Source of the DNA: Macrolepiota albuminosa
Lineage: Eukaryota > Basidiomycota > Agaricomycetes > Agaricales > Agaricaceae
Reading direction: 5' to 3'
DNA length: 64,000 nt
Assembly: GCA_027475525.1 (NCBI GenBank)
Contig: JAMWFC010000044.1
Span: forward strand, 186,001-250,000
Shown here: positions 1-64,000 of the stretch, piece by piece
Layout of the letters: every line of letters begins with the position of its first letter
Numbering within the stretch: the first letter of the stretch is position 1
Translations under genes and position numbers: made by a program
The notes under the pieces: model-generated
Databases searched by the model: none
Told to the model about the DNA's origin: nothing
Seen by the model: only the letters and a program-made list of their open reading frames with translations

Positions 1-45
1 AAGTTCTTATTTGAATAACTTTTTCTAATAATGTCCACTTCCCAG

Positions 46-3037
46 GTCCACACTATTTGTTTCTAATCTGCCATACACTGCGACCTCTGTAGATCTACAG
101 ACGCTCTTTTCAAATATAGCACCTGTCAGATCTGCTTTTATTGTCACCGAGCCTGGTTCTGGTGTATCTAAAGGTGTCGGTTATGTCTCGTTCGCAATCA
201 AAGAAGATGCTCAAATGGCATACGACACAATAACCAAGGATGGACTGAGCTTAGTAGGAAGAAATCTACGAATAGATTGGGCTGATAAGAAGGTGTGTTT
301 TCTTATCTTACCATCACATCTGGTTAATGTAGAGCCATTCCTTAGCACAAGGATTTGGGAGACAGGACGGTGAAAAAGGAACCAAAAATGGAAGCCTCAT
401 CGAAAACACAACGACCACGATTGCCCCAAGACCCTTTGGCGATTCGTACAATTGTCATTTCTGGCCTTCCTCCTTCCATTGACTCTAAGGTTCTCTGGAA
501 AAAAGTACGAAAACACAATGGCGCTGAGAAGGTTGAATCACTGAGTGGAGACGGTACTACGGGTACGCTCAGATTTCTATAACATTAATATTCGTCTACT
601 TATACTATCGAAGCCAGTATCATCTTCACAACCCCTGCGGCTGCCTCTGAAGCAGTTAGCAAACTTCACGCACACGTCTTCAAAGGATGCCTCCTTTCAG
701 TGACCCTAAAGAAACGTCTGGAAACGTTGTCAAAGTCTGCCGTAAAGAAGTCTCTTAAAGATGATACTGGTGTCTGGAACGGTCCCGCCCCAAACCCTTC
801 TAGCCGTCTCATTGTACGGAATCTACCCTTCAACGCAACTGAACAGGACATTCGCGCCGCATTTTTACCCTATGGCCCCATATATTCAATACATATACCC
901 AAGAAGCAGGACGTTACTGGCGAAAGTGAGGTCGAAGTCGAAGGCAGGGTTGAAGGTTCAAGCAAAATGAAGCCACTACGGATAAAAGGGTTCGCGTTCG
1001 TTTGGATGTTAAGCAAGAAAGATGCGGAAAAAGCGATTGAAAGTTGTAACGGCATGACCATCCGAGCGGGATCTGCGGAATCACTCGTGGCCGATAAACA
1101 AAAGAGGAAGAAGCAGCGGCGAGAGGAGAAGAAGGCAAAATTGGCGGAGGCGAGTGGAGTAGAGGGTGCAGAGGGGGAAATGGAGGAACTTGTGCCCGAA
1201 GCGGACGTGGAAGAGAAATATGGGACGGCGACAGAACGAGTGATTGCTGTTGACTGGGCTCTAAGTAAAGACAGGTGGGAGGAAGAGAAGGCGAAGATGG
1301 AGGAGAATGCGGATGTCGAGATGGATGAAGCTTCAGGATCTGCGGACAGCGATGAGGATAGTAATTGGAGCAGTGACGACGAAAGTGACGAGGAAGGGAG
1401 ACTAGGTGTCCACAGAGACGAAAACGGCTATAACAGTGAGGGTGATGAAGAGGACGAGGACGGGAATGAGGACGAAAATCGAGAGGAACCTGTTAGACCA
1501 TCACTTCCACCTCCAGAAGCTGGAACTACGGTATTCATCCGCAATTTGCCATTTACCGCAACGGAAGATGAGCTACGGACATTGTATGTATTTTCCCCGT
1601 AAAACAAAATAATGTCTGACAACGACGGCAGGTTCAGTTCTTTTGGACCGCTTCGTTATGCGCGCATCGCCATGGATCACGAGAGTGGACGTTCACGAGG
1701 AACTGGCTTTGCGTGCTTCTGGAACAAGGATGACGCAGAAAACGCTCTTACTCAAAGTGACTTGTTGCGAGCAGAGACAACTGGTGCTGCAGCAGTACGT
1801 ACGGCCCCTTCGAATGCCATCAGGATTAACTGATTGGTATTTTACTCAAGCCCGTGAAGAAAAATCCATTTACGATGCCCTCAATACTGACTCCCGATCC
1901 GTCGTCTTCGTTAGCCCAGAGTCTTGTCCTCCATGGGAGAACTCTCGATGTCGTACGTGCGGTGACTCGGGATGAAGCTGGCAAGTTGAAGGAAGCTGGT
2001 GAAAAGAGCCGGCAGAAGGCAGATAAGCGCAATATGTATCTTCTCCGAGAAGGAGGTCGGTCGTTTGTGCAACCGACTCCTACCACCTAGACTCATTTCT
2101 TTTCAGTGATCCTTCCGAACAGCCCTGGAGCCGAGACACTCTCACCTAAAGAGATTGAGCAACGGACAGCTTCCTTCAACGCTCGCCGTCAGCTTCTCAA
2201 GTCTAATCCCTCACTCTTCATATCAAAAACACGTCTTAGTGTACGACAGATTCCTCTCTTCGTTAGCGAACGGATGCTCAAACGTCTTGCAATACATGCG
2301 ATCAAAGTATTCGAGTCTGAAGCGAAGAAAGGTGGTCGACTCCCTCTCAGTGCTGACGAGCTCGCAGACATTGCGCCACTAGAAGAACGGAGTCAGGAGC
2401 AGGAAAGTAATAAAAGTAAGAAGAAGCGATTGATGGGACGACAAACAGGTGTGAAGCAAGCCAAAATCGTACGACAGATGGAGCGTGTTGATCACGTCAC
2501 TGGGAAGGGCCGGAGTAAAGGGTACGGTTTCCTAGAGCTGCATACACATGCAGATGCTCTACGTGTGCTCCGATGGGCGAACAGCAATTCTGAAGTGGGA
2601 TCGTTGTTTGAGAAATGGTGGAAGGATGAGTTGATAGACCTAGTAAAGCAGGAATCGGCTAAGGAGACAAAAGATGATGCGAGGCTGGCGAGACTGAAGG
2701 AGGAGTTGGACAAAGATGGGGCGAAGAAGAGCAAGGGCACGTTGATTTGCGAGTTTTCTATTGAAAATATTCAGGTCATTCAACGGCGGAAGGCAGCACA
2801 AGATAAAGGGCCGGTAAGTTGTGGAACTTGAATTACTACAGCAGCTGATATATGTCTATACAGTCAAGCGACAAGAAGAATGGCGAAAAGAAAAAGGATA
2901 AAGAGGAGCGGTCTCCTAAAAGACAGCGGGTCAGTCAAGAGAAGTCAACTGTGGAACCAGAGAAGCCACAAAAACCGAAAAATAACTTGGGGGCACTAAT
3001 TGGGCGAAAAAGGAGGGAACGAAAAGCAAAGAAATAG
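46..3037 (+). CDS. NOP4: Nop4/RBM28-like nucleolar RNA-binding protein, 5' end outside window
   Basis: Multi-RRM protein of the Nop4 (yeast) / RBM28 (animal) family, known for maturation of 27S pre-rRNA and 60S subunits in the nucleolus. An acceptor AG at 44-45 opens an exon coding an RRM (LFVSNLPYTATS as RNP2-like strand); a second weaker RRM spans about 430-710, a third starts near 805 (LIVRNLPFNATE), a fourth near 1525 (VFIRNLPFTATEDELR) and continues after an intron at about 1630. A fifth partial RRM-like segment follows at 2230-2790 with a basic insertion, then a Lys/Arg-rich tail ending LIGRKRRERKAKK, a usual nucleolar signal. Between RRM3 and RRM4 lies an acidic Asp/Glu/Ser stretch. 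About six short introns are visible. The start codon is upstream of base 1, so the gene is partial. Confidence 0.88.
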
Positions 3038-3204
3038 ACATACTTTTTGCTTGATTCTCTTTTCCGTTCGTTCGAGAAATGAAGTGATGAGCTGTTAAAA
3101 ATTTCAACAAAATCTGACAGATGCAAGACTGACTAGTCCCTTGGTGTATGTAACGCTGGTTTGTCCATCGCAGAGAAGAAGCAATATCCAACGGTAGTTT
3201 GATC

Positions 3205-4316
3205 GACCGTTCATGTGTCTAAGTTTTGCTTCCACAAATCGCCTGCTGATCGACGTTCTTGAAGTAGTCTGACTGAGTTAAGGTGGTCCGTATGGATCGT
3301 TGCTTCAAGTTCATCATCCTTTGATAGAATGAGACCTGTAATAAGACCCATGAGCTCTCCGTGAAGAATTGAGAGGTTACGTCCCATCAGTTTTAAGGCC
3401 ACTGTCCTGGGACCCGTTACAGCAGCAGTTATCGACTTGTTCTTCAGTATCCCCGCTTCCGCAGGTATCATGGGACCGTCGGACCCCCACTGGTTAGTGT
3501 TGTGTGCCTCAGTTGTAGGGGGGATTGGGCATAAATCAGCAAGAGCCGCAATAATGGACTCAACTCTGGCTCGGCGAGACTCCCGGTCCACTATCAGATC
3601 TGATTGTCCCTCGTAAATCATGTCTAACCGTGCATAAGCTAAGGCTTCGTCTAGTCGGCCCCGATTGCGAACTTGAGCCTCTGACCAATTGCCGGGTGGT
3701 AATGGAAGAGTGCGAAACGTTGTCAGTTGCTCATGATTAACATCCCACTGTCCGATATCACCCAAACGTGTAAATCCCATGGCCCGAATCGATCTTAGGA
3801 CATGTCCTGAGGTGAGGTGTAATATGCGGCTTGACAGCGTGAGCGCGTGGGATAATGAACAGTTACCCTCCACTAAGTGACTCTGGTCCGTTAGTCCCCC
3901 CCATCTTAGCCAGATGTTCCTGTGCTACGATCCAGGCCGACGGAATCGATTTAGTCAGTCATAAAAACGTGCAATCTAACCCTCGACCGTCGAGAGGACT
4001 AGCGCAACCATTGAACTGGCAAGACCAATCAGCGAGTGTGATGCGTGCCTGGTGCCATGACACGATAAGCCATTATATGGTGGTTGAGGTCCTTAGCTAA
4101 TCCTTCAACCGCAATACCAGCATTGATGCGCGCGAGAGATGGGAAGTCGAAGCCACCAAGATTAAGAGGAAGGGTCACGACCACAGAGGATGGGCAGAAC
4201 GGGAAACCCAGAATCTCATGTACTCTTTGCATTATTCGACAGTCGATTTTGACAGCGTCGGCCTGTCCAATCGGTTGTAGATATAATAGCGCCCTGCACC
4301 TAGAGATCACGTTTTG
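3205..4316 (-). pseudogene. Decayed LINE (non-LTR retrotransposon) RT-thumb/RNase H remnant
   Basis: Two minus-strand open segments (4310-4029 and 3873-3211) read as consecutive parts of one LINE polyprotein. The first has the post-RT region (LGGFDFPSLARINAG), the second an RNase H-like region with GSDGPMIPAEAG, a later GPRTVALKLMGRN block and IHTDHLNSVRLL, a signature common in Agaricomycete LINEs. The frame changes between 4029 and 3873 and there is no catalytic RT (FADD/YADD) core, so it is 5'-truncated and broken. It lies just downstream of Nop4 in the opposite orientation. No poly-A tail or target duplication was found at its 3' end near 3205. Family identification is from motif recall, not a search. 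Confidence 0.7.
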
Positions 4317-4319
4317 AGA

Positions 4320-4755
4320 TATGATCTTTCAAACCAGCGTGAAAGGTGTGCGAATGGTGAAGCTCGGGAAAATAAATGAGTCAACAATGTTCATTAGTTC
4401 AGAGAATCTTCGACCTGGGCCTCAACGTCGAGAAATTGAATCTGCCAAGTAGTGTATCAGTCAGTCAGCCCCAGCTCGATACCTTCAAACATACCTCACG
4501 CCTAACTTTCCTCTTTTGACGCACGTCTTTACTTTTACCTTCAATCCGAGACATAATTTGTCGTCTAAGTTGAGAAACGCAAAAATCGTCGAAGTAAAAA
4601 GTCAATTCTAACAATATAACTATCGAAAAGCATCAATACAACGACTAATTACTAGTGTTAAGTTATGGCATGACGGGAAAACATACTTGAATCCAAGTGA
4701 CGTACATTTAAGCAGCCCCTTAACTTTAGGGGCAGCTTTCTGACGTTGAAATTGA
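4320..4755. other. Spacer between LINE remnant and minisatellite
   Basis: Holds the small ORF above, and from about 4685 to 4755 a leader sequence (GTGACGTACATTTAAGCAG, then a CCCCTTAACTTTAGGGG inverted repeat) that recurs at 8132-8187. This leader precedes the first and the last unit of the 87-bp repeat, so it belongs to the same repeat family. Nothing else recognised. Confidence 0.4.
4394..4554 (-). CDS. Possible 35-codon two-exon small ORF
   Basis: ATG at 4554 starts a 60-nt exon (4495-4554) that ends at a GTATGT donor; the acceptor TTGGCAG leads to a 48-nt exon (4394-4441) ending in TAA. The 53-nt intron has a CTGAC branch-like motif. The product is highly charged: basic first half (KDVRQKRKVRRE) and acidic second half. 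It may be a real micro-gene, the 5' remnant of a gene truncated by the neighbouring LINEs, or chance. No family is recognised. Confidence 0.25.
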
Positions 4756-5103
4756 TCATGTGCCCGGCAAATTCCGACTGACATGTGCTAATCACATGCA
4801 CTGGGTCTCACGTGCAACATGAGTATGGTGGGAAAATATACGAGATCATGTGTTCGGCAAATCCCGAGTCACATGTACTGATCACATGTGTTAGTTTCAC
4901 GTGCTATGAGTGTGATGGGAAAACTTACGAGCATGTGCCCGGCAAATCCCGAGTCACATGTGCTGATCACATGGGTTGGTCTCACGTGCATCTATTAGTA
5001 TAGTGGAAAAACTTATGAGATCATGTGCCCGGCAAATCCCAGGTCACATGTGCTAAGCACATGCCCTGGTCTCACGTGTAATTATTTGGATGGTGGGAGA
5101 ACG
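4756..5103. repeat. 87-bp minisatellite, four units
   Basis: Four head-to-tail units of 87-88 bp begin at about 4756, 4844, 4930 and 5018. Each has GATCATGTGCCCGGCAAAT, then TCACATGTGCTGATCACATG, then TCACGTG, and ends near a GGTGGGAAAA-like run. Every unit therefore carries CATGTG/CACATG palindromic pairs and a CACGTG E-box. A fifth unit lies at 8188-8250, on the other side of the inserted LINE. No coding capacity. Confidence 0.85.
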
Positions 5104-5198
5104 AAAGAGAAATTGGGATCTGCCAGCCCTTCCTCTCTGAATTCCCCTGCTACCACAGGAGTGGTCAGAAACGAAAATCCGACATAAGGGGATTCAAG

Positions 5199-6260
5199 GT
5201 GGAGGGAATGCAAGAAAGACTAATAACATTACTGTTCGCAGACGACACGACAGTCTTCCTGTCAAAAATGGATGGATTCGATGAACTATCGGAGATACTG
5301 GACAGATGGTGCCAGGCATCAGGGGCCAAATTCAACATAAAAAAGACCGAAATTATCCCAATAGGTCCTGAAACATACAGAAAACGAGTAAGAGAGAAAA
5401 GACGGGTCCACCCAGAGGACGTGGGGAATGAAATCCCGGAAGGAATAAACATAGCGAAGGAAGGTGAAATGACACGTATCTTAGGCAGCTGGGTCGGGAA
5501 TAAGATAGAACAGTGTAACCCATGGGGCCCGGTGATCCAAAAGATAGAAAGAACGCTAAAGCAATGGGGAAAATCCAACCCATCCATGAAAGGGCGCAGA
5601 CACATCGTAAATATGTTTGTAGGTGGTCTGACATTCTACTTGACAAAAGTACAGGGCATGCCGAAGGAAATAGAGGAAAGACTTGAGAGAACGATAAGAA
5701 ACTTCATGTGGGATAACTCAACCCCATCGATCAGACTTGACATACTATACGATCCAATAGAAAAAGGGGGTAGGAACCTGCTGGACATAGCGAGTCGCAA
5801 CGAAGCCATCCATCTATCATGGCTAAAAGACTACATGAGATGCGGAGAAGATAGACCAATTTGGGCGTACATAGCAGACGAGCTAATCAGACGAAATGCA
5901 AGAGCTACGGATAAAATAACAGACTCACTTGATGGAGTGAACCAATTCCTCCAGACCTGGCGAGCAAAGACAAGGAAGACGTCGACCCTCCCTAAGGACA
6001 TAAAGAAGATGCTAGAGGCAGGAATCAGAAACGGGGTTAAAGTATGGGGGTACAATCTATCGGATAAGGCAAAGATGGACATGCCACTATGGCACCACCC
6101 TGGAAGAATCATGACCGAACAAAGAAACCAAAGCGCAGAAAAGAATAAACACATACGTCAGACCCACAAGGTATCGACAGTAGGGGATGCATGCAGGATG
6201 TTAATGAGACTCGTGGATAGAATAAACACATACGTCAGACCCACAAGGTATCGACAGTAG
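5199..6260 (+). pseudogene. LINE reverse transcriptase, C-terminal part
   Basis: Open frame starting within the RT palm: LLFADDTTVFLSKMDG carries the catalytic FADD, followed by FNIKKTEIIPIG (the KTE/K motif of LINE RTs) and the thumb region with FMWDNSTPSI and GGRNLLDIASRNEAI. The upstream RT blocks and endonuclease are missing because the insertion is 5'-truncated; the listed start is a GTG, not a natural start. The frame stops at 6258-6260 only because a 77-bp segment is tandemly duplicated (6142-6218, 6219-6295). 77 is not a multiple of 3, and without one copy the frame is continuous with the RNase H part. The break may be an assembly artefact. Confidence 0.85.
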
Positions 6261-6295
6261 GGGATGCATGCAGGATGTTAATGAGACTCGTGGAT
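6142..6295. repeat. Exact 77-bp tandem duplication (1 of 4)
   Basis: 6142-6218 is repeated exactly at 6219-6295 inside the LINE. It shifts the frame by 2 nt and produces the stop at 6260. The period of 77 recurs in three other unrelated places in the window, suggesting an assembler overlap left unmerged. Confidence 0.95.
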
Positions 6296-7915
6296 AATAG
6301 CCACCGCAGGAACGACTACTGTCGCTGTAAACCCTGCATGTCGGACATGGCAAGAGGATGCATAACTCCGAATACTTGCACAGAAATCGTGGGAAGACTC
6401 ATGACGCGAATAACCCCTGACTGGCTACCCGCGATGACCCCCCAGAAGGGGTATGAAGACGAAGTAACAACAAGTACAGGAATCACAATTTACAGGCGAC
6501 AGGGAATAATTAACGACCTGGAAAGTGCAGTCCGAGTGTTCATGGAGGACGAAGTAGAACTAACAAATAAATATGGAGACACGGAGAACGACATAAGACC
6601 TCAGAATTTGACTATAGCGTACACGGATGGCTCCTGCATGAAAAACGGAAGCGAGGATGCTGAGGCTGGTAGTGGCGTATGGTTTGGTAGAGACGATGCT
6701 AGGAACATAAGTGATAACGTACCTGGAATAATCCAATCCAACCAGACAGGAGAACTTTACGCAATCCAGGCCGCAGCAGCACAGATAACGGAAGGGATCC
6801 TGCACATAAAAAGTGATTCGAAATATGCGATCGAAGGGCTGACAAAATACATAACTAAGTGGGACGATGCTGGCTGGATAGGGGTGAAGAACGGCCCCAG
6901 ACTGAGGCTAGCAAGGGAGAAGATAGAGGCAAGGAGGGGACCAACCTGGTTTGAATGGATAAAAGGCCACAACGGAGAAGAAGGAAACGAAGAAGCCGAC
7001 GAGCTTGCAAAGGAAGGAGTGAGCGTCCAGAGAACCACGCAGCCAGACGACGCCTTCGGTGCTGGCAGATGGAGATACGGAGCGAAGCTAAATGCCATAA
7101 CACAATCGCTGCTGTACAAAGGGGTTCGAATGAGAGTATCCGACCCACACAAAGAGAGGAAAATTACGGAAGAAAATATCACTAAGATCCAACAATCAAT
7201 AAACGCAACAGTAGGGGAGACCCCAACGAAAGAAAGGATATGGAAATCGATGCACCATAAGGACTTTACGAGGACAGTTAGAGAATTCCTTTGGAAAAGC
7301 ACACACGGAATATATAAAGTGGGAAACTACTGGAAGCACATCCCAGGCTACGAGGAACGAGCGGTATGCTCAGAATGTAACTGCGAAGACTCAATGGAGC
7401 ACATACTCCTCCATTGCAAAGCCCCGGGCCAAGAAGAAATCTGGCAAGCAGTGATTACCTGGTGGAAGCTGAGAGGCGTAGACTGGAAAAAGCCCGACAT
7501 AGGGGGCATAATGGGCTGCGGAACGGTCCACTGGAGAAATAAAGAAGGCAGGATAATAAAAGGAAACACGAGGTTACATAGAATCACTGTCACGGAGGCG
7601 GCAACGACAATCTGGGCACTAAGGTGCAACAGGGTAATTAGAGGAGCAGAGGACAGGTTGAATGAACTGTCAGGTGCAGACGCCATAAACATCCTACGAA
7701 AAAGAATGCTGGCAAGACTGAACTTAGACCGGCAATTGTCGAGGAGGCGCAAAGGCTCCAGACTCAGAATAAATAGACACCAAATAGAGGGAACTTGGAA
7801 GGGCTTGCTAGAACACAATGGCGACTTGCCAAGGGAATGGCCAAGGCAAGCTGAGGTTTTAGTGGGTATACGTGACCCAAACTCCTCCGAGGGGAGATAC
7901 CCTCCCAACGGATAA
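6275..7915 (+). pseudogene. LINE RNase H and zinc-finger C-terminal part
   Basis: RNase H fold: IAYTDGSCMKNGS (first catalytic Asp), GELYAIQAAAAQI (Glu), LHIKSDSKYAIEGL (Asp) and WIKGHNGEEGNEEADELAK (His/Asp). After it, near residues 365-385, CSECNCEDSMEHILLHC forms the CxxC..H..C zf-RVT-type finger typical of Tad/fungal LINE C-termini. The segment continues the RT frame once one 77-bp copy is discounted. Stop TAA at 7913-7915, then about 165 bp of 3' UTR and the A-tail. Role in transposition is RNA-strand removal and nucleic-acid binding; this truncated copy cannot be autonomous. Confidence 0.88.
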
Positions 7916-8078
7916 CACGGACTCCCACACTACTCCACACCAGGAGTGTGCTTAAAGCATTTCCTCAGGGTGGACGCCCCACGCAGGATAGTAATCTGCA
8001 CTCTAGCGAGCTGGAAGGACTAACCCCGAAAGGGCATGGTTGTTAGTAGCCGAAAGCTGCCGAAAGGTAACGCTCCTC

Positions 8079-8121
<43 letters not shown>

Positions 8122-8127
8122 TTGGGA

Positions 8128-8400
8128 AGCAAGCGACGTATATTTAAGCAGCGCCTTAACTTTAGGGGAGGCTTTCTGAGACTGAACTTGATCATGTGCC
8201 CGGGAGATCCCGAATCACATGCACTGATCACATGCGCCAGTCTCACGTGCCAGGACGCGTCGCTTGAGGAGAGCATCATTTTATTATTACTATATTACTA
8301 TGTTGCCATCCACCTACGCTAGAAGTACTAGCTAAGGACACACCAGTAGTGATATGCCTCGATGGACCATATTTTGTAGCGGATTCCAGCTTGCGGGTTG
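8128..8400. repeat. Fifth minisatellite unit and flank
   Basis: Continues the pre-insertion repeat: leader CGACGTATATTTAAGCAG at 8134, the CCTTAACTTTAGGGG inverted repeat, then one unit with GATCATGTGCCCGGGAGATC and TCACGTGCC (8188-8250). From about 8285 to 8400 the sequence (TACTATGTTGCC, TAGCTAAGGACACACC, GCCTCGATGGACC) resembles 51165-51265, a second dispersed copy. Confidence 0.65.
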
Positions 8401-8549
8401 ACATGAGACTGACACTTAAAGTTTGTCGGTCAGCCACTCGACATATAAGCTGACATGAAAGCTTCGAGTAACCTTTGTGTTTCCGTCACCCTTCATTGTC
8501 TTACTCTTTCATTAGCCTACACGGCCCCACGCTCGTTCAGAACAGTGCT

Positions 8550-9914
8550 ATGCCCGCCCAACTACGCCTCGTCACCGCGCTCATCCTTTTCCTCCATATT
8601 ATCGTTGTATCAACTTCACCTGCTCCATTGTGGTCAGTTCAACCACCGCAGAAGCATGCAAAATGGATGTGGGCACGACAAGTACGACAAACGACTCCAT
8701 CGCAGGTTCAGGATGCCTCAAGGTCCAGAAATTCCCCGCAGGATATGGATCACGCCCCTTCTCACCTTCCTCCTGTTAGCGAAGTATTCAAGATGGTGGC
8801 TGACGCCGAGTCTCCTCAGATTGTCAAGCCGGCACCAGACCACGTTGCCGTCCCCTCGAGCCCTACTCTTCCAGCCGTTCTGAAGGTCGATGCTGCGCCG
8901 GCTCCGACCTCCACTGTTTTACAGCTTGCGTCTCTAGTCTCCCCCAGTGCGTCTGGTCTCGCTATCGCTTCAACGACTGCGGCGCCTAAGGCTCATATTC
9001 CTGAGCGATCAGCTGCAGTCACTGGAATTCCTGCTCCTACTGGGTCGAATTTTTTGCCTGAGGGTTCGCGGACCCATCCCGGTGATCCCACTGATGTGAC
9101 CAACCCCAAAGCATCTGGTACTATCTCGAGTGGGGGCCACACGAAATCAGGGAACATGTTGGACGCCGCGAAGCCTCCGTCCACCGATGTCAATCCACAC
9201 GGAACTGCTAGCAGACTCCTCATGATTTGTGCAGTGATGGCGAGCTTGATAGCATTGATGTTTCTGGTGTATTTCATCTTGAACTACCGGTTATTTGCCT
9301 TTTGCAGAAGAAAGAAGGAGGAGGAGGAGGCAGATTCCTGGACAAAGATTGCTTCGCCGCCACCTCCTGGGACTTATCAGGGCGCAGAGAAAGAGATTGT
9401 GTACCAACCTCCTTTGTTACAGCGCTCGGCGTCATCAGTATATTCAAGTCACAGCATCGAAGGACCTGCGTCTGCTTCGAATACTCGCCTCAATTCTACC
9501 TTTCTGAATGAGGTTATCGACATCAACGCGAATTATCCGAGAAGCAAATTCTCCCTCTGTTCGTCAGAATATCCCCCTTCCATTCGCTCTGAGTCCTCCA
9601 CCTGCTCCGTTTTAGCTCCTCTACCCAGAGAACACGTTGAATCATCAGCCCTTGCACCAGAATACGAGTTTTATTACCAACCATATCAGCCTTTAGAAGA
9701 TAACCGTCATTCGAGAACCCACAGCGAGCCGATCGTCAAGCCTGACGCCACCGATCGAGCTTCACAACTTTTGGTACGTGCGATTCAGCATAGAAGGAGT
9801 AGGTCAATCTCGGGCCTTACGTACACGGTCAAGGAAGAACAACGGGAATCAGGATCATCAGGAGATTGGACCGGGAGCCCACAGAGTCCGAGTGTATGGC
9901 CTTCCGCATTATGA
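8550..9914 (+). CDS. Predicted single-pass membrane protein, Ser/Pro-rich
   Basis: Intronless frame of 454 codons from the first ATG at 8550. Residues about 1-24 (MPAQLRLVTALILFLHIIVV..) form a signal peptide. A long Ser/Thr/Pro/Ala-rich extracellular segment follows, then one hydrophobic helix (LLMICAVMASLIALMFLVYFI) near residues 222-243, stop-transfer residues FCRRKKEEEE, and a Ser-rich cytoplasmic tail of about 200 residues. This sensor-like layout (glycosylated stalk, one helix, cytoplasmic tail) is common among uncharacterised Agaricomycete proteins and resembles fungal cell-wall sensors, but no cysteine-rich WSC domain is visible, so function is not assigned. An upstream frame extension begins with TTG and is unlikely to be used. 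Confidence 0.72.
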   Translation: MPAQLRLVTALILFLHIIVVSTSPAPLWSVQPPQKHAKWMWARQVRQTTPSQVQDASRSRNSPQDMDHAPSHLPPVSEVFKMVADAESPQIVKPAPDHVAVPSSPTLPAVLKVDAAPAPTSTVLQLASLVSPSASGLAIASTTAAPKAHIPERSAAVTGIPAPTGSNFLPEGSRTHPGDPTDVTNPKASGTISSGGHTKSGNMLDAAKPPSTDVNPHGTASRLLMICAVMASLIALMFLVYFILNYRLFAFCRRKKEEEEADSWTKIASPPPPGTYQGAEKEIVYQPPLLQRSASSVYSSHSIEGPASASNTRLNSTFLNEVIDINANYPRSKFSLCSSEYPPSIRSESSTCSVLAPLPREHVESSALAPEYEFYYQPYQPLEDNRHSRTHSEPIVKPDATDRASQLLVRAIQHRRSRSISGLTYTVKEEQRESGSSGDWTGSPQSPSVWPSAL

Positions 9915-10101
9915 CATTTGTAGTATCTACCATATTAAAATCATGATTTACGCCTGTAAACTTTACCTTCGGTACATAAGTATTCAGACATATCGTCTCA
10001 TTCAACCAGACATGGGATGCGTATGAAGGCGTATTAAAGACGGATTTTCATCTCGATCAATTTGAATTTTCATGTTTTTGGACATGATGACAGAGACTTA
10101 G

Positions 10102-10677
10102 TACAAATACGACGTAGCAGCACTGGAAATGTAAACCGAGTCGCATATCCTCGCACTGTATTGCGTGTCAACGATCCTTCACACTATCAAAGTGATCACC
10201 TGTGTAACCGACTACATCGAGATCGTGGGCACGAGTTTTTTGAAAGAAGGTTTAGAACGTATCATGGGTCCACTTCCTTGAGACATTTCCACGGTATCCT
10301 TAGAACGCAACGTCCGCACATTATTGAGTCTCACAATGTCTTCCAAAATGTTCGTTTCCAGAACTCTTTCCAATCACAAAAATACCTTCTGCCGAATTGT
10401 CGGATACACGAGGTTGAGAACCCAGTCGACACAGCCCGCACACCGTTGAGACAAGAATGGAACAACTCGATGTATGGGATATTCTGAGTGTGCTGACGTC
10501 AGAAAACTCGCAGCACTTGACGAATCTCAACAGTCCTGTCTTGAGGACGTAAATACAATGGCAACCGACGACGGAACGTTGCTTAACGGGGCGAATCGCT
10601 ACCAAATGGTGACGTTCCTTGTGTCAGATGAAACTCTCCTGAATGCCAGCCGTCTTCTTGTATGGAAGGGCAGATAA
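10102..10677 (+). pseudogene. Possible decayed coding segment
   Basis: In one plus frame, protein-like sequence runs from about 10140 to 10677 with in-frame stops near 10132, 10279 and 10447; the last open part, from 10474, reads like normal coding sequence (RYQMVTFLVSDETLLNAS). Either exons with unrecognised introns or a gene remnant. No family recognised. The rest of 9915-11829 shows nothing else convincing: it holds the 3' flank of the membrane-protein gene and the 3' flank of the minus-strand gene that ends at 11830. Confidence 0.2.
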
Positions 10678-11829
10678 GGACCTCTTTTAACTGGGAATCT
10701 GAAGAAACCGACGAGGATTTTGTTATAAACACAGTGTCCCTGAGGTCAAAAGGAATCCTGGATATCGAAATACAGGTTGCCTTGTGAGCGAAGCCTTTCA
10801 GTCTTATTTTTGTATTTCGCAGCAGTCAGATAGCTTGATATCTCACCCTGTCTCACCAGAGTGACTGAGAAAATAAGGAGGGAGAATGGTCAGATTCTTA
10901 ACAGACAAAAATAGTTAAAGATTGCGGAGATAGCTTTGCCCATGCCGCGAGCCGGGGTATCGACGTGTACGTCGCGGATCGCAAAAGGCAGGGTGGACAG
11001 AGGCCTTGTAAATCCCGGAAAGCTAGGGTTGCAGATGGAGTCTTCTATTTGTGATTTCAACCTCAACGAGAATCATGACAGGTGAATCACTGACGGCATC
11101 GGCTGTCATCAAGAACAGAATCACTTACAATCGTAGGCACTCTTGGGTCGGATTGTGAAAGAATAGTCATGCTTCCGGGTCACCTGAAGTGTTCAATCTA
11201 CGTGGAAAGAAACCTTCGGATTCAACATTGATTGACGGAAATAGGTTAGACTGCATTGTGGGATCGTGACATTTGAGAACGGGAAAACTACTTCGTCCTA
11301 TACAGTTTGTTGCCGATGTGACATCCGATGTCCTGTTGACACAGAGAGAAAGGCGGGAATTCATCATATATCGAGCTCGGAGAGAATAAGGGTCTGGACA
11401 ACTAATACTCGACTATCCAAGGGACCTCACGAGTAAGTGTCAGTCAGAAGCGAAGGAGTGAAAACTAACTTTCGAGACTGAATATGCATTTGTAGAGCGC
11501 AAACACGGAGAAAGTGTATTGAAAGGGTATTTTGATATTTCGAACGAGGATATAACAGTGTCCCCATCGAGTTGACTCTATAAATCCTAGTAAGGATTGT
11601 AATATGAATAAGTTAATAGTAATCGACAGCGATAAAGCATAACAAAAGCAACGTGAGAGGTATAAGTACAAATGGAAAGATGGTGTGGATCAGGATTCAC
11701 AATCATTGTGTGAGAAAAGTACACACAGAATAAAAACGCAACCCGTCATCTGAGGGTTTCGTCTAGTCTTGCGAGATCCTCTTTGGCAGCTAGAAGCACT
11801 TCCTGGAGAGATTGTAAAAATGATGATCT

Positions 11830-13290
11830 CTAACACGTGTTTACACTCACTGTTACAAACGACTGTCTCGCTTCATCCTTGATTTCTCTCCATCTCTTTT
11901 CGTAGGTCCTCAAGAGTTCGTCGTATTCATCCCTCTGCCTCCGGTCCCCTCTCATAGCTGTCCGTATCACAGCCCGTAATACGCATATCCCTGCGACCCA
12001 TTCAACTTCGTCGGACTCCCAGACCGCATCCCGCGCTACCATTTCAGAGAAAGCGCGACCCATGGCATAGGCGTATCCACTGTTATCAGCGTCCCCTGCG
12101 TGTCCCATACCAAGCATGCCGAGCTCGAGTGCAGCAGCGTGGATATTCGCCCATTGGATATGATCCTTGCGACGTTGACGGTCACTCGCTATCCGTTGCA
12201 TCTCGTCGGACATTGAAGTCGACGGGGGCACCGAAGACAGTACTGGCGATCTCCGTTCTTGCTTATTCGTTGCATTCGGTACCCACGTGGAAAATTTCCG
12301 GACTTGCATTTGGATGGCTCGCGGGCCCGCCAATGGTCCAGAAACGCCGGCGTGGACTACTGATGGTGGAAAATATGTTGAAGACTCAAAGTATCGCCTA
12401 AGGTAGGCGATCGCTTCTCTGTTTTCATTGAAGTGGCCAGATGTTGTCTCGGTAGAGAGCGCTTCGAAAAGTGCTTCGACAACGGAGGTCAATGGCGTTG
12501 GTGATGGATCATTAATCACGAATGCCTCGATCATGCTTGCAAGACTAGTGGCCTCGCGGTTTCGAAGGAAGGCATCACGGATTGTCGATTTAATTATGGG
12601 TGGCTTCAGGTGAGGTGACGTGACCGGCGGCAATGGTTGTGGAATAGATGCCGCGGGATGAAGCGCTGCATACTGTACCGGAGACACAACGGCAGGACGA
12701 GTGGAGTTTGTGGGATTAGAACTACTTTCTGCATGGGTATATGGTATAATAGTCGTTGTCACCGGATTCCAAGGTATGTCATTCGGATTCCCTGGGGCTG
12801 TGAGATAGGCAATAAGACAATAGTCATGATTGCAAAAGATTTATGAACCTTGCCTTTTTCTGTTACCTTCTTGGTACCAGACCTCGGTCTGCCTTCAGTC
12901 TTGCGTCGATTTCTGCCAACTGTATTCTTGAACCAGTTGTAAATTTGCTAAAACATAAATATCAGAGTTAACGTGGATAACCTTGCACGGCAAGAAGGAT
13001 TTGCAAACCTCGCGAAACTTATTATCCGCTTCAGGAACGCCCATGAACTCAGCCGGCAGTCCAAATTGTGTGATAAAATCCGAGGCCCGCTCCAGAGCGT
13101 ATTTCTTTGCATCTCCTCTGATTGAACCCTGAGATCTTCGTTCAAATTCTGCGAGATTGCTGCGGAGGAAAGATCGTCAGGGAGGCAGCTCCGAGGACCT
13201 AAATTCATTCTACCTCTTAAGAAACGTCAGCTGTTGGGGAGTGTAGGCTTTCGGAAGCCTAGGTTTGTGTACCCTAGGATCGCTGGCCAT
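11830..13290 (-). CDS. Basidiomycete-type hypothetical protein with WFKN helix motif
   Basis: Four exons. ATG at 13290; exon 1 is 13214-13290, exon 2 13009-13159 (GT-AG introns at both sides), exon 3 starts at about 12949 and ends near 12890, and the last exon runs from about 12797 to the stop at 11830; the donor of the third intron is uncertain by a few codons. The N-terminal 100 residues hold a helix-rich region ending in QIYNWFKNTVGRNRRK and a basic RPRSGTKK stretch. The WFxN-with-basic-tail pattern recalls a homeodomain recognition helix, but spacing and the rest are not homeobox-like, so DNA binding is only a suggestion. The C-terminal 300 residues are Pro/Ser-rich then helical. Not assigned to a named family. 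Confidence 0.7.
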
Positions 13291-13489
13291 CGTACAAGGC
13301 GGGCACCCTGGTCTTGAGGATTTTAGATATTGATCGGAAGATGCCGAGATACCTCATATTTGGATTTCTTTTCGTAGGGGGATTCCACTTTATGTAAAAA
13401 CTTGGCATGCGAATATAAAATCCGTACTAAATCTACGGCGATGGATATTAAGGTACAAGGTATATAGGTCCTCTAACAATGTCCACATC

Positions 13490-14741
13490 TCAATTGGTAG
13501 GTTTTCGACAGACAGCAAGGTACATAGGTGTGAAGAGCTGTCAAAAGATCGGTGAGAAGGATGATAAGGACCATAAAGAACTCGAAGAAACCTTGGTCTG
13601 ACCGCCCTTCACGAGAGCGTCACCAGCGACCTTCAACGATTCACCGACAGAATGTGTTCCTTTGGGAACAAACCCGAGCCATTCGAGCACGCGGATTGCA
13701 TTGTGAGTGACAAGTTTGCCGCTCCAGCTCATCCGCCAGACGGTGAAGTAATCCCAGAAGGTCTGCGCTTTCGAGATATCACCCTCCAATGGGTAGTACC
13801 ACGGGATAGGGTCGGGCCGGGTAGCTAAGTCCTCTTCATGTTCGACTGTGAAACCGACAGTCTTGAGAGCTTCGCGAGCCAAGCGAAGAGGGCGCATTTC
13901 AGGTATACCATTACCAAGCTCGATCTCGTGAGCAAGGCGTTTGTGCTCTGGGTTAGAAGGATCCCATGTATCAGTCATACACCACTCGTACACGCCAAAC
14001 TGTGCTAAATATAAACGCATGAAGCAAGGACGTAAGGTTCATTACTTACAACTCCTCCAGGCTTCAAAATCTTAAATATTTGGCTGTAAACACCCTCCCA
14101 AGAAGGAGCATGGCATGTGGCCTCAATGGCATATACTAGAAAAGGAAGGTCAGTAGATACACGAAACGACCATCGCCATGCGCTTACCTGCGTCGAAGGA
14201 GTTCTCCCCAAACTGTTCAACAAGTTTCATAAAATCACCCTTAACAAAGGTGACCTGTTTCTCAAGGCCAGCTTTAGCAGTGAATTTCCTCGCTCGTTGG
14301 ATCTGGAAGTCGTTATTATTCAAGCCGATAATATTGGCATCGGAAAACTGGGCAATTTGGCGAGCGGGTCCACCAACACCGCAGCCGACATCGAGGACGC
14401 GCATTCCTGAACGGAGGCCCATTTGGGCTGCAAGGTAGTGCTCGTGACGCGCGAGAGAGGCGAGGAACGCCTCTCCCTTGGAGAAACGCGAGAAATGGAA
14501 GGACTGGGCCCAGCCGTACTCGTACAACTCCGTCGCACCGTCATAATAGCCTAAGATATAAGGGAGTTGTTAGAAATATGTGAAAACCTTGAATAGATAA
14601 CCGACCGTTTACGACTTCAGTGTAACTGTCAAGACGCTTCTCCGTTGCACCCTCATCTTCCCTTCTCAAGTCCTCCTTCCAGAATCCGTTGTAATTCTCA
14701 ATACGGTTGCCCACACGACCATCGGCAGTAGAAGTAGTCAT
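13490..14741 (-). CDS. ERG6: Sterol 24-C-methyltransferase
   Basis: SAM-dependent methylation of the sterol side chain at C24 (zymosterol/lanosterol-type substrates) in ergosterol synthesis, at ER/lipid droplets. Five exons: 14606-14741, 14188-14550, 14050-14135, 13592-13999, 13490-13537; all junctions GT-AG and in frame, total 346 residues, the usual family length. Visible motifs: [20 protein letters not shown] (Erg6 N-terminal sterol/region I block), [15 protein letters not shown] (SAM motif I), [23 protein letters not shown], and the sterol-MT C-terminal block ([13 protein letters not shown]). The last 16-codon exon restores the normal end ([13 protein letters not shown]); without that intron the frame would run to an aberrant end at 13541. 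Same strand as the Egt1-like gene upstream. Confidence 0.95.
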
Positions 14742-15302
14742 TTTTCTACAAACAGGAAGAGGTTAGAAATTGTGGTCCCAAAGTAATAGAAAGTTTAAGT
14801 TGTGAATGACACCACCGTGTACGATCATAGCAACACACAACAAAATACGTGCCTAACAAGGCGCAGAGTGAAAGATATCACTTACATGATTTAGTAGAGA
14901 GCGGGAGGGGGAGAAGGAAAGGAATGAACCAGTGGGAATGCAACTGGCAGATATGGACCGACTTTTTAGGAGACTCCAGAAGTCAGGTCACTCCAAGTTT
15001 TTTTTGTACAAGGCACGTGATGTTGCAAATCCGAGATTCAATGGCCAGTGGATTTCATCGTACGACATCGTGCCTAGTTCCATTCAAAGCGACATCCGAC
15101 ATTCATGACTTCCTTCTTTATATATGGTGTTGTGGGTGTCATATACATATTTCAACATTTCAAGTGGATCCGGTTTCCTTTCATTGAAAGCGACGTACTG
15201 GTGAGCAAAATATGCTATTGCTCAAAAAAGTGAACACGAAAACAGTAATAGTACAGAGAGGGAAGCATATAGAACCGGCTAGTAGAACCATGGGAAATAG
15301 TA
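14742..15302. other. Intergenic: ERG6 promoter and 3' flank of Egt1-like gene
   Basis: About 560 bp with pyrimidine/purine tracts and no supported gene. It must hold the ERG6 promoter (minus strand). A plus frame at 14849-15187 has no coding character. No specific operator site is asserted. Confidence 0.5.
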
Positions 15303-17660
15303 TTACAGGTCGTAAACAACCCGTCCTCCTACCCAAGGATACGGATAATTATGTTGATAAAAATTCCGCACCGTCCTGCGACTGGCTATTCGAGGAATGG
15401 TAGCGTAAGAAGCTCCCAGCTGTTCAAATAGGGTCTGATTAGAATCGTTCGAAGTAGGGGACGATAAAGACATACCACGACACGGTGTTTGGTATCGAAG
15501 AAATCGGTAGAGTATCTGTTGTACGGTCAGCAAATACAGCTGATGAGCATAATGTCCTTACCCAGTGAACAAGTTCGTTGGCGAAAGACCTTCATGGGTT
15601 TCAAATAGGGTTGAAGTCCACTCCCACACACCCCCATTTGAGCCCCTGCCATCATTATATTCCAGGCCAGTCGTTGCACTGGTATCCATGCAATTAGCGA
15701 CGTAATTAAAGGAAGAGGTGAAACTCACGGGACAGGGTGCCAATTTCTGAAACCCGTGTTGGACCCGCCTTCGTGCCCTACCTCGTATGTGTCAAGGAAC
15801 AGCCGGAGTTCAGCTTCCGTCGGAAGACGACCACCTTTCGATTGGGCATATGCCAGGAGGTCATCGTACGAAGTGAGTACAGGCCAGTGCTGGGCAATCT
15901 CCATTGACACTGGTCCATACATTGTTCTGACCTACCAATTACTCGCGGTTATTATAAAGAAAACATAGAAGTCCAAGAGGACTAACCTTTAACTCGCAGT
16001 TGTCGCACACCCAACTGGCAGGGATAGCCGAGAAATCTGCACCTCTCTTCCTCCAAAACGCCTCGAACTCGCTATTGGTGACAGGACGCCATTCAGCACG
16101 GAACGGTGCGACCTCAAACTTCCTCTCAGGACTCTCGTTATCCCAACCAAATACATGGTTGTCGACGTCCTCTGCAACGCCGGGCAACAAATCGTCCCCC
16201 TCTGAGTCCTGATGACCAATCAGAACGGTGGCAGGACCGAGGACAACGGTGGAGGTGGACGGCACAGGGGCTACGTCCCATTGTTGGGCGAGATTCTCCC
16301 AGGCAGGCGCGGTAAATCCCGGAGGTGGGAGCGTTCCAGTGCCTGCGCGTTGGATGAGCATATATAACAATGTCTACAATACGAGGTGGTTAGGCGAAAA
16401 AGACGTAGAAGACGAATGAAGTAGATTGTACCTCGATGTGGAATCCTTCGTGCTCGATGGTCATAACAAGTGTCCTCGCGATGTTCCGTGTGAGACGTCG
16501 TTTGCCAGTTTGAAGATCATTGTATAAACCAATGAGCCTGGAGCGAACTCTGTCGCGGAAACCGATGATGGTTTCAAGGATGGGCCAATCTTCATCCTTC
16601 TCTGGAACTTCAGAATGGCTCTGATGGATCCTACATAAGCGTTACTTCTATTCCCTGGCACGTAAAACTTACGTGGCAATGATCTGGATCGTCGACGTGA
16701 GGATCGATGCCTCGCTGTTAAGATGGGGTGTGAGAAAGGCAAAGATAGGTAGAGGGTAGGACGAACATACCTCAAAGATGTTCCAGAAGTGCTGGGGCTC
16801 ACTCGCACCTCCACCAATGGCCTTGGATAAAAGCATATCGAGGAATCTACGCAACACGAAGGTGTATATGAGCTGGACTATGACAACAACATCACCCACG
16901 TTGGTATGTGTCCAATATAGAACAAACACTTGTGGCGAAGGTCGATCGGCTTCTGGTGAAGCATCTCTCGAGGGATCATCTGAAGAGTGATCAGGTCCCA
17001 GGTAGCCCAGACGTTTTTCCACTCTTCGAGGGTGGGGACATTTCCGCTTGAAGTCGTAGAGGAGGAAGTAAAACTAGGGGTCGTCGAGAGAGGGATGTAG
17101 TTGAAGGGGGGTCGTTCGAGCGTGAAGATGATATAGCCACCAACTAACGGTGTGCAAGTGACAACCCGAAAGCCCGCAAGCGAGAAGGTTGTAAGGCACC
17201 GGGCAACATTGGGCAAGGTTGTCGTGGGCTCGAGAGTAGAGTCAATTCGGGAGCGTCGAATTGGGTATCAGAAGAGGCTTACTGTTGACAGGTTTACGTC
17301 CTCTTGCTTCAGATAAAATTGGTTGGCGTCAGAGACGGACAAATTGACTGTTCTGCCTTTAACGGTGATATTCGTCTGTTTCCACTTCTTAAATGGCATG
17401 TCTTGTGAACTCGCACAATTCGGGACACAGAGTCCCAAATAGTTGCCTTGGGAGTAGGTGCTAAAGGCGAGAGTTATGAGATCCGGTTCAACCGCGGTCG
17501 ACTGCACAAATACACAAATCGCAAAAGCCTGCGAGGCATTGGCCCCAGTTGACTTGCGAGAAGACAGTGAAGAGAGGATAGATGACGGAGTGCTTGCTCC
17601 AGAGTTTGTACGGTCAAAGACCGAATCAAGAGAGGAGGACGAAGAAGAAGGTGAGAGCAT
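15303..17660 (-). CDS. Egt1-like ergothioneine-pathway iron enzyme (DinB_2 + FGE-sulfatase) with reduced methyltransferase region
   Basis: About ten exons. Typical Egt1 fuses an EgtD-type histidine methyltransferase to an EgtB-type sulfoxide synthase that joins hercynine and cysteine using non-haem iron and O2. Here the EgtB part is complete: MIPREMLHQKPIDLRH and FYIGHIPT (first His ligand), TIEHEGFHIETLLYML (HxxxHxE, the other two), then the sulfatase-modifying-factor fold with FRAEWRPVTNSEF, GGRLPTEAELR, GGVWEWTST and the C-terminal NFYQHNYPYPWVGGRVVYD. The end of the EgtD part (ERPPF just before the DinB domain) is recognisable, but only about 130 residues lie upstream of it and no SAM motif (VDxGxG) or EgtD start block (YYPTR-like) is seen. 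Start at 17660 is the first reasonable ATG and is uncertain. Confidence 0.82.
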
Positions 17661-20600
17661 GGCACAAGCTGTAGGGGGACGGACAGTTTGAGGCTTGAAC
17701 GATGGCTCAAGGAGGAATAGGACAAAATAGTGCAAAAACGGGCATTTTATAGGAGAATTGTAACTAACAAACAACACGTACAAAGCATCATATCCCTTCA
17801 GGCTCGTCCTCGGAACAGATTGGAATTGGTCCAGCCTATCGCACGAATGGTGCCACGCGGAACGTCAAAATGACAACAAATATGGACTTTTTCTTCAAAT
17901 CGTGTTTGATCTTGACGTGAGGAAGGATTGGCGCTTCCTCTCCAAAGCATAGTCACCCCAAAAGCCTCTGTGACTTCACGTATCAGAACCATGGAAGGCA
18001 ATGGATGAGCCTGTAAGATAAACGCGTCCTTCTTGAGTTTGCTTGCGGCAACACGGCGTCCCTCATCTCAGACAAGCGCGATAAGCCCCGCCCGAGATTC
18101 CATACAATCATTACGATCGGAAGTCTTCGGAACACACGTGACAGTAAGGGAGATAGGAGACCCCACTTGCGGTGATGAGAGAAGAGAGTACTGAGAATGA
18201 ACAAGAAATTCTGCAGAAATAAAAAGCTTATAACTTCGATGAAAAGATCACGATGTTCACCAAGAGCTGATGACAACTTCAATAGCTGATCCGCAGGCAG
18301 GTTATAGGTTATATCGGTGCGGAATTTGAGCAGTTCAAAGGCGACCGAAGTAATCAAAGCGCAGACATTGTAAGGAAGAAGAGAAACTGCACCATTTCAC
18401 GAATCCACGCTATATCTACTCTGCTTCAAACTCAGACGATGTCGTGCTCGACGCGCTCGATTGCGTGCTCAGTGTCACGTACGTAATCAAGTGACGCGCA
18501 TTCGGCATTTGCCGGATATGACCCTTCCAAGAAATCCGAGGACAGCTATGCATTGCTCGTCCGATTTCTGAGAAAAGAAATTACTTTGTTGTCAAGCATA
18601 TTGTGAGCCGCTCCGCATACTCTGGTATGACTTCCGTGGTTTTGTGGACTAAATCATCAACTCGAGCATGACTCGTATGCACTGAAAGGCATTTCCGGTA
18701 GTTCGACCTCTTGTACCTGTTTCTGTCTTTGAGGGATGCTCGAAACACGGCCTCTCTAAATGATCATCTGAGTTTCTGCTTGTAGCTTTGTTTGCGGGAT
18801 AGCGGGACGCCGAAAGTTCGAAAAATGCAGTGGCCCAAAAATAGTATGTTTTCCCTCCGGCTTGTAGCCGGATTTTGTTGGCGCAGAGTTAGCACTCACC
18901 TTCAGCCTGTCAAGGAAAGCTCAAGCGCTCATGCTTGACTCGGCCCGGATTTCTGGCGCACCACAAGCATATGCGTCATCGAAGCTGGTTCCTGATAGCC
19001 AAATCGGAGAGTGTCTTCGATGAAAAACACACACGTTTCGGAATCTTCCTCCGATGGCTTCTGACGGGATGGCTCTGCTGATCATGGACACTACAACCCC
19101 AGTGACTAGGGGTGAGGCGTTGCAATGGAGTTGTACGGCCTCATATCGTTGCTTCATCGGTACGTCTAAGTCTCCGAATGTTCCATGTGTTCAGCGAAGC
19201 CAAAAAAAATTGTTGCCAAGGGCATCTGAGTAGTTTCCTACGAAAAAGTCCTACAATGTTCTCAAATGCCTTTGCGAGCCCTATTTCAAACAATAGACTC
19301 CGTCGGCAAAAATGACAGAGCGTGGCGCATGGAGGTCTCGTGCTATTGCTACGTTGGCACTACGAGTATCCGATACTTATCAACTTGGAGACAGTCGGGA
19401 ATTTTACTGTTAGATTTTGTCCTGATTGAGCGATTTTTTCACATCTGAAAGTCTTTTTTTCCGACGTGTTTGAACATACAACGGATAAATCAAAGGACTG
19501 CGTTCTAAAAGGAGACTGGTCACAATATGCTGCAGCAGGCAAAGGCGAATTAGCGGGGTACAAGTCGTGACAACATGTTTTCCTTCGGAGATCTCTTTGT
19601 CGACTTCGGAGACACTTCGTATACTCAGGGGCTACACACAACTGCAAGGAAGCAACAAATTGCCAATGGTGTCTTTTCAGGTCCAAACCTGTTTTTGCGT
19701 GTCCTACTCCATGCGTTGTACAATCTAGCGGAGAGAGTTATCTAGAGTTATCTCCTTGCTTCTTTGCTATACCCGACAACCAAGCCGCCCAATGATTTTG
19801 ATTGGTAGACATTCGCTACGTCATCGGCCAAAGTCGCTATATCGGCCGCTTCACTTAAGTCCGTCCTTTGAAACTGACCTTGTGAGTTGAGGAAGCCTCC
19901 GATATCGTACGAACTTTTAATTCCTCGGTGGCGTACCTTGTTTCCATAAGACACTCGCGTGTGACCGTGGCACTGTCACTCATGAAAAGCGGACTCGTGA
20001 TTGAAGCATGCTTAATTTGTCTCACCTGACTATGCATTCACGTACGAATCAACTTCCACCGCGTTTTCCGACTCGCTCAGCGCGATCCAACGTTTATCCG
20101 GCTTTCTTACAAATCGGAAAAAGACTCACGCGTTTGTGTCCTATTTTTAAAAACAACAACTTGAAAGCTTCTTTTGCCGAGGGTTGCTGATGGAGAAGAT
20201 ACAACTTACTAATTTGGAGAGTGCCGATCGACCCCTGAATGTGCCTTGGATATACTGAACCATGTTACATTTCCTGTTGTCGTAAAGTTACTTATTGTAC
20301 TCAACCCATTGAATGGACTGATTAGGGACGATCGGACGATTGTACATATACATCACGTACTTTGGACCTGAACAACTTTTCTAAGCTTTTCATGGTGAAT
20401 TGGGTCACTCGGGTTAACACATCGAAGGACAGGTATACGTGACTTACCAATACGTCCAAGCGAAGGACTTTTTGGACCACTGATTCCTTCAATCCGAAGT
20501 TTTTGTTCTGACAGAAAGTTCCGCATTTTGGGTCCGAGAGCGGAGTCCCGCAAACATTCATCAATATTCATCGATCGCAAACAACACAACTCCCAGTGAA

Positions 20601-21248
20601 TAAGTGAATACCTTACTTTTGTGTCGCTTGCCCTGCATAACTCGCTCCTTGCGCCTCATATGCCCACTGCAAACTCACTACGCGCGAGGGGTTGGTGTTT
20701 TCGTGCGGAGACCGGGCCGCAAGAGTGGGTGGGACCCCTCGTGACAAAATCGAAAACGCCCCTATCCCATTTGCTCAGGTTGCTCAGCATGGTGTATGGG
20801 CCCATAACCCTTGAAACGCACGTACACAATGTGAGAAGGTACACAAACGAAGTTATGTTACTGTATGGATCTCCATTTTGTTGGTCGACATCTTTATCTA
20901 TAGTTAGATCTCATAACATGAACAGAAACGGCACCTGAGAATTCCGGAATCAACTTGTCCACGTTGATGACCTGAGCTTTATATCCGTGCTGCCCTTCGC
21001 TAACTGTCACCCTTGATGGTAGGAAGTATGGTTGATACGGTCACAAGGCCAATTCTGGACCTCGTCTTTGGAGTGAAGGGTCCAGTGATTAGAGGCGAAT
21101 ACATTTTGGTGAGTTGTGACGCGATATCTCGATTCTGAGATAAATAGGCGCTCTGTCGAGTCGAGAAGTTTGAACCGAGCTCTTTCGTTCCTCTTCTCAA
21201 CCTACCCGTCTTCGCAAGACGTGTCGTACGCCCACTCGAGTCTCTACC
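17661..21248. other. Gene-poor 3.6 kb
   Basis: No gene of recognisable family. Two minus-strand open segments at 18357-17983 (helical, hydrophobic) and 18001-17798 (ending NSNLFRGRA) could be exons of one short unrecognised gene, but no convincing join was found. Everything from 18400 to 21100 is broken by stops in all frames; the last few hundred bases before 21249 must hold the promoter of the MFS gene. Confidence 0.4.
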
Positions 21249-23554
21249 ATGTCTGGCGATAAGCAGGATTATAAACTGACGACCGATGATGAAAAGCTAG
21301 AAACTGTATCTGAGGAGATACCACAAGTCGAACTTGAACGGTTGTTGGAGGAGAAAAAGCTCGTTCAGAAACTCGACCGCCGGATCCTGCCCATCGCCTG
21401 CTTGCTCTATCTATTTGCTTGTTGGTCTGCTCTCTAGTAGTCGTACTCTTCTACTAATGCTCTCTTCTCCTATTCTCCTATCCTCCTTTTCAGATCTTGA
21501 TCGCTCTAACCTCGGTAATGCTCGACTTCAAGGTCTGGACACAGACATCCTTGGAGGAGATCCAACGGGAGTATTGTTTGACTGGATTAACTCCATATTC
21601 TTCTTTTCCTACGTGAGCTCACCGCATCCAATTGTTCGCGGGCTCTTTTAACCTCGTGACAGATTCTAATTCAAGTTCCGGCCACCGTCGTGTCCAAACT
21701 CTTCCCGCCCAGAGCATGGATGGCCTCATCTGCTGTTGGATGGGGCATTTCCTCAACTCTCATGGTATGTATCAACATATCAAGGTCAATTCCCTCTCAA
21801 TAACTTGGCAATATGTCAGTCTACTGCCTTTGCTTTTGGTCCAATGATGACGGCTAGGTTTTTTTTGGGTATCTTCGAGGCTGGGTTTGGACCCGCGATC
21901 CCTCTTTATTTCTGTGGGTTCCTTGTTTCAGTACCTATTTCATGGCCGTAATTACTGTCAATGATAGCCCTATTTTATACGAAACAAGAAATGGGACTGC
22001 GGGTAAGCGCTTTCGAGTTGAGGGTCCCTTTGTCTGTGTGCTAATGTCGAAAAACAGATGGCATATTGGTTTGGTTTTGCAGCAGTAGCGGGCGCTTTTG
22101 GTGGTCTACTTGCGTTCGGTGTTGGGCACATCCATGCTACCATCGGGAACTGGAGAATTTTGTTTATCATTGAAGTAAGTGTATTGAATTAGTATTTCTT
22201 TTTTTTTCGTTCGACGTAATTTTACGCAGGGAGTACCTACAATTTTGCTAGGCGTGTTGACGCTTTTCCTCCTCCCAAATCGCCCCGAGTCCACCACATA
22301 TCTCACGGAAAGGGAACGTCAGATTGCCGTGGAGAGAATGAACAGGGCGACTAGTGGAGATACGGGAGCAATGATCAATCGAGGTGTGTTCATTTCTATT
22401 TACGTTTTTATTTAATTGTTGTGACTCATATCGGACACAGCACATGTTACCCTCGCTCTCAAGGATTGGAGGGTACGTCTTTACTCCAGCGTTGTAATCT
22501 TGACTTGACCAAGTGTTTCTTCTCGCCAGATATATACCGCCGGCGTCATTTACTTTGGATTGAACTGCGCTCTGGCTTCGATCTCCGCATTCCTGCCCAC
22601 CATCCTGAAGACCCTTGGGTACAGTGAGTTTCCACTCATGGATACAGTCGACGCCAATCAGCTGACACTCTCATGAGATAACGCGCATGCACAGTTGTTC
22701 ACAGTTCCACCATACGCTGTCGCCGCTGTCGTGCTTATCATTTTCTGCTATTCCTCCGATAGATTACAAAGTCGTGGTCTTTTCATGACAGCATCCTGCT
22801 GTATTGGCGGAATCGGTTACCTGTATGCTGTCTTTCCTCATCTCACGTCGTTCGAATGACAGATTCATTATAGTCTGTTATTGACCGTTCACGAGAACAT
22901 TCGCGTTCGTTACTTTGCAACTTTTTGCATCACCAGTGGAACATATACGACGATTGGTCTAATCATTGCCTGGTGTGAGTTCCATGGTTCTCAAACTCTC
23001 TTTGTGTCGTTCAACAGGCTCCGAAGTCGCTCATAATCTCGGCTCGGAGACGAAGAAGGCCACAGGGATACCCATGTTCATGGCTATCGGCCAATGCGGA
23101 AGTGTACTCGGGTCTCACATATACCCGAAAACCGAGAGCCCGACCTACACGTAAGTTGCGCGACGTGAACCCTTGTATACATACTCACTAAAAGCTCGGG
23201 ACTATAGTAAGGGATTCGCGAGTCGGTGTCAAATTTTCCTTGACAGATGGTAGCTTTATCTGACGCTTGATACCTACAGTTGGTTGTGCGCTCGAGTTCC
23301 TCGCTGCCATTCTCTGCTTGCTACTCAGTGTAAGAACAGGAAATTGATGCTCCTCGCTTCCGCCTCTCAATCCCATGGTATACAGATCTCTTATCGCATG
23401 GAAAATACTCGTAGGAACAGGATCTACGGAAAACCCGACAAGAATGCTCGTGTTGACACAGGCGAATTAGCTGACGAGGTAAGTGCACCAACACCCCTTA
23501 TAGTACCCTTGATAAACTCTATTGAAGGCTCCGGATTTCCGTTATGTTCCATGA
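21249..23554 (+). CDS. MFS transporter, Dal5/anion:cation symporter type
   Basis: Major facilitator of the fungal Dal5 (allantoate/organic-anion permease) group, plasma membrane. N-terminal acidic tail, then KLVQKLDRRILPIACLLYLF (TM1), LDRSNLGNARLQGL (the family signature after TM1), GPMMTARFFLGIFEAGFGPA (TM4 signature), RMAYWFGFAAVAGAFGGLLA, WRILFIIEGVPTILLGV (TM6), the cytoplasmic loop, KDWRIYTAGVIYFGLNCALA (TM7), FAHNLGSETKKATGIPMFMA and GQCGSVLGSHIYP late in the protein. About ten short introns. The last exon (GCTCCGGATTTCC.., 23528-23554) follows a GTAAGT donor at 23479 and gives the family ending YGKPDKNARVDTGELADEAPDFRYVP in two exons. Tail to tail with oxalate decarboxylase; substrate unknown, a small organic anion is plausible. 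Confidence 0.85.
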
Positions 23555-24246
23555 CTAAACACTACGTAACAAACCCTGAAATGGAGCTATGTATATCTGT
23601 TATGAAATTTATGTCTTTTTTTCACGGCAAAGATCTAAAAAGAAGACAAATGGAGATCATCGTTATGCCACACAACCTGTTGAGTTTTCATATCAAGTAG
23701 TCTAAAAAGTCAAGATGGGTGAACAAAAGATCCTGTACGATACCTTTAACTTTTGAGTAAAAAGGCCCCAGATTTTCATCATGTTCCACTCCACAAACCC
23801 TATGTAACATATCTTTGAAACACTCGTTTTTTTTTCAGAATCAGAGTTATCTGAGATCATCGTTATGCCGTACAACCTGTTAAGTTTTCATATCAAATAG
23901 TCTAAAAAGTCAAGATGGGTGAACAAAAGATCCCGTACGATACCTTTAACTTTTGGGTAAACAGGCCCCAGATTTTCATCATGTTCCACTCCACAAACCC
24001 TACATAACATATCCTTGAAACGATCTTTCCCCCATCTGAGTTATGTACATCTATCACGAAAATTCACTTCACGGCACGGATCCGTTAACCCATCATCTTA
24101 TGTCATCGGGAGTTGTACACAACCTTCTGCATGAGCAAAATAACAATAATGCTCCGGATATCCATCCTCTTCCACTCCTACACACTACGTAACATATCTC
24201 TGAAACGCTCATTTTTCCCCATCAGAGTTATCACAAGTGCATCCAT
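23528..24246. repeat. Degenerate ~190-236-bp tandem repeats of joined MFS/OXDC 3' ends (left part)
   Basis: The anchor ATGTTCCA/CTTCCACT with following ACTACGTAACATATC recurs at 23544 (MFS last exon), 23781, 23981, about 24166 and, beyond the gypsy element, 34879. Each unit then has a TTTTTC..ATCAGAGTTA run, ATCATCGTTATGCC..CAACCTGTT, AGTTTTCATATCAA and GATCCCGTACGATACC; the last three blocks align with the terminal exon of the oxalate decarboxylase (35030-35160). So each unit spans from the MFS last exon to the OXDC last exon. Only the outermost copies remain coding. Confidence 0.75.
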
Positions 24247-25200
24247 TGATACGTCGTCTGTCTCAAATCAGAGACAGAGACAGAGGAAAGGGACAACAAA
24301 TATACAAAATGTTTTATTTGATCCCAAGTCTACACAAGATTAAGCTGAAAACTGTAAGCTCTTGTGAAATGGTCGAAAACTGTAGACCGAGACGCACCTC
24401 AGAATATCAACCAACGCACCGTCAAGACCACCCAGCCAGCACCTAAAACGACGAAGCCGACGACAAAACAAGGCAGCGGCAGGATTTGATGGCGATCTCG
24501 GTCAAATCACCGAGATCGATCACATCTAGCGATCATAAGCTGATCATGATCGAAACTCGAATACGCACATTGTTCTTCTTCAAAACTACCTGCGCGCCAC
24601 TGCTATTCCAACCCCGTCGCATGCCCACCCAACCACGAAACAACGTCGAGAGCCCCAAGGGAAGGAACAGAGAAGTGAGGAAGGGAGCTGGAACAGGGTT
24701 TAGCCGATGGAGTCGATGGAGAAACGTTTAGCCTCACCAAGTGACGGCAAAGCACATCTACCGACGCCCAGACCCGGCAACCAGCTACGCCGACCAACCG
24801 AACGCGAGAATAGCACGAGGGAACCGTTTATCACATAAAAACACGATGGTCCGTGCGTAGGAGGAGGACGTATAAAAGGAGTGGAATTTCGGGGAGGCCG
24901 GGCAAGTAATCGACTTGCCACGGCTCGGAGTCCCCAGGGAGCGGACGTCTTAGGCCAACGCGATTAGATTAACTTCGGGTTTAATAGTAATAATACTATT
25001 TGCATCCCCAATTTCGAGTGTGAATTTATTTACATTCAAATTAAATTCAATAAAAATTATAACAACTACATTTTACAAAGTGTTAGTGCGCGCAACGCTG
25101 CCCCACGAGCCATTGTGAATTAAAGTCGAAATTACACAAAAGTTAGTCTGACTTCGTTTAGACTACTTTTAATTAATAGTACACTTTGCAATTCGCATCA
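24247..25200 (+). repeat. 5' LTR
   Basis: 954 bp, starts TGATACGTCGTC and ends ATTCGCATCA. Promoter elements: TATAAAAG at 24871-24878; polyadenylation signal AATAAA at 25049-25054. A perfect 10-bp inverted repeat with a 6-nt loop lies at 24493-24518 (CGATCTCGGT / ACCGAGATCG). Open frames inside are non-coding in character and are identical in the two LTRs. Confidence 0.93.
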
Positions 25201-25202
25201 TC

Positions 25203-25220
25203 TGGAGCCCACCGCGAGGG
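25203..25220 (+). promoter_or_regulatory. Candidate primer binding site
   Basis: TGGAGCCCACCGCGAGGG begins 2 nt after the 5' LTR, with the usual leading TGG (complement of tRNA CCA). Which tRNA it matches was not determined. Confidence 0.5.
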
Positions 25221-25524
25221 GGCTTTTGTTGCACAATCAAATACTTTGTCGGATCTCCATTTGGAGTCCAAACCACCAAAAAGAAACATTAGTTTCGCAC
25301 CGCCAGGTTCTTGGCCCGGCACGCCTAAGGTTACTACACCAAGGGCAAAAACCATTATTTCTCCCAGGAGAAGAGAAACTCGTGCATCCTCCAAGGGCAC
25401 AGTTGCTAGTCTCCCGGATCCAGACGCTGTACTTCGTAAACGAAAACTTCGGACTGAGAAGTACACGCCTACACCACAAACACCTAAGTCTTCATTGCCT
25501 GAGCCAACTAAGTTGACCAGCATT

Positions 25525-26817
25525 ATGGAGCAACCCATGCGCTATAAAATGCCATTGCCTGAAAGTAGAGATGCACCTAAGTTCAGAAGCAGTGAGCCTG
25601 CTGAGGTTCACAGGTTTCTGCAGAGAATGCAGTCTCTATTCAATCATGCAGGCATTGTGGAGGATGGAGAAAAGAAGAAGAGGTTATTAGAATATGTGGA
25701 TGCAGAAACTGAGCAGGAATGGAGAGGGTTCGATAGTTTTGAGGATAGATATCCTTGGGCCACCTTTATAAGGGAGGTCAAGGAATCATACCCTGAAGCT
25801 ATGGATGAGGCAGGAAGCATGGCAAACCTGGATAGGATCTGTAAGGAGCATGCCAGGCTAAGCAGAGGGGATGCCCCTGAGCTGCACTCCTTAATCAGAA
25901 AATTCAGGGCTGAAGCCAAGAAGCTGGATAGTGTTGTAGGGAATGGGGTATTGGTGGATAAGTTTATGGGGTGTTTTACACCCACCCTGGCAGAGTTAGT
26001 GGAGGAGAGACTCATCCACAAACATGGCCATTACAGGGATCCTGCTCGTAATCGTCACAAGGACAACAAATATGACTTGTCTGAAGTGATTGCAGTAGTG
26101 ACAGCCCTAGTAGATGGGACAACTGTCAGGAAGACTAGGGGAGAAACCACCAGCAGGGAGGTGGGTGGAGTAGTAGTGAAAAATGAGGAGGCAGAAGAGA
26201 GGATGGCTCATCTGCAAGACTCTATGGTGGCTATTGGAAAGCAGGTTGGCAGCATCCAAAGTGCTATGCAAGCTCTGCAAAATAGCCAACTGGACATAAG
26301 GAATGCCTTCCTAACTACCAAAAGCCACCATGGAGGGCAAACAGAGAGGCCTGCTCAGGCCATGATGCCAACCCCTGGTGGAAGCACCTACTGCTTCTAC
26401 TGTTGGGGAACTGGTCATCGTATAGCTGAGTGTGAGCAGGTGAAATCAGATGTTCAAAAGGGATGGGTGATACTAGTGGATGGAAGGACCAGGATGCCCA
26501 ACAGAGCTCCTCTACCCAGAGAGCCATCCAGCATATCACCACATGATAGAGTAATGAAGTTACATGACTCTCAAGTGGGGTTGTACTTTGGCTGGGCTGA
26601 GGAAGCTCAAGACATCCCAACCTACTCTACTTACACCAATGCTGTAAGAGATACTAGGGATGACATGTTGGAGCGCATCCAGCATGGAGAGGCAGACAGG
26701 CTAGGAGAACTGGAAAAGGGCTTTCAAAGACTGACAGAAGTCATGTCAGTCTTAGTCAACACCAGGCATACTCCTAGTCCTGGTGAAGGACAACAAGGAG
26801 GGTCCAAGGATTTTTGA
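25525..26817 (+). CDS. gag: Gag of Ty3/gypsy element
   Basis: First ATG in this frame is at 25525, giving 430 residues. A retrotransposon Gag capsid-like region spans about residues 10-180 (VHRFLQRMQSLFNHAG, ATFIREVKESYPEA, LIRKFRAEAKKL). A CCHC zinc knuckle, CFYCWGTGHRIAEC, lies near residue 290. The frame is also open upstream back to 25186 with Ser/Pro/basic protein-like content and no ATG in 25201-25524, so the true N-terminus could be longer through a non-AUG start or splicing. Ends TTT TGA at 26815-26817, where the protease frame continues in -1. Confidence 0.9.
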   Translation: MEQPMRYKMPLPESRDAPKFRSSEPAEVHRFLQRMQSLFNHAGIVEDGEKKKRLLEYVDAETEQEWRGFDSFEDRYPWATFIREVKESYPEAMDEAGSMANLDRICKEHARLSRGDAPELHSLIRKFRAEAKKLDSVVGNGVLVDKFMGCFTPTLAELVEERLIHKHGHYRDPARNRHKDNKYDLSEVIAVVTALVDGTTVRKTRGETTSREVGGVVVKNEEAEERMAHLQDSMVAIGKQVGSIQSAMQALQNSQLDIRNAFLTTKSHHGGQTERPAQAMMPTPGGSTYCFYCWGTGHRIAECEQVKSDVQKGWVILVDGRTRMPNRAPLPREPSSISPHDRVMKLHDSQVGLYFGWAEEAQDIPTYSTYTNAVRDTRDDMLERIQHGEADRLGELEKGFQRLTEVMSVLVNTRHTPSPGEGQQGGSKDF

Positions 26818-27839
26818 GGAGCTCAAGGAAGGAAGTGAGGGAAGCTCCACCAGGGATACCCACATTTCCAGAGAGGCAGCCACAAAATTCCTGGAAAGAA
26901 AAGCTAACTTTGAGGATTCCACCCAAAGTGGCACCCAAGTTGGACTTACCTTTTGAAAAGGTGCCAGCTTTGAATGAGAGGCAGGAGGTACCAGTGCAGG
27001 ACACTGGTAGGAGTTCCATTCAGGGAACTAGGAAGGAGTTGGAGAAGATGGTTGAGAAGCTGTGGGAGGTACCAGTGCCACTAACCACCAGAGAACTTCT
27101 GGATGTGGCACCTGGTTTGAGGGAGGTCATGGTACAAAAGCTGGTACCAAAGCCTCCCAGGCCTAAGGAACCCAATATTCCTAGGGCAGCTACTCAACAC
27201 CTGACAGCAGTGGAGAAAGAGCCTAACAAGGTAGATGTTAATGATCTACCTATGGCCACCTACTTCATTGCAGATGGAACACAATCTGGCTTGCCTACTG
27301 GTGCAGTAGTGCACCAGGATTGTGTTGCCACTTACTTGGAGAATATCCCAACAGGAGAAAAACCAGTAGTGGTATATGTAGCCAGGGAGTTGCAGGTTCT
27401 GAGATCTCTCAACCCAGTTGTCAATCAAAAGGGAAGAGCAGAGGCAATTCTAGATAGTGGATCTCAAATAGTCTGTATGGCTTTAAGAGAGGCTCTCAAT
27501 CTAGGATTGACTTGGGATCCAGACATTAGGCTGAGGATGGAGAGTGCCAATCAGCAAGTGAATGAATCTGTTGGTTTAGCACGTAATGTGCCATTCACTT
27601 TTGCAGAAGGGTTCACTATCTATCTACAAGTGCATATTTTTGAAAGTCCTGCTTATACTGTCTTATTGGGTCGTCCATTTGACACCTTGACAGAAAGCAA
27701 CATTCAAAACTTGCAGGATGGCAGTGCCATCATCACCATTCGAGACCCTAATACAGGTCGTCGAACTGCCCTGCCTACTATTGAAAGAGGCAAAATGCCA
27801 AAGGCAGGGGCTGCTAGGGAGAGTGAAGCAAAATTTTGA
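26814..27839 (+). CDS. pro: Aspartic protease region (Pro) in -1 frame to gag
   Basis: Open in the -1 frame; it overlaps gag only over 26787-26817 and has no early ATG (first Met near 27049), so it is probably made by -1 frameshifting at the T5 run 26811-26815 before the gag TGA. N-terminal 200 residues are Pro/Lys-rich linker; the retropepsin core has AILDSGSQIVCM (catalytic Asp in DSG, near 27450) and a later YTVLLGRPFDTLT flap/ILG-like motif. Ends TTT TGA at 27837-27839. Function: processing of the polyprotein in the particle. Confidence 0.85.
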   Translation: MRSSRKEVREAPPGIPTFPERQPQNSWKEKLTLRIPPKVAPKLDLPFEKVPALNERQEVPVQDTGRSSIQGTRKELEKMVEKLWEVPVPLTTRELLDVAPGLREVMVQKLVPKPPRPKEPNIPRAATQHLTAVEKEPNKVDVNDLPMATYFIADGTQSGLPTGAVVHQDCVATYLENIPTGEKPVVVYVARELQVLRSLNPVVNQKGRAEAILDSGSQIVCMALREALNLGLTWDPDIRLRMESANQQVNESVGLARNVPFTFAEGFTIYLQVHIFESPAYTVLLGRPFDTLTESNIQNLQDGSAIITIRDPNTGRRTALPTIERGKMPKAGAARESEAKF

Positions 27840-30800
27840 GTCTCGAGGAACTGGTTACAGACCAGGGAGAGATTGCAATAAGTCTTGCTGAGACTCAGGA
27901 AGGGGAGATTGTGGTGACTGGATATTCTATGGAACATAGTAAATTCAGTCAGGAAGAGTTGAGAGATGTGTACTTGCATGCTTTTATAGCAAGCAAGGAG
28001 TGTGAGGAGAAGGAGCAGAAGACATTGTCAGCATATTTGAATGGGCATTTAGCTCAAATACCTGACAGTCTTGAGGAGCTGCTAGTACAAGAGGAAAACT
28101 TAGAGTCAAAAGCAGGTGTGGGGGAGACTGCCCAAGTATTTTCTAAGAAATACAAACCTGTGGCTAGAAAAGTTAAGCCTGTACTAGGTACCTCACCTGA
28201 GGAGTTTAGAATTGAGAGGTGCATTACTGGAGACCCACTGGCAGACATGCCTCAGTTGGATCCCAATCCACCAGAGTTCAAACCCACAGGGAGATACACA
28301 GCTGAGTGCAAAGAAGTCATTGACCAAGCCCATGGTGATGGTTTTCTTTGGCCAGAGGAGATGAAAGCAGTACATCACCTTATGATGCTGCAAAACCAGG
28401 CTTTTGCATGGGATGATTCTCAAAGAGGAAGGCTGAAGGAGGAATTCTTCCCTCCAGTAATCATGCCAGTAATCCCTCACACCCCATGGGTGTTGAAGAA
28501 CATTCCTATTGCACCAGGTCTTAGGGATAGAATCTGCAAAATGATAAAGCAGAAGATTGAGGCAGGGGTCTATGAACCCTCTAACTCCTCATATCGCTCC
28601 CAATGGTTTACAGTGTTAAAGAAGGATGGTGAAAGCTTGAGGATAGTCCATAGCTTAGAGCCTTTGAATAAAGTGACCATAGCACACTCTGGGTTGCCAC
28701 CAGCAACTGAAGAGTTAGCTAGTCACTTCTCAGGCAGAGCTTGTGGAGGGATCTTTGACTTGTATGTAGGATATGATGAGAGAGTACTAGATGTGCGCTC
28801 TAGAGATTATACTACATTCCAGACACCATTTGGAGCTCTAAGGTTGGTTACCTTACCAATGGGGTGGACAAATTCAGTGCCTATCTTCCATGATGATATT
28901 ACCTTCATCTTGAAAGATGAAATACCACATGTAACTTGGCCATACATTGATGATGTACCAGTCAGAGGGCCACCTCATAGATATGAGTTGCCAGATGGTA
29001 GCTGTGAAGTCATACCAGAGAATCCAGGCATCAGGAGATTTGTATGGGAACACCTGCTCAATGTGAACAGGGTGTTACAAAGAATCAAATATGCAGGAGG
29101 GACTTTCTCTGGGAAGAAGTCAGTAGTATGTGCAGATGAGATTGTGGTTGTTGGCCATAGATGCTCTTATGAAGGGCAGAAGCCAGAGACCAAGAGATTT
29201 GCCATAGTAATGGGATGGGGTGACTGCAGGGATAAACATGAAGTAAAGTCATTCTTAGGGACCTGTGGTACCTTTAGATCCTTTATCAAGGACTATGCCA
29301 AGGTAGCAGCACCTATCAATAAACTTACTCAGAATAATGTACCTTTTACTTGGGGAGAAGAACAGCGCTCTGCAATGGCACAAATGAAAAAGTTGCTAGC
29401 AGAAAGTGCTCCTTTAAAACCCATTGACTATGAGTCAGGAGGTGCAGTAGTTCTGTCAGTAGATACATCCTGGATGGCAGTGGGTTTTGGAATCTTCCAA
29501 GAAGACCCAGACAATCCTAAAATGCGCACTTGTGCCAAGTTAGGATCTATCACCCTGAATGAGAGAGAAGCTAGATTTTCTCAACCAAAAAGAGAGCTGT
29601 ATGGTCTCATGAGATCTCTGCTAGCCAACAGGCATTGGCTAGTTGGTTGTAGAAAATTAGTGATAGAGACAGATGCCAAGTATCTTAAGGGGATGCTAGG
29701 AAATCCTGGAGTAGGACCCAATGCCACTATCATGAGATGGATTGAGAGTGTCCTACTCTACCACTTTACCTTAAGGCATGTGCCAGGCAAAACATTCAGT
29801 GTGGATGGATTGTCAAGGCGGCCTAAACAGCCAGGAGATGAGGAGTACCCACCAGTTGATCCTGAGTTAATGGATGAACCCAAGTCTATGAACTATGAGT
29901 ATCCAGACAAGCTCAATAATGTACCTGGTTGGGAAGACTGGGAACCTTTGGAACTTGAAGAGTTTGCAGACCAAATTGATACTAGAGGTGGCTATCTAAA
30001 CATGGTAGCCACTGAAGTATCAGATTTTGAGCAAGAACTTTGTAAAGCCAGGTCCCAAGAGCAGGAACTCAGGAATGGCATCTTGAGTCAAACACCAGGG
30101 ACAAGCATGAATCCAGTAGCAGTATTAGCTATGACCATGCCTCTGTTACCAGTGGAGGACCAAGAAATCAGAGTAGAGGACACACAAACCTACCTAGAGC
30201 ACAGGAAAGGTGGTGAGGGTGAAGACTGGGATAATCTGCTACCCACTGTTCAGAGCTGGTTGCAAGATCCAGGGACAGAACCCAAGAATCTACAAGGCTG
30301 GGATCTAGAGAAGTTTAAGAAGTTTGCTAGGCAATTCTTCTTTGACAAGAAAGGGAGATTGTATAAGCGCTGTCATGAGGAGAAACATAAACTAGTAGTC
30401 CAAATTGATAGACGAATGTTCATGCTTAAATCAGCCCATGATGCCTTAGGACATAGGGGAGCCTATGCCACCAGAATGCTTATACAAGAGCGTTTCTGGT
30501 GGCCTGGCATTGAAGGGGATGTACAGTGGTATGTTGGGACTTGTCACAATTGTCAAATCAGACAAAAGACAGTAGTCAACAGGGAACCAACTGTAACTTA
30601 TACTCCCTCCATCTTTCAAACAATTCACATTGATACCATGCACATGACACCAGCTTCCAATGGCTGTAAGTACATAGTACATGGCAGGTGTGCCTTGTCT
30701 TCTTGGATGGAAGGTAGACCCCTGAGGAAGGAGAACCATAAGACCATTGGTCAATGGTTGTTTGAAGATGTGATTTGCCGCTGGGGCTGCATTGCAGAGA

Positions 30801-31660
30801 TCATCACAGATAATGCTGGACAGTTCAAGCAGGTCACTGCCTGGTTGGAAAAGAAGTATGGGATTAGAGGTATTACTATCTCCCCTTACAACTCACCAGC
30901 TAATGGTAGAATTGAAAGACCTCATTGGGATGTCAGGCAAGCTTTGTTCAAAGCCTGTGAGGATCGCACCAAGTGGTTCTGGTTCTTCTACCATGTGATG
31001 TGGAGTGACCGTATAACCATTAGGCAGAGATTTGGATGTTCACCATACTTCATGGTCACTGGTGCTCATCCTACTCTACCCTTGGATCTAGCAGAGGCCA
31101 CCTGGCTGGTAGAATTACCAGAAGGACCCCTGACTACTGAGGAGTTGATTGGATATCGTGCTAGAGCTCTAGCCAAGCACCATCAACATGTGGAGGAAAT
31201 GAGAGAGAGAGTTGGGAAGGCTAAGCTCCAATGGGCATTGAAGTTTGCAGAAGAGCATAAAAGCTCAATCAAAGACTTCAATTTTAAACCATTGGACTTG
31301 GTACTGGTCAAAAACATGACTACTGAAAGTTCATTCAGTGCTAAGATGTTGCCACGTTTCCATGGGCCTATGGTAGTAATTGCCAAGACTCAGGGTGGTA
31401 ATTACATTGTAGCAGAACTAGATGGGTCAGTTTGGCAAGCACGAGTAGCTGCTTTTCGAGTTGTACCTTACAAGGCTCGCAAAAAGCTAACTTTGCCTCA
31501 AGGCATAGAAAAGTGGGTGGACATTACACCTGCTAAGCTAAAAGAGCTAAGGGAAGAACTACGAAAACCTACAGAGTTAATCACCAAGGACATCTCATTT
31601 GGCACAGTAAGGCTCCATGAGCCCACTGACCAAGAGTTAGGTCTGCCACAAACTGATTGA
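27836..31660 (+). CDS. pol: Pol: reverse transcriptase, RNase H, integrase
   Basis: 1,274-codon frame in -1 relative to pro (opens after a TGA at 27824-27826, so the overlap is only about 10 nt). RT: SQWFTVLKKDGESLRIVHSL, then TLPMGWTNSVPIF and the catalytic YIDD at about residue 370. RNase H of Ty3 type: VLSVDTSWMAVGFGIFQ, EREARFSQPKRELYG, IETDAKYL. Integrase zinc module HDALGHRG..CHNC at about residues 867-905; DDE core with IHIDTMHM (about 931), IITDNAGQF (about 991) and NGRIERPHW (about 1025). C-terminal GPMVVIAKTQGGNYIV domain; no chromodomain is seen. Complete and apparently functional. Confidence 0.95.
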   Translation: MSLEELVTDQGEIAISLAETQEGEIVVTGYSMEHSKFSQEELRDVYLHAFIASKECEEKEQKTLSAYLNGHLAQIPDSLEELLVQEENLESKAGVGETAQVFSKKYKPVARKVKPVLGTSPEEFRIERCITGDPLADMPQLDPNPPEFKPTGRYTAECKEVIDQAHGDGFLWPEEMKAVHHLMMLQNQAFAWDDSQRGRLKEEFFPPVIMPVIPHTPWVLKNIPIAPGLRDRICKMIKQKIEAGVYEPSNSSYRSQWFTVLKKDGESLRIVHSLEPLNKVTIAHSGLPPATEELASHFSGRACGGIFDLYVGYDERVLDVRSRDYTTFQTPFGALRLVTLPMGWTNSVPIFHDDITFILKDEIPHVTWPYIDDVPVRGPPHRYELPDGSCEVIPENPGIRRFVWEHLLNVNRVLQRIKYAGGTFSGKKSVVCADEIVVVGHRCSYEGQKPETKRFAIVMGWGDCRDKHEVKSFLGTCGTFRSFIKDYAKVAAPINKLTQNNVPFTWGEEQRSAMAQMKKLLAESAPLKPIDYESGGAVVLSVDTSWMAVGFGIFQEDPDNPKMRTCAKLGSITLNEREARFSQPKRELYGLMRSLLANRHWLVGCRKLVIETDAKYLKGMLGNPGVGPNATIMRWIESVLLYHFTLRHVPGKTFSVDGLSRRPKQPGDEEYPPVDPELMDEPKSMNYEYPDKLNNVPGWEDWEPLELEEFADQIDTRGGYLNMVATEVSDFEQELCKARSQEQELRNGILSQTPGTSMNPVAVLAMTMPLLPVEDQEIRVEDTQTYLEHRKGGEGEDWDNLLPTVQSWLQDPGTEPKNLQGWDLEKFKKFARQFFFDKKGRLYKRCHEEKHKLVVQIDRRMFMLKSAHDALGHRGAYATRMLIQERFWWPGIEGDVQWYVGTCHNCQIRQKTVVNREPTVTYTPSIFQTIHIDTMHMTPASNGCKYIVHGRCALSSWMEGRPLRKENHKTIGQWLFEDVICRWGCIAEIITDNAGQFKQVTAWLEKKYGIRGITISPYNSPANGRIERPHWDVRQALFKACEDRTKWFWFFYHVMWSDRITIRQRFGCSPYFMVTGAHPTLPLDLAEATWLVELPEGPLTTEELIGYRARALAKHHQHVEEMRERVGKAKLQWALKFAEEHKSSIKDFNFKPLDLVLVKNMTTESSFSAKMLPRFHGPMVVIAKTQGGNYIVAELDGSVWQARVAAFRVVPYKARKKLTLPQGIEKWVDITPAKLKELREELRKPTELITKDISFGTVRLHEPTDQELGLPQTD

Positions 31661-32302
31661 AAATTCTGAAAGAGAAGCTATGATATTTCAAGGAAATAAC
31701 AAAGTTCAACTCAAATTCTAAAATTCAAACAGTCTGATGGGAAGGTGTTTTGGCAGTAAAGAAAGCTATTCAAGGGAGGTACTAGCCTAATGAAGGTAGC
31801 TACCAACCAAAAAGAGGATACTCCTCAACTTAAGTCTATAACCAATGGAAATTTATGATAGAACAAAAGCACAGAGTGCTGACGTTCGGGTCTAAAGCCA
31901 GTGGAGCACTTAATTGAACTAGTCGTGGTAACGCACAGGTTCAAGCCCGTAGCGGAGCGTTTACTTAGCCAATAAACTTGGACAAACTCAGGACGAAACA
32001 AACGCCGACTTGATAAGTCAGCGCGCGCGTTCAAAACAGAGTAAAGTACCAAGTTTGGCTAAATAAAACAGGAGGGGTCAGCGCGTCGAGCGTTCGAGCC
32101 CCAGGAGAAGAATAAAAATAATAAATTCGGAAAAGAGAATGAAAACGTGTTGTTAAGTTAACAATTGAAAAACTTAAAAAAATCGCACGTTTTCGGACTT
32201 AAAAGGATTTATTGGGGTACTACGGATTAGAAGAAGGGGGAGAGACTATTTTAAGGCTATGCAAGGCAGAGACAACGCCGATGCTTGCAACGGGGAGGGC
32301 GT
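31661..32302. other. Spacer between pol and antisense gene
   Basis: About 640 bp, no coding potential recognised. Composition turns CpG-rich from about 31870. Contains two Pol III B-box-like strings, GGTTCAAGCCC at 31938-31948 and CGTTCGAGCCCC at 32091-32102. It is the 3' flank of the antisense gene and probably holds its polyadenylation region. Confidence 0.5.
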
Positions 32303-33583
32303 CTATAATGCCACGGCATCTTCGGGACCATCCTGGGTAGAGTCTTGGAATTCGACGTCTGATTCTTCGTTGCTCGACTGCAGAAGCAGGAGAGTGAGCA
32401 GATCTGGATAAAAAAAGAACAAACCAAGAGACTCACCACAAGAGGAACCTGAAGGGCACGAAAGAGCGAGCCGGCTTGATCGACGTCAGAAGGGCCTAGA
32501 GCCTGTTCGAGACGAGTACGGCGGTCCGAAATCATCTTGAAAGTTTGTAGCGCAACGTCGAGCTGATACAACTGATGTTGAGCAGCTAAGTCGACCGCGT
32601 CGCGATGCTTTTGAAGGTCCGACCGGGGAACGATCTCGTTGTCATCGGCCAACTGCACTAGTTCAAGAGCTTGATCGACCGCGGCAAGCAGGGCTAGCGC
32701 AGCGTCGGTGCCTGGAACATGATTAGCTAGGGTCTCAGGAAGTCAGATAAGCAAAAACTCAGAAGAAAACAAAAGGGGACGCACCCAGAGAGGGCGTAAC
32801 TTTGAGCTTCTTCGTTTTGGGCTTTCCCTCGGGCTCGACCTGGGGTGGGGAGATGGAGATAGTCAGCGTGTCAAGACGGCGAGCTACTAAGTCAAGTTTG
32901 CGCGCTAAGACTTACGTTAGCACGACGTTTTGCAGGGCGCGAGGCAGGCGTACCAAGCATTTCGACATCTTTGTCTTGTGCGCGACGCTGTGCCTATAAT
33001 AGTAAAAACTAAGGGTACGAGCAAAGGGAGCTGAAAAGTAGAACTCACCTCCTCACGCTCCTTCCTAAGTTTTTCGCTCTGGGCAAAGGGAATGAAGGCG
33101 TCGACGAAGGAGAAGAACGCCTTCACGTCGCCTGAGTTGTCAGCCGCTCCACGGTCGAGAACAGGGAGGATCTCTGAGAAGGTCTCGCAGAGACCTCTCT
33201 GTTCAGAGAGCCGACCAAAGGTGCTCTCGTCAGCGAAACGCTGTAAAAAGCGTCAGACAAAAGGAGAAAGAGGGAAAAAGAAAACAGACCCAGCCAGCGC
33301 CACCTAAGAACCGAGCACGGTCGGCAGGTGTTCCGGGAAAAGACCTAGCAGTGGCACAGAGGCCGATCGCGGCCTCTGCGAACCATGGGTACTTGAACAC
33401 GGACGTTATAGCCTTGTTGCCATCGCGCTTGACAGCGCGCTGGAACAAGCTATAATAGTCAGTCGGCGCAGGCAGGATTGGTGGAGGCGGAGCAGGTGGC
33501 TTGGGAGGAGTCGAGATGACGACCTGAGGGCGCAACTTGGCGCCAGATGGCTTGCGTGGAGCAGAAGGGGGGGCCATAAACAT
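32303..33583 (-). CDS. Six-exon antisense accessory gene inside the gypsy element
   Basis: Read on the minus strand: exons 33290-33583, 33049-33240, 32916-32993, 32785-32839, 32437-32711, 32303-32377. All five introns (49, 55, 76, 73, 59 nt) have GT..AG borders and every junction keeps frame, giving 322 residues. Protein: Pro-rich start (PPKPPAPPPP), a well-formed globular-looking block with FKYPWFAEAAIGLCATARSF, a second helical block with FFSFVDAFIPFAQSEKL, a basic nuclear-signal-like stretch (PAKRRAN, GKPKTKKLK), a long helix-rich part likely to form a coiled coil (AALALLAAVDQALELVQLAD onward), and an acidic tail (SSNEESDVEFQD). No known retroelement domain or enzyme motif is recognised. 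Promoter would lie in 33584-33777 or the 3' LTR. Confidence 0.8.
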
Positions 33584-33765
33584 GGCAGGGGGCACCAATG
33601 GCGATTTTGTACCGTGGCGGCTGCGATCGAAAAAAAAAACGAGAGGGAAGTGTGCGGGAGGTAAAAGAAGAAAACTTTTTGCGCATAAAAAGTTTTCTGC
33701 CGAAGCCAAGAAAAAGTCGGAAGCACAGTCAGGTTGGCATGCTGACTGGGGGCAGTCAGTAAATG

Positions 33766-33777
33766 GTGTGAGGGAGG
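33766..33777 (+). promoter_or_regulatory. Polypurine tract
   Basis: GGTGTGAGGGAGG directly before the 3' LTR; the expected plus-strand primer position. Short and interrupted by Ts. Confidence 0.6.
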
Positions 33778-34731
33778 TGATACGTCGTCTGTCTCAAATC
33801 AGAGACAGAGACAGAGGAAAGGGACAACAAATATACAAAATGTTTTATTTGATCCCAAGTCTACACAAGATTAAGCTGAAAACTGTAAGCTCTTGTGAAA
33901 TGGTCGAAAACTGTAGACCGAGACGCACCTCAGAATATCAACCAACGCACCGTCAAGACCACCCAGCCAGCACCTAAAACGACGAAGCCGACGACAAAAC
34001 AAGGCAGCGGCAGGATTTGATGGCGATCTCGGTCAAATCACCGAGATCGATCACATCTAGCGATCATAAGCTGATCATGATCGAAACTCGAATACGCACA
34101 TTGTTCTTCTTCAAAACTACCTGCGCGCCACTGCTATTCCAACCCCGTCGCATGCCCACCCAACCACGAAACAACGTCGAGAGCCCCAAGGGAAGGAACA
34201 GAGAAGTGAGGAAGGGAGCTGGAACAGGGTTTAGCCGATGGAGTCGATGGAGAAACGTTTAGCCTCACCAAGTGACGGCAAAGCACATCTACCGACGCCC
34301 AGACCCGGCAACCAGCTACGCCGACCAACCGAACGCGAGAATAGCACGAGGGAACCGTTTATCACATAAAAACACGATGGTCCGTGCGTAGGAGGAGGAC
34401 GTATAAAAGGAGTGGAATTTCGGGGAGGCCGGGCAAGTAATCGACTTGCCACGGCTCGGAGTCCCCAGGGAGCGGACGTCTTAGGCCAACGCGATTAGAT
34501 TAACTTCGGGTTTAATAGTAATAATACTATTTGCATCCCCAATTTCGAGTGTGAATTTATTTACATTCAAATTAAATTCAATAAAAATTATAACAACTAC
34601 ATTTTACAAAGTGTTAGTGCGCGCAACGCTGCCCCACGAGCCATTGTGAATTAAAGTCGAAATTACACAAAAGTTAGTCTGACTTCGTTTAGACTACTTT
34701 TAATTAATAGTACACTTTGCAATTCGCATCA
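33778..34731 (+). repeat. 3' LTR
   Basis: Same 954 bp as the 5' LTR at a constant offset of 9,531 bp (TATAAAAG at 34402, AATAAA at 34580). No mismatch noticed when the two were read against each other. Followed by CCAT, the target duplication. Confidence 0.93.
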
Positions 34732-35022
34732 CCATTACAAACTATTCTCCCCGCATGGCACGGCACAGATCCAACCCAAGATTATCTTCACGTCACCACG
34801 AGTTCCACACAATAACCTCTTGTGCTTAACCTTACTGAGTCTTTCGCGTAAGCAGGCACCGGCAGATATACATTCATCATGTTCTCACTCCAAAACACTA
34901 CGTAACGTATCCCAGAAACAACACCCATTTTCTTTCCCCCATCAGAGCAAGGTACTTCCATTACGAAAACCCGGGTCTCCAACGCAAGAGCATACCATCC
35001 TCATAATCAAGCAGGAATATCA
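34732..35022. repeat. Right part of the MFS/OXDC 3'-end tandem repeat
   Basis: Continues the repeat interrupted by the gypsy element: CATCATGTTCTCACTCC at 34876 and ACACTACGTAACG at 34896 match the anchors at 23.5-24.2 kb. Serves as 3' flank of the oxalate decarboxylase. Confidence 0.65.
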
Positions 35023-37244
35023 TCACACAACCTCCTGCTTAACCCTACTAAGTTTTCCAATCAACTCATCTGAGAAGCCCAGATGGGCTTTAACGAGTGA
35101 TGACGGGGTGAGCGCGAGCCACTGGGTAAGCGAGATGTCCTGTACAATGCCTTTCGAAAAAAAAAGTGTAAGCGAAGCGACTCCACGCCGTCGATGGCCA
35201 GGATGCAATCGACTTGCCTCCTCGGAAGATCTCAAGGAACTTGAGCGTCGTATTGCCTGTGTTCTCGATGTAATGGCCTATATATAGCGTGTACCCATCA
35301 ACATCATCAACATCAGCAGCAAGGAGCAGCAGCAAAGAGCAAGGCGACTTCAGTCGGCAAGACCATATCCGCTGTCTCAAAAAAAGACTAACCAAAAGTC
35401 GGCGGAACATACCCGACGTCACCTGCCTACGGGGAACACACAACACACTAGGTATTAGACCGCGGACGTGAAGGGTGAGGGGGGATAAACGGGTCACCTG
35501 GAAATCAAACGTATGGGCGTTGGATTCTGCGGCGAAAACTGTCACGCGTGCTTCACCAGAGCTATATAACCGCGACCGCGGGCGAAAGGCAAAGAGAAAG
35601 GATGCGTGTCAGATAGGAGTTGTTAGAATTTTTCTTTTTTTTTGGCGTTTGGTGTATTTAGTGAGCTGCGACCTACATGTAGAATGTCCATTCCGGTTCC
35701 GTCGGATGCCACTATTAAGATGGGGAAAAAAAAAACACCCCCCGGGGTCAATCAACCACGCCCATGCGGTGATCTCGAAATCTTACATGAAGTTCTCTAG
35801 ATCCACAAGCAAGTGAAAAAAAAAGAAACCACAACCCGGGTCTGAACGGAGTGATGACGGTTACTTTGAGCCACGTACCTCATGCCTCCGACTTGAACAA
35901 CAACCTCCACGGCGCTAATCCTATCCGCGACAGTAAACGACCTCGAGTCGACGAGCTTCACGCTTCCCCCGGGCGTCTCGGTAGGCTTTACCGCAGAGAG
36001 GGGGAAAACATACGGGTTCGGCGTATCGTTCGGAACAACCATGTCCGCGGTGGGATCTTCAGGAGGCGGAACAGCTACGAAGCCTTGAGGTCAGAAACGC
36101 ATTCCAAATGTTCCATTACATTCTGGAAAAAAGAAGAACTCGTGGTCCTTTCTTTGTTAAAACGCACCTGGAAAGATGTACAGCTCCTTTTCAGGGATAT
36201 GATCAAAGAGCGTTAAATCCGCTACTCCAAAGTTCTTTGCGAGGACGTTTTTAGGAACGTGTGTGAGCCAGTCGGTGAGGAGGAACGTGGAGTCTTCGGA
36301 GAAACTTCCAGAGTCGAAGATTAGGATAAACTCAGCCCCGTCGGTTTGGGTTGTGTTCTTCGCTTGGAGGGAGTGCGGAAATCCAGCGGGGAAGTACCAG
36401 AGGTCGCCTTCGTTCTAGGTCATGGATTTTTAACATTGACGTCAATCGCAGGCGCATGACTCACGACATCACCAACAAAGATTTGTCCCTCAGGAGTCAT
36501 AGTACTGATCCTGACTTGACCCTTGACCGGAATGAACAAAGATGGAATATCACACGTTACAAGGTATATACCTTTAACACATAGGCCCACTACGTCATAT
36601 AGCTTGTTTGTTAGTTTGATCGGTTTCTGGAACGAGGCAGCCAGGCTTACCTCTGCAGTCTTATGCCAGTGCAGTTCACTGATAGAAACACATGAAGAGT
36701 TAGGCGATTACTATATAAATTTAAGATGTTGCTTGCCGAATGGCACCTGCTTCCAAGCGCATATTCACGCCTATCGTCATGAGTGAGTCGCAGGTACACC
36801 TTGGAGAATCCGTTAAGAAGCATCCTACCAGCCAACTCAGTCGCAGCGGGCAAACCATCCACTTCAAAACAGTATGCATTATACATCATACATCAACGCT
36901 ACATAAGAATTATAACAAACAAGAAACACACCATTCTGCTGGCGCGCCCACCCACCATCACTAAGCCTATTATGACTCATCGCAAACGGCCACTTGAGGT
37001 TACTCACGCGCCCATGATCAGTCACAGGCGGAGCAAGAAGATCCGCATTCTGTCGTTCCAAATCAGGGTTCTGAGGACCGAGGATGGATGTTCCCAGGGA
37101 TCCACGGATGGGCTCAAGCTCAGGAACGACGTCAACGCGCGACGACGCGCCTGCAGGCGCGGCGGATGTTGTCTGGACGAGGAAGCACCCGATCGCGATC
37201 GCGAGGAGTGGGGATAGGAACTTGAGTCTGGACGAATACGACAT
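35023..37244 (-). CDS. Oxalate decarboxylase (bicupin), secreted
   Basis: Manganese bicupin converting oxalate to formate and CO2, usually secreted. ATG at 37244; signal peptide LSPLLAIAIGCFLVQTTSAAP; N-terminal VTDHGRVSNLKWPFAMSHNR and GGWARQQN are family hallmarks. Cupin 1: IRELHWHKTAEWAYVLKG (HxH..E) and WYFPAGFPHSL (last His); SGSFSEDSTFLLTDWLTHVP is the lid-bearing region with the SEDST-type loop. Cupin 2: MRELHWHPTEPEW and AGDVGYVP..GHYIENTG; end ISLTQWLALTPSSLVKAHLGF. At least twelve exons, one only 18 nt (WAYVLK), and two introns of GC-AG type (donors at about 36736 and 35217). All metal ligands present, so likely active. Oxalate control is typical of wood-decay and mycorrhizal fungi. 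Confidence 0.93.
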
Positions 37245-38259
37245 GAAGGAAGTCGAGACGGGTGTCTGTTGGTTTGCCTTTACTTTTAAACATGTGTGGG
37301 TTTTTTAATGTGAGCGGTGAGGTAAGGATTTAGAGATTGTATGACGTGTAGACCGGCGAGTATGAATTATCGAAGCAGACGGGAAAAGGGCCAGGAGAAG
37401 TGGTATCGTAGCCCCTGGAGTTAAAGGGTTTTGTAAAGGGGCTCTTCTACCTTTAGGGACAGAAGTTCTTGTCGAAGCTATCTATGCTCCTGACGTAGAT
37501 TACTCCGAGGTGGCTTGGGTACGGCGGACGATGCGCCGTGCTATCACATGAGAATCCTGATCGTGGGTCGGGCGAGGCACCGCCGACGATGAGCCTAGAG
37601 GCTGGGTTAATGACCGGCGCTTGGTAGGAACCCAAGAGCGCGTTTGTCTTCAGGGCGGGCTCTGTATTTGTCGCGATCACGTGCGTTTTTTCAGAAGACA
37701 GGGGGATGCAATCGTACATATTTTACGTGTTCGATGTTCTTAGGCTGTTCTGCAACCCAAGTCTGTAGGATTGACTAATGTGATTCTTGTCATGCTTTCT
37801 GGTGAAATCGACAAGGAAAAACAAAAGAATTAATTCATCTTCCTTCCAACTCGACGTTTTTTTGAAATTGCTCAAAAACTTCAAACATCGTCATTTTATA
37901 ATAATTATTCTCGGTGTACATGTGGTGGATGATGTTCACTCTCATGCTCTTGTCTCGTCTCTGCAGAGCAGATGTCTGCATTCCACAACTGTAAAGGGTT
38001 ATTATATATGATTATCACAGAACAGAATGTCCTGGCTGCATGCAAAATTAAATTCGTGTTACACACTCAGTAGAAAATACACGTTCGCCTGCCTCATCAC
38101 GAATTTGCGAATTCAGCAAGAAACATACTATTCTACAAATACTAGATTTCCAGGACGTGATGTGATGTGATGTGGATGTACTTCTCGTTCTGATAGTTAT
38201 TTATATTTATCAATCGAAAGACAAACTCTAAATAAACTGAAACTGAAAGAATCGTTCGG

Positions 38260-38950
38260 AACGTGAGGAGTGGGGATTACGAACTTGGACCGGCGAATAC
38301 GAGCAGAGCCAGAGCCAGAGTCGGGTTCGAATTCAGGTTCAGGTCATCGAAGCAAGCAGTGCAGGGTCTCTCTCGCCAGGAGACGTATCGCATCGTTCGT
38401 AGCCCCTGGGATAAACATAAAGCGGTTCTTTCCCTAACCCTAACGGAGGCTCATGAGTACCTCACCTCAGGCACACAAGTTCTCGAAGCTATGGCTCCTG
38501 AGTACTCCGAGGTGGGTACGGCGGACGATGCGCCGTGTCCCTGTCCGTGTCCTGTCCGTGTCAGGTCGTATTGTGCTGTGCTGTGCCATCACATGAGCTC
38601 GGGATCGTGATCGTGGGGTCTGACGAGGCACCACCGACGAGACGAGGCACCTCTGATTTGATGAGGAGTCTACATATATGTAGAGGCTAGGCTGCGTTGA
38701 TGATTAACGTAACGATTAACGATTAATGACCGGTGCTTGGTCGTGAGTCGTGAGTCGTGCCGTGAGTCGTGAGTCGTGCCCGTGAGTCGTGAGTCGTACC
38801 CGTGAGTCGTGAGTCGAAAGCGAAAGAAAGGAGGATCCGCGGCTTAACGTTCCTCGAAACCTTTCGAGTCGCGAGATCGTAAAGGAGGCGAGGCTTACAT
38901 ACTCAGTGCTCAGTACTCAGTGAGAATCCCGTGCCAAGACCGCGTTTGTC
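38260..38950. repeat. Second, degenerate copy of the OXDC 5' flank
   Basis: Aligns in order and orientation with 37200-37690, starting at GAGGAGTGGGGAT (the beginning of the OXDC coding region on the opposite strand) and running away from the gene. Interrupted by the GAGTCGTGAGTCGT minisatellite. Suggests a former tandem duplication of the OXDC locus. Confidence 0.6.
38738..38818. repeat. GTGAGTCGTGAGTCGTGCC minisatellite
   Basis: About four units of 19-21 bp built from CGTGAGT heptamers with small differences. Confidence 0.8.
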
Positions 38951-39281
38951 GCGATTAGTATTGGTTTCCCTTCCCTTCCCTTCCGTCGCTCTGTGGTTTC
39001 GTTTTTTCTCTGTCGTCATGGGTTGGGGGGGCGTCGCGATCACGTGGTGATTTTAAATATTTATCCGAATGTGACAAAGTTCAACTTTGTCGATTTGATT
39101 TGAACCCACGACACGACACGACACGACACGACACACATAACTTACAAACTTACTTACAAACGAACAAACGAACAAAAGCGAAAAGCGAACAAAAGCGAAA
39201 AGAAAAGAGAAAGAGAAAAAGAAAAAGAAAAGAGAAAACCCAACCCCCCCGACACGACACGACGCGACAACCGCCAACGAA

Positions 39282-40809
39282 ATGCCACGCGCAGAAAAAT
39301 CAGACACAGAAGAACACGCAGCTCCTCCACCTCCGTTGACGATGGTAGACTGCGACGTACTAGAAGCCGCAAAAGAGAACGTACAGCCCATAGGCAGGGG
39401 ACGACGCGTGACGGCGCTGTCGACGATCTTGGCGACGCCGCATGTGCAGCGCGATGCGAAGCTCGTGCGGATGCGGATGCGGCTGCGTGCGGATGTCGAG
39501 CGTGCGTTGGAGTGTGAGTCCAAGTGCGAGTCCGTGTGCGAGGGCGAGGGCGAGGGCGAGTCTGGTTCTGGTTTTCGCGATGATCCTGGCGATGGAAAGG
39601 GAGATGGAGATGGAGAGGGCGATGCAGATGCAGATGGCGATGGCGTTGACGCACACGCACACGCACACGCGCCCGACGCACTAGAAGCATACACGCGCCT
39701 CGTCTCATGGACGATCGAGAACTACCCGCAAGGCCCCAGCGTCGACTCTGGCCTGCTCGAGCTCCTCGAAGAAGCCACGCGCGTCCTCCTCCCCCTCCGC
39801 AGCCGCCGTCGTGGGGCGTATAAAGGGGAAATGGGATACCTGAAGCTTTGGTTGCTTTATGCTGGCTTTGTAGAGCGCCCGACGATGGTTTATCGCTTTT
39901 TGGTGAAGAATGAGATTGGGACGCGGTTTGCGCTTTTGTATGAGGAGTGCGCGGCGGTGTTGGAGAGGGATGGGAGGTGAGTTTCTTGAGGGGGGGCATG
40001 ATGAGTTTGGTTGGGCTGACTTTTTTTTGGAGACGGAAAGAAGCGGACGAGGCGTACGTGTTGGGAATCGCGCGGCGCGCAGAGCCGTTGGAGCATCTTG
40101 TAGCGCGGCATGTCGAGTTTCAGAAACGGATGATGGCGAATGTTGCTGGGCCTGCTGCACCGGTCCTCGGATCGAGATCTACGACGACACGGCCCGTTTT
40201 GGCCCCGTCTTTGTCTGCATCGTCGTCGGCGGCGGCTTCGTCTTCATCGACGTCGGCGCGGCGTATCGTGGAGGGAGCCGTGCGTGGACCAAGCACAAGC
40301 ACAAGCACGAACGCGGCGCTGCGGATCTTTGTGGACCCGACAGGGAGCGAGTCACGTGCGTCGATGACGACGACGGAGAACGCGTGGACGGATATCGGGA
40401 CGCGTAAGACGCGGGTCAAGGAGAACGTGCAGGAGACGAAGAAGCTTGTTGGTACGACGGTCAGGAGGACTGGGACGAAACGGGTGACGTCTGGGTCTGC
40501 GTCCGCGGGGAGGATACCGGTGTTTAGAGACCCACCAGATGCGCTGCCTAGAGGGGATGAGGTGGTGTCTGCTGAGGAGGCCGAGGACCCGGTGTGCATG
40601 AAGAGGTTTGTGCCGTTTAGGGATGAGGTGCGTTTTGGTTTGTGTTTTTTTGGGGGGATAGGGGTTTAAGTGGTTTGTTTTAGGAGGTTGGGACGCCGGC
40701 GTTGGTGGGTGACAAGTCAGTGATGAGGCCGGGTGGTTCGGTTAGTGAGATGGAGGCTTTGAGGAAGGATCCGTTGAAGAATTATCGTGGAGATGGTTTG
40801 TTTTCGTAA
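39282..40809 (+). CDS. MAD3: Mad3-type spindle assembly checkpoint protein
   Basis: Component of the mitotic checkpoint complex that blocks APC/C-Cdc20. Exon 1 39282-39976, exon 2 from about 40031 to 40626, exon 3 from 40684. KEN box 1 at residues 31-33 (AAKENVQPIGRG) and KEN box 2 in exon 2 (RVKENVQETKKL, near 40418), both needed in known Mad3 proteins. The Mad3/BUB1 homology (TPR) region covers about residues 135-250: YTRLVSWTIENYPQG, GYLKLWLLYAGFVERPTMVYRFL, IGTRFALLYEECA. No kinase domain, so Mad3 rather than Bub1. Odd: an acidic/Gly/His low-complexity insert (DGDGEGDADADGDG..HAHAHA) separates KEN1 from the TPR. The 3' end is unsure: unspliced it stops at 40809; splicing on to about 41046 is possible. 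Confidence 0.88.
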
Positions 40810-41082
40810 TCTACATACAAAAGGTACATACGGACCGGCTTGGGAACGACCGGGGGTGAAGACCGCGGTGACTGGAAGTGGGAGCCAGACCGACGATCCA
40901 AAGGTAGAATTGCAAGGCCGCGGAGGGGCCAAGAAGGGATCGATGCATTCGAGATTTGTAATATGCAAGCTGTACGGGTAAAGAACCAACTCCTAAGAGC
41001 CAAGCGACCGCGGAAGCCAGACGCCGGGTGTCAGAAGAGTACTTAAAGCAGGGCTGCGGATTGGCAAGCGACATTCACAACA

Positions 41083-41321
41083 ATGTTCTGCAGCCGCGTT
41101 CAGATCATCCTCGCGCTCGTCTTGTTGCTGCAACTTGTGTCTGCGGCGCCAGTGTCGCATGCTGGACACCATTCTGTTGTGGACGCAGAGACCACGTGGG
41201 TTTTGTTTTGCGTTTTGGAGAGACGTTGTGGCTGACGGGTTGTTGCAGGTGGACGCACAATGTGATCCCGTGGCTTAAAAACGTTGCTGCGCCCAGACGG
41301 ACACGGACACTTCGTCGGTGA
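41083..41321 (+). CDS. Small secreted protein, about 61 residues
   Basis: ATG at 41083, exon 1 41083-41195, GT-AG intron 41196-41248, exon 2 to TGA at 41319-41321 (a further optional intron at 41318 would change the last residues only). Signal peptide VQIILALVLLLQLVSAAP; mature part about 38 residues, starting with a His-rich stretch and ending in a basic tail APRRTRTLRR. No cysteines in the mature part. Candidate secreted peptide or effector-like protein; alternatively a chance signal-peptide ORF between two conserved genes. Confidence 0.5.
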
Positions 41322-41442
41322 GTGGAGCTTGCTGGGAGGATGTGCAGACACTGACAGTGGCCATAGACGACACCCATGACTGTGTATAGATATTATCATT
41401 ATTTGATGTACATGTATATTAGCTAAGCTATTGGATTTTGCG

Positions 41443-44400
41443 ATGGACGATGGACGAGGCCCGCACGGGCACCCGTATCTGCATGAGCCCCTGCTGTACA
41501 TCTCCAATGTCCCAGCCCATGTCACCGACGAAGACCTCGCCCTGGCCTTTGTGTCGTGCGGCCCGTTCCGCCCGCACCTCGCCCGCGATCCCGCCAGCCC
41601 CGTCGTCGCCGGCACCATCGAGTTCCGCTTCCTCGACAAGGGTAAGTCACCGCCCCGCCCGCCCCGTGCTGCCCTTGACCCCTTGCAGCCGAAAAGGCCC
41701 TTGCCACGCTCCAGGCCCGCCCCGTCCCCGCCACCTCGCCGCCTGTCCCCCTCGTGCTCTCCCCGTACCCGCCCACGTCGCCCCCGACCCCGCTCCCGCC
41801 GCCCTCCGCCCTCCCCCGTCTCGTCAAGCATCTCCCCCCCGCATACTCGGATGCACAGCTCTACGACCTCTTCCGGCCCTTTGGCGCCCTCGCCTCGGCC
41901 CGCACCCACACCCATTTTGGCCCAGACACCGCCTCTGTCGAGTTCTGGAACGAAGACGACGCACGTGCCGCCGAGAACGCCATGCACTGCGCCGACGTCG
42001 ATGGCCACAACATTGCAGTCCATGTCTACCACCCCCGTCCCCCCACCACCTCGCTCCCCGCAAACGCACCCCCGTTTGTCCCGTCCCCCCGCACCAGCCC
42101 TTACTCGCCCCTCCCCCCCGCCTTTGTCCATGGCCCAGGCCAGCAGGTCCAGCTCGCCCCGCTCCACGGCCCCGGTTCCTCCAGCCACAGCGGCCTCATC
42201 GATCCCTGCAATCTCTTTTGCAAGGCACGTTCTATCTTCGTCTCTTTTTCCCTTTTCTTACAACGTATCCTAGAATCTCGACCCTTCAATCGATTCAAAC
42301 CATCTCTTTAGCCATTTCCGCACCGTGAGTCTTTTGTCCTCCCTTTCCTCTTCCTCTCACTCCCTCCCAGTTTGGCCAGATCGTCAGGTATCCCTCTTTT
42401 TTCTCTCTTTCCGCCTGCACACGCTTATCATACGACAGTGCACGCGTCATGCGTAACGAAGCTGGAGACAGCCGTGGTTTTGGCTTTGTGTCGTTCCAAA
42501 CTCCAACCCAAGGTCATCCTTGTCCTCTTTCCGTCGGTCTTCCTCTGACGTCCCCACCAGCGAGCAACGCCATGCACGCCATGAACGGCGTCCAGCTGGG
42601 ATCAAAGCAGATCGTCGTCCGCTTGCACGAGCCAAAACAGCTCCGCCAGGAAAAACTCGCGCAGCGATTCGGCCACCCAAGGAGCGCAAGTGGCGCTACT
42701 AGTCCGGCCGCTAGCGACGCGGGAGACAGCTACGTCGCGTTTTCTAGCCCACGCCGCCTCTCTGCGCCCTTGTCCCCCGACAGATCAGATAGAGAAAGAT
42801 CAAGGCGCGGTTCGGCTAGCTATTATAACGCGAGTCGTTTCCTACTCTCCCCGTACAAAGAAAAAGCTAACGTCTACGTAGGCTGCGCTTTCGGGCACAC
42901 TTAATATCCCGATGCGCTACGACGACCTCGCGGGGCTCTCGCCTGTCGTACGCAAGGAAGTCTTAACGGGCGAACTCGCGCGGAGAGTCAAGGATCTACA
43001 GAGCGTACCAGACGAAGACGTCTCGTCTGTCGTGGACGCGCTCGTCGCACTTGCGCTTAGCGAGGTGGTGCAGTGTATCGAGGACCCGGGAAAGCTCCAG
43101 AACCAAGTAAACGCCCTCCGTGGCTCGTCGCACCCTGCGCCTGCCCTTGCGCCTGAGCCTGTGCCTGCACCGGTAGCAGCGGCGTCGGTCTCGGGGTCGG
43201 CGTTGGGGTCGGCGTCGGGGAAATCGAGCTCCAGCTCCCCCGCACCGTCCGCGACACAATCGCAGGACTCGCGGATCGACCCGAACGCTGCGACGGCGAC
43301 GGCGAGCGCGCCCGAACACCCGTCGACGCCTGTGTCCGTGAGCCCGCCGCGGACGTCGTCCCCGCCTTTAGGCGTCTCTGCGTCCGCGTCCGCCCATTTG
43401 CATTCTCTCTTTGGCGGTGGCGCTGGCGCTGGCGGGGCGGGGTTAGGGTTCGGTGCAGGGTTCGGTGCAGGGTTGGGTGCAGGGTTGGGTGCGGGGGGAG
43501 TGGGGGGAATGGCGTCGGAGCGCGAGAGGATGTTGGGGGCGGTGTGTAAGCTTGAGCATAGGCGTCAGGGGGAGCTTGTTGAGTTGTTGATGAGTTTGCC
43601 GAAGAGGGAGAGGGCGATGTGTCTTTTTAATGCGGAGGTGTTGCGTGTGAAGTTGGCGGATGCGAAGGTTGTTTTGGAGAGTGAGGATGAGGCGGAGGCG
43701 GAGGCGGAGGGTGGGGGGCAGGGGGAGCGGGAGCGTGAGCGGGAACGTGGGGAAAATGAGGAGGGTGGGGAGGAGGGGGAGGGGGAGGGGGATGCGAGGT
43801 CTACGAGGTCTGCACCCACTCAGAGTCAGAGCCGTCAGAGCCGGAGCCAGAGCCAGAGTCAGAGCAAGAGCAAGAGGGCGCAGGTGCAGGTGCAGATGCC
43901 GGCGACGCCGCAGATGAAAAAGGTGGCGTCGGTGGAGAGGAGAGCGGACGAGTCGCCCAAGACGCCGGAGTTGTCCTCGCGCGGGCCGTCGGCTGCGTCT
44001 TCGCCGTTGCCTGGGACGCCTGGTGTTGTTGGCTCGGGCGCGGGTGCGGGTGCGGGTGCGGGTGGAAGCACGGGTGCGGGTGCAGGTGCAGGCTCAGGTG
44101 CGAGCGGAGGTACTGGAAGTGGAGTAGGAGTAGGAGGAGGAGTAGAGAGGCACACGCTGACGACGCTGGCGAAGCTGCCTGCAAAGGAGATCGTGGAGCT
44201 CGCGCGGACGCAGCCGGGTCTTGTCCCCGAGCCTGATGAGGCGGTCGTGAACGCTACGGATAGGTTTGTGGATGGTCTAGAGGGCTTGCAGGTGCAGAGG
44301 CAGAAACAGTTGCTTGGGGATAAGTTGTATGTCGTTTCCTTTTTCTTTTTTGGGTGTGGTGGGTTTTACGGTGGCTTATGCGGTTTTTTGTTTTTTGGGT

Positions 44401-44640
44401 GCGTAGGTTCAAGGTTGTCAAGTCGTTTGGGATCAAGGGAGCGGTGGGTGTTTTTTTCCCCTTTTTTTTGCGCGAGGGTTGTGTGCATGGATGGCTGATT
44501 TGTGTTGTGTTTGTGATGGATAGCCGAAAGTGACGATTGCGTTGCTTGATCAGGAGGACTTGAGGGCGCTTGCGCATTTGATGAATAGTTATCCTGCGTT
44601 GTTGAGGGAGAAGGCGCTTGGGCTTGCGGTGGGCAAGTGA
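41443..44640 (+). CDS. RRM4: Rrm4-like RNA-binding protein, three RRMs and MLLE domains
   Basis: In Ustilago maydis, Rrm4 carries mRNAs on moving endosomes along microtubules, through three RRMs and C-terminal MLLE domains binding the adaptor Upa1. Here RRM1 (LLYISNVPAHVTDEDLA), a divergent RRM2 (LVKHLPPAYSDAQLYDLF) and RRM3 (NLDPSIDSNHLFSHF..SRGFGFVSF) precede MLLE-like blocks: LSPVVRKEVLTGELARR..DVSSVVDALVAL near 42930-43090; ERERMLGAVCKLEHRRQ..SLPKRERAMCLF near 43510-43680; and the terminal SFGIKGAPKVTIALLDQEDLRALAHLMNSYP-type end after two introns. Long Gly/Ala and Glu/Arg low-complexity linkers separate them. Eight or nine exons; introns at 42225 and 42830-42881 appear to be GC-AG. Start at 41443. 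Identification by domain order. Confidence 0.82.
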
Positions 44641-46002
44641 GTGGGAGCGTGGAGTGGGAGTGAGTGAGATTGGAGTTGGAGTGGAGTTGGAATTGGAATT
44701 GGAATTAAAATGGACCCCCTGCCACTGCCCCTACCCCTGCCTGCCTGCTTGGATGGGGATGGGGATGGGTTCTGGAGGTTTGGGTGGAGTTTTGGTGGTG
44801 GTGGTGCGGTTAGGTAGTTACCCCCCTTCTTTTTTTTCCTTTGATCCTTCTTGTCGTTCTGCTGTTGTTGCTTTTTTTTCTTTCTTTCTTCACATCCCAT
44901 CCCCTTCTTTTTCCTTTTTTTTTCTCCCTCCTTTCTTTTTTGCTTTCTTGCCCCCCTCCTCCTCCCCCACCTCGTCCTTTTTTCTCGGATCGAGTTCGAA
45001 TCATATCCATTATCAGAGGAATGCACGTTTTTCTTTTCGTTTCGTTTTTTTCTTTTGCTTTTGCTTTTCTTGCTATCCCCTCTCACCCCCATTCATACAC
45101 ACATACACATACACCTTGTCTGACGTACGTACTCGTACTCGTACCTGTACCCGTGTCGTATTATTGGTGTCTCTTGATAACCCACCCCCTTTTACTATTC
45201 CCCCATACACAGGCTTTTTTTTTTCCTTTTTTTCTTCTTTTTTTTTTCTTTGCCCTTTTGGATGTCGGTTAGCTTCGACATCTCCTTCCTTCTCCTTCTC
45301 CTTCTCCTTTTCTCTTGTTCATTTGATGATTTGATTTGATTTGATGATTTGATGATTTGATGATGATGCTAAACCTACTACACGTCTACACGACTACACG
45401 ACCTCACACCTACCTACCTACCTACCTACCTACCTAGCCCACCTCGCAACCCATATATCATATATACATACACATTTGCATATATACATATATCTTGATG
45501 GCCCCTCTTTTAAAATGTGATTAGTTTTTTTTTGGAATTTGAAGGAGTGGGTTGGGTGTATATATATATATATATATATATCTTTTTCTTTGGGGGGGAG
45601 GGTGGATTGTTTGAATGATTGGATGGGTTGAGAATTGAAGCTTACTTATTCAGAGAGGGGTATGAGGGTCGGATGACACACACATACATTCTGACACATT
45701 GCAAACAATGAATAAACTTGGCCATGGGGGACTACAAACCTAAAGTGCGGTTTTGGTTTGGTTTGGTTTTGTGCTCTGCTCCTCAAGGTTTGAGACATGT
45801 AGAAGACGAATATGACAATTCGGCTTGGCAGCGCGCGAAAAAAAAAGGTGGACTGCTTAATTCAATTTCAAGCCACTCGAGTCGCGCGACCCCCAGAACG
45901 CGTCGTTCCCATCCACGTGATGAGCTACCTAATCTTTACGATCGCGATTCGCAATTTGGCGCAGCACTTTCAGAATTTCTTGCTTTCCTATACCACTTCG
46001 TA
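44641..46002. other. Low-complexity intergenic DNA
   Basis: Rrm4 3' flank and Aip1 promoter. Long polypyrimidine run (44820-45320, T/C-rich), (TGATT)n and (GATGATTT) at 45325-45370, (CCTA)n at 45410-45436, (TA)n at 45560-45580. The open frames in both strands here are products of this composition and are not coding. Confidence 0.75.
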
Positions 46003-48663
46003 ATGTCTTTTAAGCAGACGGGGATCTTCCCTGTGAATCCAGTCACGACTCGAGGAATCTCGACAAAGCTTGATGCGTCCAAAGACAAGGTCGTATATAC
46101 TAATGGAAAGACTGTCATCGTACGTATCCATGCCGCATCTGACTTGTATCGTTCTTTCATCGGCTGAGAAGGACACTTGTAGATACGCGATTTGAATGTG
46201 AGCCTCCTCAAAATCAAACCAATAAACAAAGGCTTACTTGCCCCCCCCCCCCCCCCCCCCCCCACCGTGGGTTAGAACCCTCTCCTGTCGAAAACATATG
46301 CAGGACATGTGTACAACACAACTGTTGCGAGGATTTCGCCCTCTGGATACTACTGTGCATCTGCTGATGTGAACGGTACTGGTAAGCATCTAGGCCATTG
46401 ACGACTGACGTGGATCATGCTCATGTCTTCTACCTCTAGTCAAGGTGTGGGATACAGTCGGAGAGGATCAAATCTTGAAGGGCGAATACAAAGTGATTTC
46501 GGGCCGCGTGTACGTTATTGACTGAATCTCACATTAACTTGGTTTAGTGACGACTTTTCTAGTAATGATCTCGCCTGGGACGGTGAAAGTAAACGCATTA
46601 TTGCCGTTGGGGATGGACGAGATAAGTATGGGGCTTTGCGAGGGGGGTCCTGTTCGAAACTCATTCACCTGTTAGGTTTGGCCATGCTTTCATGATGGAC
46701 AGTGGATCTTCGACCGGCGAGATCGGTGGACATTCCAAAGTAAGGAATAATGTGCTCTTTCGCAGTTCCGGGGTCTTTGACGCGGATGGGATGCGTAGAC
46801 TATTAATGCAGTGTCTATCAGACATCAACGACCTTTCCGAGCTGCAACCGCCGCTGACGATGGCCTGATTGTCTTCCATCAAGGTATGTGCGGTACTCTT
46901 TGTCAACCTTCCACATTATATACCTGATCAGGTGCTCCATACAAGTACGACAAGGTGTGTCATGTCTTTGATGGTCGTGCTTGCTAGTTAACTCACGTTG
47001 TTTTTGTAGACTATCAAGACCCACACGAAGTTTGTTCAAGATGTAAAATACGCACCGTCAGGGAATCATTTTGTCAGTGTGGGTAGCGACGCAAAGGTTT
47101 TCCTCTACGATGGAAAGACAGGTGACACTGTCAACGAGTTTACCTCGAACCCTCATACAGGGACAATCGTGAGGATCACCTCGATATTGTCCGGCACAAC
47201 GAACTCAGATACAGCTCATAGACGGCTGTCAGTTGGGGTCCTGATAGCAAGAGCTTTGTGACTTCTTCTGCAGATTGCACAGTTGCGCTGTGTACGTATT
47301 TCAGTGCTCGATTGGGCTTCAGATTCTTTGACCATCCGTTCCAGGGGATGTGGAAGCACAAAAGTCTGTCACTACATGGAAGCTAGGTTCTACCGTCGAC
47401 CATCAACAAGTCGGAAATGCATGGAGCGGAGAGCGAGACATAGTTTCATTGTCACTCTCCGGTTCTCTGAATATCTTTGATCCAAGAAATAGTGGTGTAC
47501 CTTCGAGAAAGCTCAATGTAGATCAAGCCCCCTGTTTTCTTGATTGTACTTTCTAACACTTTCATCAGGCTCCACAGAAGGCTGTCACCTCGTTAGCACC
47601 CATAAGCTCTACAACTTTCCTTGGTGGTACTGCTGACGGGCGTGTCATTTCGTACTTGCCCGATACGGGCGAATCAGAACTTGTTGTAGGAGCCAGCCAT
47701 TCCAATCTCATCTCCGACCTTGCGTTCAGCCCCAAAGATGGCCACGTATACTCTGTCGGATACGACGATAGCGTACGTGAAATTGAAGCTGGCGTTTCCA
47801 CAGCTGGTCCATCATTCACGTCAGTTCTTTCTATCAAGTCATCAGACAACACCAGCTAATGCCTTCTACCGGCAGCCCTTCGTCAGTGTCTACAGCGTCT
47901 CAGCCCAAGTCTGCCGCAGTTGCAAGCGACGGTACCTTGTTTGTTGCTGAAATTAGCTCTGTCGAGGCGTTCCGATCCAATCAACGTGTGCTTGAACATA
48001 GATCCAGCTTTGTACCGAGTACTATTGCTGCGTCTGAGGGAGTCGTGGCTCTTGGAGGAGAGGTATACAGGCTTTGATCGTTCGGACACTTTGCTGACGC
48101 TGGACCTCCAGGACCAGAAAGTCCGCTTGAACTCATGGGATGGTAAGACACTGACGGAGACGGCTGTCCTCGAAGGGAACAGGGGAGTGGTTTCTGCGCT
48201 GGCTTTTTCGCCGGATGGGAAGTTGCTTGCCTCTGGGGATGTGAGTCTAATTTCGTGGATGCTTTAGAAATTTGCCTGACATTTCTGAAACCAGTCAAGT
48301 GGAAAGATAGTCCTGTTCGACGTCAAGGAACAAAAGGTAAAAAAAATTATCATGAATCGCTTTTATCTTTTCTTTCCCAACATAACGACTTTGCAGTTGA
48401 TTACTTCACGCTGGTCTTTCCACACCGCACGTATCAACTGTATTGCTTGGACATCAGACTCCCGGCACTGTGCATCTGCTTCACTCGATACTCATGTGTA
48501 TATTTGGAGCGTGGCCAAGCCCATGAGGAATATAGGTATCAAGAACGCTGCTCCTGGTGGCGCTAATGCTGTGCATTGGTTGGACAAGGAGGGTTTGGCG
48601 AATTTGGCAACGACTGGTGCGGATGGATGTGTGAGGTTGTGGGCAATCAAGTTTCATGAATAA
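46003..48663 (+). CDS. AIP1: Actin-interacting protein 1 (WD40, WDR1 family)
   Basis: Aip1 works with cofilin to disassemble actin filaments; two seven-bladed WD40 propellers. Start MSFKQTGIFPVNPVTTRG at 46003; then TKLDASKDKVVYTNGKTVIIRDLN, YNTTVARISPSGYYCASADVNGTVKVWD, GRVNDLAWDGESKRIIAVGDGRDKFGHAF, FVQDVKYAPSGNHFVSVGSDAKVFLYDG, SWGPDSKSFVTSSADCTVALWD, SQPKSAAVASDGTLFVAE, ALAFSPDGKLLASGD, and the closing GADGCVRLWAIKFHE. About 15 exons. The second intron holds a run of about 23 Cs (46241-46263), a likely length-variable tract. Convergent with the histidinol-phosphatase gene, 180 bp between stops. Confidence 0.93.
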
Positions 48664-48840
48664 TGAATGCAATTACTTAGAGGACATCAATGTGTAATAT
48701 CGTAGCTTCATCTTGCATGTCTCAAGCTGGGGGATTTTTGCGTCCTTTACATCGCCCGATCCGAATCATTTCAAAAGAGTAGAATTGAATGTTCATGCTA
48801 TAGTATACAAGGCTTGGGTAGAACGAACACGGTGCAGCCT

Positions 48841-49879
48841 TTATCGATGCCAGAAACCGTGTTCCTGCCAACCATCATGCAATTTTACAGCTTGTATTTT
48901 CCTCCCCGCAGCATTCGCAACCGCAGAACTTTGCAGATAGCAAAGCTCAGTAATACCTACTTCCTTGAGGTACCCAGGCAGGCGATGGTAATTGAGTCCG
49001 ACAGCATGTGGTCCATGACTGTCATCAGATAATGCAAAACGACCGCCATGTTGTAGTATTAGCTATGCAGAAACCAGGAGTCAATACCATGAACTTTACC
49101 CAAAAGATGAATTAACCCACCTCCACAACATCCCGCCCAGGGTATGCCGAGTCCCACCCCTTCCTAAAGGCAGCAGCATTGACCTCAAACAACGCCCCGT
49201 ACTCGATCGCAAACTTGATATTCCGTTCTGCCTTTATCCATGCCGCAGGATAATCCGCGAAGACGAGCCCTGGGTTATACAGTCGGCAAAGATCAAAGTG
49301 ACCCACTATCTCAGGGTGAAACCGTTGCAAGAGCTCGTACTGCGCGTCAAAATACATAGAGAGGAACGTCTCTTGTTGACTGTGCGCTCCAGAACCACTG
49401 TCTAGGCTGTCCAATGCTTTTTGGAACGTAGCATGATCAAAGTCGATGGGGATGGTGTTTACATGGTGCACTGAGCCTACTATATATTCCACGCGGGATC
49501 CTACGCGCTTCAAAAGGCTCTCTAGATTGTCTAAATCAGAGCGTGTGATGTACTCCGTCTCAAGGCCGACTAGGAGGGTAATTTGGGACGCGTATTTCGC
49601 CTTTAGGCGTTGCGCTTCGTCGAGGAAGCGGTCATATTGGGATGAGAGCTCAGCGAGAGACACGCCGGTCTGGATGGGGAGCGATCAAGGAGGTGGTGCA
49701 GTCAAGAAGTGGCGGCGCACCTCCTCGGGATAGAGATCCTCCGGTCGGTAGCGGGGCACATGTTCTGTCAGGCCGTATACTTCAAATTTCTGGTGTATTG
49801 ACTCGGTAACCACCTCTTCTAGTGTTCCTGTAGCATGTTTGCAGAATTGACCTGAGTGGGAATGATGACTGTGAGGCAT
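48841..49879 (-). CDS. HIS2: Histidinol-phosphatase (PHP type)
   Basis: Hydrolyses L-histidinol phosphate in histidine synthesis. ATG at 49879; PHP metal motif MPHSHHSHSGQF at the N-terminus, GLTEHVPR, LLVGLETEYI, YIVGSVHHVN, IVGHFDLCRLY. An intron after the first exon (donor GTGCGC at about 49724) and one after RDVVE (donor at about 49116). The last exon, 48841 to about 49057, gives GGRFALSDDSHGPHAVGLNY, the second metal-binding Asp/His block, so the protein is complete; stopping at 49112 would lose it. Same strand as YRA1, whose stop lies 175 bp upstream of this ATG. Confidence 0.93.
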
Positions 49880-50053
49880 CTGAAGCAAGGGCAGTAAAGT
49901 GAAGCGAAAATCATAATCTTATCAAAATTGCTGTGCCTACCCGATCTTAACTGGGAGAACGTTTTCACATCAAGTAGCATGGAAAAATTGAGCCGAGGGG
50001 GGATACATTCATACGTTATACAAGTTCTTATAAAGCATAGAGGAAAGAAAACT

Positions 50054-51064
50054 TCAGGCCATCTCAACATCCTGAGTGGACTGTTCGGGCGCAGTCGGCG
50101 TTTGCTCCGTCACCACAGCAGGTTCGGCATCACCCATAAATGCATCCAATTCCTTATCCAACTCTTCCGCTGTCTTGGGCTTTTTCGGAGCACGGGGCGC
50201 ACCGCGAGCAGGTCGTGATCGTATCGGGCCAGCGCCTCGGCTGCAAAAACGATTGAATAAAAAATCGAACAACCTTAAGAGGACGACATACGGGCCAGAT
50301 GGTGTCTTAACGCTCGAATCGTCGCGGCTGAGGCGGTTGAGGAGCGGGGGCTTCTGCATTCTGTTGATGAGCGACGTCGGAGCGCTTACTGAACGAGGAT
50401 GGCGTGGCGGTAACGTGTCGAAGACGATAGACATAGGTTGTCCTGGACACAACACGTCAGTTTCGGTTCCTACTTATAGCGTACGACATCCCGAATAAGG
50501 GATGCTGATAGCTGAATAAGAAGGGAATTACCCCTTGCTAGAATACCATCAAACTGTTTTTTCGCTCTTGTCGCTTCGGTCGCGGTTTCGAAGGAGATTA
50601 TGGCGGTACCTGAAGAGCGGCCACTGCGGTCGTACTTTAAAGAGGTGACGTAAAAACCGAATGAGAATAAGCGGAGTCGAGGTTGGCTTCCATTCAGGTG
50701 AAGCTCGGGGCTGGTCGTACCCTGATAAGTGGTTCACGAACTAGCGTGCCAATCTGTCCAAAGATTGCCTGAAAACATGTCAATAATGTAAAATGGCCTC
50801 GGCTGAGATACGAACCGTAAGGTCTTTTGGCGTGATTTCGTAGTGCAGATTAGAGACGAGGAGCTTGGTGTTGGTGGACGCGATGGGGGCAGGGACGGCA
50901 ACAGCGCCTCTGGGGCCTGTCGGAGCCTTGTCGTGTACCCATCGACCGTTGACGTCGCCTCGAGTTTCAGGGCGCTATTGCGTGTTAATTCATTAGCACT
51001 CAACGAGAAGATGATTTAAACGGACTGCGTAGGGCTTTCGAACACCACGTCGAAAAGAGGACAT
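50054..51064 (-). CDS. YRA1: Yra1/ALYREF-type mRNA export factor
   Basis: Nuclear RNA export adaptor. ATG at 51064 (MSSFRRGVRKPYA), intron with GT-AG borders, then GRWVHDKAPTGPRG, the RRM (KLLVSNLHYEITPKDLT, AIFGQIGTLVREPLIR, GRSSGTAIISFETATEA), then PMSIVFDTLPPR, an RG-type segment, and the C-terminal FoP/ALY motif KKPKTAEELDKELDAFM followed by an acidic tail ending DVEMA. Five or six exons. Complete. Confidence 0.9.
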
Positions 51065-51617
51065 AATGGAGAGAGTTAGAATGTGAATCACAGTAAACTG
51101 CGGAAATACAAACGGAGTTGAAAATACTAGTACCGCGTGTCGTGACAGCAATCACGGTAACTGCTTGTTACTATGTTACTATTTTGTTATCTACCTCCGC
51201 TAAGTAAATAGCTAAGGACGAGTCTGTAAGGACACGCCTCGATAGACCTAGTAAGTAGCATATTGTAAAATGGGCAAGTGGGGTAGCATCAAAACCCCAT
51301 AGGGAAAGCTTGCCACCACTGCAAATCAAATACACAGAGTTGTGCAATGCCTACACTAGAAATGAGATGAAATGAAATGAAATTACAAATTAATGTCCCT
51401 CACAGCAAGCCTTTGAACTTGACCCCAAATGCATCCAGCTAATCAAATGGCAGACATGTGCCACAAAGAGGCGAAAAGATGAGCCTGTTGCTTGATCTCA
51501 GGGGTTGGTTTCTTGTGAGAGAGATCCCTTCTCAACCAGTTCTAGAAATAAGGGATGGTATAAGTCATTTTAAATGGTTTAGTGATTGGGGTGGGGTGGA
51601 GTGGTGGTGGTAGGTGG

Positions 51618-51649
<32 letters not shown>

Positions 51650-52058
51650 GCCAATGTTCAACATGGAAATAAGAAAAATTGACAACTGAGCAGTTGGCAT
51701 GTTCAAAAGGGTAAACCAAGCTTCTTCTGTCAAACAAGCTGTGTTCAAGTATATCATATTACTCAGGAAGTCTCTTCTTCTATCTTGTGGCTCCCCATGT
51801 CACACTTACCCTGCACTGAATTCCTTTTTACAATTTCCTCAAATACCAGGAAGTTTATGAAAGGTATTTATATGCCTTGCTGCAGCTGATTTTCTGACAA
51901 ATAAATCCTATGCCAGCAGAGCTCACTTATAAAATAATCAAGGCTTTTTGTTGGACACCCATAAAGGTAAAATGGAAGCAGAACCTGAAAATAGAGGGTC
52001 CATTTGAGTGGCCTTATGAAAGAGATTTGAACTGAAGGTTCAACTACATGTACAATGT
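51065..52058. other. Spacer, start of AT-rich island
   Basis: 51160-51270 resembles 8285-8400 (TACTATGTTAC, CTACCTCCGCTAAG, TAGCTAAGGACGAGTC, CACGCCTCGATAGACC), a dispersed repeat. 51618-51650 is a (GTT)n microsatellite. From about 51300 CpG becomes rare and A+T rises. Confidence 0.5.
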
Positions 52059-53065
52059 GTGTCAAAGGGAAAAGGTAAGGCTATGAGCCTTACAGAGAAT
52101 GACATTCCTCGATTGTGCCAGCAATGGCAACATGAGTTTTTAGATATCATCAATGGGACAAAGGAGGAACTTCCCTCTTGGAGGGAAGTGAATCATGAAA
52201 TTAATCTCATTGATGAGAATAAGCAATACAAGTATCACTTGCCTTGCTGTCTGCAAGCACTTCAGAATCAGGTTCATGAAAGAACAAACAGGTATATAAA
52301 CATGAAGTGGTGGGAACTAACAACTAGCAATGCAAGCTGCACTATTACCATGTATTTCCAAGAAGGGCAGGACATTACAGACAGTATTGGATGAGTGGCA
52401 GCACAACAATAATACTGTCAAAGACGTAACTCTCCTTCCAGATCAGAAAGTTATATATGAAGATGTTACCAAGGCTAAATACAGGTCAAAAATTTACCTC
52501 ACAGATGCATATGAACAAGTTTGCATATATGAAGAAGACATACCAAAGACACTGTTTTTGTTCTTGATAGAGATATTTATGAGCAATATAATGCAAATTG
52601 GCAATTGTCATGCACCAGCTGCATTCCAGAGGTTAATGACCTCAATTTTCTGAGACATAGTCAGGAAATTCATGCACATCTACTTAGACAATATCTTTAT
52701 TTTTTGGACTCTATTGAGGAGCATGAGAAGCACTTACAAGTTGTCTTTGAACAACTCAGAAAGGCAAGCTTTTATTTCAAATAGAAGAGGTGTGAGTTGT
52801 ATGCACCTAGCATAGACTGTTTAGGTCATGTTATTGATGAGCAGGGTATACATCTAGATACTGATAAACTTGATTGTATTTGAGAATGGCATACTCCATG
52901 CACCTACAACAACATACAGTGTTTCATTGGGCTAGTGAACTATGTATATTGGTAACTTCTTACCAGAATCACTGCCTACACCAGGCCATTGATGGCCATG
53001 ACCCAGAACAGGTCCTCCTTTCATTGGAGACTGCTGCATCAGTGGTGCTTTGAAATGATTAAGTA

Positions 53066-53513
53066 CAGTGGCTCAAAAAACTGTCCCAATGTTTCATACT
53101 TTTTGAAAGATGACATTGGCATGAAGGATGGGAAGTATGTAAAATCCTGTCAAAAAACTGTCCCAATGTTTCATACTTTTTGAAAGATGACATTGGCATG
53201 AAGGATGGGAAGTATGTAAAATCCTGATTGAATCATGTAAAATACTATGGCATCGTAGCTACAAAATGAATCTAGGTTTATGTAATCAAGACCAAAACTG
53301 ATGGAGCAATAGCCATTTTAAAATATTCACTCATTTAAAATGGCTATTGCTCCATCAGTTTTGATTTTGATTACATAAACTTAGATTCATTTTGTAGCTA
53401 CGATGCCATAGTATTTTACATGATTTAATCAGGATTTTAAGTACTTCCCATCCTTCATGCCAATGTCATCTTTCAAAAAGTATGAAACATTGGGACAGTT
53501 TTTTGAGCCACTG
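53066..53513. mobile_element. Tc1/mariner-type MITE with long terminal inverted repeats
   Basis: Ends CAGTGGCTCAAAAAACTG / CAGTTTTTTGAGCCACTG with TA duplications at 53064-53065 and 53514-53515. The two arms (about 180-190 bp) are near-perfect inverted copies, so the whole element folds into one hairpin with a short centre around 53320-53330. No transposase. Inserted in the RNase H part of the gypsy remnant. The left arm has an extra 77-bp copy that the right arm lacks. Confidence 0.88.
53073..53226. repeat. Exact 77-bp tandem duplication (2 of 4)
   Basis: 53073-53149 repeated at 53150-53226 in the left MITE arm only. The right arm has a single counterpart, so the native element probably has one copy. 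Confidence 0.95.
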
Positions 53514-53879
53514 TATATTTGCACAAAAATGCCAATTATCTGGCCAATGGATCCATGCATTGATGAGCCTATATGGCTCATATGCAATGCATCAAAAACA
53601 GGTGTAGGGGCCTTGTTTGGCCAAGGAAAGACCTGGAAAATTGTAAGGGTGACCTCTGGAGGCTATGGCTCAGTCACACAGCGGGCAGAGGGAGATCCAA
53701 AGTGTATTAGAGTATATACTAACAATATCATAATAACTACTCACCTGGCAGAGGGAGATCCAAAGAGAACAAGTCTAGAGATTCCCTATGCCAGGTTGGA
53801 TGCTTCTAAGGCCTCTGAAGTGTGGGAAACAACTATACATGGAAGTGGTACTGAAGGGCCCACACTTGTCTGAATGATA

Positions 53880-55290
53880 GCTAAAGAACCAGAACATCTC
53901 AAGGGCTGAGAATAGTACCAACAGATAGTGTTGAAAGAATAGAAACAGTAAAATGAGAGAATGACAGAAAAAAATAAGAAAATGAATGAAAGGAGAGTGA
54001 AGAAATAAGAAGTGAAAGAGGGAAAAGATGAGGAGTCTCCTGACATCACCCCCCCTCTAGAGTGCAGTGTCTTGATGTGCTGGATAGAAATAGTTCTAGA
54101 TGGCCTGATCCACCTTGGAAAGAAAATAGAGGCCTCTGATTGCCTGGAGAGCATTGGGGTGCTGCTGATAGAATTCCCAGACTAAGGCAGGGGTGTGGAC
54201 ATTCTCTTGTGGCTCCTATGAGATGTCTTCAATTCCATAGCCCTTCCACCTGACCTTGAACTGAAGCTTGTTTCTAAAAAGTTGGCTGTTTAGGATCTGT
54301 TCCACCTTGTACTCTTTTCTGTTGTCTATCAGAACTGGAGGTGATGGTGGCTGAGAACATTGACCTGGAATTGAATTATCTGGTGCAGGAGAGAGCTTCA
54401 CCACATTGAAGACTGGATGGAGTCAACTCATTCTTGGCAGCTTGAGTTGATAGGCTAGTGGGCCCACCTGCCTTACTATAGGAAAGGGTCCTAGACAACA
54501 ATAAGAAAGCTTCTGAGAAAGGTTGGGTAGCAATATTAGAGGCATCCAGATAGACTTGATCTCCAGGCTTGTACTTGAGGGCTGGAGTTTGTCCATGATT
54601 GTAGTAATAGGCCATGTTATCCTTTGCCTTGGCTAGGGCTGATTTCATCTGATCTATAAACTTGTTGACAGCTTTATTCTCTGAAGCTTGTTTACAAGGC
54701 TCAAATCCCATCCAAGGTTGTTGACCGGTGTTCAGAAGGAAAGAAAACATCTGGATGGCAGCATGTACATAGTTGTTGTATTGAAACTCTGCCTCTGGAA
54801 ATAGGTTGTCCCAGTCATTCTGTCATTCATTGCAAAAGAGCCGAAGATACTGTTTTAGCTCTTGGTTGACATACTTGGTCTGGCCATTGAACTGAGGGTA
54901 GTAGGCCATTTTGACATGGAGAAGGCAATACAGTTCTCTGGTAAACTCTGCCACAAACTGAGGTCCATAGTCCAAGATGTAGGCATCTGACAACCCATGA
55001 AGTTTCCAGACATGCTTCCAGTACAGGTTAGCAGCACCCATGACAGAGCAGATAGTGTGTGTCAGAATGAAATGAGCACACTTTCTACAGAGATTTACTA
55101 CTACCATAATTGCATCATATTTATGAGAGTCTGATAACTCAACAATGAAGTCTACTGAGGCCATGCTCCAATGCTCAGCTGGAATAGGCAAAGAATGAAG
55201 TTGTTTCATAGGAGGCTGACAATGAGGCTTAGTCCAAAGGCAGAGGTCACAGGTGGAGGTGTAGAAGCCAATATACCATGACATTTGAAG
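53880..55290 (-). pseudogene. Decayed chromovirus integrase and chromodomain
   Basis: Minus strand: integrase zinc-linker and core at 55284-54823 (CDLCLWTK, VDFIVELSDSHKYDAIMVVV, LDYGPQFVAEFTRELYC, FNGQTKYVNQELKQYLRLF), post-core region at 54750-54376 (MKSALAKAKDNMAYYYN, PGDQVYLDASNI), chromodomain at 54404-54216 (EYKVEQILNSQLF..FKVRWKGYG). Frames are separate and some expected Arg codons read as Trp or Cys (CGG to TGG, CGC to TGC), the mark of CpG deamination. Opposite in orientation to the neighbouring RT remnant, so a second copy or an inversion. Confidence 0.82.
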
Positions 55291-58200
55291 CCACCAGTAA
55301 TTCTGAGAGACCAGCTCCTAATTTCTAGTGCTCCTGACACTATCTAGCAAGCTGTAAGTGCTGTAATATTAATAGAAATATTGCAAAAAGAACAAATAGT
55401 GCAGCAAGATGTGCCTGTAAGTGGCACCATAAATGACAAAGACAATATAGATGATGCTAGCACCTAATTTAGCAACAAAATTAAGTCAAACTAGCACAAT
55501 TTGAATACTAAGAGTAATGATGAGCTAAGAAGTTACAATTTGTTGCTATTTACATCTTGAGTAGCTATCTTTTATACTATGCACTACTATAATTTAAAAT
55601 AAGTCCATTTGCAGCACTACCAATTAGTGCCTCTTCTCATGGCTACAGCTAACAGTGACCTGTCAATGGTGACTAATAGCACATGTATAATGGTGACCAA
55701 TGGCATTACAGCCTATTGGCCATGGCAACTCTAAATCAACATCTTTTCTTAGCTAGAGCCATATCATCTGGCAATAAGTACTATGAATAGACTTTTTGTG
55801 CCCCTGTCACTGTTGCATAAGTCCATTCCTTTTTAATTTCCCTCCTTTCTGTTAACATTGTTAAGTTTGACCTCTTTTGGATTTCTCCTCCCACTGTATG
55901 CATTACTAGCAATGCCTTTTCCTGGCTCAGAAATCAGTTTTCCTATTCTATGACCACACTTTGCCCTATTGAAGAACTTTGTCACTAGCTTGATCACATT
56001 ACTGATGCCTTTGATATTGTTAGTTGCAATTTATCCAACTTGCATCCTTGCATTGATACTTTAGCATGTTGTAAGAACCTTTTGTCTAGACTTTATAACA
56101 ACATTACTGATGCATTGGAGTGGCAAGCAAGTAATCATATTCAGGATAGAGACTTGTTGCCATTGGACAATCCTGCCCTGCCTGCATATAATGAGTAGTC
56201 ACCAGTTCTTAGCACCTTGCTTATTAGTAAAATTTTGGACTTGTTGCTTTGATACATATTTTTGATGTATGCCTATTATCAAAATAAACTCCCTCTTTTT
56301 GTGCCAAAATTGTCAGTTTGTAAGTAATCAAAAACAAAATAAGAAAAAGGGAAAAATGCTCAGTAGATCATCATAGTGTAAAAACTTCTGTGCCAGCACA
56401 GTCCAATAGCTATTACCACACTAGCCTAGAAAGAATTGGGTATTGTCTGTAAATAATAAGCAAATCCATGCAAGAAGTATAATATATAAAGAAATAGAGT
56501 GCCAGTGATCACTTGTGTCTACTTGGTGATGGTGTAAATAAACACTAGATATTGAATGTCAACTTTTTTTTGTGCACGCTAACAATGAGTCAATCTCCTT
56601 CCTTTGTCTTGATATTTGCTGAACTGTTACCAGTCAATGTTGAGTTAATAATTGTGGCTTTTTTCTTCTTGGCTGCAGTGTATTGTTTTCAAGTCCAATA
56701 TTTTATCTGAGAGCAGTCATCCTTGCTAAGAGAAGGTACTGCAAGAAGAGTAGAAGATACTGAAGAGTCTCCAGACTCAGAGACTTTGATTGCAAGAGTA
56801 AAGAATTAATTGATGTTCTAGACATAGTAATAGTCTCTTGTGACATGTCATATTTGTAGGCTGCATACCTAATAAGATATATGATTGCCTGATGAGATTG
56901 TATAAATTGCTTTGAGAGTGTTTGAATTTGCATTGATATGTATCTGCAATAGTGCTGTCCAAACATGTATTTGAATGAGTAACTAAGAATTCTTGAAAAG
57001 ACTAAATTTAATGTATAAGTTGTTGATATACCAAGAAGTATCAGACTTACTTTGTGTCTTGGTTGGAAATTATCTGCAAAAGCTGCAGCTGTGTTTCCTC
57101 CTATGAACAGCACCATATCTTGACTCTTATCAATAGAAGGTGAACTCAAATCTCTGACAAAGCTATATTGAGCTTAGAAAGAACATGAGCTATTCCCAGA
57201 ACTAAAAGAAGAGTACTGAAAGCCAGGAGAGTGGCTGAACATCCTTTTTTGAGTGAAGTATATGCAAAGAAGGTAAGTGAAACAAGCAAAGTGGCACAAC
57301 TATTATAATTGTTTGTTTAGTAACAATACAAACAAGTGCTATTACAATGACACAGAGTCTGACAGAATGCAAAGAAAATATACAAAGATAGCAGAAGAGC
57401 TTCTACACAGAGCTGATCCACATGAGGTACAAGAATACAAGAGGCAGATACTGTTCAACAAACTTCTTCACTTCTTCAGCTTTTTCAATATCTTCATGTA
57501 AGTTTCTTTGACAAAAATATGATCTTCAGAGTCTGGATTGTTATTATCAGTGGTAAGGCAATTCTTGCTATGTAATGTATGAAACCATGAGCAAGTAGAC
57601 TGTGAACTTGTATCAATATTGTAATGGGGTGTCACAAGCCATAACAGGCTCAGAAAAACGATATATTAAATGTAAACCATCAGGCATGTACTGTACTTGA
57701 TGCAGCAAATTGGGTGTTGGAGAGTTGGATCATATGCTATGTCTGTAGTTTGAGTAAGAATTTTATCTGAATGCAAACTTTGAGTAGAGCTAGTAATACA
57801 GTTTCAAATAAGACTTGAATGCAAAAATATAGCTAGGATACCAAGAATTCTGCAGTTCCTTGAAGAGTTTCTTGTACACAGGGTTTCTGCTGCTAATGAG
57901 AGTAGCATGGTCAAGGTTCTTGATCTTCTCAAGTGTCATAGACATAATGAATGTATGCATGAAAACAAGAGTTTATGGTTATGATCAAGTAGTGGTTTGT
58001 GTCAACTTGTATTGTTTGTCCAAAGTCACTTGCAACTTGCAATTTCAATGTGAATTTATTTATTGATATCAGAATCATCCTCATCTTCTGATACATTCTT
58101 TATTACTCCAGCCATTATGCTGATATCTAGACCAGGTTTTTCAACCACAAACACCCAACCCTCCCAATCTTGGCCCAACAAATCTGTTGAGTGTGGAACA

Positions 58201-58483
58201 ACAGTAACTACAGCCAGGATTGCATGAACATCAACAACAACAATACTATCATCTCTTTGATGTCTACAAGACCAAAGAGTATCAGTGGATAGTGACAGCA
58301 GCTCAGGGTCAAGTCAGCTATAGAGAGATCTTGCTGCCAATGATTGGACAACACCAGTTTTCAACTTGCACTGAAAATAGTAATGTACATCACCAAATTC
58401 AATCTGATCTTTGTACTGCAGCTATGCTTGTAAATGAAATTCATTGAAACAATTTCAGGAAAAGGCCAACATACTTTCACTCA
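55291..58483. other. AT-rich, CpG-poor decayed DNA
   Basis: No intact gene. At about 55955-56205 (+) one frame reads like eroded protein with TGA and TGY codons where Arg is expected (IEELCH-stop-LDHITDAF, LACCKNLLSRLYNN), i.e. a retroelement Gag-like or similar coding remnant. Other frames (56703-57149 minus, 58220-58447 plus) are open by composition only. No terminal repeats found. Confidence 0.5.
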
Positions 58484-59743
58484 TTATGCTATTCGAGTTC
58501 TTTCCTTCAAACTCTCTTTCCACAGAGACCATGCAATCTGGCCACCATACTTCTGGCCACCATACTTCTGTGATAGTTGCAGGCATGCCCATTGTATGAC
58601 AAATGCAGGCCTGAAGTTGTATGGGATATTTTCAGGTCCACATTGAATATTTTTTATCAAGTATTCATAGAATGCATCAGTTTCTGCTTCTGTCATTGCT
58701 CATTTACAAGTATCAACAGCTTGGAGCAAAACATAGCCATCACCAACATCCTTGGCACCTCATGGTAAATCAATTGAGTTCTTGCCTTGATTTGTATGTA
58801 ATATGATCAAAATGAGGCTCACCACAATGCCAGCACTGAAGATCATTGGAGAAAGGTCTAGTATATGCAAGGCAGGACTTGATGCACATGTCACAAATGA
58901 TAGGAGAGATACCAGTAAGCTGTGCAATCTGCCGTTTGAGCTGGTCATATGAAAGAATGTCATGATTTCCAAATTGTTGTTTAATGGCACAAATCACATT
59001 GTTATACTTATCTGCAGAGTTGCAAGTATTCAGAAAGAGGCAGAAGCACATCAGAATATCATTGTCTGAGTGGTCTTTTGAATTGAGCTTCAAAGAATCC
59101 TTTGGTGGGTCTAGTAGTGCAGCAATTGTCTTGGCAGAAAGATCTCCATTATCAAATTCTGCATTCTTGAGAACTTCTATGAATTGTTGTGCTATTTGAA
59201 CTTCTTCAATATTACTGTAGCATTCCGATGTATTGTCATCATTATCATAGTTGCTAGGTGTTGGAATTGGACCTCGGAGAGGCAGTGCTTAATGCTGCTG
59301 TTTTTGCATCCCTTGATCCACTTCTAAACCAAGAAACAGAGAGTCTACAGAGGCCTAGAAAGGTTGGCTGAGGTATATCAAGCCAAAGGCAAGCAGTACT
59401 CACTTCAGGAATTGCTTCAGATGACAGAGGCCTAGAAAGGTTGGCTGAGGTATATCAAGCCAAAGGCAAGCAGTACTCACTTCAGGAATTGCTTCAGATG
59501 AATCTCTCTGAACCTTGTTATTCTTGAAGTGATCTCACCCGCATTTTGTAAAATCTCGTACTGTCCAGCCGGAGTCATAGTGCGTGATTGTCCTACACCA
59601 GATCTAGTTACTGATGGTACCACTGACACTGGTTTCTTCTTGCTGTGTGCATAGAAGGTTGATCTCAATACTTTGCGCCGAGTCTTGCAAAATTCTCCAC
59701 AGCTACAGAAGTATTGCTTTTTGGGGCCAGCACTTCGAGCCAT
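58484..59743 (-). pseudogene. N-terminal remnant of CACTA/Plavaka-type transposase
   Basis: Minus strand: start region at 59743 with a Cys-rich block (YFCSCGEFCKTRRKVLRSTFYAH), then from 59093 YNNVICAIKQQFG, LTGISPIICDMCIKSCLAYTRPF and CWHCGEPHFD, the N-terminal zinc-type signature of Agaricomycete CACTA (Plavaka-like) transposases. A further piece at 58696-58484. Introns or gaps between them; no catalytic DDE part is present within the window. CpG-poor and partly broken. Contains the third 77-bp duplication. Confidence 0.65.
59348..59501. repeat. Exact 77-bp tandem duplication (3 of 4)
   Basis: 59348-59424 repeated exactly at 59425-59501, within the transposase remnant. Confidence 0.95.
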
Positions 59744-60281
59744 GTTGTCCTGCTACAGTAGATACAGCTTAGTTGGGGACACTTGAGGGGAGAACACAGG
59801 TGCAATACATCGAGCGCGATGCAGAATAGTGGGTACCAGTCATATATTTAATAATAGTACATGCCGGACACGTGCGTGACTACGTCGATCAAAGTAAGGC
59901 TACGACGTCGTCTCTTGTCAGAAGGTAAGCTAGGTCAAGCAAATGTCTGAAAGTAGTCGATGAAGATAGAGGTCAAAGACAATCTCACAATTTGGCACGA
60001 TCATGCTCGATTGACATCTATTTGGCACGATTTGGCTCATTCTGGCGCGACGCGATTTTCTGAGTTCCAATTCTTTTTCATTATTCTGATTGGTAGCTGG
60101 GACTACGTGCAGCTGCCGGCTAGTCCCAGTGAGAAATAAGGCAGGACGGTAACCGGATCTGTTCACCATTTCCTTTTTCATACACTCAATACATGTTTTA
60201 CTTATTGCTTGCACCTGAGACATTGTCCCTATCTTTCGTCCAAGATTCGGCTCATTCTGATTTCCACTGGGCCTGAACAAG
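59744..60281. other. Spacer with left inverted repeat
   Basis: Return to normal, CpG-containing composition at about 59760. 60042-60087 is the left arm of an inverted repeat whose partner is at 61614-61658. GGCTCATTCTG occurs twice (60036 and 60249). The minus frame 60280-59930 is not recognised. Confidence 0.5.
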
Positions 60282-61658
60282 ATGCCTCAAGAATGTGTGG
60301 TGTCTCTCGAATCCCGCTTCACGGTGGCCTGTCACATATTGCGTCCTCAGGTCTTTGAGGAAGAAATGGCAAGTCCGGATAGATATTGTCCGACTTCTCT
60401 GCTTATGAGGATCTATACAGCTGATGAAACTCGAGTGTGCATGGGGACGGAGGTATGGAACCTTAGACTCAAGCTCTGAGGCCAACACAATATATCGTGA
60501 GTGAAGCATTTACAAGTGAATGTGCATTCTCAATGCTCTTTAGTCACGCCAGAACTTCGCTGTATGTTCGAGTCGGGTCTTTGGGCTTTACTTCCGATGG
60601 ATGAAAATTTGCTTAACTCTATCATTAACTTGGATTTTACTATTGAAGAGCCGATCGAGGTGCGTATTCCTATCATTATCAATGTCCCGACAAAAAATGC
60701 GTTCCGCTAGACCCTGTACAAGGACAAAGACTTATTTGAATACGTTTTTGTTCCTCTGCCTGGAATGGAGGGCACTATCGTTCGCCTCGACGGTAGTGAC
60801 GGCCTGCCACACGAGCACTTCTTCCCTTATACAACCTTGCCAGTTCTACGCCTACACGTACACCCACACTATGTTATTGTCGACCTCTATCAGAAGATTA
60901 TGGAACACGAGCACTTCATATGCGAAGTAGATGAAGACAAGAGTTACAGACCATACTTTTTGAAATACTTCGACTCTGATCTTTCATGTCGGTGCGCATA
61001 CCAGATGTGGGAACAATGGGATGTCCCTCCAGACTTCATTTCGGACTCTAATGCTCAGACAACATCGAGCGGTCAACAACTACAGCTTCGTCCGGGAGCT
61101 TTTGCTTGGGGCATCGACGAAGTTGGGCTACGACCCGTGGATTCCGTCACGTACATTGCTGACCGTGAGGATGGAGAGGAGAGCTCTGATGACCAAGAAG
61201 AATACATCATGGATGAAGAAAACTCTGTTTTCCAGGCGCGGATGCGCCACTGGGTTTCTGAAATCCAGCCTGGTTTGATTCCCCCCGAGTCTCAGGAAAA
61301 GCAAGTGGACGCCATAGGAGGAGATGTAGGGGAGGTGACAGATTATATGCCAGACATGGACACAGGATCACAGACAATGGTTGGTTCTGTCTCGTTGAGG
61401 GTCGACAAGATAGATTCCATTGGGAAAAACCCAGTTCATGACATGGACACATCTCGTACGAAATCTATTTCTGACATGTCGCTCAGTTCATCTGTTGCTA
61501 TTGTAAGATTAATTTCCCATCTGAATGATGTCCAATGACCGCACTTGGTCGAGTTCCGTGCAAGTCGGAGTGAGCCTCGGGAGAGCCCATGCGGGCTATC
61601 CCAACTCCGACGTTCATAATGAAAAAGAATTGGAACTCGTGTCGCGCCAGAAGATATG
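60042..61658. repeat. Inverted repeat pair flanking the hypothetical gene
   Basis: Left TTCTGGCGCGAC..GAGTTCCAATTC..TTTTTCATTAT (60042-60087) and right ATAATGAAAAAGAATTGG..AACTC..TCGCGCCAGAA (61616-61658) are inverted copies, with an about 8-11-nt extra piece on the left. Could be transposon termini; no clear target duplication seen. Confidence 0.5.
60282..61538 (+). CDS. Hypothetical basidiomycete protein
   Basis: ATG at 60282. First exon ends near 60452 (ETRVCMGTE then GTATGG); coding resumes near 60546 (TPELRCMFESGLWALLPMDENLLNSIINLDF), an intron 60661-60713 (GTGCGT..GCTAG) joins it to TLYKDKDLFEYVFVPLPG, and the last exon runs to TGA at 61538. The exact first junction is unresolved. The N-terminal half (VACHILRPQV, and the block above) looks conserved and vaguely HNH-like but without a certain HNH triad; the middle has YVIVDLYQKIMEHEHF and FLKYFDSDLSCRCAYQMWEQWDVPPDF; the C-terminal 130 residues are acidic and disordered. 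Function not assigned. Lies between inverted repeats. Confidence 0.6.
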
Positions 61659-61990
61659 ACCGCCCCGCCTGCGAGCAAGGAATTGGAGTTGTAACATCCT
61701 TTAGAGGTATCTCACCACAGGATTAAGCTAAGGTCCTGTTGGCCTGATCTTGCTCGGCTTCTGGATAGATCTACGCGTTTGAACTACAAAGCTTACGAGT
61801 TGTGGCGCAAGAGAGAAGACTGATGTACCATATACGCCTTAAGTTCGAAGGCTACTGAAGGATTGATTAATAAGGAAAAAGTTATTTGAAATGGCGTTTC
61901 ATTTTCTCGCTTATTCTTTGAAGGAGATGGTAGCTAAGGTATGTCGAATGCTTCAGCTTTGAAACTTCTCATTGCTCTTCTCATTACTCT

Positions 61991-64000
61991 TCAAGCGCTG
62001 ACAGTGCTAGCATCAGAGCTGGCAGCACTGTGAACGGCACTGGCGCTGGTACCGGCAGTTGAGGCAGAGGTGGCTTCAGTAGTTGTAGGAGTATTAAGGT
62101 CGGCCTTCAAAATGCCGGCTGGGACAGCACCTCCAGCGACAGGTCGAGCGAGTTTGTTTTCGCCAGCTTTGACGACAAAGTTTGCAATCTCGAGATGGTC
62201 AAGGTTGGCATTGGCTATGTTGCAACGAGTTTGTTTTCGCCAGCTTTAACAACAAAGTTTGCAATCTCGAGATGGTCAAGGTTGGCATTGGCTATGTTGC
62301 AACTTGTTAGTCAAGCCACCTTGGGTATACTGAGAAATATACGTGCAGACATCCTTCATCCCAAAGAAGGTAGCGTTTAGCGTGTGAGGATCAATAGTAA
62401 GCGTGAAGAATCCGCGGAACGAGCCTTCGCTCCACTGGAGCGCGTCATTTTCGGCAACAAAAACTCTGGATAACACGTCAGCATCGGCGGGGGATATATT
62501 TGCGCCAAACGAGGAGGGCGAGGTGACTGCGGTTCCAGCGAATTCAACACCGAAAGCACCATCTCCAGTGACTTTGTTATAACTAGCTGTATATGAGATG
62601 ATCCAATAACTTGAATTCTATACATAGCTTACGAAGTATCGTTGGGACCTAGATGATAATGAACAATTTGATTCTAAATAATAGGGAAGGCGCGTACGGG
62701 CAAGATCATAGACCCAGTTGTCATGGCTGTCTCCCGCCAAGACGACAGTGTTCGAGATCCCGTCATTGGAAAGGTGATCAAGCACACGGGCACGATTCTG
62801 GAGATAACCATCCCAGGCATCCTAAGGAACTATCCAGGCCCGTCCAGTGCTAAAGACTGCCTTTGTCAACTCACCAAGTCCACTGAAAGTGGCAAAATTA
62901 AATATAATCAGTTGTACTCATATTAATGCTCATGGCATACCGGATCCCCTCTCGATAAGCTGACTGAAGACGATTTGTTGCCTATATTGTAAGGAGTTGG
63001 TGAAAAGCTGAAAAAAGTATACTGATGCTGACGAACCCAACAATGCGCCAAACGGCTTTCCTTTTTTTTGACTCCGAAAGGGTATCAAAAAACCCTGTTT
63101 GAACAGTCTTTTAGCATCTTTTCGCCGATTGACTTGTTTTGACATACATGCTTCCTGTTCAGCTCCCATGAGAGAGCGACCGTCTTCGTCCTTAACAGAA
63201 TTAACAACTATGACCAGCAACAAACTTGAGGGGATGAAACTCTGCAACGGAAGAGGGAACTCACATGCTAAAGAAAATCAGGCCGAGCTTAGAGAAGGGT
63301 GAGTGCAAATCATTTACCTCTGTTATAGCCGACCTTGAAATCCAGAATATGTTAGAGCTCATCGAATGTTTATCAGTCAGAGACTTACGTCAGTAATGTC
63401 GCGATCATACTGGCCTAAATAATGATGAGCAGTCAAGAGACAGAGGTCACGAACCATGAACTACTCACGGGTATCAAGCATCGTCAAGTCAAGGAGCTTG
63501 CCGACCTGGAAGTTCCTCCAGATGCGGAGTTTATCGTCTGGAGTAACCTGGCGGATGGGCATCCACTCATGATAGGCCCTGACGGCAGCGAGCTTGCGGT
63601 CCGTGAAGCAAGCGCCAGAGTCAGTAAAGGTACATCCAGCTGCGGTATCGTTTGAGTTCGTGGTTCCGGCCTTCCACGCATTGTCGGCAACCTATTCAAT
63701 GCGATGTTTTCGCGATCAACAGGAGGTACCGTGGTGGGATAGACTTCATACCTCATGATCATCCTGTTTGTGGCAGAAATTCATGGGATCACAAACCAAT
63801 ACATATTTTCAGATTTTCCAAACTCACCCTATCTGCAAGTAAGCGCCATGTGATAGCTTTTACCTCAATTAAACTAGATTACTACGCACCAAACGGTGAC
63901 CCAAGGATTATGCTGATGAGCAAAAACAAGGCTGGCGTCAGTCCTATACTGATTCAAGCGCTGGCGGTAGTCCTTTATTGTGGCAAGTTCGCGGCCCAAT
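61991..64000 (-). CDS. PhoD-type alkaline phosphatase, 5' end beyond window
   Basis: Secreted metallophosphatase/phosphodiesterase of the fungal PhoD-like family. From the right edge leftwards: DYRQRLNQYRTDASLVFAHQ, a Cys-containing insert (AAGCTFTDSGACFTDRKLAA), AVRAYHEWMPIRQV, RIWRNFQVGKLLDLTMLDTR, DAWDGYLQNRARVLDHL, VVLAGDSHDNWVYDL (metal-binding GDSH), WSEGSFRGFFTLTIDPHTLNATFFG, ending with a Thr/Ser/Ala-rich tail and TGA at 61991-61993. Many short introns. The signal peptide and first metal-binding residues lie outside. The exon at 62149-62302 contains a 77-bp tandem duplication that disturbs the frame and may be artefactual. Confidence 0.85.
62149..62302. repeat. 77-bp tandem duplication with two G/A differences (4 of 4)
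   Basis: 62149-62225 and 62226-62302 match except CTTTGACGACAAAG versus CTTTAACAACAAAG. Lies in an exon of the phosphatase gene; 77 is not a multiple of 3. Confidence 0.93.

Follow-up and report, generated by a model that had tools for sequence, protein, structure and literature searches.

The Carrier Element and Its Antisense Gene

The window analyzed here is a 64,000-nucleotide stretch of Macrolepiota albuminosa contig JAMWFC010000044.1 and contains, in agreement with the first-pass annotation, an intact Ty3/gypsy element at positions 24247–34731. The element is bounded by identical 954-bp LTRs of the form TG...CA (24247–25200 and 33778–34731, plus strand), with CCAT on either side as the target-site duplication. 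Three plus-strand ORFs were found: ORF1 in the gag position (25186–26817, listed from a TTG codon), with no domain match above the cut-off; ORF2 (26814–27839), protease-like through weak Asp_protease_2 and gag-asp_proteas matches below the cut-off; and ORF3, i.e., pol (27836–31660), with matches to RT_RNaseH, RT_RNaseH_2, and Integrase_H2C2. In ORF3, the RNaseH match precedes that of the integrase zinc-binding domain, the order typical of Ty3/gypsy elements; no separate RT Pfam match was found in the carrier ORFs, and the RT region was assigned by position. The LTRs, the target-site duplication, and the RNaseH-before-integrase order place the carrier among the Ty3/gypsy LTR retrotransposons, with the protease signal remaining below the cut-off. 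A polypurine tract, GTGAGGGAGG (33768–33777, plus strand), adjoins the 3′ LTR. Among copies, the U3 part of this LTR is hypervariable and R-U5 is better conserved; U3 probably spans about 33778–34430, its end being placed by a TATA-like box at 34402.

Between pol and the 3′ LTR, six minus-strand exons encode 322 residues followed by a stop codon. The earlier model of this gene, including five introns of 49, 55, 76, 73, and 59 nt with GT-AG borders throughout, was reproduced exactly. Exon 1 (33290–33583) encodes a Pro-rich start and the first part of a helical domain, and exon 2 (33049–33240) is placed by the gene model and the copy alignment. Exon 3, in the form referred to below as isoform A (32916–32993), ends in GTPASRPAKRRAN. 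Exon 4 (32785–32839) contributes GKPKTKKLKV, which reads as NLS-like, exon 5 (32437–32711) the long C-terminal helices, and exon 6 (32303–32377) an acidic tail and the stop. A poly(A)-like signal, AATAAA, lies downstream on the same strand (32208–32213), and most copies listed have AATAAA, AATATA, or a similar A/T-rich word there. In the proteins of four other copies (L012, L013, L038, and L039), the first Met lies two codons in and begins MAP...; thus, the conserved start is probably the second Met of the window. As the introns are reverse-complemented in the sense RNA of the element, they should be able to pass through reverse transcription; this point of the first-pass annotation holds by strand inference.

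A helical N-terminal domain is confidently predicted for the protein, which also has basic stretches resembling an NLS, long helices toward the C terminus, and an acidic tail. No Pfam family matched the window protein at E 1, and a run on 11 family members at E 0.1 matched three families; searches for a function-indicating domain, a solved relative, or a fold match found none.

Conservation Among Copies

The first-pass annotation held a chance succession of such exons to be very unlikely. For a single sequence this is too strong, as one of 60 dinucleotide shuffles reached at least 972 coding nt under permissive splice rules. A single sequence would be suggestive only, and the comparison among copies settles whether the gene is real. 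Among 29 copies, each with an RT match that covers 484 or more of 490 residues at 95% identity or higher, the antisense gene occupies the same position in 26; it was lost outright in one and disrupted in two. Copy C62 has an open pol and no module, and the module is thus not strictly needed in cis. Of 33 aligned rows, 23 have an intact reading frame; 19 of these are distinct, including L040, which is without exon 6. Median dN/dS for the antisense gene is 0.117 (161 of 171 pairs, after exclusion of eight saturated pairs and two with dS ≤0.05), compared with 0.075 for pol (105 pairs). Two outcomes, neutral exons and copies lacking the module or its open frame, had been named at first pass as counting against the gene. 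The exons are not neutral; as to the copies, the frame is retained in those 23 of 33 rows, and the module is lost in one and disrupted in two of the 29 copies. These outcomes mostly fail to count against the gene.

The silent sites of the gene are near saturation, yet its exons, splice sites, and frame persist. Variability by codon position over the whole coding sequence is 0.105/0.084/0.334, and introns 1, 2, 4, and 5 are 49–58% identical among copies versus 71–78% for the exons. Such constraint across copies rules out a chance ORF chain. Coding on the sense strand was also considered as its source: pN/pS is 0.24 in the antisense frame and 0.33, 1.1, and 1.8 in the sense frames. It was rejected on these values and on the longest coding chain, 618 nt on the sense strand versus 1116 nt on the antisense strand. 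The antisense gene is constrained and its splice signals are conserved; judged by sequence comparison, it is a real, protein-constrained gene belonging to the element family.

Relatives extend beyond these copies. A related family in the same genome (RT 77% identical) has the same exon layout and the same splice switch (see below). Among 37 database relatives of the protein, Termitomyces has both isoform forms and Tephrocybe has form B; by their labels, none of the 37 is a known host gene and none is from Botrytis, and the gene model of one, P0157, includes integrase-like sequence. In a tree of the 19 intact modules from this genome, which left out its most divergent modules, these form a single clade, and no mixing with Termitomyces lineages was found. 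Separately, in a third family, with RT 57% identical, the interval from pol to the 3′ LTR measures 4.9 kb and contains other antisense ORFs; one of these has a Cys-rich cluster (best Pfam E 0.6).

Two Overlapping Introns

The five-intron model stood with respect to splice borders and frame, but its third intron is also conserved as coding sequence. This segment is 78% identical among copies. For the 21 of 26 copies that agree in length, the frame of the segment has a pN/pS of 0.25 versus 1.3 and 2.3 in the others, and variability by codon position is 0.109/0.057/0.313. The corresponding frame is open in 24 of 26 copies. "Intron 3" is therefore predicted to be an alternative exon, with two overlapping introns giving two isoforms. 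In predicted isoform B, a 49-nt alternative intron (32905–32953, minus strand) replaces the third intron; its TTAG acceptor comes directly after the isoform-A donor GTAAGT and a CTAAC branch-like motif, and it is followed by the coding stretch ARKLDLVARRLDTLTISISPPQ (32840–32904, minus strand). The branch-like motif and the acceptor AGs of both B and A are found in all 26 copies, and the isoform-A donor reads ATAAGT rather than GTAAGT in six of them. This conservation suggests that isoforms A and B both exist as molecules.

Isoform A would carry two basic stretches, KRRAN and KPKTKKLKV, and in isoform B the first would be exchanged for a leucine-rich segment. Four hydrophobic residues, separated by x3, x2, and x1, form a spacing pattern in the alternative exon of 25 of 26 copies from this genome and in all 14 isoform-B type proteins hand-picked from the 37 relatives. 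The pattern is non-specific, because the C-terminal helices of all 19 proteins listed from this genome match it too.

A 3′ Cassette Uncoupled From gag-pol

Among copies, pol is nearly uniform (dS about 0.14), and dS of the antisense gene and U3 is about 1. Relative to the window, module dS ranges from 0.80 to 3.0, except for L009, and pol dS is 0.095–0.19 among the pairs listed. Mantel correlations of pol with module or U3 segments are low (r −0.08 to 0.29), with weak associations for the exon 3–4 segment (r 0.29, p 0.009) and exon 1 (r 0.16, p 0.039). U3 tracks exon 1 at r 0.75–0.80, and exon 1 correlates with the adjacent exon 2 at r 0.48; the exon 1–U3 association may be plain physical linkage. 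In eight of 20 long copies, tandem duplications of 75–83 nt resemble assembly joins, and some mosaics may thus be artefacts. The uncoupling holds among the window, L017, and L018, which have matching LTRs and 4-bp flanking repeats (module dS 0.94–0.97, pol dS 0.13–0.15). A faster mutation rate at the 3′ end is ruled out by L012, a copy without its 5′ part, and L018, for which module dS is 0.04 but pol dS 0.17. The pattern is that of an old 3′ cassette, consisting of the antisense gene and U3, recombined onto a common gag-pol. Judged by these divergences, the antisense gene belongs to a block of DNA that is much older and more diverse than the enzyme genes now accompanying it.

Hairpins at the 3′ End

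Covarying stems are present at the 3′ end of the element. Hairpin s1 (33741–33760), just before the polypurine tract, has the form (C/A)TGACTG NNNN CAGTCA(G/T), and its outer pair covaries. At the LTR start, inverted repeat s2 (33788–33809) reads TGTCTC/GAGACA in the window and TGCCTC/GAGGCA in other copies. Within U3, s3 (33874–33891; AGCT-GAAAACTGTA-AGCT) and s4 (33902–33919; GGTC-GAAAACTGTA-GACC) have the conserved loop GAAAACYGTA in common; the outer stem of s3 varies among copies, and the stem of s4 covaries. Thirteen doubly changed cells were counted; shuffles gave 4.5, and none of 500 reached the observed count. The two measures least open to relatedness give weaker support, namely pairs changed on both sides (4 versus 2.7; 22 of 500 as high) and further pair types (9 versus 7.7; 134 of 500 as high). 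RNAalifold recovers s1, s3, and s4 unprompted. Folded singly, most sequences are unremarkable: z lies between −1.3 and −1.8 in four of six and reaches −3.7 and −4.1 in the other two, and L012 does not form s4. Since both G-T and A-C mismatches occur in the stems, either strand may be the one that folds.

Proposed Role of the Antisense Gene

The explanation given somewhat better than even confidence is that this gene is an aORF-3R accessory gene (a class defined below) of a Lyophyllaceae-type Ty3/gypsy lineage, encoding a nuclear regulator that recognizes the 3′ end of its own element. The gene would be transcribed from the 3′ LTR side against gag-pol, spliced at five introns, as their conservation suggests, and polyadenylated before pol, as the AATAAA suggests. 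The protein would enter the nucleus, recognize U3 DNA or U3/3′ RNA hairpins of its own element, and tune element transcription or the handling of genomic RNA. For the most part, gene and U3 are passed on together as one old cassette, which recombines with a shared pool of gag-pol; such co-inheritance would be expected of a protein that has to fit its target. A fuller version, put forward tentatively, describes a cassette for self-recognition, made up of an antisense regulator with alternative splicing and its matching U3 DNA or RNA target; many old, mutually divergent types of this cassette would be shuffled onto a common gag-pol like phage immunity regions, with a splice switch that trades an import for an export-like segment and might make the protein a shuttling regulator of its own RNA.

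What the protein does at its target may take several forms. In a more specific version of the favored explanation, possible and held with the same low confidence as the fuller one, it represses elements with a matching U3, at the level of sense transcription or of retrotransposition. Elements with rare cassettes would escape resident repressors, and many old cassettes would therefore be kept on one gag-pol; the immunity groups of temperate phages offer a comparison for such diversity. Diverse old cassettes on an almost uniform gag-pol, the closer tracking of exon 1 by U3 than by exon 2, and the inverted repeats adjoining the LTR start are all in keeping with repression. However, no DNA-binding domain was recognized in the protein, the little variation in exon 2 weakens its correlations, and a gag-pol sweep by itself would yield the same pattern.

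Somewhat less probable, the protein may be an anti-silencing factor or transactivator that, like VANC, binds the non-coding ends of its own element, lifts host silencing, and co-evolves with its target motifs. The evolutionary pattern resembles that of VANC (PMC5735166, in part), GAAAACYGTA is a repeated candidate site in U3, and the ATAAGT donors found in six of 26 copies would be consistent with deamination of cytosine on the opposite strand. Against this, Pfam searches of the window protein and members found no VANC-type domain, and most copies have just two sites per LTR.

Equally doubtful is a role in RNA export, in which isoform B, with a leucine-rich export signal, and isoform A, with basic import signals only, would export the intronless genomic RNA via the U3 hairpins, in the manner of Rev, Rex, and Rec. 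The spacing pattern in the alternative exon would suit such a signal. The hairpins, whose loops are conserved and whose stems covary, would suit such a role too, as they lie in the U3 part at the 3′ end of the genomic RNA if transcription starts near the TATA-like box. However, the occurrence of the pattern in the C-terminal helices weakens the export-signal idea, the hairpins may form on either strand, given both types of mismatch, and no introns are known in gag-pol RNA that would have to be overcome.

It is improbable that the antisense transcript acts mainly as RNA, feeding silencing as dsRNA while the protein matters little: antisense transcription over the 3′ end would overlap genomic RNA, and this was considered for plant elements (PMC7264820, in part), but constraint at the protein level is strong and the splice signals are conserved. 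Least credible is a recently captured host gene carried as a passive passenger, one of the origins proposed at first pass and one of which no sign was found; the introns and poly(A)-like signal look host-like, but the gene is carried in register by 26 of 29 copies, is common to the related family, and has relatives that lack host-gene labels, one of them joined to integrase-like sequence.

Three findings go beyond the first-pass annotation: an alternative exon, covarying hairpins, and a 3′ cassette that is uncoupled from gag-pol. It has long been known that LTR retrotransposons can carry antisense accessory genes, whose function a 2020 review gives as unknown (PMC7264820, in part). In this genome, one such gene is well enough conserved, over dozens of divergent copies, for its function to become testable: its gene model is clear, two isoforms are predicted, the hairpins offer candidate targets, and cassettes have been swapped naturally on a near-constant gag-pol. 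The locus also illustrates that an intron-bearing gene can persist stably within a retroelement by occupying the opposite strand, and it suggests the 3′ cassette as a unit of selection. If true, the proposed role would extend self-specific regulation to fungal retrotransposons.

Comparison With Known Systems

Extra antisense genes between pol and the 3′ LTR form a described class, aORF-3R (PMC7264820, in part). The gene described here shares the antisense orientation, the position, presence in most copies, and conservation at the protein level; it differs in that its ORF is split by introns. The first-pass statement that gag-pol is normally all that Ty3/gypsy elements carry is a rule of thumb, since extra antisense genes in the same place, one of them fungal, have already been described (PMC7264820, in part). 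A limited, title-level literature search found no paper on an antisense gypsy gene in Agaricomycetes, which is not a claim of absence from print, and Termitomyces LTR-element papers, judged by title, included none on point.

Grande gene23 of maize, RIRE2 of rice, Retand ORF4 of Silene, and PvRetro13 are likewise antisense, located between pol and the 3′ LTR, and present in most copies, and the Grande antisense protein is nuclear with its own promoter (PMC7264820 and PMC11963269, in part). The word "intron" is absent from the main text of both articles, whereas five are present here; the plant proteins differ in having TRP28 or SMC domains, and the sections drawn on describe neither a splice switch, as predicted here, nor an uncoupled cassette, as observed here (PMC7264820 and PMC11963269, in part). 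Transposase_28 (PF04195, the TRP28 of Retand) was not matched by the window protein at E 1 or by the 11 members at E 0.1.

Among fungi, Boty brtn was reportedly described in Botrytis cinerea and Sclerotinia by Zhao et al. in 2011. It represents an additional antisense gene of the same positional class in a fungal LTR element (PMC7264820 and PMC8365987, in part).

Viral systems offer further parallels. The HBZ transcript of HTLV-1 is spliced. HBZ is also an antisense gene read from the 3′ LTR side and encodes a nuclear protein (PMC11963269, in part). In contrast, the host here is fungal, env was not seen, and Pfam gave no HBZ-type bZIP match for the window protein or family members. Rev, Rex, and Rec are not known to be encoded by antisense genes, unlike the protein considered here, and no homology to them was found. 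The likeness lies in the idea, tentative here, of a shuttling protein paired with a structured RNA, as for RRE, RxRE, and RcRE (PMC10746203, in part).

A last parallel concerns evolution; no domain relation between the antisense protein and VANC was found. VANDALs are DNA transposons, unlike the LTR carrier here. What VANC and the present system have in common is that protein sequence and non-coding targets, here candidate ones, diverge between related copies (PMC5735166, in part).

The antisense gene and its carrier element

The first-pass annotation had placed a spliced gene on the minus strand between pol and the 3′ LTR of an intact Ty3/gypsy element. Both parts were confirmed. The six minus-strand exons (32303–33583) and five GT-AG introns (49, 55, 76, 73 and 59 nt) were reproduced exactly, with a frame of 322 residues. 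The LTRs of the carrier (24247–25200 and 33778–34731) are identical over 954 bp, are bounded by TG...CA and have CCAT on both sides. Its three forward ORFs (25186–31660) overlap successively by exactly 4 nt each and give RNaseH and integrase zinc-binding matches, together with a weak protease match; ORF2 and ORF3 might be translated through a frameshift or through reinitiation. Such a chain of exons had also been judged very unlikely to arise by chance. With permissive splice rules, the antisense strand yields a best coding chain of 1116 nt and the sense strand one of 618 nt, while a chain of 972 nt arose in 1 of 60 dinucleotide shuffles; thus, chain length by itself is no proof of a gene, and the judgment stands through the comparison of copies rather than through a single sequence. 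Between the antisense ATG and the 3′ LTR lies a perfect inverted repeat, GAAAACTTTTT-ATGCGC-AAAAAGTTTTC (33670–33697, minus strand, before the ATG), at whose place other copies have A/T-rich stretches of different sequence.

In the host genome (~100 Mb, 129 contigs), DNA matches to the module fall into at least 42 rows, some copies being split over two. For alignment, the window exons were projected onto 32 copies, giving 33 rows with the window. A stop-free frame is kept in 23 of these rows, 19 of them distinct, one of which (L040) lacks exon 6. Exon lengths are near constant, and introns 1, 2, 4 and 5 vary in length, with identity down to 49–58%. Among the 19 distinct modules, the median dN/dS is 0.117 (range 0.056–0.405; 161 of 171 pairs, leaving out 8 saturated pairs and 2 with dS ≤0.05), so the neutrality that would have spoken against the gene is not seen; the corresponding value for pol is 0.075 (105 pairs). 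Variability at codon positions 1, 2 and 3 of the whole frame is 0.105, 0.084 and 0.334. Together, these values show that the antisense frame is under purifying selection.

Conserved signals for a predicted splice switch

Unlike the other introns, "intron 3" is 78% identical among copies and of almost constant length, and it can be read through in the frame of exon 4, giving a ARKLDLVARRLDTLTLSLPPPQ-like peptide. In the 21 of 26 copies of equal length, its pN/pS is 0.25 in the exon-4 frame versus 1.3 and 2.3 in the other frames, and codon-position variability is 0.109/0.057/0.313. A compact block, CTAAC-GTAAGT-NNNAG, combines a branch-like motif, the donor of predicted isoform A (in which "intron 3" is removed) and the acceptor of predicted isoform B (which uses a 49-nt alternative intron, 32905–32953, minus strand). 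The branch-like motif and the AG of both acceptors occur in 26 of 26 copies, and the B donor GT is retained in 25. The A donor is GTAAGT in 18 copies, GTGAGT or GTAGGT in 2 and ATAAGT, a form that has probably decayed, in 6. When reading begins at the B acceptor, 24 of 26 copies have an open frame, and only L010 (a stop) and L040 (out of frame) lack one. Isoform A is predicted to retain GTPASRPAKRRAN (pN/pS 0.37) and to lose a leucine-rich piece; isoform B would do the reverse. Database gene models of related proteins occur in both forms, for example A in P0001 and P0002 and B in P0004, P0005, P0016, P0154 (Tephrocybe) and P0155, while P0006 and P0010 retain both alternative stretches. As these models are presumably automatic predictions, they support the switch but do not prove it.

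Distribution among copies, families and fungi

The 29 top RT matches in the host genome (≥95% identity, ≥484 of 490 residues) include 26 with a module match in opposite orientation, 4.1–5.9 kb from the RT start. The first-pass annotation had held that copies lacking the module would count against the gene; most carry it, and three genomic places do not carry it intact. The copies at C114 and C65 are disrupted at the place of the module. The third, L053 (G000:C62:1331300–1334600), is a natural module-less derivative: its pol is open, the hairpin loops described below are kept, and the gap between pol and the 3′ LTR is only ~650 nt.

In a more distant family (L041; RT 77% identical), a homologous antisense gene has introns of 59, 54, 79 and 55 nt in corresponding positions and, by sequence reading, the same splice switch. 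In a third family (L042/L051/L052; RT 57% identical; G000:C110:2333600–2350500), with LTRs of ~900 bp by self-comparison, pol and the 3′ LTR lie 4.9 kb apart, and the intervening sequence carries other antisense ORFs. Antisense coding at this position thus recurs across families. One ORF of the third family combines a Cys cluster (CDKC...CYRC...GCAF) with a coiled-coil-like segment and with stretches of basic and of acidic residues, and its element apparently sits within a 61-bp tandem repeat array.

A search with the window protein returned 16 relatives, all from Termitomyces; a profile search, with the best 7996 candidates scored, returned 37 (35 Termitomyces, 2 Tephrocybe rancida), for none of which a Pfam domain had been precomputed. 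So far, this protein family has been seen only in the host, Macrolepiota albuminosa, and in Lyophyllaceae, to which we take Termitomyces and Tephrocybe to belong. For the pol protein, relatives number at least 1255 at E 1e-30, with ~70% identity for the best of them; Armillaria and Lentinula are among the few named entries in the 120 listed. By eye, the gene model of P0157 (Termitomyces J132_03862) joins antisense-gene sequence to sequence resembling the integrase of this type of pol, which suggests that the gene may adjoin such a pol in Termitomyces too.

A 3′ cassette uncoupled from gag-pol

Blocks confined to gag-pol are ~94–99% identical to the window. Past the pol stop, the module is 74–80% identical in most copies, U3 is mostly unalignable and R-U5 is mostly 70–82% identical (95% in L026). 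Among the pairs listed, dS in the 3′ half of pol is 0.095–0.19; for the module, by contrast, dS from the window is 0.80–3.0 in all copies but the close copy L009 (0.20). The reverse occurs between L012, a copy without its 5′ part, and L018 (module dS 0.04, pol dS 0.17). If mutation rates are equal, this contrast and its reverse would require that old 3′ ends have recombined with a common gag-pol.

Assembly calls for caution in repeat analyses of this genome. Tandem duplications of 75–83 nt at differing places in 8 of 20 long copies (L009, L010, L019, L020, L023–L026) look like k-mer overlap joins. In L021 (with L048), the LTRs match over only 458 bp on the R-U5 side, the 5′ U3 differing from the 3′ U3, through either recombination or an assembly join. 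Despite possible joins, the uncoupling persists among three elements whose LTRs match and which have 4-bp flanking repeats: the window (100%; flanked by CCAT), L017 (100% over 919 bp; ATAC) and L018 (99.6% over 924 bp; ATAA). Their pairwise module dS is 0.94–0.97 versus 0.134–0.147 for pol, module values for L017 being taken via L013, which is identical to it in module and pol. For 16 copies, correlations of pol distance with the distances of module or U3 segments range from r −0.08 to 0.29, two of them nominally significant (exons 3–4, r 0.29; exon 1, r 0.16). U3 and exon 1 distances correlate at r 0.75–0.80, exon 1 and the adjacent exon 2 at only 0.48, which hints that exon 1 and U3 form a unit, although linkage or low exon 2 variation could also give these correlations.

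Covarying hairpins at the 3′ end

Four inverted repeats (s1–s4) surround the polypurine tract and LTR start. The nearly invariant 10-nt loops of s3 and s4 (GAAAACYGTA type; first base G, A or C) are both present in 20 of 26 rows, one is present in 3 (L030, L039, L040) and neither in 3 with just 19–70 nt of LTR compared (L035, L037, L038); the count leaves out 8 further copies whose LTR start was unrecognised or outside the compared sequence. Beyond a short core, the stems change on both sides between copies (CTGCT/AGCAG, GCGCT/AGCGC, AATGCT/AGCATT; GCGTC/GACGC, CAGTC/GACTG, among others), and the L041 family has yet another s3 stem. RNAalifold found s1, s3 and s4 unprompted, with 6 doubly changed pairs, and drew a weaker helix in place of s2. 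In these three helices, 95.6% of cells are paired (21–44% in slid versions), with 13 doubly changed cells versus 4.5 in shuffles (0 of 500 as high). Two other measures are less striking: 4 pairs vary at both of their positions (22 of 500 shuffles as high), and further pair types number 9 (134 of 500). In anchored counts, shuffles as high numbered 3 (s1), 8 (s3), 0 (s4) and 0 (s2) of 2000, and relatedness of copies can inflate all such covariation counts. Single-sequence folds gave z of −1.3 to −4.1, 4 of 6 above −2.

A variable stem around a fixed loop would suit a hairpin in RNA or in a single strand better than a palindromic DNA site recognised through its arms; G-T and A-C mismatches both occur and do not distinguish the strand. 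With a transcription start near the TATA-like box (LTR position 625), genomic RNA would contain s1–s4 once, at its 3′ end; some of them would fall within the leader of an antisense transcript begun in the LTR.

The protein and its possible role

In models of the Termitomyces proteins P0001 and P0002, a helical N-terminal domain is predicted with confidence (residues ~31–165 in P0002). It is followed by a basic linker, modelled with low confidence, that contains the isoform switch, then by long C-terminal helices and by an acidic tail that is again of low confidence. Sequence and fold comparisons returned no function-suggesting match. Most aligned relatives share a basic stretch, KPKxKKxKV, which we read as a putative nuclear localization signal.

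The reading favoured here is a transcript that starts in the 3′ LTR region and yields a nuclear regulator specific for the 3′ end of its own element, with repression, activation or export all possible modes. Among mechanisms, an immunity-like system fits most naturally, as uncoupled, diverse cassettes suit a specificity unit. Anti-silencing is a close rival. So is RNA export, for which the isoform-B segment has export-signal spacing, but other helices of the protein match that spacing too.

Relation to known systems

Antisense genes between pol and the 3′ LTR are already known (PMC7264820, PMC11963269), and the fungal brtn of Boty is grouped with them (PMC7264820, PMC8365987). The word "intron" is absent from the main text of PMC7264820 and PMC11963269. 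As far as the literature searched reaches, what is new beyond the position is a gene rich in introns, the conservation of its splice switch, the age of the cassette and the covariation of the hairpins.
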